From the NCBI GenBank assembly GCA_000218705.1, contig GL947594.1, positions 833,848-897,847 of the forward strand: a stretch of DNA of 64,000 nucleotides, written 5' to 3'. Each line of letters begins with the position of its first letter. Positions within the stretch are counted from its first letter, which is position 1. A model generated the notes under the pieces. It ran no database searches, was not told the origin of the DNA, and was given only the letters and a program-made list of their open reading frames with translations. The translations under genes and the position numbers were made by a program. The stretch comes from Prochlorococcus marinus bv. HNLC1. GTDB lineage: Bacteria > Cyanobacteriota > Cyanobacteriia > PCC-6307 > Cyanobiaceae. Shown here in pieces: positions 1-64,000 of the stretch.

Positions 1-36
1 TTAGTTTATTCGAAGATTAAAATTAGTAGAAGTTAA

Positions 37-654
37 TTATTTTATATAAGAACTTGATTTTATATCATTAATAAATACTGCATCTGGTAATTTTTTAGTT
101 GCGATAATATACGCCATATATTTTGTTTTATTCCCATAAGAGTGACCCATACTTTTTGTTATTTGACCATTATCTCTAATATTTGTAATCCCTTCATTTA
201 TATATTGTTCTTCAGTAAGATCAATCACATAATTTCTACATTTAGACTCTAACCACCAGTGATAATCCCTCATATTTTTATCAAGAGGGCATAAGGCTTT
301 ATATAAATCAAAATTTTTATGAAAAAATCTATGCATTACTCCTGCGACCAAATAACTCCATCCTCTAGTTAAATTATCTTTGCTTCTATTTGGAGGACAT
401 TCTCCATTAGTATATTTCTTACCAATATCTATTTGACTAAGTTCTAACATTTCTCTATCAGAATTATTTAAACCCATCGGTCTTATAAATATATCCAAAA
501 TTGATTCAGATATTGAGTGAATATTTTTAATTGATGCAGGAGTTGTTAAATCTCCCTTCATGTATTTTTCTTTAGGGGAAAAAAGTTTCGTATTTTTTAA
601 AACTTTATTATTTTGAACTAATTTTCCCTTTCTTGATGTAATAAATAAATCCAT
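37..654 (-). CDS. Hypothetical protein with a Cys...His...Asp motif set
   Basis: A 205-residue protein with no signal peptide or membrane segment; I do not recognise it as a named protein. The middle holds C86 (in NGECPP), a helical stretch to about residue 112, then YHWWLES (H132) and VIDLTEEQY (D145). This Cys-His-Asp spacing with 'HWW...IDLTEEQ' resembles small proteins common in phages of marine cyanobacteria, which look like papain/transglutaminase-type folds; that link is an inference from motif shape only. The start is ATG at 654. It stands alone on the minus strand, with a divergent small gene starting at 768. Existence of the gene is fairly sure, its function is not. Confidence 0.65.
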   Translation of the reverse strand: MDLFITSRKGKLVQNNKVLKNTKLFSPKEKYMKGDLTTPASIKNIHSISESILDIFIRPMGLNNSDREMLELSQIDIGKKYTNGECPPNRSKDNLTRGWSYLVAGVMHRFFHKNFDLYKALCPLDKNMRDYHWWLESKCRNYVIDLTEEQYINEGITNIRDNGQITKSMGHSYGNKTKYMAYIIATKKLPDAVFINDIKSSSYIK

Positions 655-767
655 TGATAAATCATAAAATTAATTTTAAAAATTTAGATTTATTAATTGT
701 CTTAATAATGAAAGTTAAAATTTAAGATATATGAGGATAATTAAAGACTAGAGATTTAGGAGGTTTT

Positions 768-926
768 ATGAAACTCACTACTCCGTTCAATGCTCTTAGA
801 AATGCAACTTCAGATATGTGGAGAATGCATGATTTTAATTACAAATTACCTAAAGAAGCAAAGCAAGATTACTGGGATAAAGAATGTATAGAACATCCAA
901 CAAGTGCTCATTGCAAAGTGTACTGA
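768..926 (+). CDS. Tiny conserved-type protein (52 aa), MKL...EHPTSAHC family
   Basis: A 52-residue ORF starting MKLTTPFNAL and ending ECIEHPTSAHCKVY. A near-perfect Shine-Dalgarno (TAGGAGG, 757-763) sits 4 nt before the ATG, which is unusually strong for this genome and supports real translation. The C-terminal block DYWDKEC-EHPT-C matches a broken paralogue on the other strand at 6410-6578 (DYWDQEC-EHPT-CLIYCD), so this is a small family with two conserved cysteines and an aromatic/acidic core. No signal peptide or membrane segment is visible. Function is unknown; the two cysteines could bind metal or form a disulfide, but that is a guess. Confidence 0.75.
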   Translation: MKLTTPFNALRNATSDMWRMHDFNYKLPKEAKQDYWDKECIEHPTSAHCKVY

Positions 927-952
927 AGGCAATATCAATTTAAGATATTAAA

Positions 953-972
953 AAGACCCTTTTGAGGATCTT
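953..972 (+). terminator. Weak candidate terminator after the 52-aa gene
   Basis: AAGACCC, a TTTT-containing loop, then GAGGATCTT can fold into a short imperfect hairpin 26 nt after the stop at 926. The stem has a mismatch and the following T-run is poor, so this is only a candidate. Confidence 0.3.
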
Positions 973-1007
973 GTATTTAATAAGATATTTATTTTGTAAA
1001 ATTAAAA

Positions 1008-1613
1008 ATGCCTTCTAAGAATTCAATATCTAAATATGATTGGCAATATATTATAAGTGGATTTTTTTTAATCTCAGTTTTTATTTTTACAGATTTAATT
1101 AGAGTTTTTGATAAAGAATTTTTTTACTATGTACCAAGATTAATTAGTGATCAACCTTATAGAATTTTCACCTCAATTTTAGTCCATGCAGATTTAAATC
1201 ATTTATTAAGTAATCTTGGAGGAATAATTATCACAAGATATTTTTTGATGAGACTTGGAATTGAAAGTAGATTTTTTTATTTGAAATTTATTTTAATTTG
1301 TTCTTTTTTAAATTTCTTTATTATTTGGGTTTATGAAAAGATCTTATCGTATTTTTTTAATTTCTATCTGAATTATGCCGCTTTAGGATTTAGTGGAATA
1401 ATTTATGCTTTATTTGGATTCTTACTATTAAGTTCTTTTTATGGAAAAAATTATTTTTTAGGCAAACAAATTAGTTTGAAATCTAATTTTGAAATTCAAA
1501 AAATGTTAAAGACAATATGTCTTATAGGATTGATTTTCTCTTTCTTACCAGGAGTAAGTTTATTGGGTCATATAAGTGGATTTATTTCTGGATGTTTTTT
1601 ATTTTTAATCTAA
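1008..1613 (+). CDS. Rhomboid family intramembrane serine protease
   Basis: A 201-residue polytopic membrane protein. The rhomboid signature is complete: RIFTSILVHADLNHLLSNL gives H60, H65 and N69 (HxxxxHxxxN in the second membrane segment), GFSG at 127-130 supplies catalytic S129, and GHISGFISG supplies catalytic H188. Family knowledge: the Ser-His dyad cuts transmembrane helices within the plane of the membrane. The length fits the compact six-helix core, with no cytosolic or extra C-terminal domain. Substrate is unknown. It follows the 52-aa gene after an 81-nt spacer; an AT-rich stretch without a clear ribosome site precedes the ATG. Confidence 0.85.
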   Translation: MPSKNSISKYDWQYIISGFFLISVFIFTDLIRVFDKEFFYYVPRLISDQPYRIFTSILVHADLNHLLSNLGGIIITRYFLMRLGIESRFFYLKFILICSFLNFFIIWVYEKILSYFFNFYLNYAALGFSGIIYALFGFLLLSSFYGKNYFLGKQISLKSNFEIQKMLKTICLIGLIFSFLPGVSLLGHISGFISGCFLFLI

Positions 1614-1680
1614 ATAAGATTAATTATTCTTTGATCAACTTAATGTTGTTATTGTACATATTAGATATCCAACTATTTTT

Positions 1681-1785
1681 TTACTCTTTACTTTTAAATG
1701 ATTCAATTTTGATATCAAAAGTAACCACTACTCCAATACTTATTAGCAATAATCCAAGTGCAATTTGAGGTGAAGGTAAAACCAT
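1681..1785 (-). CDS. Possible 34-aa single-span membrane protein
   Basis: On the minus strand, ATG at 1785 opens a 34-codon frame (MVLPSPQIALG...). A hydrophobic stretch of about 16 residues (IALGLLLISIGVVVTF) is followed by a charged tail ending KSKE. The shape is like the tiny one-helix subunits of photosystems and the cytochrome b6f complex, but it does not match PsaI, PsaM, PsbM, PsbN, PsbX, PetL, PetM or PetN as I know them. No clear ribosome site is seen. It lies just beyond the 3' end of the rhomboid gene on the opposite strand. Treat as a candidate only. Confidence 0.35.
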   Translation of the reverse strand: MVLPSPQIALGLLLISIGVVVTFDIKIESFKSKE

Positions 1786-1878
1786 ATAAAACTTATTTTC
1801 AGTCACTCTATCGAATCCATTCAAATATTAATGAAAGATTGAGTAATATTAACTTTAAATAAATCAGCATATTTAAAA

Positions 1879-2073
1879 ATGGCAAAAGTAGAAAATGATC
1901 TTGATATCTATTACGCAGTTGGCAACGCCAATACTCAAAGACAAGAGAGTGAAATTTCAGTAATTATTAATAAAAGGAATTCTGCAGGGTGGAAGTTGAT
2001 ATCAACATCCACAGCAATTGTGGATAATAAAAATAATTTTTCAAATCTATATTTATTTTGGGAAAAAGGATAA
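1879..2073 (+). CDS. Small DUF4177-like protein
   Basis: A 64-residue soluble protein, MAKVENDLDIYYAV... ending LYLFWEKG. The pattern 'INKRNSAGWKLISTST...NLYLFWEK' (a helix, then Gly-Trp-Lys/Glu-Leu and an edge strand ending in an aromatic-x-Lys) is typical of the DUF4177 family of small bacterial proteins of unknown role. No membrane segment or catalytic motif. A good terminator follows at 2129-2153, so it is probably a monocistronic transcript. The family assignment is from pattern only. Confidence 0.6.
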   Translation: MAKVENDLDIYYAVGNANTQRQESEISVIINKRNSAGWKLISTSTAIVDNKNNFSNLYLFWEKG

Positions 2074-2128
2074 TAAATAATAGATCGATATACTTTTTAC
2101 GTTTAGTTCTACAATAATTAAACACATT

Positions 2129-2153
2129 AAAAAGACCCTATCGGAGTCTTTTT
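2129..2153 (+). terminator. Rho-independent terminator after the DUF4177-like gene
   Basis: AAAAAGAC and CC pair with GG and GTCTTTTT around a TATC loop, with a single bulged A in the 3' arm. The A-rich left arm and T-rich right arm make it usable from both strands. It lies 56 nt after the stop at 2073. Confidence 0.75.
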
Positions 2154-2594
2154 TATTAGTGATGACAGAAGGAGATCTAGTTGATAATCAGATTAAGAGT
2201 TCTTTTAAAAATTAGTTTTGATAGTAAAAGTGATTATTCACTTCTTCAAATTTTACTAAGACTTTATTTTTAAAGAAGTTCAAAATTTATCGCGGAAGTT
2301 TAATTTCTTAATACTTGAATCTCTTTCCTAAAAGGTTAGAGAAGTTAATTTGCCATGGTATTGAAGACCATCGATTAGTGAAGATCTAGTTGGTCAACCT
2401 TGGTCGAGTTGATCACTGTAACTGTCGTTTTATTAAATTAGTCAGTTTAAAAACTTTTGCATTATTCCTTTACATCGCATAAGGATTAAGAAATTTATTT
2501 ACTTTTCTACCAATTCTTATTGCCCTTTTAATCATAAAAAGATTAATTAGTTATTAATACTGCAGTCTATTAATAGTTGAACGATTAGATTAAT
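2154..2594. other. Gene-free spacer with local hairpins
   Basis: No reading frame of convincing length on either strand. Two local hairpins occur close together: ATGGT/ACCAT near 2354-2370, and GGTCAAC/GTTGATC near 2391-2413 around a nine-base loop. The ten-base string GATCTAGTTG occurs twice (about 2174 and 2383). This could be the leader of the Yfr1-like RNA or a separate structured transcript, but there is no terminator before 2634 to define one. Confidence 0.3.
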
Positions 2595-2668
2595 ATCATC
2601 AGAAAACTCCTCACACACTAATTTCTGATTATTAAACGCCCCGATTCATAAGAATTAGGGTGTTTTTT
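2595..2668 (+). ncRNA. yfr1: Yfr1-like small RNA
   Basis: The eleven-base core ACTCCTCACAC at 2606-2616 is identical to the ultraconserved single-stranded core I know from the cyanobacterial regulatory RNA Yfr1. It is presented in a loop: ATCAGAAA (2598-2605) can pair perfectly with TTTCTGAT (2622-2629). An alternative upstream hairpin (TATTAAT 2568-2574 with ATTAATA 2589-2595) would leave the core unpaired. The RNA ends in a strong terminator, AAACGCCC and GATTC pairing with GAATT and GGGTGTTT, followed by a T-run (2634-2668). The 5' end is estimated. Against a plain Yfr1 call: the usual guaB-trxA neighbourhood is absent here. Confidence 0.65.
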
Positions 2669-2752
2669 AATCACTTAAATTCTTTTCAATGTTACTCATA
2701 TGTGCCAATTTAATAACCTGACTCCTCATATTGCTTCAAAAAATAATTCCTG

Positions 2753-2758
2753 TAATAT
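2753..2758 (+). promoter_or_regulatory. -10 box of Yfr2-like copy A
   Basis: TAATAT sits 6-7 nt before the presumed RNA start at 2764/2765. The same hexamer at the same spacing precedes copy B (9129-9134), and the 24 bases from this box into the RNA differ at only two positions between the copies. No clear -35 element is seen. Confidence 0.6.
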
Positions 2759-2763
2759 CAAAA

Positions 2764-2859
2764 AGTGTGTAGGAGAGGTTTTATTGAAACAGTGGAAACA
2801 AGGAAACACTTGATTCAGTAGAACCAGAGAAAGACCTCTAGAGATAGGGGTCTTTTTTT
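2764..2859 (+). ncRNA. Yfr2-family small RNA, copy A
   Basis: An RNA of about 96 nt. It opens with an unpaired GTGTGTAGGAG segment (2765-2775). A 12-bp stem follows, 2777-2788 with 2814-2825 (two G-U pairs), closing a loop that carries two tandem GGAAACA repeats (2794-2800 and 2802-2808). It ends in a terminator, AAAGACCTCT pairing with AGGGGTCTTT plus T-run (2830-2859). The tandem GGAAACA loop and overall plan match the Yfr2-type (Cyano-1 motif) RNAs of picocyanobacteria as I know them. It lies about 95 nt downstream of, and co-directional with, the Yfr1-like RNA, and its 5' segment is almost complementary to the Yfr1 core. Confidence 0.8.
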
Positions 2860-2950
2860 ATGAAAGGATTATCTTGAAATGTTCATTGCAATACTTTTAG
2901 CTACATAAAAAGACCCTTGAAATCAATAATTTAAAAATATCCTTGGAAAT

Positions 2951-2992
2951 AAAAATGACCCTGAAAGTGAACGATCTTTCAAGGTCATTTTT
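2951..2992. terminator. Long bidirectional hairpin terminator with no adjacent gene
   Basis: AAAAATGACC-TGAAAG pairs with CTTTCA-GGTCATTTTT, about 16 bp with one mismatch, around an eight-base loop. It is the strongest terminator-like hairpin in the region. On the plus strand the nearest upstream transcript (Yfr2-like copy A) already ends at 2859; on the minus strand there is no annotated gene between here and 4939. It therefore marks the end of an unrecognised transcript, or is a second barrier between the RNA cluster and the gene at 3230. Confidence 0.65.
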
Positions 2993-3173
2993 GTAGAGAG
3001 TAAGAAGTATATAAAAGACACTAATCCCCATTAATGTCTTTCTCTCTTACTGGATAAATTCGACACCTGAATTATCCAATCCAAGTAAAATTAGCAGAGT
3101 TAAAAAATATTTCTCACAAATATATTGAGGTTCATACATTTGTTTTAAATGACAAAAATAAAGGAGTAAACAT

Positions 3174-3218
3174 ATGAGCTTTTTCTTTTTTACTTCGAGG
3201 TATATTTTTATGAGTTAA
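3174..3218 (+). CDS. Possible 14-codon leader ORF
   Basis: ATG at 3174 is preceded by AAGGAG (7 nt upstream) and encodes MSFFFFTSRYIFMS, then stops 11 nt before the ATG of the gene at 3230. The peptide is rich in Phe. The main gene's own ATG has no comparable ribosome site, so translation of the short ORF may feed or control the downstream start. Could also be chance. Confidence 0.35.
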   Translation: MSFFFFTSRYIFMS

Positions 3219-3229
3219 AAAAATTATCT

Positions 3230-3742
3230 ATGTCAAAGTTAGAAAAAGATATTAAGGGTAGAGAATATATTTTCTGCAAAGAAAAAAATATGAGGGAGTA
3301 TGACTGTTGCAATTTATGGATTAAAGAAAAAGTATTGTCTTTTAATAAGTATGAAGGCGCAGCTGTAGAAATATTTAATAAAGAAGTAACTGAATATTTT
3401 ACTTTTACGCCCCAATTTGGAAGATTTGAGGGATTTACAGATCTTTTTAATTATATAGAATTTTGGTTAAAAGAAAATGAAATTCTTATTACTTCAGTTG
3501 ATGTGAGTGTTTGTGAATTAAGTGCTCTGATTTTTAAGATAGATTTAGATACAATGGAATTAGGCGAAGAGATAGAAAGAATTAGTGGCAGTGAATGTTT
3601 TACCTATGGATACAGAGAAGAAGAGAAGGTATTTTTCAATCAAGATAAAGAAAAAGATATTACTGCGAAAGAATGGGGATGGTATGAAGTTTCTTATGAT
3701 TACGAAGAAAATGAATATGAGGATATTGATCCACAATTTTAG
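3230..3742 (+). CDS. Hypothetical protein, 170 aa
   Basis: A soluble acidic protein I do not recognise. There is no signal peptide or membrane segment. It has six cysteines (for example YDCCNLW near residues 24-30 and VCELSAL near 93) and a strongly acidic C-terminal tail rich in Glu, Asp and Tyr (YDYEENEYEDIDPQF). The gene stands alone: a candidate leader ORF lies just upstream and a hairpin at 3831-3866 follows. Codon usage is AT-rich like the neighbours, so recent transfer is not evident. It is probably a lineage-specific protein of the accessory region. Confidence 0.6.
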   Translation: MSKLEKDIKGREYIFCKEKNMREYDCCNLWIKEKVLSFNKYEGAAVEIFNKEVTEYFTFTPQFGRFEGFTDLFNYIEFWLKENEILITSVDVSVCELSALIFKIDLDTMELGEEIERISGSECFTYGYREEEKVFFNQDKEKDITAKEWGWYEVSYDYEENEYEDIDPQF

Positions 3743-3830
3743 TTTGTTCTAATATTTGGCATTGGATAATCTACTATTCAAAAATATATTTTCAATAATT
3801 TAAGTAAGTATTTATCAACAAAATTTTTTT

Positions 3831-3866
3831 TAAAAAATAAAAAACTCTCTTATTCTAGAGAGCCTT
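3831..3866. terminator. Candidate terminator in the 3743-4061 spacer
   Basis: CTCTCT (3845-3850) pairs with AGAGAG (3857-3862) around a six-base loop. The better T-run lies on the minus-strand side (TTTTTTATTTTTT); the plus-strand side reads CCTTATT. It may end the gene at 3230 or a minus-strand transcript. The rest of the 3743-4061 spacer shows no gene. Confidence 0.4.
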
Positions 3867-4061
3867 ATTAGCGATGTTAAAACAATTTAATAATCTAAAA
3901 TAGTTTATTGATTAATCAGAAATTAATGTATGAATAGTGCGAATTGATATTTCTAATTTGTCTTAATATCCAATTACTAAAACATTGATTACATAAAATA
4001 CTTTTTGTAAATCGTTGTTAATCTATAACTGATTAATATTCTTTTATGCATTGAAGATTTC

Positions 4062-4916
4062 ATGATTGACCTAAAAAGAAATGGCAAAAAGGAACCTATT
4101 AGAGCAACTGGTTTAAGATCAAGAGTCTCCTCCTGTTATTCTCCTAATCAAAAAGAAGATTTTAAAATTAGTAGAGGAAAATTTTCTAACTTTTTAACTT
4201 GTAAGAGATGTTTTTACTTGGATCGAGTGAAAGGTTTAGATCCTCCGGGTACTCCTGGATGGACTTTAAATGAAACAACAGATTTATTATTAAAAAAGGA
4301 ATTCGATTATTGCCGAGAGAGACAAATTCCTCATCGATTATTTATAGAAAATCAATTAAGTAATGTAGTACCTTTTGATCATCCAGAAATTGATAATTGG
4401 AGGGATTCTCTTCATAAAGGACTGATGCTTCGTCATAAGGATACAAATATTATTTTAACTGGAGGTGTAGATGATATTTGGCAGCACAATATTTCAAAGC
4501 AATTAATTATTGTCGATTATAAATCACAGGCAAAACTTGGAAGAGTAGACAAACAAGATTATCTTGAAGATCCTTATCATGAGGCATATAAAATCCAAAT
4601 GGATTTTTATGCTTACCTTCTTTCGGGGATGGGGTTTGATGTTCATCAAACATCTTATTTTTTAGTTTGTAATGCAAAGAGAGATGATCAAGAATTTAAA
4701 AAAAGAATGAATTTTGACGAATATTTAGTACCCTATAATTGGAATATTGATTGGATTGATAATAAAATTGATGAAATGGTTAACTTAATGAATGGTAGTC
4801 AAGTCCCAGAGCAGAATCTATCATGCAAAAACTGTGCTTATTCAGAACAATATGCCAAAGTTATCAGTAATGAATTTAAAGAAGATAAAGTAGAAATTCA
4901 AGGCAGTCTTTTTTAG
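4062..4916 (+). CDS. PD-(D/E)XK family nuclease with two CxxC pairs
   Basis: A 284-residue RecB/Cas4-type nuclease domain. Core motifs are GGVDDIW (D137/D138), LIIVDYKSQ (D152 and K154, the D-x-K catalytic pair) and YKIQMDFYAYLL (Q179xxxY183, motif V of this superfamily). Cys pairs flank the core: C47xxC50 (TCKRC) and C255xxC258 (SCKNC), an arrangement like the four-cysteine Fe-S or zinc site of Cas4 and AddB nucleases. Family knowledge: Mg-dependent DNA cleavage in repair or processing. No helicase or cas gene is adjacent, so the role is open. Convergent with the hydrolase gene ending at 4939. Confidence 0.8.
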   Translation: MIDLKRNGKKEPIRATGLRSRVSSCYSPNQKEDFKISRGKFSNFLTCKRCFYLDRVKGLDPPGTPGWTLNETTDLLLKKEFDYCRERQIPHRLFIENQLSNVVPFDHPEIDNWRDSLHKGLMLRHKDTNIILTGGVDDIWQHNISKQLIIVDYKSQAKLGRVDKQDYLEDPYHEAYKIQMDFYAYLLSGMGFDVHQTSYFLVCNAKRDDQEFKKRMNFDEYLVPYNWNIDWIDNKIDEMVNLMNGSQVPEQNLSCKNCAYSEQYAKVISNEFKEDKVEIQGSLF

Positions 4917-4938
4917 GGAAATTAATTACTTAAAAATT

Positions 4939-5637
4939 TTATTTCCAATTTATTTCATCCCACCATGCTCTAACTTTTGAAGTGCAGCCATACCAATTCT
5001 TACCAAAAATACCTCCATGTACTGTATTAGGTAAAGTAATTTGTTGCGAATTTTTTAAAAGTGATGAGGATAATGGAACTAAACCATCTCCACATTCATT
5101 TTTATCTCCAGATATTGATTTATATGAATTTCTCGCTACAAGTTTAGTTAAAAGAGAAGTTTGATTTGAATTGATTTCTACTTTACCTCCAATAGAAACA
5201 TAATTAATATTTTTAAAAAAATTGCCTGGATATTTTTCATCTACAAACCTTCTCAACTTAGTTGCTCTAACAGCTTGATGTGGACTTCCTAAAGTAATTA
5301 AATTTCTGGTAGTAGATTTTCCGTTATATATTACATCCTTAAATGGTTCACTTGAAAGATACAGTCTCAATATAATCCCTCCTGAACTATGTCCGATTAG
5401 ATCAACTGTTTTTGCTTTAGTTTCATTCAATGAGAAAGCAACCATTTTTTTGACTTTATTCAAAATAGTTATCCATCCTTCTGCTGAATTGCTTTTTAAC
5501 CAATCTCCTCTTGTTACATCTACCACATATACTTTCCTGCCAGAAATATTTTCAATAGCATTTTTAGCAGGATTATAAGAGTCTGAAGTGATTAGAAAAC
5601 CACCGAGTATAATTATTGGATTTTTAATCTTTTGCAC
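4939..5637 (-). CDS. Alpha/beta hydrolase, lipase-like
   Basis: A 232-residue alpha/beta hydrolase. The N-terminal strand NPIIILGGFLITSDSY is followed by the nucleophile elbow GHSSGG (S84), then TLGSPH near 116-120. The acid is probably D184 in CGDGLVPL and the base H207 in NTVHGG, giving a complete triad in order. The 'ITLGSPH...GDG-VP' pattern is typical of lipase class 2/PGAP1-like esterases that act on lipids or lipid-linked substrates. No clear signal peptide. It is convergent with the nuclease gene; the stops are 22 nt apart. Substrate cannot be told from sequence. Confidence 0.8.
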   Translation of the reverse strand: MQKIKNPIIILGGFLITSDSYNPAKNAIENISGRKVYVVDVTRGDWLKSNSAEGWITILNKVKKMVAFSLNETKAKTVDLIGHSSGGIILRLYLSSEPFKDVIYNGKSTTRNLITLGSPHQAVRATKLRRFVDEKYPGNFFKNINYVSIGGKVEINSNQTSLLTKLVARNSYKSISGDKNECGDGLVPLSSSLLKNSQQITLPNTVHGGIFGKNWYGCTSKVRAWWDEINWK

Positions 5638-5797
5638 AGATTTTTATTCTAAATATAAACTAGCTTGAAACATAAAAATCATAAAGACATAAATGATTTT
5701 TTATTTAAATATTTTCGTTAAAAATTATTTATATTTATTCATGATCTATAGACTTTTAGATCTTAATGATATTTTCTTTTTATTTTGACAATGACGA

Positions 5798-5926
5798 ATG
5801 AAGGGATTTAAAGAAACTCAACCTTTAGGAAAAACTACTTCAAGACTCAATGGGTGTATTCACACGCTGCTTGGTTTTTCGTTTAATATTAAATTAAGGG
5901 AAATAATCTATTTTTGTATTAGTTGA
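5798..5926 (+). CDS. Weak candidate small ORF, 42 aa
   Basis: ATG at 5798 opens a 42-codon frame (MKGFKETQPLGKTT...) that stops 5 nt before the ATG of the next gene. The GC content here is a little higher than the flanking spacer, which is why it stands out, but there is no ribosome site and I know no homologue. It may be the leader of the downstream gene. Confidence 0.2.
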   Translation: MKGFKETQPLGKTTSRLNGCIHTLLGFSFNIKLREIIYFCIS

Positions 5927-5931
5927 ATTTA

Positions 5932-6318
5932 ATGATTGATAAAAAAATAACTCTCATCATTGGTAATGATATTTATAATTCAAATCCAAGATTATTTGAT
6001 GATTTCAAATATCACGAATATGAAGCATTCTTCATTGATGAATTTGGTTCAAAACAAACTATGGATTATTGGTCTGGGGATAAATTTTTTGGTAATTATA
6101 TGGAAATATTTTATTTTTTTGGAATCGATGAGGAGGAAGAGAGTTCAAAATGTAAAGGTTTAAAAATTTGGTTTAAGGAATATGCAACATTAAATGAAAA
6201 GGAGAAAAATTTTTGGATAGAGATTGCAGAAGATTTTGGATACCCCTTACAGATTAAAATAAATACATCTTTCGGAGAAGTGAAAGATTTTGAATATGAT
6301 GAATTAAAAGATTTATAG
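5932..6318 (+). CDS. Hypothetical protein, 128 aa
   Basis: A soluble, acidic protein I do not recognise. It begins MIDKKITLIIGNDIY, is rich in aromatic residues in the middle (KFFGNYMEIFYFFGID) and has an acidic run EEEES near 64-68. There are no membrane segments, signal peptide or known catalytic motif. I chose ATG at 5932 over an in-frame TTG at 5923. It stands alone between long spacers, typical of the accessory region here. Real gene likely, function unknown. Confidence 0.55.
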   Translation: MIDKKITLIIGNDIYNSNPRLFDDFKYHEYEAFFIDEFGSKQTMDYWSGDKFFGNYMEIFYFFGIDEEEESSKCKGLKIWFKEYATLNEKEKNFWIEIAEDFGYPLQIKINTSFGEVKDFEYDELKDL

Positions 6319-6409
6319 CAGAAAATATTCTAGAAGTTTTTAAAGACTTCAATGTTTATATTTATATGATTGAAATTTTATAGAAAAATTTTGTTAGCTA
6401 GTTTCTTAA

Positions 6410-6578
6410 TTAATCGCAGTAAATTAGACAAGAATTATTTGTTGGATGTTCTAAGCATTCTTGATCCCAGTAATCTTGCTTCATGTAATTATCAGCTGGT
6501 TTTTTAAAATGCATTTCTTGATGGTTGAATGCATTTAGGAATCTGGGAAGGATTTTGAAATTGAGTAGCTAGTTTCAT
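6410..6578 (-). pseudogene. Frameshifted paralogue of the 52-aa MKL...EHPT protein
   Basis: A perfect Shine-Dalgarno (AAGGAGGT, 6582-6589 on the minus strand) precedes ATG at 6578. The zero frame reads MKLATQF and soon goes off. One frame over it continues FKILPRFLNAF...KQDYWDQECLEHPTN...CLIYCD to a stop at 6410, clearly matching the intact protein at 768-926. The span is 169 nt, one base more than 56 codons, so a single inserted base near 6553-6565 (in short T/A runs) breaks it. The repaired product would be 55 aa. It could be a true pseudogene, a sequencing error, or initiation at the internal in-frame ATG (MHFKKPAD). Confidence 0.7.
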
Positions 6579-6752
6579 AAGACCTCCTTATATTGCTACA
6601 AATTCATTATCTACCAAATAATCAAGAATTAATATAGTTGTTTATGCTTAAGTAGTTCATTATTAAATTTTTTATAAAAGATAATTTATAAACCTAATCA
6701 GTGAAGAATTCAATATAATATTTTTATCTACACCAAAGCAGAACTTTTATTA

Positions 6753-6956
6753 TTACAAATTTTTACTCAGAGAATCATCATTTTTAAGTCTATTAAAAAT
6801 ACATTTACTATGAATTACCAATCCTTTATAATCCAACAGATTTAACTCTTTTTTCCATAAATCAATATTGATAGGTCTTTGATAATTATTTGAAATATAA
6901 AAAATAACTTCTTTGCTCTTATGTAAAATTATGTTTGGAGGAGTATTATATTTCAT
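6753..6956 (-). CDS. Hypothetical small protein, 67 aa
   Basis: A 67-residue basic frame (MKYNTPPNIILHKSK...) with no signal peptide, membrane segment or known motif. The ATG is at 6956; no strong ribosome site is seen. The sequence has a balanced amino-acid make-up rather than the Phe/Ile/Lys/Asn excess of random AT-rich frames, which mildly favours a real gene. Neighbours are the broken tiny gene (same strand) and the SDR gene; nothing hints at a role. Confidence 0.4.
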   Translation of the reverse strand: MKYNTPPNIILHKSKEVIFYISNNYQRPINIDLWKKELNLLDYKGLVIHSKCIFNRLKNDDSLSKNL

Positions 6957-7194
6957 AATATTTGTTTGAAAGTAAATTAATAAATTAAAATCTTCTCTTA
7001 AATTAAATATTTATAATTAATATTCTAGTTTAAATTGATAGACTTATGATTTTTATATTCAATAATCTATATAGAAGATCTTTTATCAAAAAAATTTGTA
7101 AAAAAATCATCTCATATCGTATTGATTGATAAAATTTTTTATTCATAAATTAATTCATTGATTCGAGCTTGATATATTTCTTATTGAGTAATTA

Positions 7195-7959
7195 TTAATT
7201 CAGTACTAATCCCCCATCTACTATAAGATTTTGCCCTGTTATGGCTCTTGACCAAGGAGAAGCAAAAAATAAGACTGCATCTGAAAAATCATCAGTTGTG
7301 GTTACTCTTCTTAGAGGAGTAATACTTTTTATATAATCAAAAACCTCTTCAGGAGTGTCTTTACTAGCATCTGTTATTTTTAATAGTCCCCCTGAAATCA
7401 TATTTACAGTTATATTGAATTGTCCTAAATCTATCGCAGCAGTTCTTGTCATTGATAACAATCCGCCTTTCGCCGCAGTGTAATCATGATAGGGAACTAC
7501 AGGATTCTGAAATAAATTTGTTCCTACTGTTATAAATCTTCCGAAGTTTTCTTTTCTCATACTTGGTGTAAAGGTATTTAGTAAATTTAAAAAACCTTTT
7601 TGACTTGTTTCAATTTGATTTTGGAAATCTTGCCAATCTATTTCATCAATTTTTTTTCTTTGTTCTCCGTTAAATTTATAATCATTAATTGCATTATGAA
7701 CAATTGTATTAATAATAATTTTCTGATCTGATAATTCTTTACTCATTTGTAAGACTTCTTCTTTATTTCTGATATCTCCTTTAATTAAGATCGCCTTGTC
7801 TCCAAGTGAATCACTCAATCTTTTAGCACTCTCATATGATTTTCGATAATTTATTATTACTTTTGCACCTTCTCTATGAAAAGATTTTGATATTGCGGAA
7901 CCTAATCCTCTCCCTGCTCCCGTAATGAGTACAGTTTGTTTATTAATTGGTAAATTCAT
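7195..7959 (-). CDS. SDR family oxidoreductase (FabG-like)
   Basis: A 254-residue short-chain dehydrogenase/reductase. TGAGRGLG near 14-21 is the NAD(P)-binding TGxxxGxG; GDIRN follows; HNAIND stands in for the usual NNAG; YTAAKGG holds the catalytic YxxxK; and TGQNLIVDGGLVLN is the usual C-terminus. The residue normally Ser, 13 positions before the catalytic Tyr, is Thr here (FITVGT), which is unusual. Family knowledge: reduction or oxidation of a carbonyl/hydroxyl with NAD(P)(H). The housekeeping fabG is normally elsewhere, so this is probably an accessory SDR. It stands alone after a 238-nt spacer with no visible gene. Confidence 0.85.
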   Translation of the reverse strand: MNLPINKQTVLITGAGRGLGSAISKSFHREGAKVIINYRKSYESAKRLSDSLGDKAILIKGDIRNKEEVLQMSKELSDQKIIINTIVHNAINDYKFNGEQRKKIDEIDWQDFQNQIETSQKGFLNLLNTFTPSMRKENFGRFITVGTNLFQNPVVPYHDYTAAKGGLLSMTRTAAIDLGQFNITVNMISGGLLKITDASKDTPEEVFDYIKSITPLRRVTTTDDFSDAVLFFASPWSRAITGQNLIVDGGLVLN

Positions 7960-8605
7960 GTAATTTAAAATTTTATTAAATTCTAATCAGCAAATCTAGA
8001 AATTAATCATCTTATCTTCATTTTATAATTGTAATGTAAGTAATTTGTTTGTTCTAATTAAAGTGGTTTTCAGAACAAATTATTTATGAGAAATTAGCAA
8101 TATATTGAAAATAAGAAATCGCTTTAATTATAAGTAAATAAAATAAAATTTTTATTCAATGATATTATTAGAACAGTATTAAGTATAGTTAAAATAACAG
8201 TTATGAATACTATATTTAAAGTCATTAAAAGTCATTAGTTGTATCCAGAATCACTATTCTTCTAATGAATTCAAATTAAAAATTTTGATATTTCTATATC
8301 ATTGAATATGTCTATCTCCCTCTTGTAAGTTACAGTTTTAATTTGCTTAAAATTTTCTCAATTATATTTGCTTTAAAGATTAGTCTTTGAGATATTTAAA
8401 TATTGATTAAATTTATAGAAAATTCTTATGAGATGATACTTATTCTCTAAGGATTTATTTCAATAACTAAAAACTATTTTTCTATACTGAATTCATAATT
8501 TTTAAAAGCAAATTTTAATACATCATTATGTATATATAATGATTTGAATTCTTAAATAACTTTCAATTATTTTATTTTAAAGTATATCTCTTGAGATAAA
8601 TCATT
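7960..8605. other. Long AT-rich spacer, no gene seen
   Basis: 646 bases without a convincing frame on either strand. One inverted repeat, TTTGTTCT (8048-8055) with AGAACAAA (8072-8079) around 16 nt, could be an operator or hairpin. Both flanking genes point away from the spacer, so their promoters must lie in it. Nothing else is supported. Confidence 0.4.
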
Positions 8606-8848
8606 ATGGATATCAATTCTTCTTCTCTAGATGAAAATATGAAGAATTTTCAAGAATATGTTTTTTCTTTCTACGGAGAAGGAGGTATTGAAGATATTGG
8701 AGCATCTAAAGAACAGATATATCAGGCCACTTTAAAAGTTTTCGAATACTGTTTAGATTCTGGGGAGTCTGATATTCAAGGCCCGTTCACATCAGATTTA
8801 ATATTAATAAAGGAGATACTTGTTAATGAATTTAAATTAACAAAATAG
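8606..8848 (+). CDS. Hypothetical small acidic protein, 80 aa
   Basis: An 80-residue soluble protein (MDINSSSLDENMKNF...) that looks all-helical, with an acidic N-terminal half, a central ASKEQIYQATLKVFEYCL helix and a basic end. No signal peptide or membrane span. I do not recognise the family. The ATG at 8606 lacks a strong ribosome site. The amino-acid composition (Gly, Glu, Asp, Gln present) is that of a genuine protein. It stands alone; no function is proposed. Confidence 0.55.
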   Translation: MDINSSSLDENMKNFQEYVFSFYGEGGIEDIGASKEQIYQATLKVFEYCLDSGESDIQGPFTSDLILIKEILVNEFKLTK

Positions 8849-9062
8849 TACTATTTACATTTAATAAATTTTTATGGAATAAAAGTAGCAATTTATAATT
8901 TAAGATTTTCAAAATATATCCATGAGATTTTTGAAAAGAAATTTTAGGTTTCTATGAATGATTTTTGTTACTGAATCTACGGTTAAGTCTTTTAAGGGGC
9001 TTAAATATCTATTTAATTTAGATAAATTACTTATCAATTGCTATTGCCGACTTTAAATTTAA

Positions 9063-9084
9063 TAACTGTCACATGTGACAGTTA
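9063..9084. promoter_or_regulatory. Perfect 22-bp palindrome upstream of Yfr2-like copy B
   Basis: The half site TAACTGTCACA is followed at once by its exact reverse complement, with no spacer. The centre (9073.5) lies about 67 bp before the estimated start of the RNA at 9140/9141, where activators of the CRP family bind at class I promoters. The arms contain TGTCACA/TGTGACA. In a region of about 75-80% A+T, a perfect 22-mer palindrome with this much G+C is unlikely by chance, so a dimeric regulator site is the best reading. Confidence 0.6.
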
Positions 9085-9128
9085 AACTAGATATACATTA
9101 ATTATTCGCATTATCAAATTAATCGAGC

Positions 9129-9134
9129 TAATAT
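9129..9134 (+). promoter_or_regulatory. -10 box of Yfr2-like copy B
   Basis: TAATAT, 6-7 nt before the presumed start of the RNA, in the same place as in copy A (2753-2758). Confidence 0.6.
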
Positions 9135-9139
9135 TAAAA

Positions 9140-9228
9140 GGTGTGTAGGAGAAGATGATTTTTCAGTGGAAACATGGATACACTTGATTACTCATCTTAA
9201 AAAAGACCCAATAAGGGTCTTTTTTTTT
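9140..9228 (+). ncRNA. Yfr2-family small RNA, copy B
   Basis: An RNA of about 89 nt. The 5' end repeats copy A (GTGTGTAGGAG, 9141-9151). AAGATGA (9152-9158) pairs with TCATCTT (9192-9198), enclosing a loop with GGAAACA (9168-9174) and a variant GGATACA (9176-9182), then CACTTGATT as in copy A. A perfect terminator follows: AAAAAAGACCC, a short loop, then GGGTCTTTTTTTT (9199-9228). The stem sequence differs from copy A while the loop and 5' segment are kept, which indicates conserved structure. It is convergent with the gene ending at 9248. Confidence 0.8.
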
Positions 9229-9247
9229 GGAAAAATTATAATTTATT

Positions 9248-9598
9248 TTAGTCTTCCCACATATCAAGCTTTTTATCTTCAGCTGTATCTTCGGTAGCAA
9301 GTTTTTTTTCTTCAATATTTAAATTAGTGAGTTCATCGTTTTTAGATCTCAACTTAATTTGTATATCTTGTATTGTGTTAAGAAATTCATCTTTAAAAAA
9401 ATCTTCCATCTCTTGCCAAGCTTCCAATTCTTCTTCGTTACCAATAGTATTTTTAATTTGAAGTGAAATATTTTCAAAAGCAAAACCTTTTAAATCATTA
9501 ATATTCATGCTTTTAACTTTTAGATCTATATAAATATCTTTTAATAGTTCAAGTTCTTTGTTGGATAAATCTGAATAATTAATTTTTTTCTTAGCCAT
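9248..9598 (-). CDS. Hypothetical acidic coiled protein, 116 aa
   Basis: A soluble, strongly charged protein. Residues about 10-90 look helical (LSNKELELLKDIYIDLK..., ELEAWQEMEDFFKDEF, IQIKLRSKNDELTNL), giving a likely short coiled coil, and the tail is acidic (TEDTAEDKKLDMWED). There is no signal peptide, membrane span or known catalytic motif. I do not recognise the family. The start MAKKKINY at 9598 is a clear ATG. Probably transcribed alone; its stop is 20 nt from the terminator of the Yfr2-like RNA, whose T-run on the other strand may also serve it. Confidence 0.6.
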   Translation of the reverse strand: MAKKKINYSDLSNKELELLKDIYIDLKVKSMNINDLKGFAFENISLQIKNTIGNEEELEAWQEMEDFFKDEFLNTIQDIQIKLRSKNDELTNLNIEEKKLATEDTAEDKKLDMWED

Positions 9599-9962
9599 GT
9601 TGTCTTGATTTATATGTTTATAAGATAAATCTTTTATGTTCTGAAGGGATCAATCTTAATTTTCTCAAACAATAAATATAAGAGTTATTTATTAAAAAAA
9701 TTCATTAATTTCACATAAATAAAATCTTTTTAGAAAAAAAGAGAAGAGAATAAATTAAAAAATATTGTAAATTATTAAGCAAAGGTTAAAAAAAATGGAA
9801 GAATTTGTGAAATTTCTTTAGCTTTTGATTGGTGTAATTATGGTAAAACTACTGCTATCATTGAGATCTTAAGGTTTATTAATTTTATATGGTTTTTAAG
9901 CATTATCTGCAATAAATAAAAATTATTGAGAGAATATTAAAAATTTTATTTTTGTAATCAAT
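9599..9962. other. Promoter spacer upstream of rpaA
   Basis: A very AT-rich 364-base spacer between the divergent hypothetical gene and rpaA. No frame longer than a few codons and no recognisable hairpin or operator. The promoters of both flanking genes must lie here; I could not place their boxes with confidence. Confidence 0.3.
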
Positions 9963-10736
9963 ATGAAAACTACCATTCTTTTAATTGAAGATGATCGCGA
10001 TATGCGAGATTTAGTTTCGGGTCATCTTGAACACTCTGGTTTTGATGTTTTAAAAACTGATGATGGAATTAAAGGTCAAGCTTTAGCTCTGCAATATTCT
10101 CCAGATATTATATTGTTAGATTTAATGCTCCCAAATGTAGATGGACTTACTCTATGTCAACGATTGAGAAGAGACGATAGAACATCAAGTATCCCTATAT
10201 TAATGATTACAGCGCTAGGTGGATTAAAAGATAAGGTTACTGGTTTTAATTCAGGAGCTGATGATTACATTACAAAACCTTTTGATTTAGAAGAGCTTCA
10301 CGTACGTATAAAAGCTCTTTTAAGAAGAACTAATAGAGCTGTATTAAATTCTACAAATCAACAAGAAATACTCAATTACGGCCCACTTACACTTGTTCCA
10401 GAAAGGTTTGAAGTGATTTGGTTTAATTCTCCGGTTAGACTAACTCACTTAGAATTCGAACTATTACACTGCCTACTACAGAGACATGGTCAAACTGTCT
10501 CCCCTTCTTTAATCTTGAAAGAAGTTTGGGGTTATGAACCTGACGATGATATTGAAACTATAAGAGTTCACGTTAGGCACTTAAGAACTAAACTAGAGCC
10601 AGATCCAAGGAAACCACAATATATTAAAACTGTTTATGGAGCAGGATATTGTCTAGAACTTCCTACAGGGAATCAAGTTGATGTTGCTAGAGATGAATTT
10701 ATCAGTTCAAGAGAATCAAATTTAATAAATACTTAA
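9963..10736 (+). CDS. rpaA: OmpR-type response regulator RpaA
   Basis: A 257-residue two-domain regulator. The receiver has acidic residues E9/D10/D11, phospho-acceptor D53 ([13 protein letters not shown]) and the KPFD lysine motif. The C-terminal winged helix (about 135-235) carries [37 protein letters not shown] and GAGYCLE. The sequence around '[18 protein letters not shown]' and the tail match cyanobacterial RpaA, which takes the output of the circadian kinase SasA and sets day/night expression; it is also tied to phycobilisome-photosystem coupling in freshwater species. Prochlorococcus keeps it although its clock lacks KaiA. It is convergent with holB: the two stops abut with no spacer. 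Confidence 0.85.
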
Positions 10737-11696
10737 CTACGAGTCTTTAAGTTTTACTTTTAATAAACCGACTTCCCAGGATATTCTTGGTTGTATATTT
10801 GAACTAATATTATTTTTGATACCTTCTAATATTTCTATAAATCTTTTATTTTTTGTCTTTTTCCACCAATCCCTTTGCATATAGTTTAAGAGTAATTCTT
10901 GATGGTTTAAATCAAGTTGACTTGTAATATGTTTAGCTAAAAATAATATACTTTCATAATTTTTGAGTGGATATTTAATGTCATGTTTTATATTTTCAGG
11001 TATTTGATGCCAAATTTCTAAATTATTTACTAGTTTGCCTGGAGATCCATTGGATATAAAAATCAAGTTTTCTAAAATTTCACTATCTGACAAAAGATCA
11101 GTAGTATTATGTTTTGATTGCTCAAGTATTTGTTTTAATTCTTGATATGAAGATGGCTTAAATCTTATTGTTTGACATCTTGAAATAATTGTATCTAGTA
11201 ATAAATTTAATCTTGAAGTTAATAAAATAAAAACTCCATTTGTTGGTTCTTCTAAAGTTTTTAATAAACAGTTTGATGAAGACTCATTTAAAAGGTCAGC
11301 ATTCTCAATTAATATAAATTTTTTTGTAGATTGGATCGATTTTTTCCCTAAGAAAACTTTAATATTGCGGATTTGTTCAATTCTTATTAAGGGTTTAGTT
11401 GTTTGATTTTTTTCTTTATCTATTTCTGATTGATTAATAAGATTGCCTTTAGAAATATATGTTGGTTCAATTTTTAGATAATCAGGATAATTATTATCTT
11501 TAATTTTTGGGTATGCGTCTAAATCAGAATTTTTGGTTCTGATGATTTCTGCTATGAATCTTAATGCTGTTTCTTTTTTTCCGACATATTCAGGACCATA
11601 AAAAATATAGGCATTAGAAATAATATTCTCTTGTATAACTTTGTCTAATTTGCATTTAATTTCATTGGCATATTTATTATTCATAAAATTAATCAT
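10737..11696 (-). CDS. holB: DNA polymerase III delta' subunit-like protein
   Basis: A 319-residue AAA+ clamp-loader subunit. YIFYGPEYVGKKETALRF is a Walker A-like loop that is degenerate (GPEYVGKKE), as expected for delta'. IRIEQIRNI is followed by KFILIENADLLNESSSNCLLKTLEEP (Walker B region degenerate, then the sensor 'LKTLEEP') and ILLTSRLNLLLDTIISRCQTIRF, which holds the SRC motif. Role: part of the clamp loader that places the beta clamp on DNA. The start is ATG at 11696, sharing one base with the tmk stop (TAATG), so translation is probably coupled. Last gene of the copA-tmk-holB run. Confidence 0.85.
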   Translation of the reverse strand: MINFMNNKYANEIKCKLDKVIQENIISNAYIFYGPEYVGKKETALRFIAEIIRTKNSDLDAYPKIKDNNYPDYLKIEPTYISKGNLINQSEIDKEKNQTTKPLIRIEQIRNIKVFLGKKSIQSTKKFILIENADLLNESSSNCLLKTLEEPTNGVFILLTSRLNLLLDTIISRCQTIRFKPSSYQELKQILEQSKHNTTDLLSDSEILENLIFISNGSPGKLVNNLEIWHQIPENIKHDIKYPLKNYESILFLAKHITSQLDLNHQELLLNYMQRDWWKKTKNKRFIEILEGIKNNISSNIQPRISWEVGLLKVKLKDS

Positions 11697-12334
11697 TACT
11701 TGTTTAAAGAAAATTTATTGATTAATGACTTTTGAATTTGTTGTGCTATCGAAGTTAAGTCTTCAGAGGCTTTTATTATTTCCCAATTATTTTCTAAAGC
11801 AATTAATTTAAATCCATGATTTACTTTCTTTAAAAATTCTAAGCCTTCAGATTCAATTCTATCTGCGACTTTATTCTTTCTCCGTAAAATACTCTCTTCA
11901 GGCGATATCTCTAAAAAAATTGTTAAGTCTGGTTTGATGTTTTGGCAAACAATATTTTCTAATTTTTTAATAATATCGATACTTATTTCTCTGCCATAGC
12001 CTTGATAAGCTAATGTTGAACCTGAAAATCTGTCGCTTATTATCCAATTTCCATTTTGTAATGCAGGTAATATTACTTTAGAAATATGTTCTGCTCTATC
12101 AGCAGAATATAATAGTAATTCAGTTAGGATCGAGGGTGAATTTGATTTATTATTATTTAAAATCATATCTCTGATTTCTCTGCCTAAAATGCTACCTCCA
12201 GGTTCTCTTGTTTTAATTAAAGTTGCATTTTTATTGATTAAACCACTTTTTGGTAACCATTTATAAAGTTCATTAATTTGGGTTGTTTTGCCACAACCAT
12301 CGATTCCCTCCAGAACAATAAATTTTCCTTTCAT
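11696..12334 (-). CDS. tmk: Thymidylate kinase
   Basis: A 212-residue kinase that makes dTDP from dTMP and [18 protein letters not shown] at the N-terminus holds the P-loop (GIDGCGKTT). The substrate motif is [30 protein letters not shown] gives the DR(F/Y) and the region that contacts dTMP, and [10 protein letters not shown] with the [11 protein letters not shown] lid follows. The length is as usual. The ATG begins directly after the copper ATPase stop (TAAATG) and the stop overlaps the holB start, so the three genes form one tight transcription unit. Confidence 0.93.
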
Positions 12335-14636
12335 TTAGTCTAAAGATAATGCATTAATTACTACTGTAATTGAACTGATAGCCATTAATAATGCTGCAAT
12401 TGAAGGAGATAAAAGTATTCCAAATTTAGGGTATAACACACCTGCTGCTAAAGGAATTGCTATTAGATTATATCCAAAAGCCCAAAACAGATTCTGTTTA
12501 ATTTTTCTTATAGTTTTCTTTGCAAGCTTTAAAGCATAGTGAAGACCATTTAATTTATCACCCATTAGGACAAGATCTGCGTTAGCTTTTGCGATTTGAG
12601 TCCCTGATCCAACAGCGATCCCAAGATTTGATGCTGCTAAAGCTGGGGCATCATTGATTCCATCTCCAACCATTGCGACTCTATGTTATCACTATTTTTT
12701 AATTTTTCAATATTTTTCAGTTTATCTTCAGGTAATAGTTCCCATTTTAATTCGTTTATGTTGCAATTAAGTTTTCTTCCTAAATCAATAACAGATTCTT
12801 TTCTATCTCCACTAAAAATATAAATGTCTAGATTATCTTCTCTTAATTTTTTAATTGAAGATAGAGCATCGTCTCTTAATGTATCTCCCAATAGTATACA
12901 ACCTATAAGATTAGTAGATATGCTTACTCCAATAATGGTATATTTCTTCAGCTCAGTTGCATTTATTTTGTCTTTAATTTCATCACTTATTTCAACATTA
13001 TGATTCTCTAACCATTGTAAATTTCCTACTTTTATTTCTCCATTAATTGAGAATAATTCTCCTGAAATTCCTCTACCTGTTTCAGTATTAATATTTTTGA
13101 TTGGAAATAAATTTATATTTTGTTTTTTTGCTTCTTGAATAAGTGACTTTGCTATCGGATGTCTACTTTCATTTTCTAAACTTGCAGATATTTGTAGAAG
13201 AAAAGTTTCATCCTTACTCCCAACGTAGCCAATAACATAAGGTGATCCTTTTGTCAGTGTACCAGTCTTATCAAAAATAATTGAATCTATTTTTGATGCA
13301 ATCTCTATTTTATCCCCGCCTTTAAAAAGAATTCCCTTTTTCGCAGCCTTGCCAGAGGCAACTGTTATTACAGTAGGAGTTGCTAATCCTAATGCGCATG
13401 GACAGGCAATCACTAATACTGCTATGGATAGTTGTATTGCAAGAGTAAGAGGGTTATCTGCGTTACTCCCTAAATAACTGTGCAATGAGTGATTGTTATG
13501 GATAGACAATCCAATATTTTCAGTATTTATTAAATTTGGCCATATTCTAAAAGCTATTTGCCACCAGAAAATGAAGCTTGATATTGATGTAAAAAGTACA
13601 AAATATGTAAATTTACCAGCTATTTTATCTGCTAATCTTTGAATAGATGGTTTTTGTGATTGAACAGATTCAATAAGATTTACAAGTTTGGCTAATGAAG
13701 TATCTGATCCGACCTTGATCACTTTTAAGCGTAAACTTGAATTTAAATTTAGAGAGCCATTCAGTAAGTTATCGCCTTCATTAACTTCAATAGGTTTTGA
13801 TTCTCCAGTAATATGTGAAACATCTATAAGAGAATTACCTTCTAAAACAATACAATCTGCGGGTACCCTATCACCAGCTAGGACTTTAATTTCATCATTA
13901 GGACTTAATGTATTAACTCTAATTTCTCTAGTATCATCATTTTCATTATAAATAAGAGTTTTTTCAGGCTGTAAATCTAATAATTCACTAATTGAAGATC
14001 CAGTTTGATATTTAGCTCTGTCTTCTAAAAAACGTCCAAGTAGTATAAAACCTAATAACATTACAGGTTCATTAAAAAAACAAGGAAATCCACTTTCTGG
14101 GAAAATTAGAGATATGAGACTTGTAAGATAAGCACTGGTTACTCCCAGAGCTACAAGAGTATCCATATCTGGTCTCTTAAGTAAAAATGATTTATAACCT
14201 TTAAGTATTATTGGTCTTCCAGGGAAAAGGAGTGCAGTAGTAGCAATAGATGCATGAAAATAAATGTTTCCAAGTAATGAGGAATTAATATAACCTCCTT
14301 CAGCTAAGTGACCTAATACTGAAACAAATAAAAGAATAAATGCAAAATTAAGTTTTTTCCATTTATTAATCCATTTTTCTTTTTTATCTAATTCTGCTTT
14401 ATTAATCTTTTCTGAAAAATCATTTGTATAAATTTTTGAGGGAAAGCCATGGGTGGAAAGATTATCTAATATTTCTTTTATATCTAAATTATTATTTTTT
14501 ATATCAAAATAAGCACTTTCTGTTAGAAGATTAACTGTCACATTTTTGTTCCTTCACTATTATTTAATATTCTTTCAACAGTTTGAACACATCCTCCACA
14601 TTTCATTCCGCTAATGTTAAGTTGTATGCTTTTCAT
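12335..14636 (-). pseudogene. copA: Copper-type P1B ATPase, broken by two indels
   Basis: A heavy-metal-transporting ATPase whose parts all remain: an N-terminal HMA domain with GMKCGGC (from ATG 14636), membrane segments, TGES, the ion-path motif CPCALGLATPT, phosphorylation site DKTGTLTKG, an HP motif (RHPIAK) and hinge [11 protein letters not shown]. It is split at two places. At 14543-14547 one A is missing in the coding strand, so HMA frame '...EGTK' should continue NVTVNLL. At 12679-12682 an extra AG (CTCT on the plus strand) separates '...NSDNI' from [12 protein letters not shown]. The 2302-nt span corrects to 767 codons. CPC points to Cu(I) export or thylakoid delivery. It could be a real pseudogene or sequence error. 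Confidence 0.85.
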
Positions 14637-14751
14637 ATGCCTTTTAAATAGCTTAATATACTTATAGTTTATTAATTACTATCATAATTGTTAGTAATTT
14701 TTTTTAAATAGTTTAATCTTAATTTTCTATTTATTTTATTAAAAGTTTAAA

Positions 14752-15273
14752 GTGCCTAGTAATCAAAACAGAGACAATTTTATTGATAAAGCTTTTACAG
14801 TAATAGCAGAATCAATTGTTAAAGTTCTTCCAATAGCTGAAAAAGAAAAAAAGGCATACATATACTACAGAGATGGTTTGGCTGCACAAAATAATGGAGA
14901 TTATTCAGAAGCTCTTGAATATTATCAAGAAAGTTTATTGTTAGAAGAAAGTCCTATTGATAGAGGGGAGACTTTAAAAAATATGGCAATAATTTATATG
15001 AGTAATGGTGATGAAGATCTTGCTATTGAAACTTATAAAAAAGCATTAATTGAAAATCCTAAACAACCTTCTTGTCTTAAAAATATTGGATTAATTTATG
15101 AAAAAAGAGGAAGATATGCTGAACAAAGTGGTGATTATGATCAAAGGGATATTTGGTTTGATAAGGCAGCAGAAGTTTGGATTAAGGCTGTAAGGTTATA
15201 TCCTGGTGGCTATCTAGATATTGAAAATTGGCTTAAAACTTCTGGTAGAAGTAATATAGATGTTTATTTGTAG
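14752..15273 (+). CDS. ycf3: Photosystem I assembly protein Ycf3
   Basis: A 173-residue TPR protein. Three tetratricopeptide repeats are visible: about 41-74 ([23 protein letters not shown] and on), about 80-110 ([20 protein letters not shown]) and about 115-155 ([18 protein letters not shown]). The C-terminus [18 protein letters not shown] matches Ycf3. Role: a chaperone-like factor at the thylakoid membrane that helps PsaA/PsaB assemble into photosystem I. The start is GTG at 14752 ([15 protein letters not shown]), the usual family N-terminus. Convergent with radA, whose repaired stop lies only 6 nt away. Confidence 0.93.
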
Positions 15274-15279
15274 GTTTTG

Positions 15280-16631
15280 TTAATTTTTTAAAGCAATATT
15301 TACTGCTTCTTTGATATTTTCAACTTCAATTAAAGTGATATATTTTTAAATTTCGATACTATTTCACTATTAGTCTGAGGAATTAACATTTTTTTGTAAC
15401 CTAATCTTATACACTCTTCAACCTTTGATTTTATATTATTAGTTTTTCTCACTTGACCATTTAAACCAAGTTCGCCAATAAATGCGCAATCTTTTATTGG
15501 ATTTTTATTTATGAGGCTAGAAATGATTGATATTGCTACACATAAATCTGATGAAGGATCATTAATTTCAAAACCACCAGCTGTAGCTACATAACAATCA
15601 AATTCATATAATTTCAATTCAATATGCTTCTCAATTACAGCAATTATCTGGTGCAATCTATTAATATTTAATCCAGTTGTTGCTCTTTTAGGGTTGTTGA
15701 AGAAAGTTTTATTTACTAGTGATTGAATATCAACTGCGAAAGATCTAGTTCCCTCGAGTGTAATTGTTGTAGCTACTCCAGCTATATTTTCTTTATTAGT
15801 AAAGTTAGAACTTGGATTTTTAATTTCATTTAATCCATTTTCAAGCATTTCAAAAATTCCTAATTCAAAAGTCGCACCAAATCTATTTTTTATTCCTCTT
15901 AATAATCTATGACTAGCGATGTGATCACCTTCGAAATTAAGAACTACATCTACTAAATGTTCTAAAGTCTTAGGTCCAGCTAATGTTCCATCTTTAGTTA
16001 CATGTCCAATAATGAGAAGAGCAATATTATTATCTTTTGCAAATTTTTGTAATTCAGAAGAACATGATCTTACTTGTGATACTGACCCAGATGCACTTTC
16101 TAAGTCACTATTATTAATTGCCTGAATGCTATCTATAATTGCGATAGTTGGTTTAGTATCCTTAATTTCTTGAATAATGATTGATAAGTTATTTTCTGCA
16201 AAAACTTTTAAATTAGAATTTCTTTGATTTAGTCTGGTCCATCTTACTTTGACCTGTTCTAATGATTCCTCAGCAGTTATATAAAGAACATTATGAGATA
16301 AAGACATTTTGCCAGCGGCTTGTAAAACAAGCGTACTTTTGCCAATACCAGGCTCCCCTCCCAGTAAAATGATTGAACCATGAACTAATCCGCCACCTAA
16401 AACTCTATCAAATTCATTAAAACCAGTCTTAATTCTTGAGATTTCTTGAATTGTAATTTCTGTAAAGAGTTTTGATTTTTTACTTTTTTTAATAATATTT
16501 TTTTTTGAAACAGAACTTTTCTCTTCTTCTATAATCGAATTCCATTCTTTACAATTCATACATCTGCCAAAGTATTGAGAAGTTTCATAACCGCAATTTT
16601 GACAAACATATCTTGAGAATTTATTTAACAT
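15280..16631 (-). CDS. radA: DNA repair protein RadA, frameshifted near the 3' end
   Basis: A RecA-like ATPase that aids branch migration in recombinational repair. The N-terminal zinc finger is CQNCGYET...GRCMNCKEW. Walker A is GGEPGIGKST, the RadA-specific motif is KNRFG, and a Lon-like C-terminal domain follows (TAGGFEINDPSSDLCVAIS). I chose ATG 16631 (MLNKFSRYVCQNCG) over an upstream in-frame ATG. The uninterrupted frame stops at 15330 (...SKFKNISL), but with one more base in the coding A-run (T-run at 15343-15347) it continues ITLIEVENIKEAVNIALKN to 15280, the usual end. The 1352-nt span is one short of 451 codons. Probably functional in life. Confidence 0.88.
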
Positions 16632-16739
16632 TTTGCTTATGAAGATAAAATTACTACAAAAGTTGTTTTGGATATTGCCCCTTAACAAGTTAGATTAGGT
16701 AAAGGTTAAATACTCATACTGATTAGCTAATAGCAACAA

Positions 16740-17486
16740 ATGGCTGCATCAAGTCAAACAAAAGAAACAATTCTCGTCGCAGATGATGAGGCAAGTATCA
16801 GAAGAATACTAGAAACTAGGCTCTCTATGATTGGTTATAAGGTAGTAACCGCTTCTGATGGTAAAGAGGCTCTTAAATTGTTTAGGGATTATGAGCCAGA
16901 TTTAGTAGTCCTTGACGTAATGATGCCAAAATTAGATGGTTATGGTGTTTGTCAAGAATTGAGAAAAGATTCTGATGTTCCTATCGTGATGTTAACTGCA
17001 TTAGGAGATGTTGCAGATAGGATTACTGGATTAGAGTTAGGTGCCGATGATTACGTTGTAAAACCTTTTAGTCCAAAAGAACTTGAGGCAAGAATTAGAT
17101 GCGTATTGAGAAGAATAGATAAAGAACAAATTGCGGGGATGCCTAATTCTGGGCTAATACAAGTTACAGATATAAAAATCGATACAAATCGTAGACAAGT
17201 TTTTAAAAGTGATGAGCGGATAAGACTAACTGGAATGGAATTTAGTTTATTGGAATTATTGGTCAGCAGGTCAGGGGAGCCTTTTAGTAGGGGAGAAATA
17301 TTAAAAGAGGTTTGGGGATATACTCCTGAAAGACATGTTGATACAAGAGTCGTTGATGTACATATCTCTAGACTTAGATCAAAATTAGAGGCTGATCCCG
17401 CTAATCCTGAATTAATTCTTACGGCTAGGGGAACAGGTTATTTATTTCAGAGGATTGTCGATATTGCTCCCTTTGAAGGTAATTAA
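16740..17486 (+). CDS. rpaB: OmpR-type response regulator RpaB
   Basis: A 248-residue response regulator. The receiver has phospho-acceptor D59 (LVVLDVMMPKLDGYG), TALGDVADRITGLELGADDYVVKPF and a winged-helix DNA-binding domain with [32 protein letters not shown] and TARGTGYLF. It matches cyanobacterial/plastid RpaB (Ycf27), which binds HLR1 direct repeats and represses or activates light-stress and photosystem genes with its sensor kinase NblS. Essential in model cyanobacteria. A small gene begins at the very next base (17487), followed by plsX, so it may share a transcript with lipid synthesis genes. Confidence 0.9.
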   Translation: MAASSQTKETILVADDEASIRRILETRLSMIGYKVVTASDGKEALKLFRDYEPDLVVLDVMMPKLDGYGVCQELRKDSDVPIVMLTALGDVADRITGLELGADDYVVKPFSPKELEARIRCVLRRIDKEQIAGMPNSGLIQVTDIKIDTNRRQVFKSDERIRLTGMEFSLLELLVSRSGEPFSRGEILKEVWGYTPERHVDTRVVDVHISRLRSKLEADPANPELILTARGTGYLFQRIVDIAPFEGN

Positions 17487-17669
17487 ATGGCTAAAGAAAA
17501 TTACAGGAAAATTAATAAATCTAGAGCAATTAGGAGATTAGTTATTTGGTATAAGAGAAATACCGCGGTTACTTCTATTGTTGATTCTGCTGCTAATTCT
17601 GCTGCTACCGCAAGTAATGTAGCTGAAAATGTAGTATCAAGTGCAGGATCAGTTGTAAGTACTGCATAG
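17487..17669 (+). CDS. Small Ala/Ser/Val-rich protein after rpaB
   Basis: 60 residues: a basic N-terminus (MAKENYRKINKSRAIRRLVIWYKRN) followed by a low-complexity Ala/Ser/Val segment (VDSAANSAATASNVAENVV...). The start abuts the rpaB stop. The coding repeat that ends this frame recurs twice more downstream (17683 and 17730), out of frame, so the protein may once have been longer and was cut by indels. I do not recognise it. The basic amphipathic head with a repetitive tail could sit on a membrane or nucleic acid; that is a guess. Confidence 0.5.
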   Translation: MAKENYRKINKSRAIRRLVIWYKRNTAVTSIVDSAANSAATASNVAENVVSSAGSVVSTA

Positions 17670-17755
17670 TAGTGTAGCTGGGAATGTAGTATCAAGTGCA
17701 GGTTCAGTTGTAAATACGCAAGAAGCAGGAATGTAGTATCAAGTGCAGGTGCATG
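17619..17755 (+). repeat. Degenerate tandem repeat between rpaB and plsX
   Basis: The 20-base core AATGTAGTATCAAGTGCAGG occurs three times (17628-17647, 17683-17702, 17730-17749). The first two copies extend to a longer shared unit running from GTAGCTG through TCAGTTGTAA. The spacings are 55 and 47 nt, neither a multiple of three, so the encoded VVSSAG repeat changes frame from copy to copy. The repeat begins inside the small gene and ends where plsX begins. Confidence 0.85.
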
Positions 17756-18870
17756 CAGCCATTAGTCTTTGATCCATTAAAACGCCTTCAAGCTAGTGAG
17801 AATCAAATGATAAAGATAATGTTGTTACTAATAAAAGAGTTTGGATCGCTGTTGATGGTATGGGAGGAGATCATGCTCCGGGTCCTATACTTGAAGGTTG
17901 CTTAGATGCGATACAAAGATTTCCAATTAATATAAAATTTGTTGGTCAAATTGAAAAAATTAATGAAGCTTCTAAGAAAATTGGATTATATGAATTGATG
18001 GAGAAAGAAATACAAAATAGTCGCTTTGAACTCGTAGCTAGTGGTTCACCGATAGGTATGAATGAAGAAGCAACAGCTGTACGAAAGAGAAAGGAAGCAA
18101 GTATTAATGTAGCGATGAATTTAGTAAAAAATAATGAAGCTAAAGCAGTCTATTCTGCAGGTAATTCTGGAGCTTTAATGGCATCAGCAATATTTAGAAT
18201 TGGAAGGCTTAAGGGTATAGATAGACCAGCAATTGGTGCATTATTTCCAACTAGAGATCAAAGTAGGCCAGTTTTAGTATTAGATGTTGGAGCAAATACT
18301 GATTGTAAGCCAAACTATTTGCTTCAATTTGCTTTACTAGGAAATATATATGCTAAGGATGTTTTGCAAATAGATAGTCCCAAAATAGGTCTTTTAAATA
18401 TTGGTGAAGAGGATTGTAAAGGTAATGAACTCTCATTACAAACATTTAAATTGCTTTCAAAAGAAAAAGACTTAAATTTTTTAGGAAACTGTGAAGGAAG
18501 AGATGTTTTAAGTGGAGAATTTGATGTTGTTGTTTGTGATGGTTTTACAGGAAATGTACTTTTAAAATTTTTAGAGTCAGTTGGTGGTGTTTTATTGGAT
18601 ATTTTAAAATCTGAATTACCCAGAGGAAGGAGAGGGAAGGTTGGATCTGCTTTTTTAAAAAGTAATTTGATGAGGATAAAAAAAAGATTAGATCATGCAG
18701 AGCATGGAGGAGCATTGTTACTTGGTGTAAATGGAATTTGTGTGATTGGTCATGGAAGTAGTAAATCATTATCTGTTGTAAGCGCATTGAGATTGGCACA
18801 TTCAGCAGTGAATCACGATGTTATGGAGCACTTGATCCAACTTCAAAAACTACCAGTTTTAAATTCATAA
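17753..18870 (+). CDS. plsX: Phosphate acyltransferase PlsX, frameshifted near its start
   Basis: Makes acyl-phosphate from acyl-ACP, the first step of phospholipid synthesis by the PlsX/Y route. The main part is clear: AVDGMGGDHAPGPILEGC, GSPIGMNEEATAVRKRKEAS, AGNSGALMASA, LDVGANTDCKP, CDGFTGNVLLKFLE, GINGICVIGHGSS-type end. The frame containing VWIAVDGMGGD has no start codon before an in-frame TGA. An upstream frame from ATG 17753 (MQPLVFDPLKRLQASEN) joins it if one A is restored at 17805-17807. The span, 1118 nt, is one short of 373 codons. The exact N-terminus is uncertain because the ATG lies within the repeat. First of plsX-fabH-fabD-plsC. Confidence 0.88.
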
Positions 18871-18921
18871 ACATAATGTGTCTAATTTATGTTTGACTTA
18901 TATAAGTAATAATTAATTTTC

Positions 18922-19929
18922 TTGAAAGGTTCAAACTTTGCCAGTATTGGAATAACCTTTAAGGGTTGCGGCAGTTATTTACCTGCTCAAGTTTTGAGTA
19001 ATGAAAAGATCAGTCAAATAGTAGAAACAAATGATGAGTGGATTAAAACAAGAACTGGTATATCAAATAGAAGAATAGCTGAAATAGATGAAAATGTTTC
19101 AGATATGGGTTTTAAAGCAGCATTATCAGCGATGGATATGGCTAATTGGGCTTCTGAATCTGTTGATTTAATAATATTGGCTACTTCTACTCCAAATGAT
19201 CTATTTGGTTCTGCACCAATGATTCAGGCTAAATTAAGAGCAAAGAATGCTTTAGCTTTTGATCTTACTGCTGCTTGTAGTGGTTTTTTATTCGCTCTAA
19301 TTACTGCCTCCCAATATTTAACTTCAGGTAAATATAAAAGAGCATTAGTTATTGGTTCTGATCAATTATCAAGCTACGTTGATTGGCAAGATAGGGGAAG
19401 CTGTATCCTTTTTGGAGATGGTGCAGGCGCATTGGCGATTGAGGCTTCCCATGATCAAAGCAATTTATTTGGTTTTAACTTGAGGACTGATGGAGAAAGA
19501 GGTAGTTTTTTAAATCTTTATAATAAAAATTTAAATGGTAAGATAATTGATCAAATAAAATTTCGTAAAGGAGAATTTTCAAATATTTCGATGAATGGGC
19601 AAGAAGTTTATAAATTTGCTGTTAGAGAGGTACCAATTATTATTAGTGATTTGTTGAAAAAAACAGATTTTGATAGTGCAGATGTTGATTGGCTAATTCT
19701 GCATCAAGCAAATCAGAGAATATTAGATGCTGTAGGAGAAAGGCTAAAGATAAATAAAGATAAGATATTAACTAATTTAAATAAGTATGGTAATACGTCT
19801 GCAGCAACAATACCTTTAGTTTTGGATGAATTCATAAGAAATCAAAAGATTAAAAAAAATGACATAATCTTAACTAGCGGTTTTGGTGCAGGGTTAAGTT
19901 GGGGCGCTGCCCTATTAAAATGGGGTTAA
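18922..19929 (+). CDS. fabH: 3-oxoacyl-ACP synthase III
   Basis: A 335-residue condensing enzyme that joins acetyl-CoA and malonyl-ACP to start fatty acid synthesis. Catalytic C119 is in DLTAACSGFLFAL, His in LILHQANQRI and Asn in KYGNTSAATIP; GFGAGLSWGAALLKWG is the usual C-terminus. The likely start is TTG at 18922 (encoding MKGSNFASIGITFKGCGSYLP); no closer ATG fits the family N-terminus. It lies 51 nt after plsX and 19 nt before fabD, in the same lipid operon. Confidence 0.93.
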   Translation: MKGSNFASIGITFKGCGSYLPAQVLSNEKISQIVETNDEWIKTRTGISNRRIAEIDENVSDMGFKAALSAMDMANWASESVDLIILATSTPNDLFGSAPMIQAKLRAKNALAFDLTAACSGFLFALITASQYLTSGKYKRALVIGSDQLSSYVDWQDRGSCILFGDGAGALAIEASHDQSNLFGFNLRTDGERGSFLNLYNKNLNGKIIDQIKFRKGEFSNISMNGQEVYKFAVREVPIIISDLLKKTDFDSADVDWLILHQANQRILDAVGERLKINKDKILTNLNKYGNTSAATIPLVLDEFIRNQKIKKNDIILTSGFGAGLSWGAALLKWG

Positions 19930-19948
19930 TAAAATAAACACTCTAAAA

Positions 19949-20848
19949 ATGCAAATTGCGTGGTTATTCCCAGGTCAAGGTTCACAAAAACTTGGAATGG
20001 GAAAAGATATTATTGAATTGAATGATGCAAAAAGAAGATTTGATTTAGCATCAAATATTTTTGATAAAGACTTATATCAAATTTGTGGTTTGCAAACTGA
20101 TAATAACAGTGATGAAAAGAGTCTCAATAATACAAAAAATACTCAGATATGCCTCTTTTTGGTTGAGTCAATCCTTTTAGATTCTTTGAAGTCAAAAGGA
20201 TATAAACCTGACTATTTAGCGGGCCATAGTTTAGGAGAAATTACAGCTTTATATGCAGCAGAGGTATTATCCTTTGAAGACTGTGTATCGCTAATAAAGA
20301 TAAGATCTGAATTGATGTCATCAGCAGTTAAAGGAAGTATGGCAGCTTTAATTGGGTTTGATATAGATGAGCTTAGAAAATTAGTTGAGTCTCTAGATGA
20401 TGTTGTAATTGCAAATGATAATAGTTCTTCTCAGGTCGTTCTGTCTGGGAAAAGAGAAGAATTAGAAAATTTATCTAAAATAATCTCTTGCAAAAGATTT
20501 ATTTTTTTAAATGTTTCAGGAGCTTTTCATTCACATTTTATGAAAGAGCCTTCACAAAAATTTTCTAAATATTTAGATGATCTCAATTTTAAAGAACCTA
20601 TATTTCCTGTTATAAGTAATTCTAATCCAACACTCTGTAGCGATCCTAATGAATTAAAAATTCGTTTAAAAGATCAAATGTGTAATGGAGTTAGATGGCG
20701 TGAAACGATGGATTTAATAAAAGTGCAAGGGGATGATATTCATCTTGTAGAGATAGGCCCTTCTAACGTCCTAGGAGGACTTGCTAAACGACATTTAAAA
20801 AATATTATGATTAGTCAAGTGTCATCAGCTAAAGAAATTTCTTATTAA
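19949..20848 (+). CDS. fabD: Malonyl-CoA:ACP transacylase
   Basis: A 299-residue transacylase that loads malonyl groups onto ACP. FPGQGSQKLGMGKD is the N-terminal signature, catalytic S94 is in GHSLGE, the arginine that grips the malonyl carboxylate is in the SLIKIRSELM region, and His is in SGAFHSHFM. Length is as usual. The ATG is 19 nt after fabH and the stop is 4 nt before the plsC start, so these genes are almost certainly co-transcribed. Confidence 0.93.
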   Translation: MQIAWLFPGQGSQKLGMGKDIIELNDAKRRFDLASNIFDKDLYQICGLQTDNNSDEKSLNNTKNTQICLFLVESILLDSLKSKGYKPDYLAGHSLGEITALYAAEVLSFEDCVSLIKIRSELMSSAVKGSMAALIGFDIDELRKLVESLDDVVIANDNSSSQVVLSGKREELENLSKIISCKRFIFLNVSGAFHSHFMKEPSQKFSKYLDDLNFKEPIFPVISNSNPTLCSDPNELKIRLKDQMCNGVRWRETMDLIKVQGDDIHLVEIGPSNVLGGLAKRHLKNIMISQVSSAKEISY

Positions 20849-20852
20849 CTTT

Positions 20853-21473
20853 ATGACTTACTTGTCTTTTAATAAAATTACGTATCAATTTATAAGTAAA
20901 ATTATAGTCTTTCCTATTTTTAAATTTTTATTTCGTGGAGAATTAGATGGAGCTAATAATATTCCAGATGAAAACTCATTCATTATTGTTTCTAATCATG
21001 GTTCTTTGCTAGATCCTCCATTTTTAGGCCATGCATTAGGAAGGAAAGTATCATTTATGGCAAAACAAGAATTATTTAAAATACCATTACTTTCTTCAAT
21101 TATAAAAGCATGTGGAGCATATCCAGTCAAAAGAGGTTTAGTTGATAAAAATTCAATTATCCTTGCATCAAAAAAACTTTTTAATAATGAAATTATTGGT
21201 ATTTTTATTGATGGTACAAGGCAAAAAGATGGATTTGTTAATAAACCTAAAAATGGAGCAGCTCTCATTGCTTCAAAAACAAGAAAATTATTATTACCAG
21301 TTGCAATAATAAATTCTCATAGATTGGTGAGATTTAAATTTTTTCTTCCATTTTTTAATAAAGTCACAATTAGGATAGGTAAACCAATTAATTATCCATT
21401 GAGTACTTCAAAGATTGACTTAACCGAAACAACAATAAAACTGCAAAATGAAATTAATTTTTTACTAAATTAA
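20853..21473 (+). CDS. plsC: 1-acyl-sn-glycerol-3-phosphate acyltransferase
   Basis: A 206-residue membrane-associated acyltransferase making phosphatidic acid from lysophosphatidic acid. Motif I is NHGSLLD (HxxxxD) near residues 49-55; the third block reads FIDGTRQ, with Asp in place of the usual Glu of the PEGTR block; and PVAIINSHR is the fourth block. Its place after plsX-fabH-fabD fits the second acylation of glycerol-phosphate. The start is ATG 20853, 4 nt after the fabD stop. The repaired tsaB ends on the opposite strand only 6 nt beyond its stop. Confidence 0.88.
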   Translation: MTYLSFNKITYQFISKIIVFPIFKFLFRGELDGANNIPDENSFIIVSNHGSLLDPPFLGHALGRKVSFMAKQELFKIPLLSSIIKACGAYPVKRGLVDKNSIILASKKLFNNEIIGIFIDGTRQKDGFVNKPKNGAALIASKTRKLLLPVAIINSHRLVRFKFFLPFFNKVTIRIGKPINYPLSTSKIDLTETTIKLQNEINFLLN

Positions 21474-21479
21474 TTAATA

Positions 21480-22137
21480 TTAATTAACTGGTTCTATAGG
21501 GTAAATAGGTAATACATTTGCCCAATGATTTTGTATTAGTTTTTCATGGTTTCTTGGTAGATAATTCGAGTAGCTGTTTTAGCTCATCTTCAATATCATA
21601 TTCAGCTTCAAAGTATGCTTCCTTTTTTAAAAACTGCTTATATAGTTTTGGACTGATTACCTCTTCAATATACAAATCTGAATTCACATTGTTCAAAATA
21701 TTTATTCTGTATTTGCCTGCTATGTATCCTCTATTCTTTAATCTTTTTATAATCCAAAAATATTGATTATTATCTAAAATTTCATTCTTAATAGCAATTC
21801 TTTTTGCCATAATTTTAAATGAACTATATTTATCAAGTGAGCAATTTAGCTGTTGTGATATTGCTCTTGCACAAACAACTATTTGGCGAGAAGCATTGAA
21901 ATTTGCCGGTCCTACACTTATAGAAATCCTTGCTATGGATTCAAATTGCTTTTTATTTAAAAATTCAGCCAAGGTGCTTATTAAATTTTTTGATAGATCT
22001 TTATCTAATTTTTTTATAGAAAAGTTATCCTTAGTTGCATTATTATTTAAATCTTTATATCCGAAACCAAAAAGATCATTTGTGCTATGAATAGCAAGAA
22101 TAAATTTATTATTATCAATATTTTGTGTTTGCAACAT
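21480..22137 (-). CDS. tsaB: TsaB-like protein of tRNA t6A synthesis, frameshifted
   Basis: An ASKHA-fold protein of the YeaZ/TsaB type, partner of TsaD in making N6-threonylcarbamoyl-adenosine at position 37 of tRNAs. FILAIHSTNDLFGFG is the first strand pair and ISISVGPANFNASRQIVVCARAIS matches the YeaZ signature (usually VGPGSFTGLRIG). The raw frame ends at 21544 (...ELSTKKP). Removing one A from the run at 21577-21580 gives ...LNSYSNYLPRNHEKL...WANVLPIYPIEPVN to a stop at 21480, which looks like the family's C-terminus. The span of 658 nt is one more than 219 codons. Confidence 0.78.
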
Positions 22138-22349
22138 TTTACTTATTAAGTTTTTATCTAAATCTTATTTTTAAGATGCAATTAACTTAATTGTCAGATT
22201 AGAATTCTAATAATAAAAAATTTAAGAATTTATTTTATTATTCTTTATTTTACTAAAAATGTTAAATATTGGTTTAAATTCAATTTTTAAAATTATTTTT
22301 TGAGTTATTTATTTTTCTAATGTTTTTTAATTAAGAAATCAAATAAAAA

Positions 22350-23591
22350 ATGGAAATAAAAAACAGTTTTAATAATGAAACTTCATATGTACAGCATTCT
22401 TTAATAGTTTCTAAGTTAAAAGATAAAATAAAAAATTATCAAAATCTGGAAATAATTTTATCTGAATTACCGAAAGGATCAATTCTTGTAGGCGGCTTTA
22501 TAAGAGATCTTATATTGGACAGGTTAAGTCTTTATCCTGATATAGATATAGTTATCCCTAATAATTCTCTAGATATTGGAAAGAATATTGCAGAAAAATT
22601 TTCTGGTAAATTTTTAATACTTGATCAAGATAGAAATATAGTAAGAATTATATTTAGAAATTTTACTGTTGATATTGCAAGTCAAACACATGAATTATTA
22701 GCGGAGGATTTAAAAAGTAGAGATTTTACAATCAACTCTGTAGGCTTTTCATTCAATAACGGAAAATTAATAGATCCAGCGCATGGAATATGTGATATAA
22801 ATGATTCTTTATTAAGGAGTTTGCGTTATGAAAATCTTCTTGATGATCCCTTAAGAATATTAAGGTGTTTTCGTTTTGTATCAGAGTTAAATTTTCATAT
22901 TGAACCTCGTATACTTGAGTTTATTGAATTAAATAAATTTCGACTAAAAACAGTTTCTGTAGAAAGAATACAGTATGAATTAAAGAGAATTGTTCAAGGG
23001 AAAGAAGCTTTAAAGACTGTTGAATCTCTCAATGAGATAAAAATATTTGATTGGATTCAATCGTATGAAAATAATCATTCAAATAAATTATTATATATAA
23101 ATTTTGATAATTTTTTGCAAGATGAAATTGATCAATTTTTTCCAATAGCTTATTTGAAAGAGTTATTAAAAGAGCCTGTTCTTACAAAGTTTAAATTTAG
23201 TAAATCTCATACATTTGCTATTAACTCTTTAAGAAGATGGAGCGAAAAACTTAAAGAAAAGTCAATAATGCATTTTACAGAAATTGAAAGATTCGAGTTG
23301 CATAAAGATTTAGAGATGATTTTACCAGCATTTATTCTGTATTTGCCCGAAAAATTTCATAAAGAGTGGTTAAAACGATGGCGTAATAAAAAAGATAAAT
23401 TATTTCATCCAAGAAATTTTATTAATGGTAACCAACTAAAAACTATTGTTGGTATAGAGGATGGACCCTTGCTGGGGGATTTGCTTAATTACCTTTCAAG
23501 AGAATTTGCTTATGAAAGACTCAATAATTTTGATGAAGCAATTTATAAAGCTAAGGGATGGTTTCAACAAAATGCGCCAAAATGTGATTAA
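22350..23591 (+). CDS. CCA tRNA nucleotidyltransferase / poly(A) polymerase family
   Basis: A 413-residue class II nucleotidyltransferase. VGGFIRDLILDR and the metal-binding DIDIV (DxD) lie near residues 48-66. RDFTINSVGFSF and DPLRILRCFRFVSELNF are the head/neck motifs, and ERIQYELKRI follows. Role: adding or repairing the 3' CCA of tRNAs. Bacteria with split activities have CC- and A-adding versions, and the motifs I can see do not decide between them. The 212-nt spacer before it is AT-rich and shows no gene. Confidence 0.87.
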   Translation: MEIKNSFNNETSYVQHSLIVSKLKDKIKNYQNLEIILSELPKGSILVGGFIRDLILDRLSLYPDIDIVIPNNSLDIGKNIAEKFSGKFLILDQDRNIVRIIFRNFTVDIASQTHELLAEDLKSRDFTINSVGFSFNNGKLIDPAHGICDINDSLLRSLRYENLLDDPLRILRCFRFVSELNFHIEPRILEFIELNKFRLKTVSVERIQYELKRIVQGKEALKTVESLNEIKIFDWIQSYENNHSNKLLYINFDNFLQDEIDQFFPIAYLKELLKEPVLTKFKFSKSHTFAINSLRRWSEKLKEKSIMHFTEIERFELHKDLEMILPAFILYLPEKFHKEWLKRWRNKKDKLFHPRNFINGNQLKTIVGIEDGPLLGDLLNYLSREFAYERLNNFDEAIYKAKGWFQQNAPKCD

Positions 23592-23645
23592 ATACACATA
23601 GTCATCTTTGGTTTATTTATTTAGATCCAAATTATTTTTAAATTT

Positions 23646-24062
23646 ATGGGCATTCGTATTTACATTGGAAATTTACCAAAAGGTTTTAATCCAAAAGAAT
23701 TTGATAGTGTACTTAAGTCACTTGAAGAAGATATAAGATTTAAACCTGTATTAGACAAAGAAACTAAAGAATGTAGAGGATTCGGTTTCGCAACTGCTAA
23801 TAATGAGCAGAGCGCAAATTCTTTAATTGAAAAGTTAAATGGATTTGAATTTCAAGGTTCAAAGTTAAGAGTTGAAAAATCAGAAAAAAAAGATTCTGCA
23901 TCAAATAAAAGAAACGCAGTTAATAATAAAAATAATAAGAGGAAAAATATTAAGAAAATTGTTCATAGCGATGCACCAAATCTTCAATCACCTGATCCAA
24001 GATGGGCAGGTGAATTATCAAAATTAAAAGATTTACTTGCTAATCAAAAAACACCAGCTTAA
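23646..24062 (+). CDS. RRM-type RNA-binding protein
   Basis: A 138-residue protein with one RNA recognition motif: IYIGNL (RNP2) at about 4-9 and CRGFGFA (RNP1) at about 47-53. A Lys/Asn-rich basic linker (KRNAVNNKNNKRKNIKK) and a short conserved-looking tail, SPDPRWAGELSKLKDLL, follow. Cyanobacterial Rbp proteins of this kind bind mRNA, and in some species respond to cold or anchor photosystem mRNAs to thylakoids. The tail is longer than the Gly-rich tail of classical Rbp proteins. Convergent with crtB; the stop abuts the crtB stop. Confidence 0.87.
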   Translation: MGIRIYIGNLPKGFNPKEFDSVLKSLEEDIRFKPVLDKETKECRGFGFATANNEQSANSLIEKLNGFEFQGSKLRVEKSEKKDSASNKRNAVNNKNNKRKNIKKIVHSDAPNLQSPDPRWAGELSKLKDLLANQKTPA

Positions 24063-24972
24063 TTATTTAAATCTAGAGATTAGGAAGGAGATTGGAATCT
24101 CAAAAGCTTTTATTGTTTTATTAACATAAGCTCTATTATTGAATACGTCATAATCTAGATTCTCTATTGAATTTAAAATTTTTCTATATAGTCTTAAAGA
24201 TGTCCATACAGGCCAACGAGCATCTGCTGAAAGCCATTTTATTCCTTCTTCTGAATTTTTAAACCACTCTCTGGCTCTGTTAAGTTGAAAAGCCATTAGA
24301 TTTTTCCATTGGTTATTTATTTCACCCAATAATAATTCTTCTTCTGAGTATCCAAATTGTTTAATCTCATCTTGAGGGAGATATATTCTTCCTCTGTGTC
24401 TATCTTCTCCAACATCTCTTAATATATTTGTTAATTGATTAGCAATACCTAATGCAACAGCAGCTTCAGAAATATCAGGAACTTCTATCCATGATGCAGC
24501 TTCATAGAAAGCATCTATACCCATAACATTTTGTGTCATAAGTCCTACTGTTCCTGCAACTCTATAGCAGTAAAGTTTTAGTTCATCAAAATTTTTATAT
24601 CTAAATTTAGTTAAATCCATTCTTTGCCCTGCAATCATGTCTAGGTATGGGTCAATAGTTTGAGGATATTTTTCTAATGTATCTGACAAAACTGCATCTA
24701 AATCTGTCTTTAACAATACCTTTAAAAATATTTTTTGTATTTTCTTCCCACGAGTTTAAACTCTCTGAAAGTTCTTCTTCTGACTTTTTAAGAGCTTCTG
24801 GACTATCCATTAATTCATCAGTCCTTCTGCACCAAACATAAATTGCCCAAATAGCTTTTCTCTTTTCATAAGGCAGTAATAAAGTCCCTAAATAAAAAGT
24901 TTTAGCCCATTGTTGAGTTTCCTTTCTGCATATCTCATATGCATTTTCTAGATTATTGAATGATTTGTTCAA
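24063..24972 (-). CDS. crtB: Phytoene synthase, frameshifted once
   Basis: Joins two geranylgeranyl diphosphates to phytoene, the entry step to carotenoids. The N-terminal part (from ATG 24972) has TFYLGTLLLPYEKRKAIWAIYVWCRRTDELMD (first Asp-rich motif). The rest has DMIAGQRMDL, YCYRVAGTVGLM and LGIANQLTNILRDVGED (second Asp-rich motif). An extra base at 24708 breaks '...KGIVK' from 'TDLDAVLSDTLEKYP'; removing it gives 302 aa, as expected for the family. The 910-nt span is one more than 303 codons. It lies 45 nt after pds on the same strand, forming the usual cyanobacterial pds-crtB pair. Confidence 0.92.
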
Positions 24973-25017
24973 AAAATTTCTATTAATTAATAACTGCTTA
25001 ATTTTATTTTATATTTC

Positions 25018-26448
<1,431 letters not shown>

Positions 26449-26494
26449 CTAAAGTTAAAGCATTATAGTTTTTTTTGTTGAATTTTTTTTAATT

Positions 26495-26842
26495 ATGGAA
26501 AAAATGCTGATTAAATCTACAACCAGACATGTAAGGATTTTTACGGCTGATATTATTAATAGTGAATTAAAGTTTGATCCAAACAAACTTACTATTGATG
26601 TTGATCCAGATAATGAGTTTTTATGGAATGAAGAAAGTTTACAGAAAATAAATGAAAAATTTAATAGCCTAGTAAAAGAGAGGGACGGAAAAAATTTAGA
26701 CGATTATGAGCTCCGTAAAATTGGTTCAGAAATTGAAGGTTTAATTAAAGTTTTGCTTCAGCAAGGTTTATTAAGCTATAACCCAGAATGTAGAGTAATG
26801 AACTATTCAATGGGATTACCAAAAACTAAAGAACAATTGTGA
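26495..26842 (+). CDS. ndhM: NAD(P)H-quinone oxidoreductase subunit M
   Basis: A 115-residue peripheral NDH-1 subunit specific to oxygenic phototrophs. KSTTRHVRIFTADI is the typical N-terminus and the C-terminus is GLLSYNPECRVMNYSMGLP. It belongs to the membrane-bound complex that carries out cyclic electron flow, respiration and CO2 uptake. The start is ATG 26495 (MEKMLIKST; an inner ATG at codon 4 is also possible). The stop overlaps the GTG start of the next gene (GTGA), so the two are translationally coupled. Confidence 0.92.
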   Translation: MEKMLIKSTTRHVRIFTADIINSELKFDPNKLTIDVDPDNEFLWNEESLQKINEKFNSLVKERDGKNLDDYELRKIGSEIEGLIKVLLQQGLLSYNPECRVMNYSMGLPKTKEQL

Positions 26843-27453
26843 ATAGATATTCTGATAGACGTCCTAATAGGAATTCTCGTAGGCGTCCTTATCCCTCCAA
26901 AAATTCAGATGATTATTCTAAGAGAAGTAAAAAATTACCATCTTCTCCGAAAGAGCAAATAAATTTTAATACTGGAACTATTGCTGTTCTTGCTGGTGTT
27001 TTAATATTGGGTGTAGGTATAGGAAGTGCTATTACTAGTACAACAGATGGTGGTCAAGGTAATATAGCTAGCCAGCAACAGCTTGATATGGCTGTTCCAG
27101 ACCCAGAATTTTGTAGACAATGGGGAGCCAGTGCATTTGTTATTGATGTTGAGATGTATACCACTTTAAATCCATCAACTAGTTTTGTTACTCAACCTGC
27201 ATTACAGCCAGGATGCGTTATTAGAAGAGAGAATTGGACGGTATTACAAAAACAAGGAGCTATTAGTAATGAAGATGTTAGAGAATGTAAGCAGAGAATG
27301 AATACTTTTGCTTATATAGGCTCAATACGTGATAAGCCCATTGTTAAGTGTGTATATCAAACTGATGTAAAGGAGAATAAATTTATCATCAAAGGAGATG
27401 GTCAAGCTGAAGATGGTGGAATCGGTATTAATAAAGAAGCCTCTCAATTTTAA
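26839..27453 (+). CDS. DUF3172-type membrane-anchored protein
   Basis: 204 residues. The N-terminus is Arg/Asn/Ser-rich and basic (RYSDRRPNRNSRRRPYPSK), followed by one membrane segment (TIAVLAGVLILGVGIGSAIT) and a C-terminal domain with several cysteines (EFCRQWGAS, PGCVIRREN, VRECKQRM, VKCVYQ). This layout matches the cyanobacterial DUF3172 family of unknown function. The likely topology is basic head in the cytosol and Cys-containing domain in the lumen or periplasm, where disulfides could form. It starts at GTG 26839, overlapping ndhM by 4 nt, which suggests a link to NDH-1, though that is inference. Confidence 0.75.
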   Translation: MNRYSDRRPNRNSRRRPYPSKNSDDYSKRSKKLPSSPKEQINFNTGTIAVLAGVLILGVGIGSAITSTTDGGQGNIASQQQLDMAVPDPEFCRQWGASAFVIDVEMYTTLNPSTSFVTQPALQPGCVIRRENWTVLQKQGAISNEDVRECKQRMNTFAYIGSIRDKPIVKCVYQTDVKENKFIIKGDGQAEDGGIGINKEASQF

Positions 27454-27465
27454 ATTTATTTAGTT

Positions 27466-28389
27466 TTAGAAACTGGAAAATTGAGGTAATATATCTCTTC
27501 TTAAATGCTTCTGAAGCTTTAGAAGTGTATCTTGATGGATTAGTAATAAGTTTTAGCTCTCTTTTTACTCCTAAATCAGTCATGAAGGTTTATGGATAGT
27601 TCCTGAGGCTAATTCTCTTTCAATAGATACTACTGGAAGGAAAGCTGCTCCAAGGCCAGACTGAACAGCATTTTTAATTGCTTCTAGTGAATTTAATTCC
27701 ATTTCAATTTTAAGCCTTTGTATATCTAAACCTGAATTTTTAAGAAGTTTATCAACAACTTTTCTTGTTGTTGATTGAGAATCAAGTGTTACAAAATTTA
27801 GCGTATATAAATCTTCCTTTGTGAGTTCTTTTTCTTTTGAAAGTCTATGTTTTGATGGTAAAACTAATGCAAGTTCATCTGTCGCATAAGGTGTTATTTG
27901 TAAAAGATTTTCTAATTCAGGTGGTAATTGACCTCCAATTATTGCTAAATCAATTTGACCATTAGCAACACTCCATCCTGTTCTCCTTGTGCTATGAACC
28001 TGAAGTTGGACAGAAACATCTGGATATTTTTGTCTAAAAAGACCTATCATTCTTGGCATTAAATAAGTACCAGTTGTTTGACTTGCCCCAATTATTAAAG
28101 TACCTCCTTTTAGGCTATTTAAATCTTCTACAGCTTTGCAAGCCTCATCACATTGATTAAGTATCCTTTGACAATATTCGAGCAATAATTGACCTGCTTC
28201 CGTTAAAAGAGCTTTTCTTCCACCTCGATCAAAAATTGTAATGTTAAGCTGCTTTTCAAGATTTTGAATTTGTAAACTAACTGCAGGTTGAGTGACGAAT
28301 AACAAATCTGCAGCTTTTTTAAAACTGCCCTGCTCTGCAATAGCTTTTAATATTCTTAGTTGATCAAGTGTAAATGGGAGCTCAGGCAT
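27466..28389 (-). CDS. rbcR: LysR-type regulator RbcR, two frameshifts near the 3' end
   Basis: An LTTR with N-terminal HTH ([38 protein letters not shown]) and a periplasmic-binding-like effector domain. It matches RbcR/CmpR regulators that control Rubisco and CO2-uptake genes. The raw frame stops at 27580 (...GTIHKPS). Restoring one A (T-run at 27589-27591) gives ...[30 protein letters not shown], and removing one base near 27491-27500 then gives DILPQFSSF and a stop at 27466. The two indels cancel: 924 nt, 307 aa. It is divergent from the NnrU/Z-ISO-like gene. Confidence 0.85.
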
Positions 28390-28477
28390 TGAAATGCCAA
28401 AATATATATTAAAAGTTTAATACTTAGCTGAAATATTGTTAATAATAAATTATAAATAATTGTTAATCAGAAATTTT

Positions 28478-29227
28478 ATGGAAACTCACAAAACTTCAAT
28501 AGTGGTTTTCATATTAATTATAATTTTTGCAATAATCCATAGCGGGGGAGCTGCTTTAAGAAATAAGGCTGAATTAATAATGGGACCAAGATTATGGAGA
28601 CTTGTTTTTGTTTCACTAAGTCTTCCTTCAGCAATTATCTTAATTGGTTACTTTTTGACACATAGATATGATGGAATAAGATTATGGAATTTACAAGGAA
28701 ATAGTTTTGTCTTTTATATCGTTTGGGTTTTAACTGCAATTAGTTTTATTTTTTTATATCCAGCAACTTATAATTTATTAGAAATTCCTTCGGTTCAAAA
28801 ACCAAAAGTGAGAATTTACAGTACTGGCATTATGCGAGTTACTCGTCATCCTCAAGCGATAGGTCAAATAATATGGTGTATTGCTCACTCACTTTGGATT
28901 GGAACTTCTTTTACTTTGGTAACATCCTTTGGCTTAATATGTCATCATTTGTTTGCTATTTGGCATGGTGATAAGAGATTAGAATTTAAATTCGGTGAAG
29001 AATTTTATAAATTTAGAGAAAGTACATCAGTTATTCCATTTTTGGCGATCATTGAAGGGAGACAAGTATTTAAATTTAGAGAGTATTTTAAATTGTCTCA
29101 ACTTGGCATATTAATTGCAATCATTGTAATTTGGACTTCTCATAAATATATAAATATTGCTGTAACACAATTTAATTCATCTTTTTTGTCTGAATTTCTT
29201 GATTGGCAGTTTAAAATTAATTCATAA
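28478..29227 (+). CDS. NnrU-family membrane protein, probable zeta-carotene isomerase
   Basis: A polytopic membrane protein of about 249 residues (ATG 28478; an in-frame TTG at 28460 is less likely). It has at least six hydrophobic segments and NnrU signatures: IIHSGGAALRNKAE near the N-terminus and TGIMRVTRHPQAIGQIIWCIAHSLWIG in the middle, then ICHHLFAIWHGDKRL. Plant and cyanobacterial Z-ISO, which isomerises the 15-cis bond of zeta-carotene with a heme held by histidines, belongs to this family, and conserved His are visible here. pds and crtB lie 2 kb away, in keeping. The activity is inferred. It is followed after 13 nt by ndhF. Confidence 0.65.
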   Translation: METHKTSIVVFILIIIFAIIHSGGAALRNKAELIMGPRLWRLVFVSLSLPSAIILIGYFLTHRYDGIRLWNLQGNSFVFYIVWVLTAISFIFLYPATYNLLEIPSVQKPKVRIYSTGIMRVTRHPQAIGQIIWCIAHSLWIGTSFTLVTSFGLICHHLFAIWHGDKRLEFKFGEEFYKFRESTSVIPFLAIIEGRQVFKFREYFKLSQLGILIAIIVIWTSHKYINIAVTQFNSSFLSEFLDWQFKINS

Positions 29228-29240
29228 GATAATATTAAAA

Positions 29241-31304
29241 ATGCCTCAAGCCTCTGAAATCGCATGGTTAATCCCTGTCCTTCCTTTAATAGGGGCAGTT
29301 ATATCTGGCCTGAGTTTGATAAGTATTAATAAAAAAATAAATAAACTGAGAGAATATGTGGCTATTGGTTTACTTACATTTGTAGGTGCATCGGCAGTTA
29401 TAAGCTATAAAGCTTTGTTTGAACAAATTAATGGATATAGATCTGTAGAAAAATTATTTGTATGGGCAAGTGCGGGAGATTTTCAAATACCAATGGGATT
29501 CGTCTTAGATCCTTTAGGAAGTGTAATGCTTGCTTGGTTACAACAATTACTCTTTTGGTGATGATTTATTCTCATGGATATATGGCTCATGATAAAGGCT
29601 ATGTGAGATTTTTTACTTATTTAGCTCTTTTTAGTAGTTCGATGATGGGTTTAATAATAAGTCCAAATTTATTAGAAATTTATGTCTTTTGGGAATTAGT
29701 TGGTATGTGCTCTTATCTATTAGTTGGTTTTTGGTATGACAGAGATGGAGCTGCTCATGCTGCACAAAAAGCCTTTGTAGTTAATAGAGTTGGAGACTTT
29801 GGGCTTTTATTAGGAATTTTAGGATTATATTGGGCTACAAACAGCTTTGATTTTAATGATATTGCTTTAGGAATTTCTCAATCCTTAACAGATAATTCTT
29901 TACCAGGATGGGCAGCATTATTACTATGTTTCTTAGTCTTTTTAGGACCGATGGCAAAATCAGCTCAATTCCCTCTACATGTATGGTTGCCTGATGCTAT
30001 GGAGGGACCTACACCTATTTCAGCTCTAATACATGCTGCAACAATGGTTGCAGCAGGTGTGTTTTTAGTAGCTCGTCTTGATCCTCTTTATAGTTTATTT
30101 CCTATTATGCAATTTATAATCGCAATGATAGGAACTATTACTTGTTTCCTTGGAGCATCGATTGCTCTTACCCAGATGGATTTAAAAAAAGGATTAGCTT
30201 ATAGTACAGTTTCACAGCTTGGTTATATGATGCTTGCTATGGGATGTGGAGCTCCTTTAGCAGGTATTTTTCACTTAATTACACATGCTTGCTTTAAAGC
30301 GATGTTATTCCTTGGATCTGGATCAGTGATTCATGCTATGGAAGAAGTAGTTGGACATCAACCTGTACTTGCCCAAGACATGAGATTAATGGGCGGTTTG
30401 AGAAAAAAGATGCCTTTTACCTCTATAACTTTTCTTATTGGATGTATAGCTATTAGTGGAATTCCACCTTTAGCTGGATTTTGGAGTAAAGATGAAATTC
30501 TTGGTAATGCTTTTGTCTCTTTCCCTGCATTTTGGTTTATTGGATTTATGACAGCAGGAATGACTGCTTTTTATATGTTTAGATTATATTTTCTTACATT
30601 TGAAGGTGATTTTAGAGGAAATGATGAACAATTGAAGGCAACTCTAATTGCTGCTGCTGGTCTTATAATTGAAGATGATCTCCCATGAGAATGAAGATAT
30701 CCCAGGATTTGATCAACATGGAGAATCTCATGAAGAAGGTTTACATGGAGAAGTCCATGAATCTCCATGGTCCATGACATTCCCTCTAGTATTTTTAGCT
30801 TTCCCTTCAGTAATTATTGGATTTATGGGTCTTCCTTGGGATAGCAAGTTTATAAAATTATTAAATCCTGAGGAAGCAATTACACTTGCTCAAGAATTTG
30901 ATTTAAAAGAATTTTTGCCATTAGCAATTGCCTCTGTAGCTATTGCTTCTACTGGTATAACAATTGCATATCTAGCTTATTTCGCTCATAAGATAGATTT
31001 ATCTATTATTTTTGCAGAAAGATTTCCCTCTATCAATAAATTTTTATCTAAAAAATGGTATTTAGATGAAATAAATGAAAAAATATTTGTAAAAGGTACA
31101 AGAAGGATAGCTAAGGAAATTTTAGAAGTTGATTCTAAAGTTGTTGATGGAGTAGTTAATTTAACTGGACTTGTTACTTTAGGAAGTGGTGAAGGATTGA
31201 AATATTTTGAAACTGGCCGAGCTCAATTTTATGCACTTATTGTTTTTGGAGGAGTTATATTACTTGTTGCAATATTTGGTTTTCAATCTCCACAAGTTGC
31301 ATAA
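29241..31304 (+). CDS. ndhF: NADH dehydrogenase subunit 5 (NdhF1), two indels
   Basis: A proton-pumping membrane subunit of NDH-1, broken into three frames. The first reads [19 protein letters not shown] to GSVMLA; one T is missing at 29534-29535. The second continues [73 protein letters not shown], to LIIEDDL; one extra C at 30682-30684 breaks it. The third runs [15 protein letters not shown] to GFQSPQVA. The indels cancel: 2064 nt, 687 aa. The His/Glu-rich insert near residue 480 sits between the antiporter-like core and the C-terminal helix. It precedes ndhD. Confidence 0.92.
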
Positions 31305-31386
31305 TTGAGAATTGTGTTTCTTCACACCTATTTGGGTGAAAATTCTGAGAATATTTCTAAACTCTAGATATTAATATTTTTGTCAA

Positions 31387-33027
31387 TTGATTGATTATTT
31401 CTCAATAAATAATTTGCTTACAACCCCTTTTGGACAATTAGGTGCTGGCCTAACTAATATCCCATGGTTGTCTTTATCTATTTTATTTCCAATCATTTGT
31501 GCTTTTATTGTCCCTTTTATCCCCGATAAAGGTAAAGGTAAAGAGGTAAGATGGTTTGCCCTTGTTGTAGCTTTAATAACTTTTCTTATCACTGTTGGTG
31601 CATATATAAATGGGTTTAATATTAATGATGAAAATGTTCAACTAAAAGAAAGTGTAAATTGGCTGCCAAATTTAGGTTTGACTTGGTCCGTCGGTGCAGA
31701 TGGTATATCAATGCCTTTAATACTATTAACGAGTTTTATAACTGCTTTAGCTGTCTTAGCCGCTTGGCCAGTAAGTTATAAGCCAAAATTATTTTTTTTC
31801 TTGATTCTTGCAATGGATGGAGGTCAAATAGCTGTATTTGCAGTACAAGATATGTTGTTATTTTTTTTAGCGTGGGAACTTGAATTATTACCTGTCTATT
31901 TGTTATTAGCTATTTGGGGAGGCAAAAAAAGGCAGTATGCGGCAACAAAATTTATTATTTATACGGCTGGAAGTTCTATCTTTATTCTTTTAGCATCATT
32001 GGCAATGGGTTTTTATGGTAATGGTGCTCCTAATTTTAATTTTGAATATTTAGCTCAGCAAGATTTTAGTCAAAATTTTCAAATTTTATGTTACGCAGGG
32101 CTATTAATTGCATTTGGAGTTAAGCTTCCTATTGTACCTCTTCATACTTGGCTCCCAGATGCTCATGGAGAAGCTACTGCTCCAGTTCATATGCTATTGG
32201 CAGGAATTCTATTAAAGATGGGCGGATATGCTCTTCTAAGATTTAATGCACAACTATTACCTTTAGCACATGTTCAATTTGCACCTTTACTGATAGTTTT
32301 AGGCGCAGTAAATATAATTTATGCCGCTTTTACATCATTCGCCCAGAGAAATTTAAAAAGAAAAATAGCATATAGTTCAATTAGTCATATGGGATTTGTT
32401 TTGATTGGTATTGGTAGCTTTAGCGCACTTGGAACAAGTGGAGCAATGCTTCAAATGGTAAGTCACGGTCTCATTGGTGCTAGCTTGTTTTTCCTCGTTG
32501 GAGCTACGTACGATAGAACAAAGACTTTAAAGCTTGATGAGATGGGAGGAGTTGGTCAGAAGATGAGGATAATGTTTGCTTTGTGGACAGCTTGCTCACT
32601 TGCTTCTTTAGCATTACCAGGGATGAGTGGATTTGTGTCAGAACTTATGGTATTTACTGGATTTGTAACTGATGAAGTGTATACATTACCATTTAGAATT
32701 ACTATGGCATCTTTAGCGGCTGTAGGTGTTATTTTAACCCCAATATATTTGCTCTCTATGTTGAGAGAAATATTCTTTGGTAAAGAAAATCCTACTTTAG
32801 TTGAAGAGAGAAAATTAATTGATGCGGAACCAAGAGAGATTTATATTATTGGTTGTTTACTTTTACCTATTATTGGTATAGGACTTTATCCTAGATTAAT
32901 TACAGAAAGTTATTTGGCTTCTATAAATAATTTAGTTGATAGAAATTTAAATGCAGTTAAACAAAATATTAAATCAATTGAATTTGTAAGTGATAATAAT
33001 GATGTCTTAAAAGCTCCACCTATCTAA
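31387..33027 (+). CDS. ndhD: NADH dehydrogenase subunit 4 (NdhD1)
   Basis: A 546-residue antiporter-like NDH-1 subunit with about 14 membrane segments. Signatures are [60 protein letters not shown] and [18 protein letters not shown]. It pairs with NdhF in the respiratory/cyclic NDH-1L form. The start is TTG at 31387 (MIDYFSINN) unless translation begins further in, as no ATG fits. Follows ndhF after 82 nt, same strand. Confidence 0.93.
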
Positions 33028-33146
33028 CCTTAAGTAAGTTTAAAATTATTGGCGAATTAATTTATTAGCAGATAACTTTAATGTAGTTACTTTATTATAA
33101 AATATCTAATTCAACATCTATTGATAGATCAGGTTTAGGACCTAGA

Positions 33147-33968
33147 TTGTTGATTAAATTTCTTCAAGATGCTGCTGGCCGGGGAGAATTAGATCCATGG
33201 GATGTTGATGTTATTAGTGTAATAGATAGTTTTTTAGATCAATTTGATCATAAATTTGATAATTCTAAAGGAAGTAATAATTCATATGAGAAGGATTTGT
33301 CAGAGACAAGTGAGGCTTTTTTTGCAGCATCAGTTTTGGTTAATTTAAAAGCTCAAGTTTTGGAATCTGATGTTTTTCCTGAAGATCAAAATAGTTTTGA
33401 AGATGATTTTGAAATAACTGAACAACCTTGGATTAATAATAATTTTGATATTCCACAATATCCAGAAAAATATCTCAGGAGAAGATCAGTAGCTCAACCG
33501 ATTATTAAAAGAACAGCTACTTTAGGTGAATTAATCAGTCAACTTGAATCTATTGCAGAAACAATAGAGTCTCAGGATATATTGTTAATGAAAAGAAAAA
33601 GAAATAAAAAATATTCTGATAAAGCACTTATTGATCAAGTAAAGACCTTAGCACATAGGGAAAAATTACCTGAGACTACAAAGGCTTTAGGAGAATTTAT
33701 AGATAAATGGGAAAAAGCATTGCAGTGGATAGATTTTGAATATTTAGTTATTAGATGGAAGGAAGTAGCAAAAAAGGATCTTGATAAAGATAGATTAGGG
33801 GTCTTCTGGGCTTTACTATTTTTATCTTCTCAAAATAAAATTGAAATTAAACAAATTAAATCACTTTATGGCCCAATAAAAATTAAGAGGGTCATACCAG
33901 AAGGTGGGTCAGCTCAATTGCCTATCGAGAATCTGGTAGTGACAGATACTTCTCCGACCGCTGCATAG
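33147..33968 (+). CDS. scpA: Segregation and condensation protein A
   Basis: A ScpA kleisin: the N-terminal part LLIKFLQDAAGRGELDPWDVDVISVIDSFLDQF and the SEAFFAASVLVNLKAQVLE helix bind the SMC neck, and the C-terminal winged helix (VFWALLFLSSQNKIEIKQ) binds the SMC head. Role: chromosome condensation with SMC. Start problem: TTG 33147 is the first usable codon, but the frame stays open upstream to a TAG with family-like residues (STSIDRSGLGPR), so the true start may be a lost ATG or another rare codon. The remaining length, 273 aa, is near normal. Confidence 0.82.
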   Translation: MLIKFLQDAAGRGELDPWDVDVISVIDSFLDQFDHKFDNSKGSNNSYEKDLSETSEAFFAASVLVNLKAQVLESDVFPEDQNSFEDDFEITEQPWINNNFDIPQYPEKYLRRRSVAQPIIKRTATLGELISQLESIAETIESQDILLMKRKRNKKYSDKALIDQVKTLAHREKLPETTKALGEFIDKWEKALQWIDFEYLVIRWKEVAKKDLDKDRLGVFWALLFLSSQNKIEIKQIKSLYGPIKIKRVIPEGGSAQLPIENLVVTDTSPTAA

Positions 33969-34013
33969 AGGATTTGGAGAAAATCAGGCTAATGTTTTAT
34001 AAAGAGGTTTAAA

Positions 34014-35198
34014 ATGCCTATGAAGGCAATGATACTTGCAGCTGGTAAAGGAACACGCGTTCAACCTATTACGCATATAATTCCTAAACCGATGATCCCA
34101 ATTTTGCAAAAGCCTGTAATGGAGTTTTTGTTGGAATTATTAAAAGAGCATGGATTTAGAGAAATAATGGTTAATGTTTCTCATTTAGCTGAAGAGATAG
34201 AGAATTATTTTAGAGATGGACAAAGATTTGGAGTTGAAATAGCTTATAGCTTTGAGGGAAGGATAGAGGATGGAGAATTAATTGGTGATGCTTTGGGTTC
34301 CGCTGGAGGGTTAAAAAAAATTCAAGATTTTCAAAACTTTTTTGATGAAACTTTTGTTGTTATATGTGGAGATGCTCTTGTCGATTTGGATTTAACTGAA
34401 GCAGTCAAGAGACATAAAAAGAAAGGTGCAATAGCTAGTCTAATTACAAAAAAAGTTAATAAGAAAGAAGTTTCAAGTTATGGTGTAGTCGTTTCAGATA
34501 ATGAAGGGAGAGTAAAAGCATTTCAAGAAAAGCCATCTATAGAAGATGCCTTAAGTGATTCTATTAATACTGGAATTTATTTATTCGAGCCTGAAATATT
34601 TAATCATATTCCCTCTGGTGAGAAATTTGATATTGGAGCAGATCTTTTCCCAAAATTAGTTGAAAATAATTTACCCTTTTATGCATTGCCAATGGATTTT
34701 GAATGGGTTGATATTGGTAAAGTACCTGATTATTGGAGTGCGATCAGAAGTGTACTTCAAGGTAAAGTAAGACAAGTTGATATCCCTGGGAAAGAAGTAA
34801 AGCCTGGCGTTTATACCGGTCTTAATGTCGCCGTAAATTGGGATAAAGTCAATATTACAGGGCCTGTATATATTGGTGGAATGTCAAGAATAGAAGATGG
34901 AGCAACAATTATTGGACCATCTATGATTGGCCCAAGTTGTTGTATCTGTGAAGGAGCAACAATAGATAATTCTATAATCTTTGATTACTCCAAAATTGGG
35001 AAAGGGGTTCGACTTGTAGATAAACTAGTTTTTGGAAGATATTGTGTAGGAAAAAATGGAGACCATTTTGATTTGCAAGAGGCATCTTTGGATTGGTTAA
35101 TTACAGATTCAAGAAGGATGGATCTTTCTGAACCCTCACCTCAGCAGAAAGCGATGGCAGAACTTTTGGGTAGCGATTTGATTAATATTCCAGATTAA
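34014..35198 (+). CDS. Sugar-phosphate nucleotidyltransferase
   Basis: 394 residues. The N-terminal Rossmann nucleotidyltransferase domain carries MILAAGKGTRVQPITHIIPKPMIPI (GxGTR...PKP) and CGDALVDLDL; the C-terminal left-handed beta helix shows hexapeptide repeats (GPVYIGGMSRIEDGATIIGPSMIGPSC). It resembles mannose-1-phosphate guanylyltransferase/NDP-sugar synthases that make nucleotide sugars for the envelope; the sugar cannot be told. The start is ATG 34014 with GAGG 8 nt before it (an inner ATG two codons later is also possible). It overlaps the 3' end of metF (opposite strand) by 17 nt. Confidence 0.85.
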   Translation: MPMKAMILAAGKGTRVQPITHIIPKPMIPILQKPVMEFLLELLKEHGFREIMVNVSHLAEEIENYFRDGQRFGVEIAYSFEGRIEDGELIGDALGSAGGLKKIQDFQNFFDETFVVICGDALVDLDLTEAVKRHKKKGAIASLITKKVNKKEVSSYGVVVSDNEGRVKAFQEKPSIEDALSDSINTGIYLFEPEIFNHIPSGEKFDIGADLFPKLVENNLPFYALPMDFEWVDIGKVPDYWSAIRSVLQGKVRQVDIPGKEVKPGVYTGLNVAVNWDKVNITGPVYIGGMSRIEDGATIIGPSMIGPSCCICEGATIDNSIIFDYSKIGKGVRLVDKLVFGRYCVGKNGDHFDLQEASLDWLITDSRRMDLSEPSPQQKAMAELLGSDLINIPD

Positions 35199-36072
35199 TT
35201 TCTGCTCTTTTTAAAATCTCTGGGATTAAATGTTCACTTTTTACCGCCATAATATGAACTCCTTGAGATATATCTATAAATTCTCTTACTTGTTCTGCAG
35301 CAATATTTATACCTTCTTCAATAGGATTGTTTGATTCTTTAAGCCTATTAAGGATCTGATCAGGAATATTTGCTCCAGGTACAAATTTATTTATAAAAAG
35401 TGCATTTTTATAAGACTTAAGTAAGAAAACTCCAGCAAGAACTGGTAAGTTTAATGGTTTGCTGATCTCATCACAAAAATCAATGAGATATTTTTTATCC
35501 ATAATCATTTGTGTCTGTATAAAGCGAGCCCCGGCTTCTTTTTTTTGTTCAGTTCTCATCTTTAATATCTTTAAATTTTTATAACTAGGATCTGCCGCAG
35601 CACCAGCAAAAATTTCTGTTTTATGATCACTTAATAATTCATAAGTCGGATCAATCCCATTATTAAATGATTGTATTTGTTTCAGAAGCTTTACTGATTC
35701 AAATTCATGTACAGCTTTAGTATTTTGTTGATCCCCAGCCTTGACTGAATCCCCAGTAATGCAAAGAATATTTTTTATACCTAAGGCATTTGCTCCAAGA
35801 ATGTCAGATTGTAAAGCAATTTTATTACGATCCCGGCAGGATATTTGCATGACAGGTTCTATCCCATTTTCCAGTAGTAGCCTTGACATTGCTAAACTGC
35901 ACATCCTCATTACAGCTCTACTTCCATCTGTTATATTAACTGCATGCACCTTATCCTTTAAAAGTTGTGCTATTTTGAGAGATCGAGTGGGATCGCCACC
36001 TCTTGGAGGCATTAATTCTGCCGTTATTGCTTTAGAATTAGATTCTAAGGTTTTTTGAAGTTTTGATTTCAA
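35182..36072 (-). CDS. metF: 5,10-methylenetetrahydrofolate reductase
   Basis: A 296-residue TIM-barrel flavoenzyme that makes 5-methyl-THF for methionine synthesis. TAELMPPRGGDPTRSLKIA near the N-terminus carries the catalytic Glu. HAVNITDGSRAVMRMCSLAMSRLL, PVMQISCRDRN, LGIKNILCITGDSV and GARFIQTQMIMDKKYL follow in family order. It is shorter at the C-terminus than eukaryotic forms, as usual for bacteria. Convergent with the nucleotidyltransferase, with a 17-nt overlap of coding ends; divergent from the PedR-like gene. Confidence 0.92.
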   Translation of the reverse strand: MKSKLQKTLESNSKAITAELMPPRGGDPTRSLKIAQLLKDKVHAVNITDGSRAVMRMCSLAMSRLLLENGIEPVMQISCRDRNKIALQSDILGANALGIKNILCITGDSVKAGDQQNTKAVHEFESVKLLKQIQSFNNGIDPTYELLSDHKTEIFAGAAADPSYKNLKILKMRTEQKKEAGARFIQTQMIMDKKYLIDFCDEISKPLNLPVLAGVFLLKSYKNALFINKFVPGANIPDQILNRLKESNNPIEEGINIAAEQVREFIDISQGVHIMAVKSEHLIPEILKRAEINLEY

Positions 36073-36149
36073 TTGCTAAATGTTGGCTTGTTGTTTACAA
36101 CAATGATGAGATTCACAAACTTTATTACTATAAAAAAAGAGCTGTTTAA

Positions 36150-36428
36150 ATGCAAATGGTTGATGACGATGTAAACAACTTTGATATGATGGGTCTCTCT
36201 TCAAGAGAGATGGAAATAATTGATTTAGTTGCGGATGGATTAACTAATCAAGAAATAGCAGTGAAACTTACTATTAGTAAAAGGACTGTGGATAATCATG
36301 TCAGTAATATGTTTACTAAAACTGGATCTAAAAATAGAGTGGCACTATTAAATTGGGCTATGGATCATGGAAAAATTTGTAGAGATGGATTTAATTGCTG
36401 TTCTTTGCCGGATTCTGATCAAAATTAA
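36150..36428 (+). CDS. pedR: Small LuxR-type regulator, PedR-like
   Basis: A 92-residue protein that is little more than a LuxR helix-turn-helix: LSSREMEIIDLVADGLTNQEIAVKLTISKRTVDNHVSNMFTKTGSKNRVALLNWA. The C-terminal tail GKICRDGFNCCSLPD has three cysteines. This length and the Cys tail match PedR of Synechocystis, a regulator whose thiol state follows thioredoxin and photosynthetic electron flow, switching light-responsive genes. There is no receiver domain. Its 3' end overlaps the minus-strand gene at 36391. Identification is by size, HTH and the Cys tail. Confidence 0.72.
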   Translation: MQMVDDDVNNFDMMGLSSREMEIIDLVADGLTNQEIAVKLTISKRTVDNHVSNMFTKTGSKNRVALLNWAMDHGKICRDGFNCCSLPDSDQN

Positions 36429-36576
36429 TATCTCCTAAATCTTCAATGGTATCATTCAGTGACATCAATAAATAGCTCTGTGCATTCAGATCAAAAAGCT
36501 CAGCATAAGCTATACAAGCATCTTTATCTGAATTCACGTATCTTAATATGCCTTCTCTATCGTAAAGACCATACAT
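36391..36576 (-). CDS. Small conserved-type hypothetical protein, 61 aa
   Basis: A 61-residue soluble protein: MYGLYDREGILRYVNSDKDACIAYAELFDL... It begins like a PAS-type or small sensor fold (YGLYDxxGxLRYV), then a Cys and a helix, but it is too short for a full PAS domain. I do not know the family by name, though the sequence has the feel of a conserved cyanobacterial protein. The 3' end overlaps the pedR-like gene by 38 nt on the opposite strand. Function unknown. Confidence 0.6.
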   Translation of the reverse strand: MYGLYDREGILRYVNSDKDACIAYAELFDLNAQSYLLMSLNDTIEDLGDINFDQNPAKNSN

Positions 36577-36655
36577 TTTGATTTCATCCAGTAGATTAGT
36601 AATATAAAGAAAATCTAAAGGAAAAAGGGTTTATTTGGCTAGCCTTGCAAGAAAT

Positions 36656-37135
36656 TTAATATATTTTTTTATCCCAGCGAGAAAAAGGTTTATTTGATAA
36701 TTCAAAATTTGAGAATTTTTTTAAGCCGGTAATTTCTGTTGATAGGAAACTTGGTAAATTAATCTGTTCATCTATTGTTTTTAATTCGACTTCAGCTATC
36801 TCTAAAGGAAAATTCTTTCCTTTAAATCGATCAATTATCCATTCTTTTCCTTTGAAACTTAAGTAAAATCTTTCCTTAATAATAGGATTTTTTATTTCGG
36901 AAATAATCATCTCTCCTTCTTTTTTTGGGATATCATATTCAAATTCGAAATTTTTAGACTTTTTAATATGCTTTTTTAAAGTTAATTTAAATAAATTATC
37001 TTCTGATCTTATTCTTACTATCCAGTTCTCAGAATATGAGGATAAATAACCTTGAATGATATTTGTCTTATGACTAATTAATTTTTCCCAATCATTATTT
37101 TTTATTAGGAATCTTCTCTCAATTTCAATGCACAT
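36656..37135 (-). CDS. CYTH-domain protein (triphosphate-tunnel enzyme)
   Basis: A 159-residue single-domain CYTH protein. The N-terminal EIERRFLIK is the ExExK-type signature that binds metal and triphosphate. IIQGYLSSYSENWIVRIRS follows, with KLTLKKH, EFEYDIP, RFYLSFKGKEWIIDRFKG and LEIAEVELKT, giving the alternating charged strands of the tunnel. Bacterial members hydrolyse inorganic tripolyphosphate. The start is ATG 37135 (MCIEIERR). It follows nadK on the minus strand after 19 nt, suggesting co-transcription with the ndh genes upstream. Confidence 0.85.
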   Translation of the reverse strand: MCIEIERRFLIKNNDWEKLISHKTNIIQGYLSSYSENWIVRIRSEDNLFKLTLKKHIKKSKNFEFEYDIPKKEGEMIISEIKNPIIKERFYLSFKGKEWIIDRFKGKNFPLEIAEVELKTIDEQINLPSFLSTEITGLKKFSNFELSNKPFSRWDKKIY

Positions 37136-37154
37136 GAAAATTTATATCAATCAT

Positions 37155-38051
37155 TTAAGATAAATTTCCTCTCCATTCTAGTTTTTCAATTAAAGTACTG
37201 TAATAAGAAATATTATCATTCAGTGAAACCATTTTGGCTGGCTTATCGGCTTTTATAATTTCACAATATTCATTCTCATGAAGAGTTAGGCATTTTGTTC
37301 CGTCCTTCCAAAGTTGCAAACAATTTTTTTCTTTGTTGATATTCTTTATTACAATATTACTATTATCTGGTATGACTATAGGCCTGCTGGAAAGACTCAT
37401 TGGACATATTGCATTTATAACAAATGCATTAATTAAAGGATGAACTATGGGCCCACCAGCTGCCATTGAATATGCAGTCGAACCAGTTGCGGAAGAAATT
37501 ATTAATCCATCTCCTTTATATTCATTAACCTTTTCATTATTGATTTCAATCCTAATTCGATTGGTAGGGGAGATATCAGTTTCTATAGATTTGAAATAAA
37601 AGTCATTTAATGCGTAAAATTCTGAAATTTTAGATTGTTTTTTATCAATTAAATTTATTTCATAATGATTGCATTGAAGCATCGTTCTTTCATCAATCTT
37701 AAATTCATCTTTTTTTATAAGATCAATAAATGACTTTTCAATTAAAAATTTTCTATCTTGCGTTAAAAATCCTAAATTGCCTCCAATATTAAAACTAAGA
37801 ATAGGAATATTAAAGTTAAAAAGTGCATTGGAAGATTTAAGTACAGTCCCATCACCACCAAGAACAATAACTAAATCTGGTAAGTAGTCATTTATCTCTA
37901 AATTTTTTTGAAGAGTTTTGTTATCAAAGTTGCTTGCTAATCTTATTACAGCAATTTTTTGAGATTTAAGTAGATTTTCACAAAACGAAGCTGTTTCTTT
38001 TGCGATAGTGCTTTTAGATCTATAAATAATAAGCACTAATGATAATTTCAT
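37155..38051 (-). CDS. nadK: NAD kinase
   Basis: About 298 residues. VIVLGGDGTVLKSS is the GGDG ATP/polyphosphate site; FNIGGNLGFLT, NDFYFKS and YKGDGLIISSATGSTAYSMAAGGPIVHP follow in order. It phosphorylates NAD to NADP, which a phototroph needs for ferredoxin-NADP reductase. I chose the ATG at 38051 (MKLSLVLIIY) rather than one 45 nt upstream that would overlap ndhE. The stop is 19 nt before the CYTH gene. Cyanobacteria often have two NAD kinases; this cannot be assigned to one of them here. Confidence 0.9.
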   Translation of the reverse strand: MKLSLVLIIYRSKSTIAKETASFCENLLKSQKIAVIRLASNFDNKTLQKNLEINDYLPDLVIVLGGDGTVLKSSNALFNFNIPILSFNIGGNLGFLTQDRKFLIEKSFIDLIKKDEFKIDERTMLQCNHYEINLIDKKQSKISEFYALNDFYFKSIETDISPTNRIRIEINNEKVNEYKGDGLIISSATGSTAYSMAAGGPIVHPLINAFVINAICPMSLSSRPIVIPDNSNIVIKNINKEKNCLQLWKDGTKCLTLHENEYCEIIKADKPAKMVSLNDNISYYSTLIEKLEWRGNLS

Positions 38052-38061
38052 TAAATATTTA

Positions 38062-38382
38062 TTACCATTTGAGTAAGTTAAAGCTTTCCATATCAACAGT
38101 TACTCTATTTCTATAAAGAGATAATAAAATGGCTAATCCTACAGCAGCTTCTGCTGCTGCTACTGTAATCACAAAGATTGCAAAAACTTGGCCTTGTATC
38201 AAATTATTATCAATATAAGAGGAAAAAGCCATTAAATTTAAATTGACTGCATTAAGCATTAATTCGATACTCATTAAAACTCTTACAGCATTTCTGCTAT
38301 TCAGTAATCCCCAAATACCTATACAAAAAAGAATAGATGAAACAATTAAGAAAGCTTGTAATGGAATTGAGTCAAGGTTCAT
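38062..38382 (-). CDS. ndhE: NAD(P)H-quinone oxidoreductase subunit 4L
   Basis: A 106-residue subunit with three membrane segments: [42 protein letters not shown] (with the conserved buried Glu) and [25 protein letters not shown] (second conserved Glu). Part of the proton path of NDH-1. The order ndhA-I-G-E on one strand is the standard cyanobacterial and plastid cluster. 19 nt from ndhG. Confidence 0.95.
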
Positions 38383-38401
38383 AAGTTAAATTCGTTAAAA
38401 A

Positions 38402-39001
38402 TTACTTTTTCTCAATAAGCAGAGGTTTGTCTGATTTTTCGATAAGTTCTTGATCTACAGGAAGACCTGTCGAAATATCTTCTGACAAAACATCTCTCCT
38501 CGCTAAGACAATAGCTCCTATCATAGCCATTAAAAGTAAAACAGATGCTACTTCAAAAGGGAGTAAATAATCACTAAATAAATGCTCTCCAAGTCTTATA
38601 GTAGATTCTTCTCCGATGGATAGTTTTGGATCAGCTAATATCCAGGTATTAGACAAGTCAACTCTTAAAAGTAGACTCAATAATGTGATGCAAATTGTTG
38701 ATGAAATTAATTTTCTTGAATTAAGATATTTAATTGGCTTTAAATCCTCTTTTTTATTGACAAGCATAATTGCAAATAAAATTAGGACGTTAATTGCACC
38801 TACGTATACAAGTACTTGTGCAGCAGCCACAAAACTTGCATTTAATAATAAATATAAACCGGCGACACTCATAAAAACTCCGCCTAATAAAAAGGCAGAA
38901 TAAACAATACTTTCTAATAAAACAACTCCTAATGAACCAACAATGATAATTAAGGATAATATCGAGAAACAAATTAATTGTGTTGTAACTGCAATAGACA
39001 T
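38402..39001 (-). CDS. ndhG: NAD(P)H-quinone oxidoreductase subunit 6
   Basis: A 199-residue NDH-1 membrane subunit with five hydrophobic segments: ICFSILSLIIIVGSLGVVLL, YSAFLLGGVFMSVAGLYLLL, AAAQVLVYVGAINVLILFAIML, one near 100-115 and LLPFEVASVLLLMAMIGAIVLARR. The third holds the pi-bulge region YVGAINVL typical of NdhG/NuoJ. The hydrophilic C-terminal tail is of normal length. Between ndhI (16 nt) and ndhE. Confidence 0.94.
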   Translation of the reverse strand: MSIAVTTQLICFSILSLIIIVGSLGVVLLESIVYSAFLLGGVFMSVAGLYLLLNASFVAAAQVLVYVGAINVLILFAIMLVNKKEDLKPIKYLNSRKLISSTICITLLSLLLRVDLSNTWILADPKLSIGEESTIRLGEHLFSDYLLPFEVASVLLLMAMIGAIVLARRDVLSEDISTGLPVDQELIEKSDKPLLIEKK

Positions 39002-39017
39002 ATAGAATTTAATTGAT

Positions 39018-39635
39018 TTACTTTCCTACAGGTACCTCTTCTGTAGATTTTGAAGATACCATCCAATCTAACACTTCTTCAGGTAATTTACCTACTCTAG
39101 GATCGGATGATGGAACATCATGGGGATCCATTACACCTTTTGGTAGGTAAGTTAATTCTTTAAGGGATTTAACAGTTGGATCAGAAGTTACGTTTGTAGG
39201 TAATCTCCCAAGAGCAACATTATCATAATTTAAATTATGCCTATCAAAGGTTGCTAATTCATATTCCTCAGTCATTGATAGACAATTTGTAGGACAATAT
39301 TCAACGCAATTACCGCAAAAAATGCATGCACCAAAGTCGATTGAATAATTTCTTAATTCTTTCTTTTTGGTTTCTTTATTCATTACCCAGTCAACTACTG
39401 GTAAATTTATTGGACAAACACGAACGCAAACTTCACATGCTATGCATTTATCAAACTCATAATGAATTCTTCCCCTATATCTCTCTGAAGGAATAAGTTT
39501 CTCGTAGGGATACTGAACAGTTACAGGTCTTCTTTTGAGATGGTCAAAAGTAACAGTAATCCCGTCAAATAAGTATTTACTAGCTCCAAAAGCTTCCTTA
39601 ACATAACTATTGACTTTTTGAAAAAAATCTTTCAT
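39018..39635 (-). CDS. ndhI: NAD(P)H-quinone oxidoreductase subunit I
   Basis: A 205-residue peripheral-arm subunit with two [4Fe-4S] ferredoxin motifs: [12 protein letters not shown] near residue 61 and [12 protein letters not shown] near residue 100, both complete. The N-terminal amphipathic helix attaches it to the membrane arm. In phototrophic NDH-1 it takes electrons from ferredoxin docked at NdhS. The C-terminal extension after residue 130 (to ...EEVPVGK) is typical of cyanobacteria. 69 nt from ndhA. Confidence 0.95.
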
Positions 39636-39704
39636 TGTCGGAAACTTAACTTAACATTATTATACAACATTTTTTTTTATTTGGTAAGTAAATATACTTA
39701 AAAA

Positions 39705-40823
39705 TTAGCCTCCAAAAAAATTAGGTAATGCTAATTTCAAGCCTGCAGTTAATAAAAGGTTTGCTAACGAAATTGGTAAAAGAAATTTCCAGCCTAAATC
39801 AAGTAATTGATCAATCCTCACTCTAGGAGTAGTCCACCTTAGCAAGATTGCTATAAATACCAGTAAATATGCTTTTAGAATTGTCATTACAATTCCTAAA
39901 GTTGCAGTTATTACTTGTATAAATGATGTATCAATTGGGATATTTAAAAATCTTGTAATAGTTTCAACCGGGATAGGGAATCCCCATCCACCTAAATATA
40001 AAACAGATACTAATAATGCAGATAAGATTAAATTTATATAACTACCAAGATAAAATAACGCAAATTTCATTCCAGCGTATTCGGTTTGATAGCCAGCAAC
40101 AAGTTCTTCTTCTGCTTCAGGGAGGTCAAATGGTAATCTTTCACATTCTGCTAAAGCACATATCCAGAAAATGACAAAACCTATTGGTTGTCTCCATATA
40201 TTCCAGCTTAATATGCCTGCTCCACTCTGTTGGTTTACTATATCAACAGTGCTTAGAGAATTTGTCATCATGACAATTGCTAAAACTGATAAGGCAAGTG
40301 GTATTTCGTAACTTATAGATTGAGCTGCTGCCCTAAGCCCCCCTAAAAGTGAATATTTATTATTAGAAGCATATCCACTCATTAAAAGACCTATTGGTTG
40401 AATACTACTTAAGGCTATCCATAGAAAAATACCAACACCTACGTTACTTATTAGTAAATTTTGTCCGAAGGGTACTATTAGCCAAGATAATATTACAGGT
40501 ACAAGTACTAAGATTGGCCCGGCAGTAAAAAGTATTGAATCAGCTTTTTCAGGTATTACATCCTCTTTTACTAGTAATTTAAGACCATCTGCGATGGGTT
40601 GAAGGACTCCTAAGGCCCCAGCATATTCTGGTCCGATCCTTTGCTGGGCAGCTGCAGAAATTTTCCTTTCAAGCCAAACTGTTACTAGAACTCCTACAAC
40701 CGCTGCGACTAGAACTATAAGCATAGGGAAAGGTAGCCAAATAATATGTGCTATTTCACTAGGTACTCCAAAAGATTTAAGAGCTTCATTAAAACTAAAT
40801 TCCAAATCCAAGCCGTTAGTCAC
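39705..40823 (-). CDS. ndhA: NAD(P)H-quinone oxidoreductase subunit 1
   Basis: A 372-residue membrane subunit at the quinone site, with eight or more membrane segments. [39 protein letters not shown] is the family signature, and [30 protein letters not shown] the acidic loop where the quinone cavity joins the proton path. It starts the ndhA-I-G-E run. The 76 nt between it and the upstream gltA hold no evident terminator, so gltA may be co-transcribed. Confidence 0.95.
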
Positions 40824-40899
40824 AATATTTTGCAGTTCTTTTAATAGATTAACTCTTCCTAATGCAAAATCGTGTATTTACAATATGAATAATAAATAA

Positions 40900-42042
40900 T
40901 TATCTGTGATCCAGAGGAATCCAATTCCTGCTGGAATAACCAGTGTAGATTTGTGAAGGTCTAAAAATCCTATTTGCACCTAACTGTTCTCGCCAATGTG
41001 CCAACCATCCAGCAACTCTAGAAATTGCGAAAATTGGAGTAAATAGATCCCTAGGAATACCTAATTTTCTATAAACTAAACCTGAGTAATAATCTACATT
41101 TGGATAAATCCCTTTCGCTCCAAGTATTGGAATAGCTTCTTCTTCAAGTTTTTTGGCAACCTCGTACATCTCATCTTTCCCAAATCTCTCAAAGAGCTCT
41201 TCCGCCAATGTTTGAAGGATAGTAGCTCTTGGATCTTTCACTTTATATTCTCTATGACCAAATCCCATTATTTTTCTTTTAGTTAGTAAGGCCTCTTTAA
41301 TGAATGAGGCTGAGTTATCAGGGGTATTTATATTTTCTAACATTGCGATAACATCTTCATTGGCTCCTCCATGAAGAGGACCTGCCAAAGTTCCTACAGC
41401 TGATGCTACAACTGCATATGGATCTGTTAGCGTGCTCGCGGTAACTCTGGCACTAAAAGTACTTGCATTTAGACTGTGTTCTGCGTGTAAAATAAGGCAT
41501 TTGTCAAAAACTTTTGCTGCTAGTGGATCTTGCTCTTTTTCAGTGAGCATATATAAAAAATTGGAAGAATATGATAAGTCATCTCTTGGTTGAATTGGAT
41601 CTTGACCTTTCCTAATAAGTTGAAATGCAGCAACCATCGTTGGAATTTTTGCAATAAGTCTAATAACAGCGTTATAAACATATTTTGGGTCATCAATTAC
41701 TCTTCTTGAATAGAACAAACCTAGTGAAGCAGCGCTTGACTGAAGAGCATCCATTGGGTGCCCTGTAGAGGGGAAGCATTTCATCATATCTCTTACTCTG
41801 AAGCTTAATCTTCTGTGCATTTGTACTTCTTCTTCAAAATTTCTTAGCTCATTGGCTGTTGGTAATTCTCCCCATATCAAAAGGAATGCGGTTTCTAAAA
41901 AACTGCTTTTTTGAGCAAGTTCTTCAATGTCATATCCCCGATACAAAAGTTTTCCTTTTGCACCATCAATATCGCAGATTGAAGATTTTGTAACAGGGAT
42001 ACCTTCTAGACCTGGCTTAAAATTTATATTTGAAATATTCAA
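40900..42042 (-). CDS. gltA: Citrate synthase
   Basis: A 380-residue enzyme making citrate from oxaloacetate and acetyl-CoA. Active-site His are in LHAEHSLNASTFSAR and GFGHREYK, and the third residue, Asp, in the C-terminal ISRVAGWLAHWREQL / NRIFRPSQ region. GPLHGGANEDVIAML is the family signature. In Prochlorococcus the TCA cycle is incomplete and citrate leads to 2-oxoglutarate for nitrogen assimilation. Upstream of ndhA on the same strand. Confidence 0.95.
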   Translation of the reverse strand: MNISNINFKPGLEGIPVTKSSICDIDGAKGKLLYRGYDIEELAQKSSFLETAFLLIWGELPTANELRNFEEEVQMHRRLSFRVRDMMKCFPSTGHPMDALQSSAASLGLFYSRRVIDDPKYVYNAVIRLIAKIPTMVAAFQLIRKGQDPIQPRDDLSYSSNFLYMLTEKEQDPLAAKVFDKCLILHAEHSLNASTFSARVTASTLTDPYAVVASAVGTLAGPLHGGANEDVIAMLENINTPDNSASFIKEALLTKRKIMGFGHREYKVKDPRATILQTLAEELFERFGKDEMYEVAKKLEEEAIPILGAKGIYPNVDYYSGLVYRKLGIPRDLFTPIFAISRVAGWLAHWREQLGANRIFRPSQIYTGYSSRNWIPLDHR

Positions 42043-42165
42043 AAATTTAACTTAAATAGATTATGGAGTTTAAAAAATAAAATAAAATAATTTATTTATA
42101 ATTCATATGGTAATAATAAATCCTCAATGATAAAAAATCTTTAAATATTAATTTGTTTTGTAATT

Positions 42166-43608
42166 TTAAAGTATTTTTAAATTTGATTCTAAATACACTT
42201 TTTCATCCCGTTCGGGTATCGTGTGGCTAATATTTATATTTATATCCTCAAGGGTGAATAATTCAGTATTTATAAAGTATTGTAGATTTTTTAAGGATTT
42301 ATAATATTTAATAAGTTGCTCTTTATTAATATTCTTTATAAAAAATATATCATTTAATATATATTTATAAGATTCAATCTCGTTATTATTTTTTAAATAT
42401 TGATCTGATAGATTAGTTTTCTCAGTAATATTTAGTAAAGCATCAAAATTATTGCTAATGTAAGTAATCTCCTCATCTTTTATACTGAAGATAGGATTTC
42501 CTTTCTCATAAATTACATTATTATCTTTTATTTTTAATCTATCATTTGTATAAATTGAATAATTAATATTTTTAATATCTAAGTCTTCTTTTTTATACTT
42601 TTTAAGAGAATTAAATTGATCAATTGAAATTTCATAAGGAAATTCATTTCTAAAACATAATACCCAATTATTATTATTTGTTATGAATAAAAGTTGTTCA
42701 TTTAATTCTTGAGAAATCTCTTCTATAATTTCTTTTTGATTGATTTCATTATATAAAAAATTAATATTTTGCCTATAGGTAGAATATTTATTAGTAAAAA
42801 TTATATCTTTTACATTATCTATTTGATTATTGAGAATTTTAGTATTAATTTCATTAATATTTGGCGAAAATGATCTTATCTTAATTTTATTATCTTCCGA
42901 ATTAATAATAGTTATTAATTTATTAATAGTTTGTGTTTGAGAGTTAGAATTATTTTTTGGATTAATATATTTTGAAATTGATAATAATTTAATCTCTTTT
43001 AAATTAACATCATTTGGTATTAAATTCCTAGATAATATATCTTTACTATGATTTGATTGTAGTGAACTATCAATTAGTTTTTTATTTGATGATGCTATTA
43101 TATAGTTATCTTTTGTCCGAAATATATGGCTAATATAATTAAGTTTTCCAGGCCTTTTTAATTCAATAATTTGATCAGATTTATTAAGTTCTTCTCCAAT
43201 ATTAATTATATTATTAATATCCTTATTTTCTTTTAATTTAAAAATTAGTAAAATATCAATCTTGTTTGATTTATCTCCAAAAAAGGTTAGAGCAAATTCA
43301 TTATCATAAATATTATCGATTTTTTCTTGTAAATTAAATCCTAAATATGAAATAATGCTATTTTTGATCATATTTAGTTCATCTCGTTTCTTTTCTGAGA
43401 TATTTTTATTTAAATATCTTTTAATATTATTATTTGTTGAATTAGATAAAATAGTTAGGTCATAATTACTTGGGATATAATTAAGGATATTCATATTTGT
43501 AATATCTGAATTATTTTTTTCAATTCCTTTGGTGAAAATATTTAATAACAATATTACAAATAATAATGTAAGAACTATAATTATTAATTTTTTTAGTTTA
43601 TTATTCAT
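42166..43608 (-). CDS. DUF3352-like membrane-anchored protein
   Basis: 480 residues, very rich in Asn, Ile and Lys. One N-terminal membrane anchor (LKKLIIIVLTLLFVILLLNIF) is followed by a large exported domain. The blocks NYIPSNYDLTILSN, EFALTFFGDKSNKIDILLIFKLK and NYIIASSNKKLI resemble the cyanobacterial DUF3352 family (exported, unknown role), a weak pattern match. The Asn-rich composition suggests relaxed constraint and strong AT pressure. It is followed on the same strand by gltA after about 120 nt. Confidence 0.5.
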   Translation of the reverse strand: MNNKLKKLIIIVLTLLFVILLLNIFTKGIEKNNSDITNMNILNYIPSNYDLTILSNSTNNNIKRYLNKNISEKKRDELNMIKNSIISYLGFNLQEKIDNIYDNEFALTFFGDKSNKIDILLIFKLKENKDINNIINIGEELNKSDQIIELKRPGKLNYISHIFRTKDNYIIASSNKKLIDSSLQSNHSKDILSRNLIPNDVNLKEIKLLSISKYINPKNNSNSQTQTINKLITIINSEDNKIKIRSFSPNINEINTKILNNQIDNVKDIIFTNKYSTYRQNINFLYNEINQKEIIEEISQELNEQLLFITNNNNWVLCFRNEFPYEISIDQFNSLKKYKKEDLDIKNINYSIYTNDRLKIKDNNVIYEKGNPIFSIKDEEITYISNNFDALLNITEKTNLSDQYLKNNNEIESYKYILNDIFFIKNINKEQLIKYYKSLKNLQYFINTELFTLEDININISHTIPERDEKVYLESNLKIL

Positions 43609-43692
43609 TTTTTATTTTTATTCTTAACAAATTAATTATTCTTGCAACTCTTATTATTAAATTGTTATAAGTATTTTAATTACTTATAGATA

Positions 43693-44043
43693 ATGATAAA
43701 TATTCCGAACTCCTTAACAGTTCATGATTTGAATCAATGGTTAAATTCTAACCATGAAAATCCTATTATTATTGATGTTAGAGAGAGCCTCGAGATTGAT
43801 AAGGCTTCACTTCCTTTTGTTGATATTTATATCCCTATCAGTAAAGTTTCGTTTGAATATGTTTCTTCAATAATTTCTAAACATCTTAATAAGAAGTTTG
43901 TGATTTTATGCCATAGAGGTATAAGAAGTTATAATTTTGCCCAATGGCTAATTGATAATAAATTAGTAAAGGAAGTTTGGAATTTAGAGGAAGGAATTGA
44001 TGGGTGGAGTATTCATATTGATTCAAGTATCCCTAGGTATTAA
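43693..44043 (+). CDS. Rhodanese-domain protein
   Basis: A 116-residue single rhodanese domain. IIIDVREsLEI-type entry (IIDVRESLEID), VDIYIPISKV and the active loop FVILCHRGIRSYNFAQWL with the catalytic Cys in CHRGIRS. Such proteins move sulfane sulfur or act in tRNA thiolation and redox sensing; the partner is unknown. The downstream trpB, on the opposite strand, ends at the next base when its frameshift is repaired. Confidence 0.88.
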   Translation: MINIPNSLTVHDLNQWLNSNHENPIIIDVRESLEIDKASLPFVDIYIPISKVSFEYVSSIISKHLNKKFVILCHRGIRSYNFAQWLIDNKLVKEVWNLEEGIDGWSIHIDSSIPRY

Positions 44044-45293
44044 TTAACTGATTTCATCAATTCTTGAAGACACTGTATTTACATCTTTATCTCCTCTTCC
44101 TGAACAGTTAATTACAATTTCACTATCTTTATTTATGATGGACATAGCTTTTCAAGCCACGCAAAAGCATGGGCTGTCTCTAATGCAGGGATAATACCTT
44201 CGAGTTCACTAACAAGTTTTAAAGCTCTTAAAGCTTCTAAATCAGTAACTGCTCCATATTCAGCGCGACCAATATCTTTTAGAAAGCTGTGTTCAGGACC
44301 AACTCCTGGATAGTCTAGCCCTGCACTAATTGAATGTGCTTCTTGGACTTGCCCTTCATTATTTTGTAAAAGAAGGCTCATAGATCCATGTAGTATACCA
44401 ACTGTACCTTTTGTAATTGTCGCAGCATGTTTATCGGTATTAATTCCACTCCCAGCTGCTTCAACCCCTATAAGTCTTACATTTTTATCATTCACAAATG
44501 GATGAAAAAGTCCCATTGCATTAGACCCTCCACCTACGCAAGCGAGCAATATATCTGGCAATCTACCAAATGATTCTAAGCATTGCTTTTTCGTCTCTTC
44601 TCCAATTACTGAGTGAAAGTCTCTAACAATCATCGGGTATGGGTGTGGCCCTGCAACCGAACCTAAAATGTAATGTGTGTTTTCAACATTAGAAACCCAA
44701 TCACGAATAGCTTCGCTCGTGGCATCTTTTAAGGTAGCTGTTCCTGAAGTTACAACTTTTACTTCTGCTCCAAGAAGTTTCATTCGAAAGACATTAAGTG
44801 ATTGTCTTTTAATATCTTCTTCTCCCATATATATTACACATTTGAGACCAAATCTCGCGCATACTGTCGCTGTAGCTACACCATGCTGTCCTGCACCTGT
44901 CTCAGCGATAATTCTGCTTTTACCCATCCTTATGGCTAATAAAGCTTGCCCTAAAGCATTATTAATTTTGTGAGCACCCGTATGATTTAGATCTTCTCTT
45001 TTAAGCCATATTCTACTTCTAATATTTTGCTTTTTATAATGTTCTGTTAATCTTGATGCTTCATATAAAGGTGTTTCTCTCCCTACATATGTTTTTAATA
45101 AATGATCTAATTCATTAGTGAATTTTTTGTCAGTCCACGCATCTTTTGAAGCTTTTTCTAATTCGAAAAGAGCTGGCATTAGAGTCTCAGGAACGTATTG
45201 CCCTCCATATTTTCCATATCGACCTGATTTGGAGGGACGTTCAAACGAGTCGTATTTATTATTTTGTTCTTCAAGAGAAATTGAGCTTACCAA
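44044..45293 (-). CDS. trpB: Tryptophan synthase beta chain, frameshifted near the 3' end
   Basis: A PLP enzyme making tryptophan from indole and serine. [19 protein letters not shown] is the N-terminus, [18 protein letters not shown] holds the PLP lysine, [10 protein letters not shown] and [10 protein letters not shown] the phosphate loop, and the C-terminus has [15 protein letters not shown]. The raw frame stops at 44133 (...AWLEKLCPS). With one base restored near 44131-44137 it goes on [30 protein letters not shown] to 44044, the usual end, including the SGRGDKD motif. The span of 1250 nt is one short of 417 codons. Divergent from the eIF1-like gene. Confidence 0.93.
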
Positions 45294-45341
45294 TTTTCTA
45301 TAATGTAATAATTAATTTAACTATAGATTATTTAGAAAATA

Positions 45342-45650
45342 ATGCGAAATAAAAATTGGATTGAATTTAACAATAACAATATTAAAAATGGAGATATTAA
45401 AGATAAAGTCTGTGAAGGCCAACCACAAAAAATAAAAATTCATAAAGAAAAAAAAGGTAAAAAAGGAAAAACTGTTACTGTGATTTCAGGATTTGGATCA
45501 GAAAATACTTCTCAAATTGGTAATTTATTAAAAAAACTCAAGGTATATTGTGGTACAGGTGGATCTTTAAATGATCAAGGGATTCAATTACAAGGAGATA
45601 TGCAAGATAAGGTAAAGTTTTTTCTTCGTAAAGAAGGCTATGGCATTTGA
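45342..45650 (+). CDS. SUI1/eIF1-like translation factor (YciH type)
   Basis: A 102-residue protein whose C-terminal two thirds form the SUI1 fold: KKGKKGKTVTVISGFGS, LKKLKVYCGTGGSLNDQGIQLQGDMQDKVKFFLRKEGYGI. The basic loop (KEKKGKKGK) is the likely contact to the ribosome. Bacterial YciH proteins resemble eIF1 and raise the accuracy of start selection. 48 nt from cysC, same strand. Confidence 0.88.
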   Translation: MRNKNWIEFNNNNIKNGDIKDKVCEGQPQKIKIHKEKKGKKGKTVTVISGFGSENTSQIGNLLKKLKVYCGTGGSLNDQGIQLQGDMQDKVKFFLRKEGYGI

Positions 45651-45698
45651 AGTCTTAGGTTTAAAATAATTATCTAGTAATTCCTCGTTCTTAAATTA

Positions 45699-46322
45699 AT
45701 GAATAATCCTAATTTAGAAAATAAAAAAAATATAAAGTGGCATAATTCTTCAATTAGTAGGCAGAATCTTGAAAGTCTCAGAGGCCATAATGGAATGGTT
45801 ATATGGTTTACAGGATTATCAGGATCAGGTAAAAGTACTTTGGCTAATGCTTTAAATGAAGCTTTGCACGCCAAGAAAATATCTACTTATTTGCTAGACG
45901 GAGATAATATTAGGCATGGCTTGTGCAAAGATCTTGGCTTCTCTGATAAAGATAGAGAAGAAAATATAAGGAGGATAGGAGAGGTCGCAAATTTATTTAT
46001 GAATGCTGGAATTGTCACGATTACAGCTTTTGTTTCACCTTTCAAGTCTGATAGAGAAAAAGTTAGAAAGATAATTGGCAAAGATTTTATAGAAGTATTT
46101 TGTGCCGCGAATCTTGATATCTGTGAGACAAGAGATACGAAAGGTCTATATAAAAAGGCACGATTGGGTGAAATAAAGGATTTTACAGGTATATCTAGTC
46201 CTTATGAAATCCCAAATGATCCAGAGATTATTGTAGAGACTGGTTCGTTAGACATTAATTCTTCAGTAAGACAAATTATGAAATATTTGAGCGAGAAAGA
46301 CTTATTAAATTTAGATAATTAA
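45699..46322 (+). CDS. cysC: Adenylylsulfate kinase
   Basis: A 207-residue APS kinase that makes PAPS. Walker A GLSGSGKSTLANAL, then YLLDGDNIRHGLCKDLGFSDKDREENIRRIGEVA (APS-binding DGDN and FSxxDR), TAFVSPFKSDREKVR, and RDTKGLYKKARLGEIKDFTGISSPYE (the lid) are all intact. Part of assimilatory sulfate use and sulfolipid/sulfation supply. Convergent with purE; stops 2 nt apart. Confidence 0.94.
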   Translation: MNNPNLENKKNIKWHNSSISRQNLESLRGHNGMVIWFTGLSGSGKSTLANALNEALHAKKISTYLLDGDNIRHGLCKDLGFSDKDREENIRRIGEVANLFMNAGIVTITAFVSPFKSDREKVRKIIGKDFIEVFCAANLDICETRDTKGLYKKARLGEIKDFTGISSPYEIPNDPEIIVETGSLDINSSVRQIMKYLSEKDLLNLDN

Positions 46323-46324
46323 GA

Positions 46325-46861
46325 TTAATTTTTTCCTAGAAAGTGATTAATTCCTTTTGCTTTTAAATTTTCATTTTTTGTACTTACTTCCTTATGAATA
46401 TCTTTTCTATATGCTTTAAGCTTTTGATGTACTGCATGATCATTTAACGCCACTATTTGAGCAGCTAGTAAACCAGCATTTTTACTCCCATTGATTGCAA
46501 CTGTAGCGACCGGAACCCCTGCAGGCATCTGAACAATAGATAAAAGAGAATCAATACCTTTCAATGATTTACTTTCAACAGGAACACCTATTACAGGGAT
46601 AATTGTTAGAGCTGCAATCATCCCAGGTAAATGGGCTGCGCCTCCTGCGCCAGCGATAATAACTTTGATATTGTTAAATTCAGCTTCTTTAGCATAATTC
46701 ATCATTTCAATTGGAGTACGATGCGCAGATAAAATGCAAACTTCAGTTTTTAATCCAATTTCTTCAAGTATTTCAACTGCAGATTTCATAGTGGGAAGAT
46801 CTGAATCACTTCCCATTACCACAGAAATTTTAAAAGAAGTACTCTGATTTAGTGAAGGCAA
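46325..46861 (-). CDS. purE: N5-carboxyaminoimidazole ribonucleotide mutase
   Basis: A 178-residue enzyme of purine synthesis. ISVVMGSDSDLPTM is the N-terminal signature, SAHRTPIEMMNYAKEAE the catalytic His region, VIIAGAGGAAHLPGMIAALTIIPVIGVPVES and QMPAGVPVATVAINGSKNAGLLAAQI the rest of the site. The start is TTG at 46861 (MPSLNQSTS); no ATG is nearer. Divergent from chlM with 88 nt between. Confidence 0.93.
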   Translation of the reverse strand: MPSLNQSTSFKISVVMGSDSDLPTMKSAVEILEEIGLKTEVCILSAHRTPIEMMNYAKEAEFNNIKVIIAGAGGAAHLPGMIAALTIIPVIGVPVESKSLKGIDSLLSIVQMPAGVPVATVAINGSKNAGLLAAQIVALNDHAVHQKLKAYRKDIHKEVSTKNENLKAKGINHFLGKN

Positions 46862-46949
46862 AATAACAAATCAATTCTTTTCTTATGATGACGTGCTATT
46901 AGTTGAATGCTAGTTAGTTAATATAAAAAAGTTAAGAATAGAAAAATTC

Positions 46950-47651
46950 ATGATTAATAGTAAAAATCTTGAAAAAAATGAAGTAAGAGAATACTTCAAT
47001 GGAACTGGTTTTGATCGATGGAATAGGATCTATAGTAAATCTGATGATGTTAATAAAGTTCAGAAAAATATTAGGAAAGGTCATCAAAAAACCGTTGATG
47101 ATGTAATTACATGGATAAAGAAATATCCTGATCTCTCAAAAATGACTTTTTGTGATGCAGGTTGTGGAGTCGGAAGCCTTACAATTCCATTGTTAAAGTC
47201 AGGAGTAAAAGATATACAAGTTAGTGATATTTCTGATTCTATGATTGATGAAACTAAGTTACGCATAAAAAATGCAGGATTAAGTACTAGGGGAATTAAG
47301 TATAAAGTAAGCGATCTTGAAAAATTAACAGGAACGTTTGATTTTGTGATTTGCTTAGATGTATTTATTCATTACCCACAGTCTGTTGCTGAAGAGATGG
47401 TAAAGCACTTATGTGATTTAAGTACATCCAGATTAATAGTTAGTTTTGCTCCATATACTCCATTATTGGCAATACTAAAAAGTATTGGAAAATTGTTTCC
47501 AGGGCCAAGTAAAACTACAAGAGCATATACACTCAAAGAGGATGGAATTATTTCTGCTGCGAAAGAAAAAGGTTTCGTGGTAGTCCAAAAGAAATTAAAT
47601 CAAGCACCCTTTTATTTCTCGAAATTAATAGAATTCCAAAAGATAAAATAA
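46950..47651 (+). CDS. chlM: Magnesium protoporphyrin IX methyltransferase
   Basis: A 233-residue SAM-dependent O-methyltransferase of chlorophyll synthesis. EYFNGTGFDRWNRIYS is the ChlM N-terminal signature. FCDAGCGVGSLTIPLLKSG is SAM motif I, VSDISDSMIDET follows, and FDFVICLDVFIHYPQSVAEEMVKHL and LIVSFAPYTPLLAILKSIGKLFPGPSKTTRAY complete the family pattern. It acts next to the thylakoid or envelope membrane after Mg-chelatase. Convergent with the response regulator (stops 1 nt apart). Confidence 0.94.
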   Translation: MINSKNLEKNEVREYFNGTGFDRWNRIYSKSDDVNKVQKNIRKGHQKTVDDVITWIKKYPDLSKMTFCDAGCGVGSLTIPLLKSGVKDIQVSDISDSMIDETKLRIKNAGLSTRGIKYKVSDLEKLTGTFDFVICLDVFIHYPQSVAEEMVKHLCDLSTSRLIVSFAPYTPLLAILKSIGKLFPGPSKTTRAYTLKEDGIISAAKEKGFVVVQKKLNQAPFYFSKLIEFQKIK

Positions 47652-47652
47652 T

Positions 47653-48378
47653 TTATTTTACAAGATTATTCTCAAGTGCATATCTAACCAACTCAGTTCT
47701 ACTTGAAGTACATGTTTTTATAAATAATCTACTAACGTATTTTTCTACATTTCTAATTGATGTTTCTAGTTTCCTAGCAATTTCTTTATTCATAAGACCC
47801 TCTGCAACAAGTTGTAAAACACTTGCCTCTCTAGGTGTAAAACTTGGAATAGTAATATCACTATCTTGGTTATTTGAATTATTATTGGTGAGCATTGATT
47901 TTATTTCAGTAATTTGTTTAGCCATCTTGCTAACATCTGTATCAGCAAATCTTGCGGCTTCTTTGAGTAATCTGTCTTGCCTTTTTATTACATTATTTAC
48001 TCTTGCTGCTAATTCATCTGGATCAAATGGTTTAGAAATATAATCATCAACCCCTGCTATATATCCTTGAGTTCTATCTAGAGTCATACCTTTAGCTGTA
48101 AGAAAAATTACTGGTGTTCCGCTTAATTTTTCATCCTCTCTTATCTTTTCTAAAAGTGCATAGCCATTACATCGAGGCATCATAATATCACTAATTATTA
48201 GATCTGGAAATAACTTCTGGGCTTTTTCCCAGCCATCTTCTCCATCCACAGCAATAGTGATCTCAAATCCTTCATCCTCAAGAAAAGTTTTTACAGCATT
48301 TCTTAAACCAGGCTCATCATCAACTAATAAAATTTGAGATTTCTTTTTTTCATCGGTTGTTAAGGTAGATTCATTCAT
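47653..48378 (-). CDS. LuxR-family response regulator (Ycf29-like)
   Basis: A 241-residue protein. The receiver has LLVDDEPGLRNAVKTFLEDEGFE, acceptor Asp in LIISDIMMPRCNGY (about residue 59), and TAKG...GVDDYISKPFD. A helical linker follows, then a C-terminal LuxR HTH (FTPREASVLQLVAEGLMNKEIARKLETSIRNVEKYVSRLF). The layout matches Ycf29, a two-component regulator of cyanobacteria and red-algal plastids whose targets are not well known. No kinase is adjacent. Divergent from the cysteine desulfurase gene. Confidence 0.83.
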   Translation of the reverse strand: MNESTLTTDEKKKSQILLVDDEPGLRNAVKTFLEDEGFEITIAVDGEDGWEKAQKLFPDLIISDIMMPRCNGYALLEKIREDEKLSGTPVIFLTAKGMTLDRTQGYIAGVDDYISKPFDPDELAARVNNVIKRQDRLLKEAARFADTDVSKMAKQITEIKSMLTNNNSNNQDSDITIPSFTPREASVLQLVAEGLMNKEIARKLETSIRNVEKYVSRLFIKTCTSSRTELVRYALENNLVK

Positions 48379-48433
48379 TTTTATTTTTATAAGTTATTAA
48401 TGATGTTAATAAAAATTTTATATACTAAAAATT

Positions 48434-49582
48434 ATGGTTTCAAGTCCTATACTACTAGATTTTCAATCTTCAACACCATGTTTGAAAGAAGTTGTTGAAG
48501 AAATGAGTTCTTATTGGATGGAAAATTTTGCTAATCCATCAAGTAAAGGAAATTTATCAGGGTTATATGCAAGCGCATCTCTTGAGGTCTCAAGAAATAA
48601 AATTCAGGAAAACTTAAACTTATTAAACAAAAAAATAATTTTTACTAGTGGAGCTACGGAATCTAATAATTTAGCTTTATTAGGATTTGCTAGAAATTTC
48701 AAACAAAAAACTGGTCGATATGGAAATATCATAACTTTGAAGACTGAACATAAGGCTGTTCTAGAACCTATACGACAATTAAAAAAAGAAGGCTTTAGCG
48801 TAACTGAATTATATCCTGAATCAGATGGGTTAATTTCGGAAGAAAATCTTATAAATGCTTTAAGAGATGATACTTTTTTAATTAGTATAATGCTTGCGAA
48901 TAATGAGATTGGAGTGATACAACCTATTGAAAAAATTTTTAAAATTTGTCAGAAAAATAATATTAAATTACATACTGACGCTGCTCAATGTCTTGGGTAT
49001 GTACCAATGAAGAATTTTGATTCATTGGCTAATATGATCACTTTAAGCTCGCATAAAATATATGGTCCTAAAGGTATTGGGCTATTAATAATAGATGAAG
49101 ATATTCAATTAAATCCTCTATTTTATGGAGGTGGCCAAGAATTCGGATATAGATCTGGAACAATACCATTACCTTTGATTGTTGGATTTTCAAAAGCAAT
49201 TGAATTAGCGATTAAAAATCAAGCAAGAAATTCAATTCACCTTGCTAGCCTTAGAGATGCTCTTATGAATGGTTTATTAAAAAAGAATTCTCAAATTCTA
49301 ATTAATGGATCAATTTTTCATCGGTTGCCCCATAACTTAAATTTGACTGTCCTAGATGTAAATGGTTCCAAGTTTCATAAATATATTAAGCATCAAATCG
49401 TATGTTCTAGTGGCTCGGCATGTAGTAATGGCAAAGTTTCTCATGTCCTACCATCAATTGGTAGATCACTCAAAGAGGCTGAATCATCTGTAAGGTTGAG
49501 TATTGGTTTGACTACAACATCTGATGAGATAGATAAATCTATTGCTGTAATAACTGAGACTATAAACAAATTAAGAAAGTAA
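48434..49582 (+). CDS. Cysteine desulfurase (NifS/IscS family)
   Basis: A 382-residue class V PLP aminotransferase-fold enzyme that takes sulfur from cysteine for Fe-S clusters and thiolation. IFTSGATESNNLALLGF, LKTEHKAVLEP, LANNEIGVIQPI, HTDAAQCLGY, LSSHKIYGPKGIG (PLP Lys), YGGGQEFGYRSGTIP and the catalytic-Cys loop CSSGSACSNGK are all present in order, the last of the IscS-type long form. Convergent with rsmH (stops abut). Confidence 0.92.
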   Translation: MVSSPILLDFQSSTPCLKEVVEEMSSYWMENFANPSSKGNLSGLYASASLEVSRNKIQENLNLLNKKIIFTSGATESNNLALLGFARNFKQKTGRYGNIITLKTEHKAVLEPIRQLKKEGFSVTELYPESDGLISEENLINALRDDTFLISIMLANNEIGVIQPIEKIFKICQKNNIKLHTDAAQCLGYVPMKNFDSLANMITLSSHKIYGPKGIGLLIIDEDIQLNPLFYGGGQEFGYRSGTIPLPLIVGFSKAIELAIKNQARNSIHLASLRDALMNGLLKKNSQILINGSIFHRLPHNLNLTVLDVNGSKFHKYIKHQIVCSSGSACSNGKVSHVLPSIGRSLKEAESSVRLSIGLTTTSDEIDKSIAVITETINKLRK

Positions 49583-50485
49583 TTATTTTAATTGTGCTAT
49601 TCTCAATTTTGCACTTCTAGATCTTTTATTGATTTTTACTTCATCTTCTGAAGGGACAATTGGTTTCTTTGTTAAATTAAAAAATCTTTCATCATTTTTA
49701 AAATAATTTTTTACTTTTCTATCTTCAATAGAGTGAAAACTTATTATTGATATTATCCCGCTTGGCACAAGCCATGAGGAAGCATTATTAAGTAATTTAT
49801 CCAAAACTTCAATTTCTTTATTAACAGCGATTCTTAATGCTTGGAATGTTCTAGTAGCTGGATGAATTTTTCTATATCTTTGCTTAGGAGGGAAGCATCC
49901 TCCAATAGCATAAGCTAATTCTTTTGTACCAGAATATGAACCTTTTATTTGAATATCATTTTTGATTTTTCTTGCAATTTTCCTTGATAGTTTTTCTTCT
50001 CCATATTTATAAATTAAATCTGCTAATTCATTTTCCGTTAAATTTTTTATTAAATCTTCTGCCTTAGTTTTTTGAGTGGGGTTCATACGCATATCTATTG
50101 GACCATCTTTTTGAAAACTAAATCCTCTTTCAGCTGTTTCTATTTGATTACTATTAAACCCTAAATCTGCAATCACAAACGAAACTTTATCTTCTGGCTT
50201 GAAATCTGAAAAATTTGTTTTGATAATTTTAATTCGATTCTTAAAAATATTTAGTTTATTTGAAGCAGCTTCAATAGCATATGGATCTTGATCTAATCCA
50301 ATCATTTGTAAATTAGGAAATTTGTTTAATAATTCGAAAGAGTGCCCACCGCCGCCTAAAGTAGCATCTATTCCTACAAATTTTTTATCTAACTGTTGCG
50401 GGAAATTATTAATAGAATAAATAATCTGATCAACCATAACTGATTTATGATTGAAAAATGATGAATTTTTGGAGTCAATTTCCAT
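49583..50485 (-). CDS. rsmH: 16S rRNA (cytosine1402-N4)-methyltransferase
   Basis: A 300-residue SAM methyltransferase (also mraW) that modifies C1402 in the decoding centre. FNHKSVMVDQIIY is the N-terminal signature, DATLGGGGHSFELL the SAM loop, GLDQDPYA, FVIADLGFNSNQIETAERGFSFQKDGPIDMRMN the family block, HPATRTFQALRIAVNKE, and IISFHSIEDRKVKNYF the catalytic end. Not in a cell-division cluster here. Divergent from ndhH with 37 nt between. Confidence 0.94.
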   Translation of the reverse strand: MEIDSKNSSFFNHKSVMVDQIIYSINNFPQQLDKKFVGIDATLGGGGHSFELLNKFPNLQMIGLDQDPYAIEAASNKLNIFKNRIKIIKTNFSDFKPEDKVSFVIADLGFNSNQIETAERGFSFQKDGPIDMRMNPTQKTKAEDLIKNLTENELADLIYKYGEEKLSRKIARKIKNDIQIKGSYSGTKELAYAIGGCFPPKQRYRKIHPATRTFQALRIAVNKEIEVLDKLLNNASSWLVPSGIISIISFHSIEDRKVKNYFKNDERFFNLTKKPIVPSEDEVKINKRSRSAKLRIAQLK

Positions 50486-50522
50486 AACTATCTATTAATA
50501 TTTAAAAAGAAGGAGAATTTTC

Positions 50523-51710
50523 ATGGCTCAGCTTGAGACTAGAACAGAACCAATGGTGGTCAATTTTGGCCCACATCATCCATCCATGCATGGCGTTTTA
50601 AGATTGGTGGTAACTCTAGATGGTGAGAACGTAATTGATTGCGAACCGGTAATAGGTTATTTGCATAGAGGTATGGAAAAAATTGCTGAGAATAGAACAA
50701 ATGTAATGTATGTCCCTTATGTGAGCAGAATGGATTATGCCGCAGGTATGTTCTATGAAGCTATTGTAGTTAATGCTCCGGAAAGATTAGCAAATATTCC
50801 TATTCCAAAAAGAGCTAGTTATATAAGAGTACTAATGCTTGAGCTTAATCGGATAGCTAACCATCTTTTATGGCTTGGACCTTTCTTAGCTGATGTGGGT
50901 GCTCAAACTCCATTCTTCTATATTTTCAGGGAAAGAGAGATGATATACGATCTTTGGGAATCTGCTACAGGCCAGAGATTAATAAATAATAACTTTTTTA
51001 GAATAGGGGGAGTGGCATGTGATTTACCTTATGGTTGGTTAGATAAATGTATTGATTTTTGTAATTGGTTTGCTCCTAAAATAGATGAGTATGAAAAATT
51101 AATTACAAATAATCCAATTTTTAGAAAGCGTATTGTAGGTCTAGGGAAAATTGATAGAGAACAAGCTATCAATTGGTCTTTGTCGGGACCAATGCTTAGA
51201 GCTTCTGGTGTCTCTTGGGATCTTAGGAAAGTAGATGATTACGAATGTTATAGTGATTTTGATTGGGAAATTGCCACAGCTGAAGAAGGGGATTGTTATG
51301 CCAGATATAAAGTAAGAGTTGAAGAGATGAGACAGTCTTTAAGCATAATTAGACAAGCATGCGAGATGATTCCTGGTGGTCCAACTGAAAATTTAGAAGC
51401 TCAAAGAATGGCAACTGATGATAAAAAAAGTGATATTTTTGGAGTTGATTATCAATATATCGCTAAAAAAGTAGCACCTACTTTCAAAATTCCTAATGGA
51501 GAATTATATACAAGACTTGAATCTGGCAAAGGTGAAATTGGTGTATTTATACAAGGTAATAATGAGGTTACTCCTTGGAGATTTAAAATTAGAGCAGCAG
51601 ATTTAAATAACCTTCAAATTCTTCCTCATATACTTAAAGGTGCAAAAATTGCTGATATTATGGCAATTCTGGGTTCAATAGATGTAATTATGGGATCAGT
51701 TGATAGATAA
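50523..51710 (+). CDS. ndhH: NAD(P)H-quinone oxidoreductase subunit H
   Basis: A 395-residue subunit of the peripheral arm, homologous to the 49-kDa subunit of complex I, forming part of the quinone pocket. [94 protein letters not shown] and [35 protein letters not shown] are in family order. The ATG is preceded by AGAAGGAG, a strong ribosome site. It is followed 8 nt later by menI. Confidence 0.95.
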
Positions 51711-51718
51711 CTCTCATA

Positions 51719-52168
51719 ATGAAATCAATTAATTGGTTGAATTTAAAAAGAAAAGTGAGGTTTGGTGATTGTGATTCTGCCAATGTTATACATTTTCATA
51801 ATTTATTAAAATGGTCACATGAAGCTTGGGAAGAAAGTATGGATAAATATGGAATACCAATAAACGAAATTTTCCCTGATGGAGTATCTCATGAAAAATC
51901 TGCTCTACCAATTATTAATTGTGAAGCTAAATTTTTTGGGCCAATAAATTTTGGAGATTTATTATCAATTCAAATCTCACCACAAAAAATTAACAATCAT
52001 TTATTTCAAGTTAAAAATATATTTTTTAAAGACTCAATTAAAGTAGCAGAGAGTATTATTGTCCACTGTTCAATTAATCCAAATACAAGAGTTAAAACTA
52101 ACTTATCAGAAAATTTAGAAAAGTGGATAGAGGCATCAAACTTAAATAATCGGGTTGAAGAGTGCTAA
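51719..52168 (+). CDS. menI: 1,4-dihydroxy-2-naphthoyl-CoA thioesterase-like protein
   Basis: A 149-residue hot-dog-fold thioesterase of the 4-hydroxybenzoyl-CoA type. KVRFGDCDSANVIHFHNLLKWSHEAWEESM has the catalytic Asp in FGDCDSAN; NCEAKFFGPINFGDLLSI is the central helix/strand. Cyanobacterial members release DHNA from CoA in phylloquinone synthesis. The adjacent, convergent menE-menC-menA genes strongly support that job. It follows ndhH by 8 nt, so a quinone-pathway gene is coupled to the NDH-1 quinone-site subunit. Confidence 0.85.
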   Translation: MKSINWLNLKRKVRFGDCDSANVIHFHNLLKWSHEAWEESMDKYGIPINEIFPDGVSHEKSALPIINCEAKFFGPINFGDLLSIQISPQKINNHLFQVKNIFFKDSIKVAESIIVHCSINPNTRVKTNLSENLEKWIEASNLNNRVEEC

Positions 52169-52173
52169 TTTGC

Positions 52174-53383
52174 TTACTCTTTATTTTTCCAATCTTTTAT
52201 GTAATTATCTGAGACTATCTTTTCTTTATTAACAATCCACTCAAAAGGTTTTTCAAATTTTTGAAAGCTATCTGAAAAATCTTCTAATTTTTTTATTGAT
52301 TTAAATAAATTTTTATTTTCCGTATTTTCTTTGAAATTTATCAATATTCTGTACCTTTGTCCCCAAATAATATCGTTTATTTTTTCAAATTTAAAATTTT
52401 CAATAGGTAAATCTTCTTTGGTTATGAAATCTACTATTCTTTTTTTGTATTAAATCAAGAAATATAATTTCACCACCTGAGTTAATTGTGTTATCTACTC
52501 GGCCATAAACGATTAGATATTCCTTATTATTCTTTGTAAATTTCTTGCCAATATCTCCACTCTCCCACCATCCATCTATATTTTTAAAATCTTTTATTTC
52601 GGAAGATTCACTAACTTCTTTACCTATCCTTTCAGTTTTAATTTCGATTAAATTTTTTTCATTAATTCTTACTTTAATATCTTTTAAGATTTCCCCATCA
52701 TTTAGATTGCCATTTAGAAATTCTCTAGGCTTTAAGCTTGAAATCATAGCAGCTGTTTCTGTGGCTCCATAACAGGGTGATAAATTAATTTTTTCTTGAA
52801 TACATTTTTTTAAAATATTTTTAGATATACTTGCTCCGCCAACCCATATTAGATCAAATAAATTTAGCCAATAAATTCCATCTTTATTTAATAAGAGCCT
52901 ATATAACTGAGTTGGAACTAGTGAAGTTATTAATATTTTGCGAGATTTACCTTTGATTGTTAATGTTTTTTCTAAAAGATATTTACTTTCTTTTATCATC
53001 TTTCGTGAAATATTAATATATTCGCATTCCCAAATTTTACTTCTCCATAAAGGCATGAATCCACTGATATGACTTAGTGGTAATGTATTAAAAATAATAA
53101 TATTACTTAGGTCAAAATCTTGCTCCTCTAGCCATTTACCACAGTAATTTGCAGATTGATTTAAGTTTGCTATTGAATGATAACAATGCTTTGGCATATT
53201 TTTACTGCCACTACTATTTATAATTACTCCAGGGTTTCCAAACTTTATGGGACTTAATCGATTAGAAATATAAGAATTACTTTTTATTTGTATTAATTTT
53301 CTTTCTTTTAAATATTGAAGAATTAATTCTGAAGATAATTCTTCATTATGTTCAACTATAATTTCATTAATTTTATTATTCAT
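52174..53383 (-). CDS. menE: O-succinylbenzoate-CoA ligase, frameshifted near the 3' end
   Basis: An acyl-CoA ligase (ANL family) that activates succinylbenzoate for phylloquinone. The reading has VIINSSGSKNMPK (the P-loop-like motif), NTLPLSHISGF, LIWVGGASIS, PCYGATETAAMIS and WWESGDIGKKF...YGRVDNTINSGGEII. The raw frame stops at 52400 (...NQRRFTY). Dropping one A from the coding seven-base A-run (T-run 52440-52446) gives KRIVDFITKEDLPIENFKFEK... to 52174, a normal C-terminal domain. The span of 1210 nt is one more than 403 codons. Its start overlaps the menC stop by 4 nt. Confidence 0.9.
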
Positions 53384-54348
53384 AAATTATTCCATATTAT
53401 TTTTGGATCATTTTTAAAAAGGAAAGTATTGGGCATTTGTTTTAAGGCTAAACCAGGTACTTTTGGAGTTGATCCTAATAATTGTAAATATGATAAATGA
53501 AATAAAAATCTTTTCCCTACTCCAGTTTCGAAAGAGGAACTAAGAGATTTAAGGCTATTTTTATTATTCAACTCTTCTAATAGTTTTAAAGGATTTTTCT
53601 CTTGTGATGGTCTTCGTATTTGCCATCCATGCCAAGAATTAATTAATTGGGGATATTTTAATAATGATTCGTCCAAAGCTACAGGAATCTTTTTGTTTAA
53701 TTCATATAATCCTTCAATATCATCAATTCCAAGTGGTTGTTCAATCCAGTCTAAATTTTTATTATTACTCAGTATTTCCGCCCACCTATTTGCGCATTGT
53801 CTATTCCAAGAGCCATTTGCATCAATTCGTAATTTAATATAATTCTCATGTTGGTTAAGTATTTCCTCTAAAATTTTTTCTTCAATTTTATTTTCTTTAG
53901 TAGCTACTTTCCACTTAATCGTAAAAACTCTAGGTTTGGATTTATATTGTATTTTCAGTTCTTTTAATTTTTCAATTACTGAAAAAGAATCCACCAAAAT
54001 GGCACTTTGATGAATTTCGTTAAATTTATATTTCTCTTTATATTTGATTATTCCTTCTATTTCTCCTAATGCAGATTTAATTCCAGATTGTACACATGGA
54101 TGAAAATTATATATTTTTTCAGTCAGCTTATCTCTATTAATATTTTCTGGAATCATATTTAATTGTTTTTCGCATAAAGATATATGCTCATCAAACAAAG
54201 GTGCAATTTCTCCAAAACCATCGTTAATACTATTATTAGAATTTAATTTTATAATCCATCCTTTTTTATAATTAAATTTTCTTTTTGAATTTAAAATAGA
54301 TTTTGGAAATTCAAAGAAAAAGAATTTTTTTTTAAATTTTATGTTCAT
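53380..54348 (-). CDS. menC: O-succinylbenzoate synthase
   Basis: A 322-residue enolase-superfamily enzyme that makes o-succinylbenzoate. FTIKWKVATKENKIEE carries the Lys-x-Lys-like pair; KLRIDANGSWN the first metal Asp; LDWIEQPL the metal Glu; PVALDESLLKYP the third ligand and Lys region; and SSFETGVGKRFL the C-terminal cap. Divergent at the level usual for MenC. Three nt follow menA's stop, and it overlaps menE by 4 nt: a tight menA-C-E unit. Confidence 0.88.
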   Translation of the reverse strand: MNIKFKKKFFFFEFPKSILNSKRKFNYKKGWIIKLNSNNSINDGFGEIAPLFDEHISLCEKQLNMIPENINRDKLTEKIYNFHPCVQSGIKSALGEIEGIIKYKEKYKFNEIHQSAILVDSFSVIEKLKELKIQYKSKPRVFTIKWKVATKENKIEEKILEEILNQHENYIKLRIDANGSWNRQCANRWAEILSNNKNLDWIEQPLGIDDIEGLYELNKKIPVALDESLLKYPQLINSWHGWQIRRPSQEKNPLKLLEELNNKNSLKSLSSSFETGVGKRFLFHLSYLQLLGSTPKVPGLALKQMPNTFLFKNDPKIIWNNL

Positions 54349-54351
54349 TTT

Positions 54352-55278
54352 CTATGATAAAAGACTAGAAAGCAGCCCTAGTGTTAATCCTATTCCATTC
54401 ATCGTTTGAATTTTTATAGCGATGAATTTACACCTTTTGAGAGAAGCAGGATTGTCATGAAATTTATTTAAAATTTTTATTAACTTTATTGAATAAGGAA
54501 GACTAATAAAATAAAGCAAACATGTTGGTGGAATAAATCCAATTAATATCGTAAAAAATTGAAATGTATAAATTGTTCCTATAATCCAGGGAATAAGTGA
54601 AGCAGATCTTTTTGCTCCTAAAATAACTAAAGGTGAATTTTTCCCATGACTTTTGTCTTCTTTAATTTGGTGAAAATGTGAGCAAAATAAAACCAAGGTA
54701 ATTGCTAAAGATGGCCCACTGCCTAACATTAGGGCTTCTTTCCAAGGGATTTGTGAATAGTAATCATTATTAGGATCTAAGGCAATTAATGCTGCTGAAT
54801 GAGCTAATGGGCCAAAAGCAATCCAACATAATGGCTCTCCAAAACCAAAATAACCTAATCTAAAAGGAGGCCCTTGATATAGGTAACCTAAAATACAACA
54901 GCAGACAACTAAGATAAATACATTAATGCTAGTTGATATAGAAATTAAATAAACAATAAATAATCCTATTATTAATGATAAATATGCTGTTAAAGATATA
55001 ATTTTTTTATTTTTTACGAGATTAACTACAGAATGAAATTTAAATTTATCAATTCCCGTTTCTGAGTCAAATAAATCATTTGTAAGATTCTCCCAAAAAA
55101 GTATCAAAATAGAAGCAAATATAAATGAAAAGAAATTAAATATACTGATATTATTGTGCAAATAAAGGTTAAATGCACCTGAAATAATAATAGGTATAAT
55201 TGCTACTGAATATAGAGGCCATTTTATTGCTTGCACCCATAGATTTTTTCTATCTTTTTTAATCATCAATATCTTCAA
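54352..55278 (-). CDS. menA: 1,4-dihydroxy-2-naphthoate phytyltransferase
   Basis: A 308-residue UbiA-family prenyltransferase with about eight membrane segments. The first Asp-rich motif is WENLTNDLFDSETGIDKF and the second is FHQIKEDKSHGKNSPLVILGAKRS. It attaches phytyl to DHNA in the thylakoid membrane to give demethylphylloquinone, the A1 cofactor precursor of photosystem I. First of menA-C-E; menF starts divergently 85 nt away, so one short spacer holds both promoters. Confidence 0.92.
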   Translation of the reverse strand: MKILMIKKDRKNLWVQAIKWPLYSVAIIPIIISGAFNLYLHNNISIFNFFSFIFASILILFWENLTNDLFDSETGIDKFKFHSVVNLVKNKKIISLTAYLSLIIGLFIVYLISISTSINVFILVVCCCILGYLYQGPPFRLGYFGFGEPLCWIAFGPLAHSAALIALDPNNDYYSQIPWKEALMLGSGPSLAITLVLFCSHFHQIKEDKSHGKNSPLVILGAKRSASLIPWIIGTIYTFQFFTILIGFIPPTCLLYFISLPYSIKLIKILNKFHDNPASLKRCKFIAIKIQTMNGIGLTLGLLSSLLS

Positions 55279-55363
55279 AAAGTTAATATTATTATTTAAT
55301 ATAAATGATAAATTGATTTATATTTCTTGATTAAACTTATGGTTTTATTTTTGTACTAATTTT

Positions 55364-56746
55364 ATGGATGATAAGATAGCTCTTCTAAATTTCTCAGATG
55401 ATATTTTAAATAAAATTGAAAAAACTCGTCTTACAAAGGGAATAATTAGTTTTTGCATTGAGTTACCATTTAGGGATTTAATTGATATTTACTCAATTTT
55501 TTTAGAGAAATATAATTTTTCTATTTTTTGGGAGGAAAATAATAATATTTCATTTCTAGCTCTTGATAAATGTAAAAGTGTTCAATTAAAGGGTCCTAAT
55601 AGATTTCAATTAGCAAAAGATTTTAACGATAAAACACTAAAAAATATAATAAATTTAGAAAGTCAATATAAATTTTCTTCTCTTACGAAGATATTTTATT
55701 TTTTTACTTTTAGAGAAAATTCAAACAAATATCAATTTGATAACGATTTTTCTATTTTAGAGGGGGTCTTACCAAAGTTTTTAATTATTAATGATGGCAA
55801 AAATATTACAATTAGAATGAATATCGAAATTGATCCAAGAATATCTATTAGAGATAATATTAATGAATTTTGGGATATTAGAGAGAAAATAATTTCTTCA
55901 AAAAGTCAAAATTATAATTATGGAAATGCAAATATATCTTTAGATGATTTTTATAAATCCTTTTATAAAAACTATCCATTATTAAATAAACAAATATCTG
56001 CAGCTATTAAATTGATTAATGATGGTTGCATTGAGAAATTAGTATTAGGATCTAAATTAATATTTCAACTAAAGAAGAAATTAAATATTATTCAAATATT
56101 AAATAAATTAAGGTTAAGCCAAACTAATGCCTGTAGATATCTTTGGAAAAGAAATAAGGAGAATATGATTTTTGGTGCATCTCCCGAAAAATTATTTTCA
56201 TTAAAAGAAAAAGTTTTGCAACTAGAGGCAATTGCTGGAACTGAAAAAATTGGATTTGATATGGATACTTTTCTTAGAAGTGATAAGAATTTAAGAGAGC
56301 ATAATTTTGTTATAAATTATTTAATTGAAAATTTGAAATTTTTAAATATTAGAAACTATAAAAAAGGAGAAATAAAGGTTAAAGAATTCGGTAACATAGC
56401 TCATCTATGTACCTTAATAAGTGCAGAGGTTAATAAAATATGCCCATTTGTATTACTCGAAAAGTTACATCCATCGCCTGCGGTTTGCGGTTTTCCAAAA
56501 GAAAAAGCTTTAGATTATTTAGATAGCCTTGAGAATTTTGATAGAGGAAATTATGCTTCTCCCTTCGGCTGGGTCGATGTAGAAGGTAATGCTGATTTTA
56601 GAGTAGCTTTAAGAGGTGCAAGGATACTTAACGGCGAGATAGAGTTTATAGCTGGATCAGGTTTAGTAAAAGGATCTATTTGTGAAAAAGAAATTGATGA
56701 AATTAAACTCAAATTAGCCTCGTTAGCAAATCTAATTTTTGATTAA
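55364..56746 (+). CDS. menF: Isochorismate synthase
   Basis: A 460-residue chorismate-binding enzyme. Its N-terminal half is poorly conserved, and the C-terminal catalytic half has CIEKLVLGSKLIFQLKKK, FGASPEKLFSLKEKVLQLEAIAGTEKIG, NIAHLCTLISAEV, LEKLHPSPAVCGFPKEKAL, FDRGNYASPFGWVDVEGNADFRVALRGARI and AGSGLVKGSICEKEIDE. The general-base Lys (in IEKLVLGSK) and the GTE motif fit isochorismate synthases. It makes the first committed phylloquinone precursor, divergent from menA-C-E. Convergent with gshB (stops 3 nt apart). Confidence 0.92.
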   Translation: MDDKIALLNFSDDILNKIEKTRLTKGIISFCIELPFRDLIDIYSIFLEKYNFSIFWEENNNISFLALDKCKSVQLKGPNRFQLAKDFNDKTLKNIINLESQYKFSSLTKIFYFFTFRENSNKYQFDNDFSILEGVLPKFLIINDGKNITIRMNIEIDPRISIRDNINEFWDIREKIISSKSQNYNYGNANISLDDFYKSFYKNYPLLNKQISAAIKLINDGCIEKLVLGSKLIFQLKKKLNIIQILNKLRLSQTNACRYLWKRNKENMIFGASPEKLFSLKEKVLQLEAIAGTEKIGFDMDTFLRSDKNLREHNFVINYLIENLKFLNIRNYKKGEIKVKEFGNIAHLCTLISAEVNKICPFVLLEKLHPSPAVCGFPKEKALDYLDSLENFDRGNYASPFGWVDVEGNADFRVALRGARILNGEIEFIAGSGLVKGSICEKEIDEIKLKLASLANLIFD

Positions 56747-56749
56747 ATT

Positions 56750-57676
56750 TTAATTGATAATGTCTAGCAATTTCTCAATTACTTCTTCTGAAATATTTTT
56801 ATTGGATAATTTTTCAATTTCTCTTAGGCCCGTTGGACTTGTGACATTAATTTCACTAAGCATTCCATTAATAACATCTATACCTACAAAAAATAGTCCT
56901 TCTTCTTGCAGGTGTTGAGATAATTCAAGACAAATACTTTTTTCTGCACTACTTAGGGAGGTTTTTTCAGCTTTTCCTCCCATCGCAAGGTTACTTCTAA
57001 AGTCTCCCTGATTTGGGATTCGATTTATTGCTCCTAATGGTTTTCCATCTACAATGATTATTCTTTTATCTCCATTTTGTACCTCGGGAATAAATTTTTG
57101 CATCATAACTGGTAATTGTTCTTGTGAAGTAATTAGTTCAATGATTGCTCTAGAACCAGGAGAATTTTTATCCAATCTAATTACTCCCTGACCTCCTTTA
57201 CCTCCTAGAGGTTTAATAACAACTTCTTCGTTAGCTTGTGCAAAATTAATTAAATCATTTACTTTGCTAGCGACAATGGTTGGAGCCATCAGATTGCTAT
57301 ATCTTAATGCTCCTAACTTTTCATTCCATGCCCTTAGAGATGATGGTTTATTGACGACTTTGACACCCTTTCTCTCCGCTACTTCAAGTAGATGTGTCGC
57401 GTATAGATAACCTTCATCAACAGGAGGATCTTTTCTCATCCAAATACAGCTAAATTGTGCAAGTGGAATGCATTTATTTTCTTTTAATTGAATCCATGGA
57501 ATAGGTTCAATATTTGTACAGGATGCCCAAACCTCATCTCCTCTCGCTTCAAGATCTTGTGGAGTACAAAACCAAACTTCAACTTTTTTATTGTGTGTTG
57601 CCTGCATTAATGCCGCAGATGAATCTTTTGCTGGGTTTATATTCTTTATTGGATCAATTACAAAAAGAAATTTCAT
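56750..57676 (-). CDS. gshB: Glutathione synthetase
   Basis: A 308-residue ATP-grasp enzyme that joins glycine to gamma-glutamylcysteine. The N-terminus is [25 protein letters not shown], the substrate region is [24 protein letters not shown], and the ATP-grasp part has [48 protein letters not shown] and [24 protein letters not shown]. All expected motifs are intact. It follows grxC by 5 nt; the two form a glutathione unit. Confidence 0.95.
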
Positions 57677-57681
57677 ATAAA

Positions 57682-57936
57682 TTATCCAATAAGTGAGTCA
57701 AGTTTATTGTCTTCCTCCAATGAATATAGATCGTCACATCCCCCAATACTATTATTATCTATAAATATTTGAGGAAGAGATCTTTTGCCATTAGCCCTCT
57801 GGCTCATTTTTTCTCTAGCTGATTCATCTCCATCAATTTTATATTCGATAAATTCTATATTCTTCTTATTAAGTAAAGATTTAGCACGAATACAAAATGG
57901 ACAATATTGCCATGTATAGATTTCAACTTTTTTCAT
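57682..57936 (-). CDS. grxC: Glutaredoxin
   Basis: An 84-residue dithiol glutaredoxin. The active site CPFC is in [41 protein letters not shown] holds the cis-Pro and the GGCDDL glutathione-binding motif. It reduces disulfides with glutathione. Directly upstream of gshB (5 nt), linking glutathione synthesis and use. Confidence 0.94.
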
Positions 57937-58011
57937 TTTTTTTAAATATTATTTACTTTATACTATTAAATAAAAGTCCTTGTTAGATTATAAATAAGAA
58001 ATTTGTCTATT

Positions 58012-59128
58012 TTGTTAGATCTTACAGAATTTAGAAAAGACCTTTCCTCATGTAAAGAGCGCCTGAGCAAAGCTCAGGAGTATCTTTGACATACCTAAAC
58101 TCAAAGCACAAAAGATAGATTTAGAACAACAAGCTGCTGTACAGGGATTTTGGGAAAATCAAGAAAAAGCAAAAATATTAATGAGAAATCTCGATGACGT
58201 TAAAGAACAACTAGATCTATTGGAAAAATGGCAATCTTTAATTTCTGATGCGAATGCTTCCCTAGATCTTTTTGCTTTAGATCCAGATGAAGACTTGATA
58301 AAAGAATCTCAGATAGGATTAGATACACTCAAAGAAAACTTAGATAGGTGGGAACTTCAAAGATTACTTAGTGGAGAATACGATAAAGGTAATGCAGTTA
58401 TTTCAATTAATGCAGGCGCTGGAGGTACAGATGCTCAGGATTGGGTTGAGATTTTATTTAGGATGTATTCCCGATGGTCAGATGCTCACTCTATGAAATT
58501 AACTATTAATGAGTTGTCAGAGGGTGAGGAAGCAGGATTTAAAAGTATTACTTTTGAAATTGAAGGGAAATATGCTTATGGATATTTGCAAAATGAAAAA
58601 GGTACCCATAGATTGGTAAGGATCTCTCCATTTAATGCGAATGGAAAGAGACAAACTAGTTTCGCTGGTATTGAGGTTATGCCAAAATTAGATGAAGATA
58701 TCTCTTTAGAGATTCCAGAAAAAGATATAGAAATAAATACAAGTAGATCAGGGGGCGCTGGAGGACAAAATGTAAATAAGGTGGAAACTGCTGTGAGAAT
58801 TACTCATTTACCAACAGGGATATCTGTTCGCTGTACACAGGAAAGATCACAGTTGCAAAATAAAGAGAAGGCAATGCTTCTTCTTAAATCAAAGTTACTA
58901 ATTATTGCTAAAGAACAGAGAGCAGAGGAAATAGCAGACATAAAGGGTGAGATTGTTGAAGCGGCCTGGGGTAATCAGATTAGAAATTATGTTTTTAATC
59001 CTTATCAATTAGTCAAAGATCTTAGAACTAATCAAGAAAGCACTGATGTTGAAGGGTTTTTGAATGGGAATATAGATAATTTCATATATGGATTATTGCG
59101 TTTAAATGTTTCTTCAGAAAAAATATAA
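58012..59128 (+). CDS. prfB: Peptide chain release factor 2, with programmed +1 frameshift
   Basis: About 371 residues. A short zero-frame part (TTG 58012, [17 protein letters not shown]...) ends at TGA 58087-58089 in the context TAT CTT TGA C, and the rest continues one base on: [24 protein letters not shown]. The main domain has [47 protein letters not shown] (the GGQ loop), and the SPF-type anticodon-like region is replaced with the [12 protein letters not shown] stretch as usual. It ends translation at UGA and UAA. Unlike the other frameshifts in this window, this one is the well-known autoregulatory type. Confidence 0.95.
58071..58090 (+). promoter_or_regulatory. prfB programmed +1 frameshift site
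   Basis: AGGAG at 58076-58080 lies 3 nt before CTT TGA C (58084-58090). The internal Shine-Dalgarno at this short spacing, the slippery CTT and the weak UGA-C stop together are the classic signal by which low RF2 causes a +1 shift and restores RF2 synthesis. Confidence 0.93.
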
Positions 59129-59133
59129 AAATT

Positions 59134-59313
59134 ATGACTAAACAAGAAAATATGGAAAAGAAGGTTGCACCTCCCAGTTTCATCAAATTAGCAATGAGAA
59201 ATATGGTTAGAAAAGGTTCTAAAAGTTTGGTTCATTTTGGTGTAACTTTTTTAATATTATTTGGAATATTAATATTATTGGCAACTCTGGGTAAACCAAA
59301 TATACCCGTTTAA
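59134..59313 (+). CDS. Small DUF3285-like membrane protein, 59 aa
   Basis: 59 residues: a basic head with PPSFIKLAMRNMVRKGSKSLVHF and one membrane segment GVTFLILFGILILLATLG. The PSF-KLAMRNMVRKG-SL-HF block matches the cyanobacterial DUF3285 family of unknown function. The ATG is 5 nt after the prfB stop, and ybeY starts 5 nt after its stop, so it belongs to the prfB-ybeY-dgkA run. Likely a peripheral thylakoid or plasma membrane protein; no role is known. Confidence 0.8.
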   Translation: MTKQENMEKKVAPPSFIKLAMRNMVRKGSKSLVHFGVTFLILFGILILLATLGKPNIPV

Positions 59314-59318
59314 GAAAT

Positions 59319-59867
59319 ATGATTAATCAACACAATTCTATTGAAAACATTGAATTGGTATTTAAAAACTCTTGTGAAATAAAGCCAAATAAGATTAATG
59401 TGACTGGGATCAAACAATATATTTTTGAACATGATTTTTGGGAGAATACTTTTATGAGGTGGATTAATATTCTATTGAATGAATTTAAGCAGTTTTTGCC
59501 AAATTACTTATTAAATAAAAAATCTGTTTCATTAAGTTTTGAAATTGTTGATGATCTAAAAATATCGGATTTAAATCAAACATGGCTTAATAAATTTGGA
59601 CCCACTGATGTTCTTTCTTTCCCCATACTTTCTAAAGAGGATTCAGTCTATGATCTTAATTCTGCAGAATTTGGAGATATTTTTATATCTTTGGAAACGG
59701 CACTAAAACAATCAATGGAATATAATAATTCAGTTGAACAAGAAGTGATTTGGTTAGCTAGTCATGGATTATTGCATTTATTAGGATGGGATCACCAAGA
59801 TCAAAATCAATTAGAGAATATGCTAAAAATTCAAGAATATTTGATTTCAAGATTAAATATTGAATAA
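59319..59867 (+). CDS. ybeY: Endoribonuclease YbeY
   Basis: A 182-residue metalloprotein for 16S rRNA 3' end maturation and ribosome quality control. The metal motif is HGLLHLLGWDH (HGxxHLxGxDH), TDVLSFP lies before it, and EFGDIFISLETA in between, all standard. It has an N-terminal extension of about 40 residues. Between the DUF3285 gene and dgkA, with 7 nt to the latter. In many bacteria ybeY and dgkA are neighbours, as here. Confidence 0.92.
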   Translation: MINQHNSIENIELVFKNSCEIKPNKINVTGIKQYIFEHDFWENTFMRWINILLNEFKQFLPNYLLNKKSVSLSFEIVDDLKISDLNQTWLNKFGPTDVLSFPILSKEDSVYDLNSAEFGDIFISLETALKQSMEYNNSVEQEVIWLASHGLLHLLGWDHQDQNQLENMLKIQEYLISRLNIE

Positions 59868-59874
59868 ATAAATT

Positions 59875-60291
59875 ATGGATAATCAAAATAATATACCAAG
59901 TGAAAAACGAGAGTCTTATAAAACCTCAAAAAATATTTTTGCTAGTTTTAAATTTGCCATTAACGGATTAATTTATTGTTTCCAAACTACTCGTAATTTC
60001 CGCATACAAATTCTATTTGGAGCGTTAATATTAGTTATTTGCTCTATTTTTAAATGTAGTCTTAATGAATATATGATAATAATTTCTACAATTTTTTCTG
60101 TTTTAATACTTGAATTATTAAATACTTCAATTGAATCTCTAGTCGATTTGAATGTTAAAAATAAGTTTAATAAACTTGCAAAGATATCCAAAGATTGTTC
60201 AGCAGCATCCGTTTTATTAGCATCTTGTAATTCAATTTTTGTTGCTGCATTTATATTTTTTCCTAAAATTAAATTGATCCTTTTTAGTTAG
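59875..60291 (+). CDS. dgkA: Diacylglycerol/undecaprenol kinase
   Basis: A 138-residue integral membrane kinase. It has an N-terminal cytosolic segment, then FKFAINGLIYCFQTTRNFRIQI, two membrane segments, and VLILELLNTSIESLVDL with the catalytic Glu and ELLNTSIE motif; the sequence KISKDCSAASVLLAS is the last conserved block. It phosphorylates diacylglycerol or undecaprenol, recycling lipids. 6 nt before the next gene. Confidence 0.9.
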   Translation: MDNQNNIPSEKRESYKTSKNIFASFKFAINGLIYCFQTTRNFRIQILFGALILVICSIFKCSLNEYMIIISTIFSVLILELLNTSIESLVDLNVKNKFNKLAKISKDCSAASVLLASCNSIFVAAFIFFPKIKLILFS

Positions 60292-60297
60292 AAAAAA

Positions 60298-60894
60298 ATG
60301 TTTTTAGTAATAGATAATTATGATAGTTTTACATATAATCTGGTTCAGTATTTAGGAGAACTATCTTCAGAATTTTCTATTACTAAAAATATTTTAGTAA
60401 AAAGGAATGATCAAATTACTTTGGATGAAATTTTAAAGCTTAAACCTAGAGGCATTCTTTTATCTCCTGGTCCTGGCAATCCAGATGAGTCTGGTATTTG
60501 TATACCAATTTTAAAAGAAATTTCCAAAGATATTCCAACACTAGGTGTTTGCCTTGGTCATCAAGCATTAGCACAAGCTTATGGGGGTAAAGTTATTATT
60601 GGCAAAGAATTAATGCATGGTAAGACTTCTAATATATTTCATAAAAGTAATGGATTGTTCAAAGATATACAAAGCCCATTTCTTGCTACTAGATACCATA
60701 GCTTGATAGTTGATACTCTTACATTACCTAAATGTTTTGAAGTTACAGCTTATTTGGAGGATAAAACCATTATGGGTATTTGTCATAAAGAATATAGTCA
60801 TATGCAAGGTATTCAATTTCATCCTGAGAGTGTATTAACAGAATTTGGTCATAAAATAATTGGCAATTTTCTTAAAATGGCTCAAGAGATGTAA
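60298..60894 (+). CDS. trpG: Glutamine amidotransferase of anthranilate/aminodeoxychorismate synthase
   Basis: A 198-residue class I glutamine amidotransferase: MFLVIDNYDSFTYNLVQYLGEL, LLSPGPGNPDESGI, GVCLGHQALAQAYGG (catalytic Cys), TRYHSLIV and IQFHPESVLT (catalytic His and Glu). It provides ammonia to the TrpE or PabB subunit. In cyanobacteria one such subunit may serve both tryptophan and folate synthesis; sequence alone does not separate TrpG from PabA. Last of the tightly spaced run that starts at prfB. Confidence 0.9.
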   Translation: MFLVIDNYDSFTYNLVQYLGELSSEFSITKNILVKRNDQITLDEILKLKPRGILLSPGPGNPDESGICIPILKEISKDIPTLGVCLGHQALAQAYGGKVIIGKELMHGKTSNIFHKSNGLFKDIQSPFLATRYHSLIVDTLTLPKCFEVTAYLEDKTIMGICHKEYSHMQGIQFHPESVLTEFGHKIIGNFLKMAQEM

Positions 60895-60921
60895 AATTTA
60901 TAAATATATCGGATATCAATC

Positions 60922-61638
60922 TTGAAACTTAAAAGACTACTATTTTTAATATTATTTTTATTAATACCCTCTCATGTAAATGCAGAGGAATTGATATTAA
61001 AAAGTTTTGGTCATAGTCAATTTTTAATAAAAGGTAATGATAAATCTATCCTTATTAATCCATTCAAAGCTGTTGGTTGTGCTAGTCAATTTCGAGAGTC
61101 TCTAAATATTGAAAAAGATTTAATATTGGCAAGCTCGAGATTAGCTGATGAAGGTTATAACCCAAATAATGATTTAATGTTTTTTGAACCAGGTACTTAT
61201 GAATATGATAATTTAATTTTTAATGGTATATCAGTACCTCATGATCGTTTAAACGGAAGAAGATATGGTAACGCAACTGTATGGACATGGAATCAAAGTA
61301 ATTTTAAGATTGTCCATATGGGAGGTGCTGCCGGTGATATAACTTTTGAAGATCAAATAATAATTAATAGACCAGATATTTTATTTATTTCTATTGGAGG
61401 AGGAATTAAATCATATTCAGGAAAAGAGGCACTTAATATTGTAGAAATATTAAATCCAAAAATAATTGTACCTGTGCACTTTTTAAATACTAAAAAAAAT
61501 ATTGATGATTGTGATTTTTCTAATGAAGATAAATTTTTAGAAAATATGTCTCAATATAAAGTTAAATATATTGGAAAAGAATTAAAATTAAATTCAAAAA
61601 AATATATAGATAAAATTGTTTATATTTTTAAAAATTAA
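60922..61638 (+). CDS. Exported MBL-fold protein with degenerate metal motif
   Basis: 238 residues with a signal peptide (KLKRLLFLILFLLIPSHVNAEE, cut probably after NAE/A). The fold resembles UlaG-type metallo-beta-lactamases: SFGHSQFLIKGNDKSILINPF, ISVPHD, IVHMGGAAGDI, LFISIGGGIKSYSG and IIVPVHFLNT. The usual HxHxDH loop is replaced by ASSRLADEGYN, so at least part of the dinuclear site is lost; other His (HMGG, PVHF) remain. It is probably periplasmic or lumenal. TTG start at 60922. Convergent with hisC (stops 1 nt apart). Function unknown. Confidence 0.72.
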   Translation: MKLKRLLFLILFLLIPSHVNAEELILKSFGHSQFLIKGNDKSILINPFKAVGCASQFRESLNIEKDLILASSRLADEGYNPNNDLMFFEPGTYEYDNLIFNGISVPHDRLNGRRYGNATVWTWNQSNFKIVHMGGAAGDITFEDQIIINRPDILFISIGGGIKSYSGKEALNIVEILNPKIIVPVHFLNTKKNIDDCDFSNEDKFLENMSQYKVKYIGKELKLNSKKYIDKIVYIFKN

Positions 61639-61639
61639 T

Positions 61640-62746
61640 TTATTGTTGATCTAATTTCTTATAGATTTTCCAAAAGATTTTCATTTGTTCCATAACGCCT
61701 ATACTAACTCTTACTGATTGATCAATATCTTTTTTGTTTTGCATATTTCTAATTAAAATTCCATTGTCTTTCATTTCTTTTTCTAAAACTTGTGGTTCTT
61801 TATTAGGCCAAATTAAAAAATAATTTCCTCCGTTGAAGTTATGTCTTATATCTAGTGATTCAAATTTTTCTTGAATCCAATTCCTTGCTTCCTTCACTTT
61901 TGAAACATAATTATCAATATACTCTTGATCATCTAAGGCTGCATTAGCTGCTGCGACAGCGAAACTATTAACATCGTAAGGTCCAGTTACTTTATTAATT
62001 TGTTTAATAATTTGCTCATTACCAAAGGCGAAACCTACTCTTAATCCTGCTAAACCTGCAGTTTTAGAAAGTGAGTGAATAATAACTATATTTTTTGTTT
62101 TTTTAAAGTCAATTATTGGAAGTAGACTATCTCCATAGAATTTTTCATATAATTCATCGATCACAATTAGAGATTTCTTATTTTTATTCGCGATCTCCAT
62201 AATCTTTTCAGCACTTATTACTGATCCTGTTGGGTTGTTTGGATTACAGATGAAGATCAACTTTGGTTTATATTTTTGAATGCTTTCGAAAAAATTTTCT
62301 AAAGGAAATTTGAAATTATTGCCAATGTATGAACAACATTTTATTATCATTCCATGCATTTCCGCACATGGAAAATAGTATCCAAATGTTGGATTAGTAG
62401 TTAAAAATACTTTATTTTTTTCGCCAAAAGCTTTACATATTGCATTTATAGCCGCATCAGCACCATTAAAGATACCAATTTCATCAATATCAAAATTTCT
62501 ATTTTTAAGATATTCAAGACAAACTTTATTTTTTAATAAATCATATTCTGGATAGATAGAAATTTCATTTATTTTTATATTTTTGATTGCGTTATAAACT
62601 TTTTGACTTGGTCCAATAGTATTTTCATTAAAATCTAATCTTAGTAAGTTTCTTCTATTCTCCAATGGAGCAGAATAAGATTTTAGATTTTTTATGTATT
62701 CATTTGGTTCAGGAATTGAGTTATTAAATTGATTTGATTTTGACAT
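61640..62746 (-). CDS. hisC: Histidinol-phosphate aminotransferase-like protein
   Basis: A 368-residue class I/II PLP aminotransferase. RLDFNENTIGPSQKVYNAI is the HisC N-terminus, GIFNGADAAINAICKAF, FICNPNNPTGSVISAEKI (PLP pyridine contact), VIDELYEKFYGD, HSLSKTAGLAGLRVGFAFG (PLP lysine and Arg), and FNGGNYFLIWPN follow. It probably makes histidinol phosphate; related enzymes take other aromatic or cobalamin substrates. It shares one base with the stop of argS upstream, a coupled pair. Confidence 0.82.
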   Translation of the reverse strand: MSKSNQFNNSIPEPNEYIKNLKSYSAPLENRRNLLRLDFNENTIGPSQKVYNAIKNIKINEISIYPEYDLLKNKVCLEYLKNRNFDIDEIGIFNGADAAINAICKAFGEKNKVFLTTNPTFGYYFPCAEMHGMIIKCCSYIGNNFKFPLENFFESIQKYKPKLIFICNPNNPTGSVISAEKIMEIANKNKKSLIVIDELYEKFYGDSLLPIIDFKKTKNIVIIHSLSKTAGLAGLRVGFAFGNEQIIKQINKVTGPYDVNSFAVAAANAALDDQEYIDNYVSKVKEARNWIQEKFESLDIRHNFNGGNYFLIWPNKEPQVLEKEMKDNGILIRNMQNKKDIDQSVRVSIGVMEQMKIFWKIYKKLDQQ

Positions 62747-63999
62747 TACATCTTTTCTAAAGTTTCTATTCCAAGAAGATTAAGACTTAATCTTAAAGTC
62801 TTTTCAGTAAGAGAACAAAGAGCTAATCTTGAATTTTTAGTTTGTTTATCTGATTTAAGAATGGGTAATTGATCATAAAATCTATTAAATGTTTGACATA
62901 GTTCAAATAAATAATTACATAGTCTATTTGGCATTAAATCATTCTCAATAGATATTATGGTCTCATCATATTTTAATAATTTTTTGAGAAGTTTCCATTC
63001 ATACAAGTTCTCAAAAGTAATATAGTCAGTATTAAAATTATCCTCTTTAAGATCATTTTTTCTATTTATTCCGGCAATTCTTACAAGTGTGTATAGAAGA
63101 TAAGGAGCTGTATTACCATTTAGTGCAAGCATTTTGTCAAAGCTAAATTGATAATTTGTTATTCTATTTTGGCTTAGATCTGCATATTTGACTGCTCCAA
63201 TCCCTATAACCTCAGATGTTTTGTCGATAAAGTTATTATCTTCATTTCTTTTCTCAGAACTTATTCTTACCAATAAGTCTTCTTTCGCTCTGTTTATCGA
63301 CTCTGTTAACAAATCTTTTAAACGAATAGTTTTTCCTTCTCTAGTTTTAAGTTTTTTACCATCATTACCCTGTACTAATCCAAATGGGACATGTATTGCC
63401 TCACAATTCTCTGGAATCCATTTAGCTTTATTAGCTACCTGGAAAACACCGTAAAAATGATTAGATTGACCTTGATCTGTCACATATATGATTTTTTTTG
63501 CTCCGTCCCCTATATCTTTTTCGCTAAATCTATATTTTATTGCAGCTAAATCCGTAGTTGCATAATTATAGCCACCATCTTTTTTTTGAATAATTAGAGG
63601 AAGAGATCCTCCTTCTTTATTTGTTAGCCCCTCTAAAAAAACGCATTGAGCTCCATCATCTTCCACTGCGATATTTTTTAATTTAAGTTCTTCAACAATT
63701 GATTTAAGAAAAGGATTATAAAAGGATTCTCCTCGCTCCTCTATCTTTATGTTTAAGACTTTATATATTAAATCAAATTCTTTTCTGGATTGATTGCATA
63801 ATAATTTCCATGCAGCTATTGAATCCTTGTTACCACTTTGTAATTTAATAACTTCCTCTCTTGCTTTTCTCTGAAACTCAGGTTGATTATCAAACTTTAT
63901 TTTCGACTTTTTATAAAAAGATACGAGATCACCGATCTCGATTTCTGAAATATTATTTAAATTTTTTGGAAATTCATCTTTGAGATATGCAATGAGCAT
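62746..63999 (-). CDS. argS: Arginyl-tRNA synthetase, C-terminal part (cut by the window end)
   Basis: The last 418 codons or so of a class I synthetase. [29 protein letters not shown]-type text ([18 protein letters not shown]), [29 protein letters not shown] (the KMSKS-equivalent, GKKLKTREG) and the C-terminal anticodon-binding helices ([48 protein letters not shown]) identify ArgS. The N-terminal catalytic HIGH region lies outside the window. Joined to hisC by a one-base overlap. Confidence 0.95.
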
Positions 64000-64000
64000 T

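Follow-up and report, generated by a model that had tools for sequence, protein, structure and literature searches.

The 64,000-nt stretch of the Prochlorococcus marinus bv. HNLC1 genome analysed here (the window, which starts at genome position 833848) carries a tandem of two small RNA genes, Yfr10 followed by Yfr2, and further downstream a solitary second Yfr2 copy. We hold, with a probability of roughly 0.93, that the window has such a tandem, that Yfr2 relieves Yfr10 and Yfr1 from their targets in this genome and that the two tandem genes are separate units; in the same reading, the pair seems to duplicate unit-wise, and a GntR-type palindrome stands ahead of the solitary copy at 9139. The window feature is genuine, typical of its genus and already in the literature. 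Adjacency of Yfr10 and Yfr2, their pairing around a single bulging C and a 270-nt "precursor of Yfr10 and Yfr2" (Table 1 of that study) were described for strain MED4 in 2008 (PMC2518516). For the same strain, a 2019 study (PMC6778093) reports that Yfr2 pulls down Yfr1 and Yfr10, that it lifts Yfr1 repression in E. coli, and that small amounts of it fully inhibit the binding of Yfr1/Yfr10 to the ppa mRNA. As tandem, bulged pairing and precursor, and later binding and blocking, were thus in print, the window finding is a correct rediscovery. It concerns a known, little-tested case of mutual sRNA regulation in an organism that ranks among the most abundant of the ocean.

The mechanism would work as follows. 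With its core ACUCCUCACACAC exposed in a hairpin loop, Yfr10 is expected to target mRNAs in the manner of Yfr1. The next gene downstream encodes Yfr2, whose 5' end would present the near-complement GUGUGUAGGAG and bind both Yfr10 and Yfr1. This binding would relieve Yfr10 and Yfr1 from their targets, and the pairing would in turn shield Yfr2 from RNase E. All three effects have been described in MED4 (PMC6778093, where pairing with Yfr1/Yfr10 is reported to protect Yfr2 from RNase E); for the window genome, we infer them from the conservation of sequence and structure. Yfr10 and Yfr2 apparently form separate units, and occasional read-through would yield one RNA closing on itself.

An earlier note on this DNA had described the tandem as a Yfr1-like RNA followed by a Yfr2-like RNA and had suggested a covariance-model search over the window. 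This search (cmscan, Rfam 15) confirmed two Yfr2/Cyano-1 members and returned Yfr10 in place of Yfr1. The upstream RNA matches Yfr10 (RF02362) at 2598-2678 with 68.7 bits over model positions 1-78 of 78 (gathering score 43), and the downstream RNA matches Cyano-1/Yfr2 (RF01701) at 2763-2830 with 65.3 bits (gathering score 41). Yfr1 (RF01116) has no match in the window at the gathering score, and its sole match in the genome lies at 57600-57652, about 0.78 Mb away. The RF02362 match and the distant sole RF01116 match rule out a Yfr1 identity for the upstream RNA, while its Yfr1-like core stands. Both structured RNA genes lie on the same strand, as claimed, here the forward one, with a spacing of about 95 nt. 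The tandem is a Yfr10-Yfr2 pair of a Prochlorococcus, probably of the high-light type.

Each RNA, folded alone, is far more stable than its shuffles (z = -6.48 for the Yfr10 gene, 2598-2668 (+); z = -6.32 for the Yfr2 gene, 2763-2858 (+)). In the predicted folds, Yfr10 begins with a stem-loop at 2598-2629 (8-bp stem, 16-nt loop), whose loop holds the core ACTCCTCACACAC (2606-2618), followed by a terminator-like hairpin with a T run at 2634-2668. Yfr2 begins with a free 5' end that holds the segment GTGTGTAGGAG (2765-2775), continues with a stem-loop containing GTGGAAACAAGGAAACAC (2777-2825, supported by both cmscan and folding) and ends with a terminator hairpin, AAGACCTCT..AGGGGTCTTTTTTT (2828-2858), similar to that of the phage RNAs discussed below. 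Reading the sequence directly bears out the 11 base pairs described between ACTCCTCACACAC and GTGTGTAGGAG, with C2612 bulged between the duplex halves CTCCT/AGGAG and ACACAC/GTGTGT (all features on the forward strand). A third Yfr1-like motif in the tandem spacer (CTCCTCATAT, 2722-2731) was considered and dropped, as a sister copy of the tandem that is 88% identical has CTCCTAATAT. Small ORFs with similar starts are found near two tandems, at 768-926 in the window (MKLTTPFNALRN..) and at L237:2876-3106(-) (with MKLKTPFTILNR.. inside), and may possibly represent a small protein family.

The window genome contains five Yfr10 and five Cyano-1 copies, arranged as four tandems, one solo Yfr10 and one solo Yfr2. 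The tandems are located in the window and at 261.7, 1096.7 and 1097.5 kb, the last two being about 0.85 kb apart. These two neighbours (genome 1096537-1097615, L237) are 78% identical to each other, the 1097 copy being closer to that of the window (88%), which argues against a simple recent local duplication. The Yfr10-Yfr2 pair seems to duplicate as a unit. Synteny in other Prochlorococcus genomes, which had been proposed as a check, was assessed in 38 genomes, namely the window genome (90.7% complete) and 37 of the 151 of the genus, given as at least 95% complete. Cyano-1 follows on the same strand in 57 of 60 Yfr10 matches (55 of the 60 above the gathering score), at a start-to-start distance of 140-171 nt, so the tandem order is kept. 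There are 65 Cyano-1 matches in these genomes, and solo copies are few (3 of 60 for Yfr10, 8 of 65 for Cyano-1); Yfr10 is without a match in one of the 38 genomes and Cyano-1 in two. In the wider set, many of whose genomes are incomplete, Yfr10 is present in 123 of 151 genomes, Cyano-1 in 131 and Yfr1 in 118, and as two incomplete genomes contain six Yfr10, the five of the window genome are no record. An exact tandem pattern matched at least 117 times in named genome contigs, and each of the contigs listed carries Prochlorococcus or Synechococcaceae in its title. Two kinds of tandem can be told apart by their spacing and by the bases following AGGAG.

Could the complementarity be a chance match? 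We regard this as extremely improbable. Within their own folds, both the Yfr10 core and the Yfr2 segment have a mean unpaired probability of 1.00, and co-folding the two RNAs gains -13.0 kcal/mol, a value equalled by one of 300 random window segments. The earlier note had named absence of the complementary segments in related strains as an objection; pairing ability is in fact kept, as the loop-segment duplex reaches -13 kcal/mol or better in 99 of 112 tandem pairs of the genus and in none of 112 controls (random 16-mers out of the upstream flanks). The motif CTCCTCACACA is kept in 82 of the 112 Yfr10 loops, and some class-B loops have drifted away from the core. In addition, the GTGTGT segment recurs in phage RNAs that were found by patterns ignoring it.

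Conserved pairing does not imply that each Yfr2 is adjusted to its neighbour. In a first set of tandems (n = 57), own partners pair slightly better than shuffled ones (p = 0.016), but this advantage fades at n = 112 (p = 0.07), a set whose second half was chosen (57 of at least 110 additional Yfr10 loci whose spacing was wide or for which no partner was given) and from which L299 (no Yfr2 found downstream) and L191 (segment unrecognised by the script) had been left out before counting. The test gives p = 0.85 for class A, p = 0.13 for the 86 class-B pairs and p = 0.16 for distinct class-B pairs, and among the 86 the mean is -16.2 for Yfr2 with the canonical loop against -15.2 with its own partner. 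Co-adaptation of linked partners is therefore unsupported: with 99 of 112 pairs at -13 kcal/mol or better and yet p = 0.07, pairing is conserved with no convincing tuning of Yfr2 to its neighbour. This would be expected of a Yfr2 that acts on all Yfr1 and Yfr10 in common. Loops and segments are associated in one respect, GTGAAG segments accompanying CTCTTC loops by 12 to 1 and CTCCTC loops by 15 to 36 (Fisher p = 5e-5), which probably reflects shared ancestry. Isolated cases of possible compensation, with an altered loop matched by an altered segment, occur in L220 (genome G060) and L221 (G055) (CTCTTCACAC/GTGTGAAGAG; AACAC/GTGTT), L220 being a single suggestive compensated pair.

The weak partner effect bears on a different explanation, in which the two RNAs act separately: Yfr10 would act on Shine-Dalgarno-like sites, one of which Yfr2 happens to resemble, the tandem would be a relic of duplication, and the pairing a by-product. 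The AGGAG of Yfr2 does resemble a Shine-Dalgarno sequence, the 112 pairs give no clear advantage to cognate partners, and both RNAs exist as solo copies (3 of 60 and 8 of 65). However, the tandem is kept at 57 of 60 Yfr10 matches, and complete blocking of ppa mRNA binding by small amounts of Yfr2 (PMC6778093) speaks against a by-product. We thus consider separate action unlikely and prefer Yfr2 as an antagonist of Yfr10 and Yfr1. The sponge or anti-sRNA pairing that the earlier note had offered as one possibility is supported by work on MED4, comprising pull-down, a GFP reporter (for Yfr1), primer extension, footprinting and an RNase E assay (PMC6778093).

The second Yfr2/Cyano-1 copy of the window (9139-9226 (+); cmscan match 9139-9202, 58.6 bits, gathering score 41) has no Yfr10 upstream. 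It does keep the same segment, as had been noted, with GTGTGTAGGAG at 9141-9151 (+). About 72 nt upstream of this copy lies the perfect palindrome TGTCACATGTGACA (9067-9080 (+)), the only site in the window to score at least 12 of 14 in a motif scan; the window tandem lacks it. Five of the eight solo Yfr2 copies have the palindrome 71-73 nt upstream, with 13 or 14 of its 14 positions matching. Among the 57 tandem loci, 23 have it with at least 11 matching positions and 13 of these with at least 12 (shuffled loci average 1.15 and 0.10, respectively). In MED4, it is found (13 of 14) at the Yfr2 and Yfr4 loci and is missing at the other two of the four Yfr2 loci. According to PMC6778093, two MED4 Yfr2 homologs are controlled by the GntR regulator PMM1637, which binds Yfr2 promoters bearing the CGRE1 motif. 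The palindrome at two MED4 loci fits these two homologs, and TGTCACATGTGACA is thus a candidate GntR operator, probably CGRE1 itself.

These data also bear on how the two RNAs are transcribed. Folding predicts a hairpin with a T run at the end of each RNA, and a -10-like hexamer can be read 6 nt before each start (TAGATT at 2586-2591 (+) ahead of Yfr10 and TAATAT at 2753-2758 (+) ahead of Yfr2). With a putative terminator and a putative promoter element per RNA, separate transcripts are likely the main mode. Neither hairpin of the window tandem is listed by a consensus terminator scan, and a consensus promoter scan, which includes neither hexamer, returned 3 promoter-like sites against 3.9 in shuffles, with no excess. 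Alternatively, regulation might mainly occur in cis, a read-through precursor closing the 11-bp helix and keeping both RNAs inactive until processing. Folding of the joint transcript (2598-2858) does close 10.93 of the 11 helix pairs in cis, and the MED4 table includes a joint Yfr10-Yfr2 precursor of 270 nt (PMC2518516). Yet a separate 78-nt Yfr10 is given in the same table, the palindrome stands ahead of Yfr2 in 23 of 57 tandems, and the published expression profiles of Yfr10 and Yfr2 differ (PMC6778093). We therefore judge predominant cis action improbable, even a little more so than separate action of the two RNAs. The shared transcript suggested in the earlier note thus has a published counterpart in MED4, and separate transcripts are the likelier main mode.

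A Yfr2-like RNA is also carried by viral contigs. A pattern combining the Yfr2 segment and loop retrieved seven contigs (L157-L163), each a Cyano-1 match at 42.3-42.9 bits (gathering score 41). Two further patterns, designed after these seven and making no use of the 5' segment, raised the number to 39 IMG/VR contigs (L157-L163 and L246-L277, 32 of them new), with for example an RNA at L163:6745-6835(-). These contigs contain 31 distinct RNAs, or 25 when the length of the T tail is ignored. All 39 begin with the segment GCGTGTGT on the 5' side, followed by a stem whose loop reads GTGGAAAC..GG..ACAC (a GGAAAC loop) and then a terminator-like hairpin, GAC..CT..AG..GTC followed by a T run, that resembles the host's, parts of the stem and terminator being fixed by the search patterns. 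The bases following GCGTGTGT are GAGAA (15), AGGAG (9), GGGGT (6), GGGAG (4), GAGAT (3) and GAGAG (2). The Yfr2-like RNA is thus well supported as a sequence feature of these contigs.

In 25 distinct phage RNAs, 97.2% of pair cells are standard, with five two-sided changes and none of 500 shuffles as high; as the sequences are related and the pair at columns 22-55 fails in 12 of the 25, this covariation is to be read as support and not as a probability. The five changes supersede an earlier count of nine, which was obtained from 22 of the 25 RNAs together with two host copies whose stems align badly with them. Rfam scans covered 20 of the 39 contigs; beyond the first seven, they placed 12 of 12 RNAs at the right location with Cyano-1 scores of 26.5-37.1, under the gathering score of 41, and L243 (the same contig as L274) scores 29.8 bits; the phage RNAs have diverged from the family (RF01701). 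None of the 266 genomes searched from the window's genus contains their stem-loop pattern, which speaks against contamination by DNA of these hosts. The GntR-type palindrome is absent near all 39 RNAs (two of them with less than 80 nt of upstream sequence), and the viral contigs contain no host-type tandem. Phage Yfr1/Yfr10 candidates retrieved with a 17-mer (L164-L168) have no Rfam match and were put down to chance.

The duplex of the phage segment with the host Yfr10 loop is predicted at -16.2 to -22.1 kcal/mol, against a mean of -8.8 for shuffled segments, 1.2% of which reach the weakest value. The phage RNA may be a decoy for host Yfr1 and Yfr10. We lean slightly towards the view that marine phages related to cyanophages captured Yfr2 as a stand-alone gene that has a terminator of its own and lacks the GntR-type palindrome, that the RNA binds host Yfr1 and Yfr10 during infection, releasing their targets, and that some of these phages may carry a CTC[A/G]CACACT partner mirroring the host tandem. 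Four of the 39 contigs (L256, L262, L271, and L272) do have a second small element right after the Yfr2 terminator, AATTGAGAGTTTTCTC[A/G]CACACT[A/G]AAAATT followed by a terminator-like hairpin; in L271 it has CTCACACACTAA in common with Yfr10. This element has no RF02362 match up to an E-value of 10 (L256 and L271), and in its predicted fold the CTC is paired in a small stem, leaving the CACAC part free. In L157, L161, and L163, CTCCTCACACAT lies in a predicted hairpin before a 92-aa phage gene, about 242 nt past the phage Yfr2 start, and could be a Yfr2 target, a decoy or a chance occurrence. Four short motifs searched in 280 kb gave five matches outside the RNAs for about 2.6 expected by chance, and the contigs with extra elements are related, so that they provide few independent cases. 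Convergent with the phage Yfr2 in L251 is a gene for a 194-aa protein (4772-5356(-)), presumably a 2OG-Fe(II) oxygenase, and similar DNA follows the RNA in several contigs.

Two of the 39 contigs were annotated, and their gene content is that of phages: terminase, portal, major head, tape measure and J-like tail proteins in a 50.6-kb contig, and major head, tape measure, minor tail and J-like proteins in a 33.5-kb contig. The phrog_848-type protein of the latter matches 384 phage records, and all of these have names that open with Synechococcus, cyanophage, Prochlorococcus, marine or uncultured. Among cultured phages, the best matches to this protein on L163 are the Prochlorococcus phages MED4-117 and MED4-184 (about 71% identity), which also share 41.7% identity with the ParB-like protein of L163, a protein with 92 ParB-like records from many hosts. 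The 50.6-kb contig encodes a distant relative of the phrog_848-type protein (29%, E = 3e-18), and its terminase is less than 60% identical to all 784 matching records, the best 12 of which reach at most 46.6% and are mostly phages of other bacteria; with the MED4-184 terminase it shares a weak 75-aa stretch (27%, E = 6e-4). Given the cyanophage and marine matches of the phrog_848-type protein against the mixed ParB and terminase matches, the host is likely, though not proven, to be a marine picocyanobacterium. Other genes leave the host unfixed: the exonuclease has three distant matches (32-37% identity) in 400 genomes of the family, with no host link, and among the best listed of 827 records from many hosts are cyanophages S-H1 (38%) and KBS-S-2A (35%), and the helicase has 3932 matching records from many hosts.

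The cultured relatives themselves appear to lack the RNA: MED4-184 has no Cyano-1 match up to an E-value of 5, and MED4-117 has no loop match at up to two mismatches. There is likewise no loop match in the single-virus record MH327490 (a 16-kb fragment with a 68% identical phrog_848-type protein), and the MED4-184 terminase was not found in ten RNA-bearing records, in a search run without a positive control. BLAST of two host and two phage RNAs against named phage records returned nothing or short weak matches, so that no cultured phage with the RNA was found at that sensitivity. The open-licence literature, covered mostly at the level of titles and abstracts, contains no report of a phage-encoded Yfr2 that we could find; "Yfr" is absent from a paper on phage non-coding RNAs (PMC9964418), and Yfr2 is present in a reference only in PMC9692554. 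If the phage RNA is confirmed, the Yfr1/Yfr2 network would gain its first phage-encoded member, and viruses would possibly have a new route to disarm host RNA regulation. It would show viruses tapping the network and provide a natural experiment on Yfr2 outside host control. Genetic tools were lacking for Prochlorococcus (PMC6778093), and a phage Yfr2 would make the role of Yfr1 and Yfr10 in infection directly testable through RNA-seq of infected cells or E. coli reporters.

The window tandem is a further member of a known pair and not a new system. The three MED4 tandems, Yfr10-Yfr2, Yfr12-Yfr4, and Yfr18-Yfr5 (PMC2518516), have the same order, strand, spacing and bulged-C pairing as that of the window, and genome G015 of our set is MED4 by coordinates (Yfr10 at 346661-346738). 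Our models identify four tandems plus a solo Yfr10 in the window genome and three tandems in MED4, whose Yfr2 and Yfr4 loci bear the palindrome that the window tandem lacks. Yfr1 (RF01116) and the window Yfr10 have the core ACUCCUCACACAC in common, and presumably their type of target too. However, the Yfr1 core sits between two stem-loops (PMC6778093), while that of the window lies in a hairpin loop, at a locus belonging to RF02362. Finally, the window RNAs at 2763-2830 and 9139-9202 are members of Cyano-1/Yfr2 (RF01701) above the gathering score and do not differ in kind from the rest of the family.
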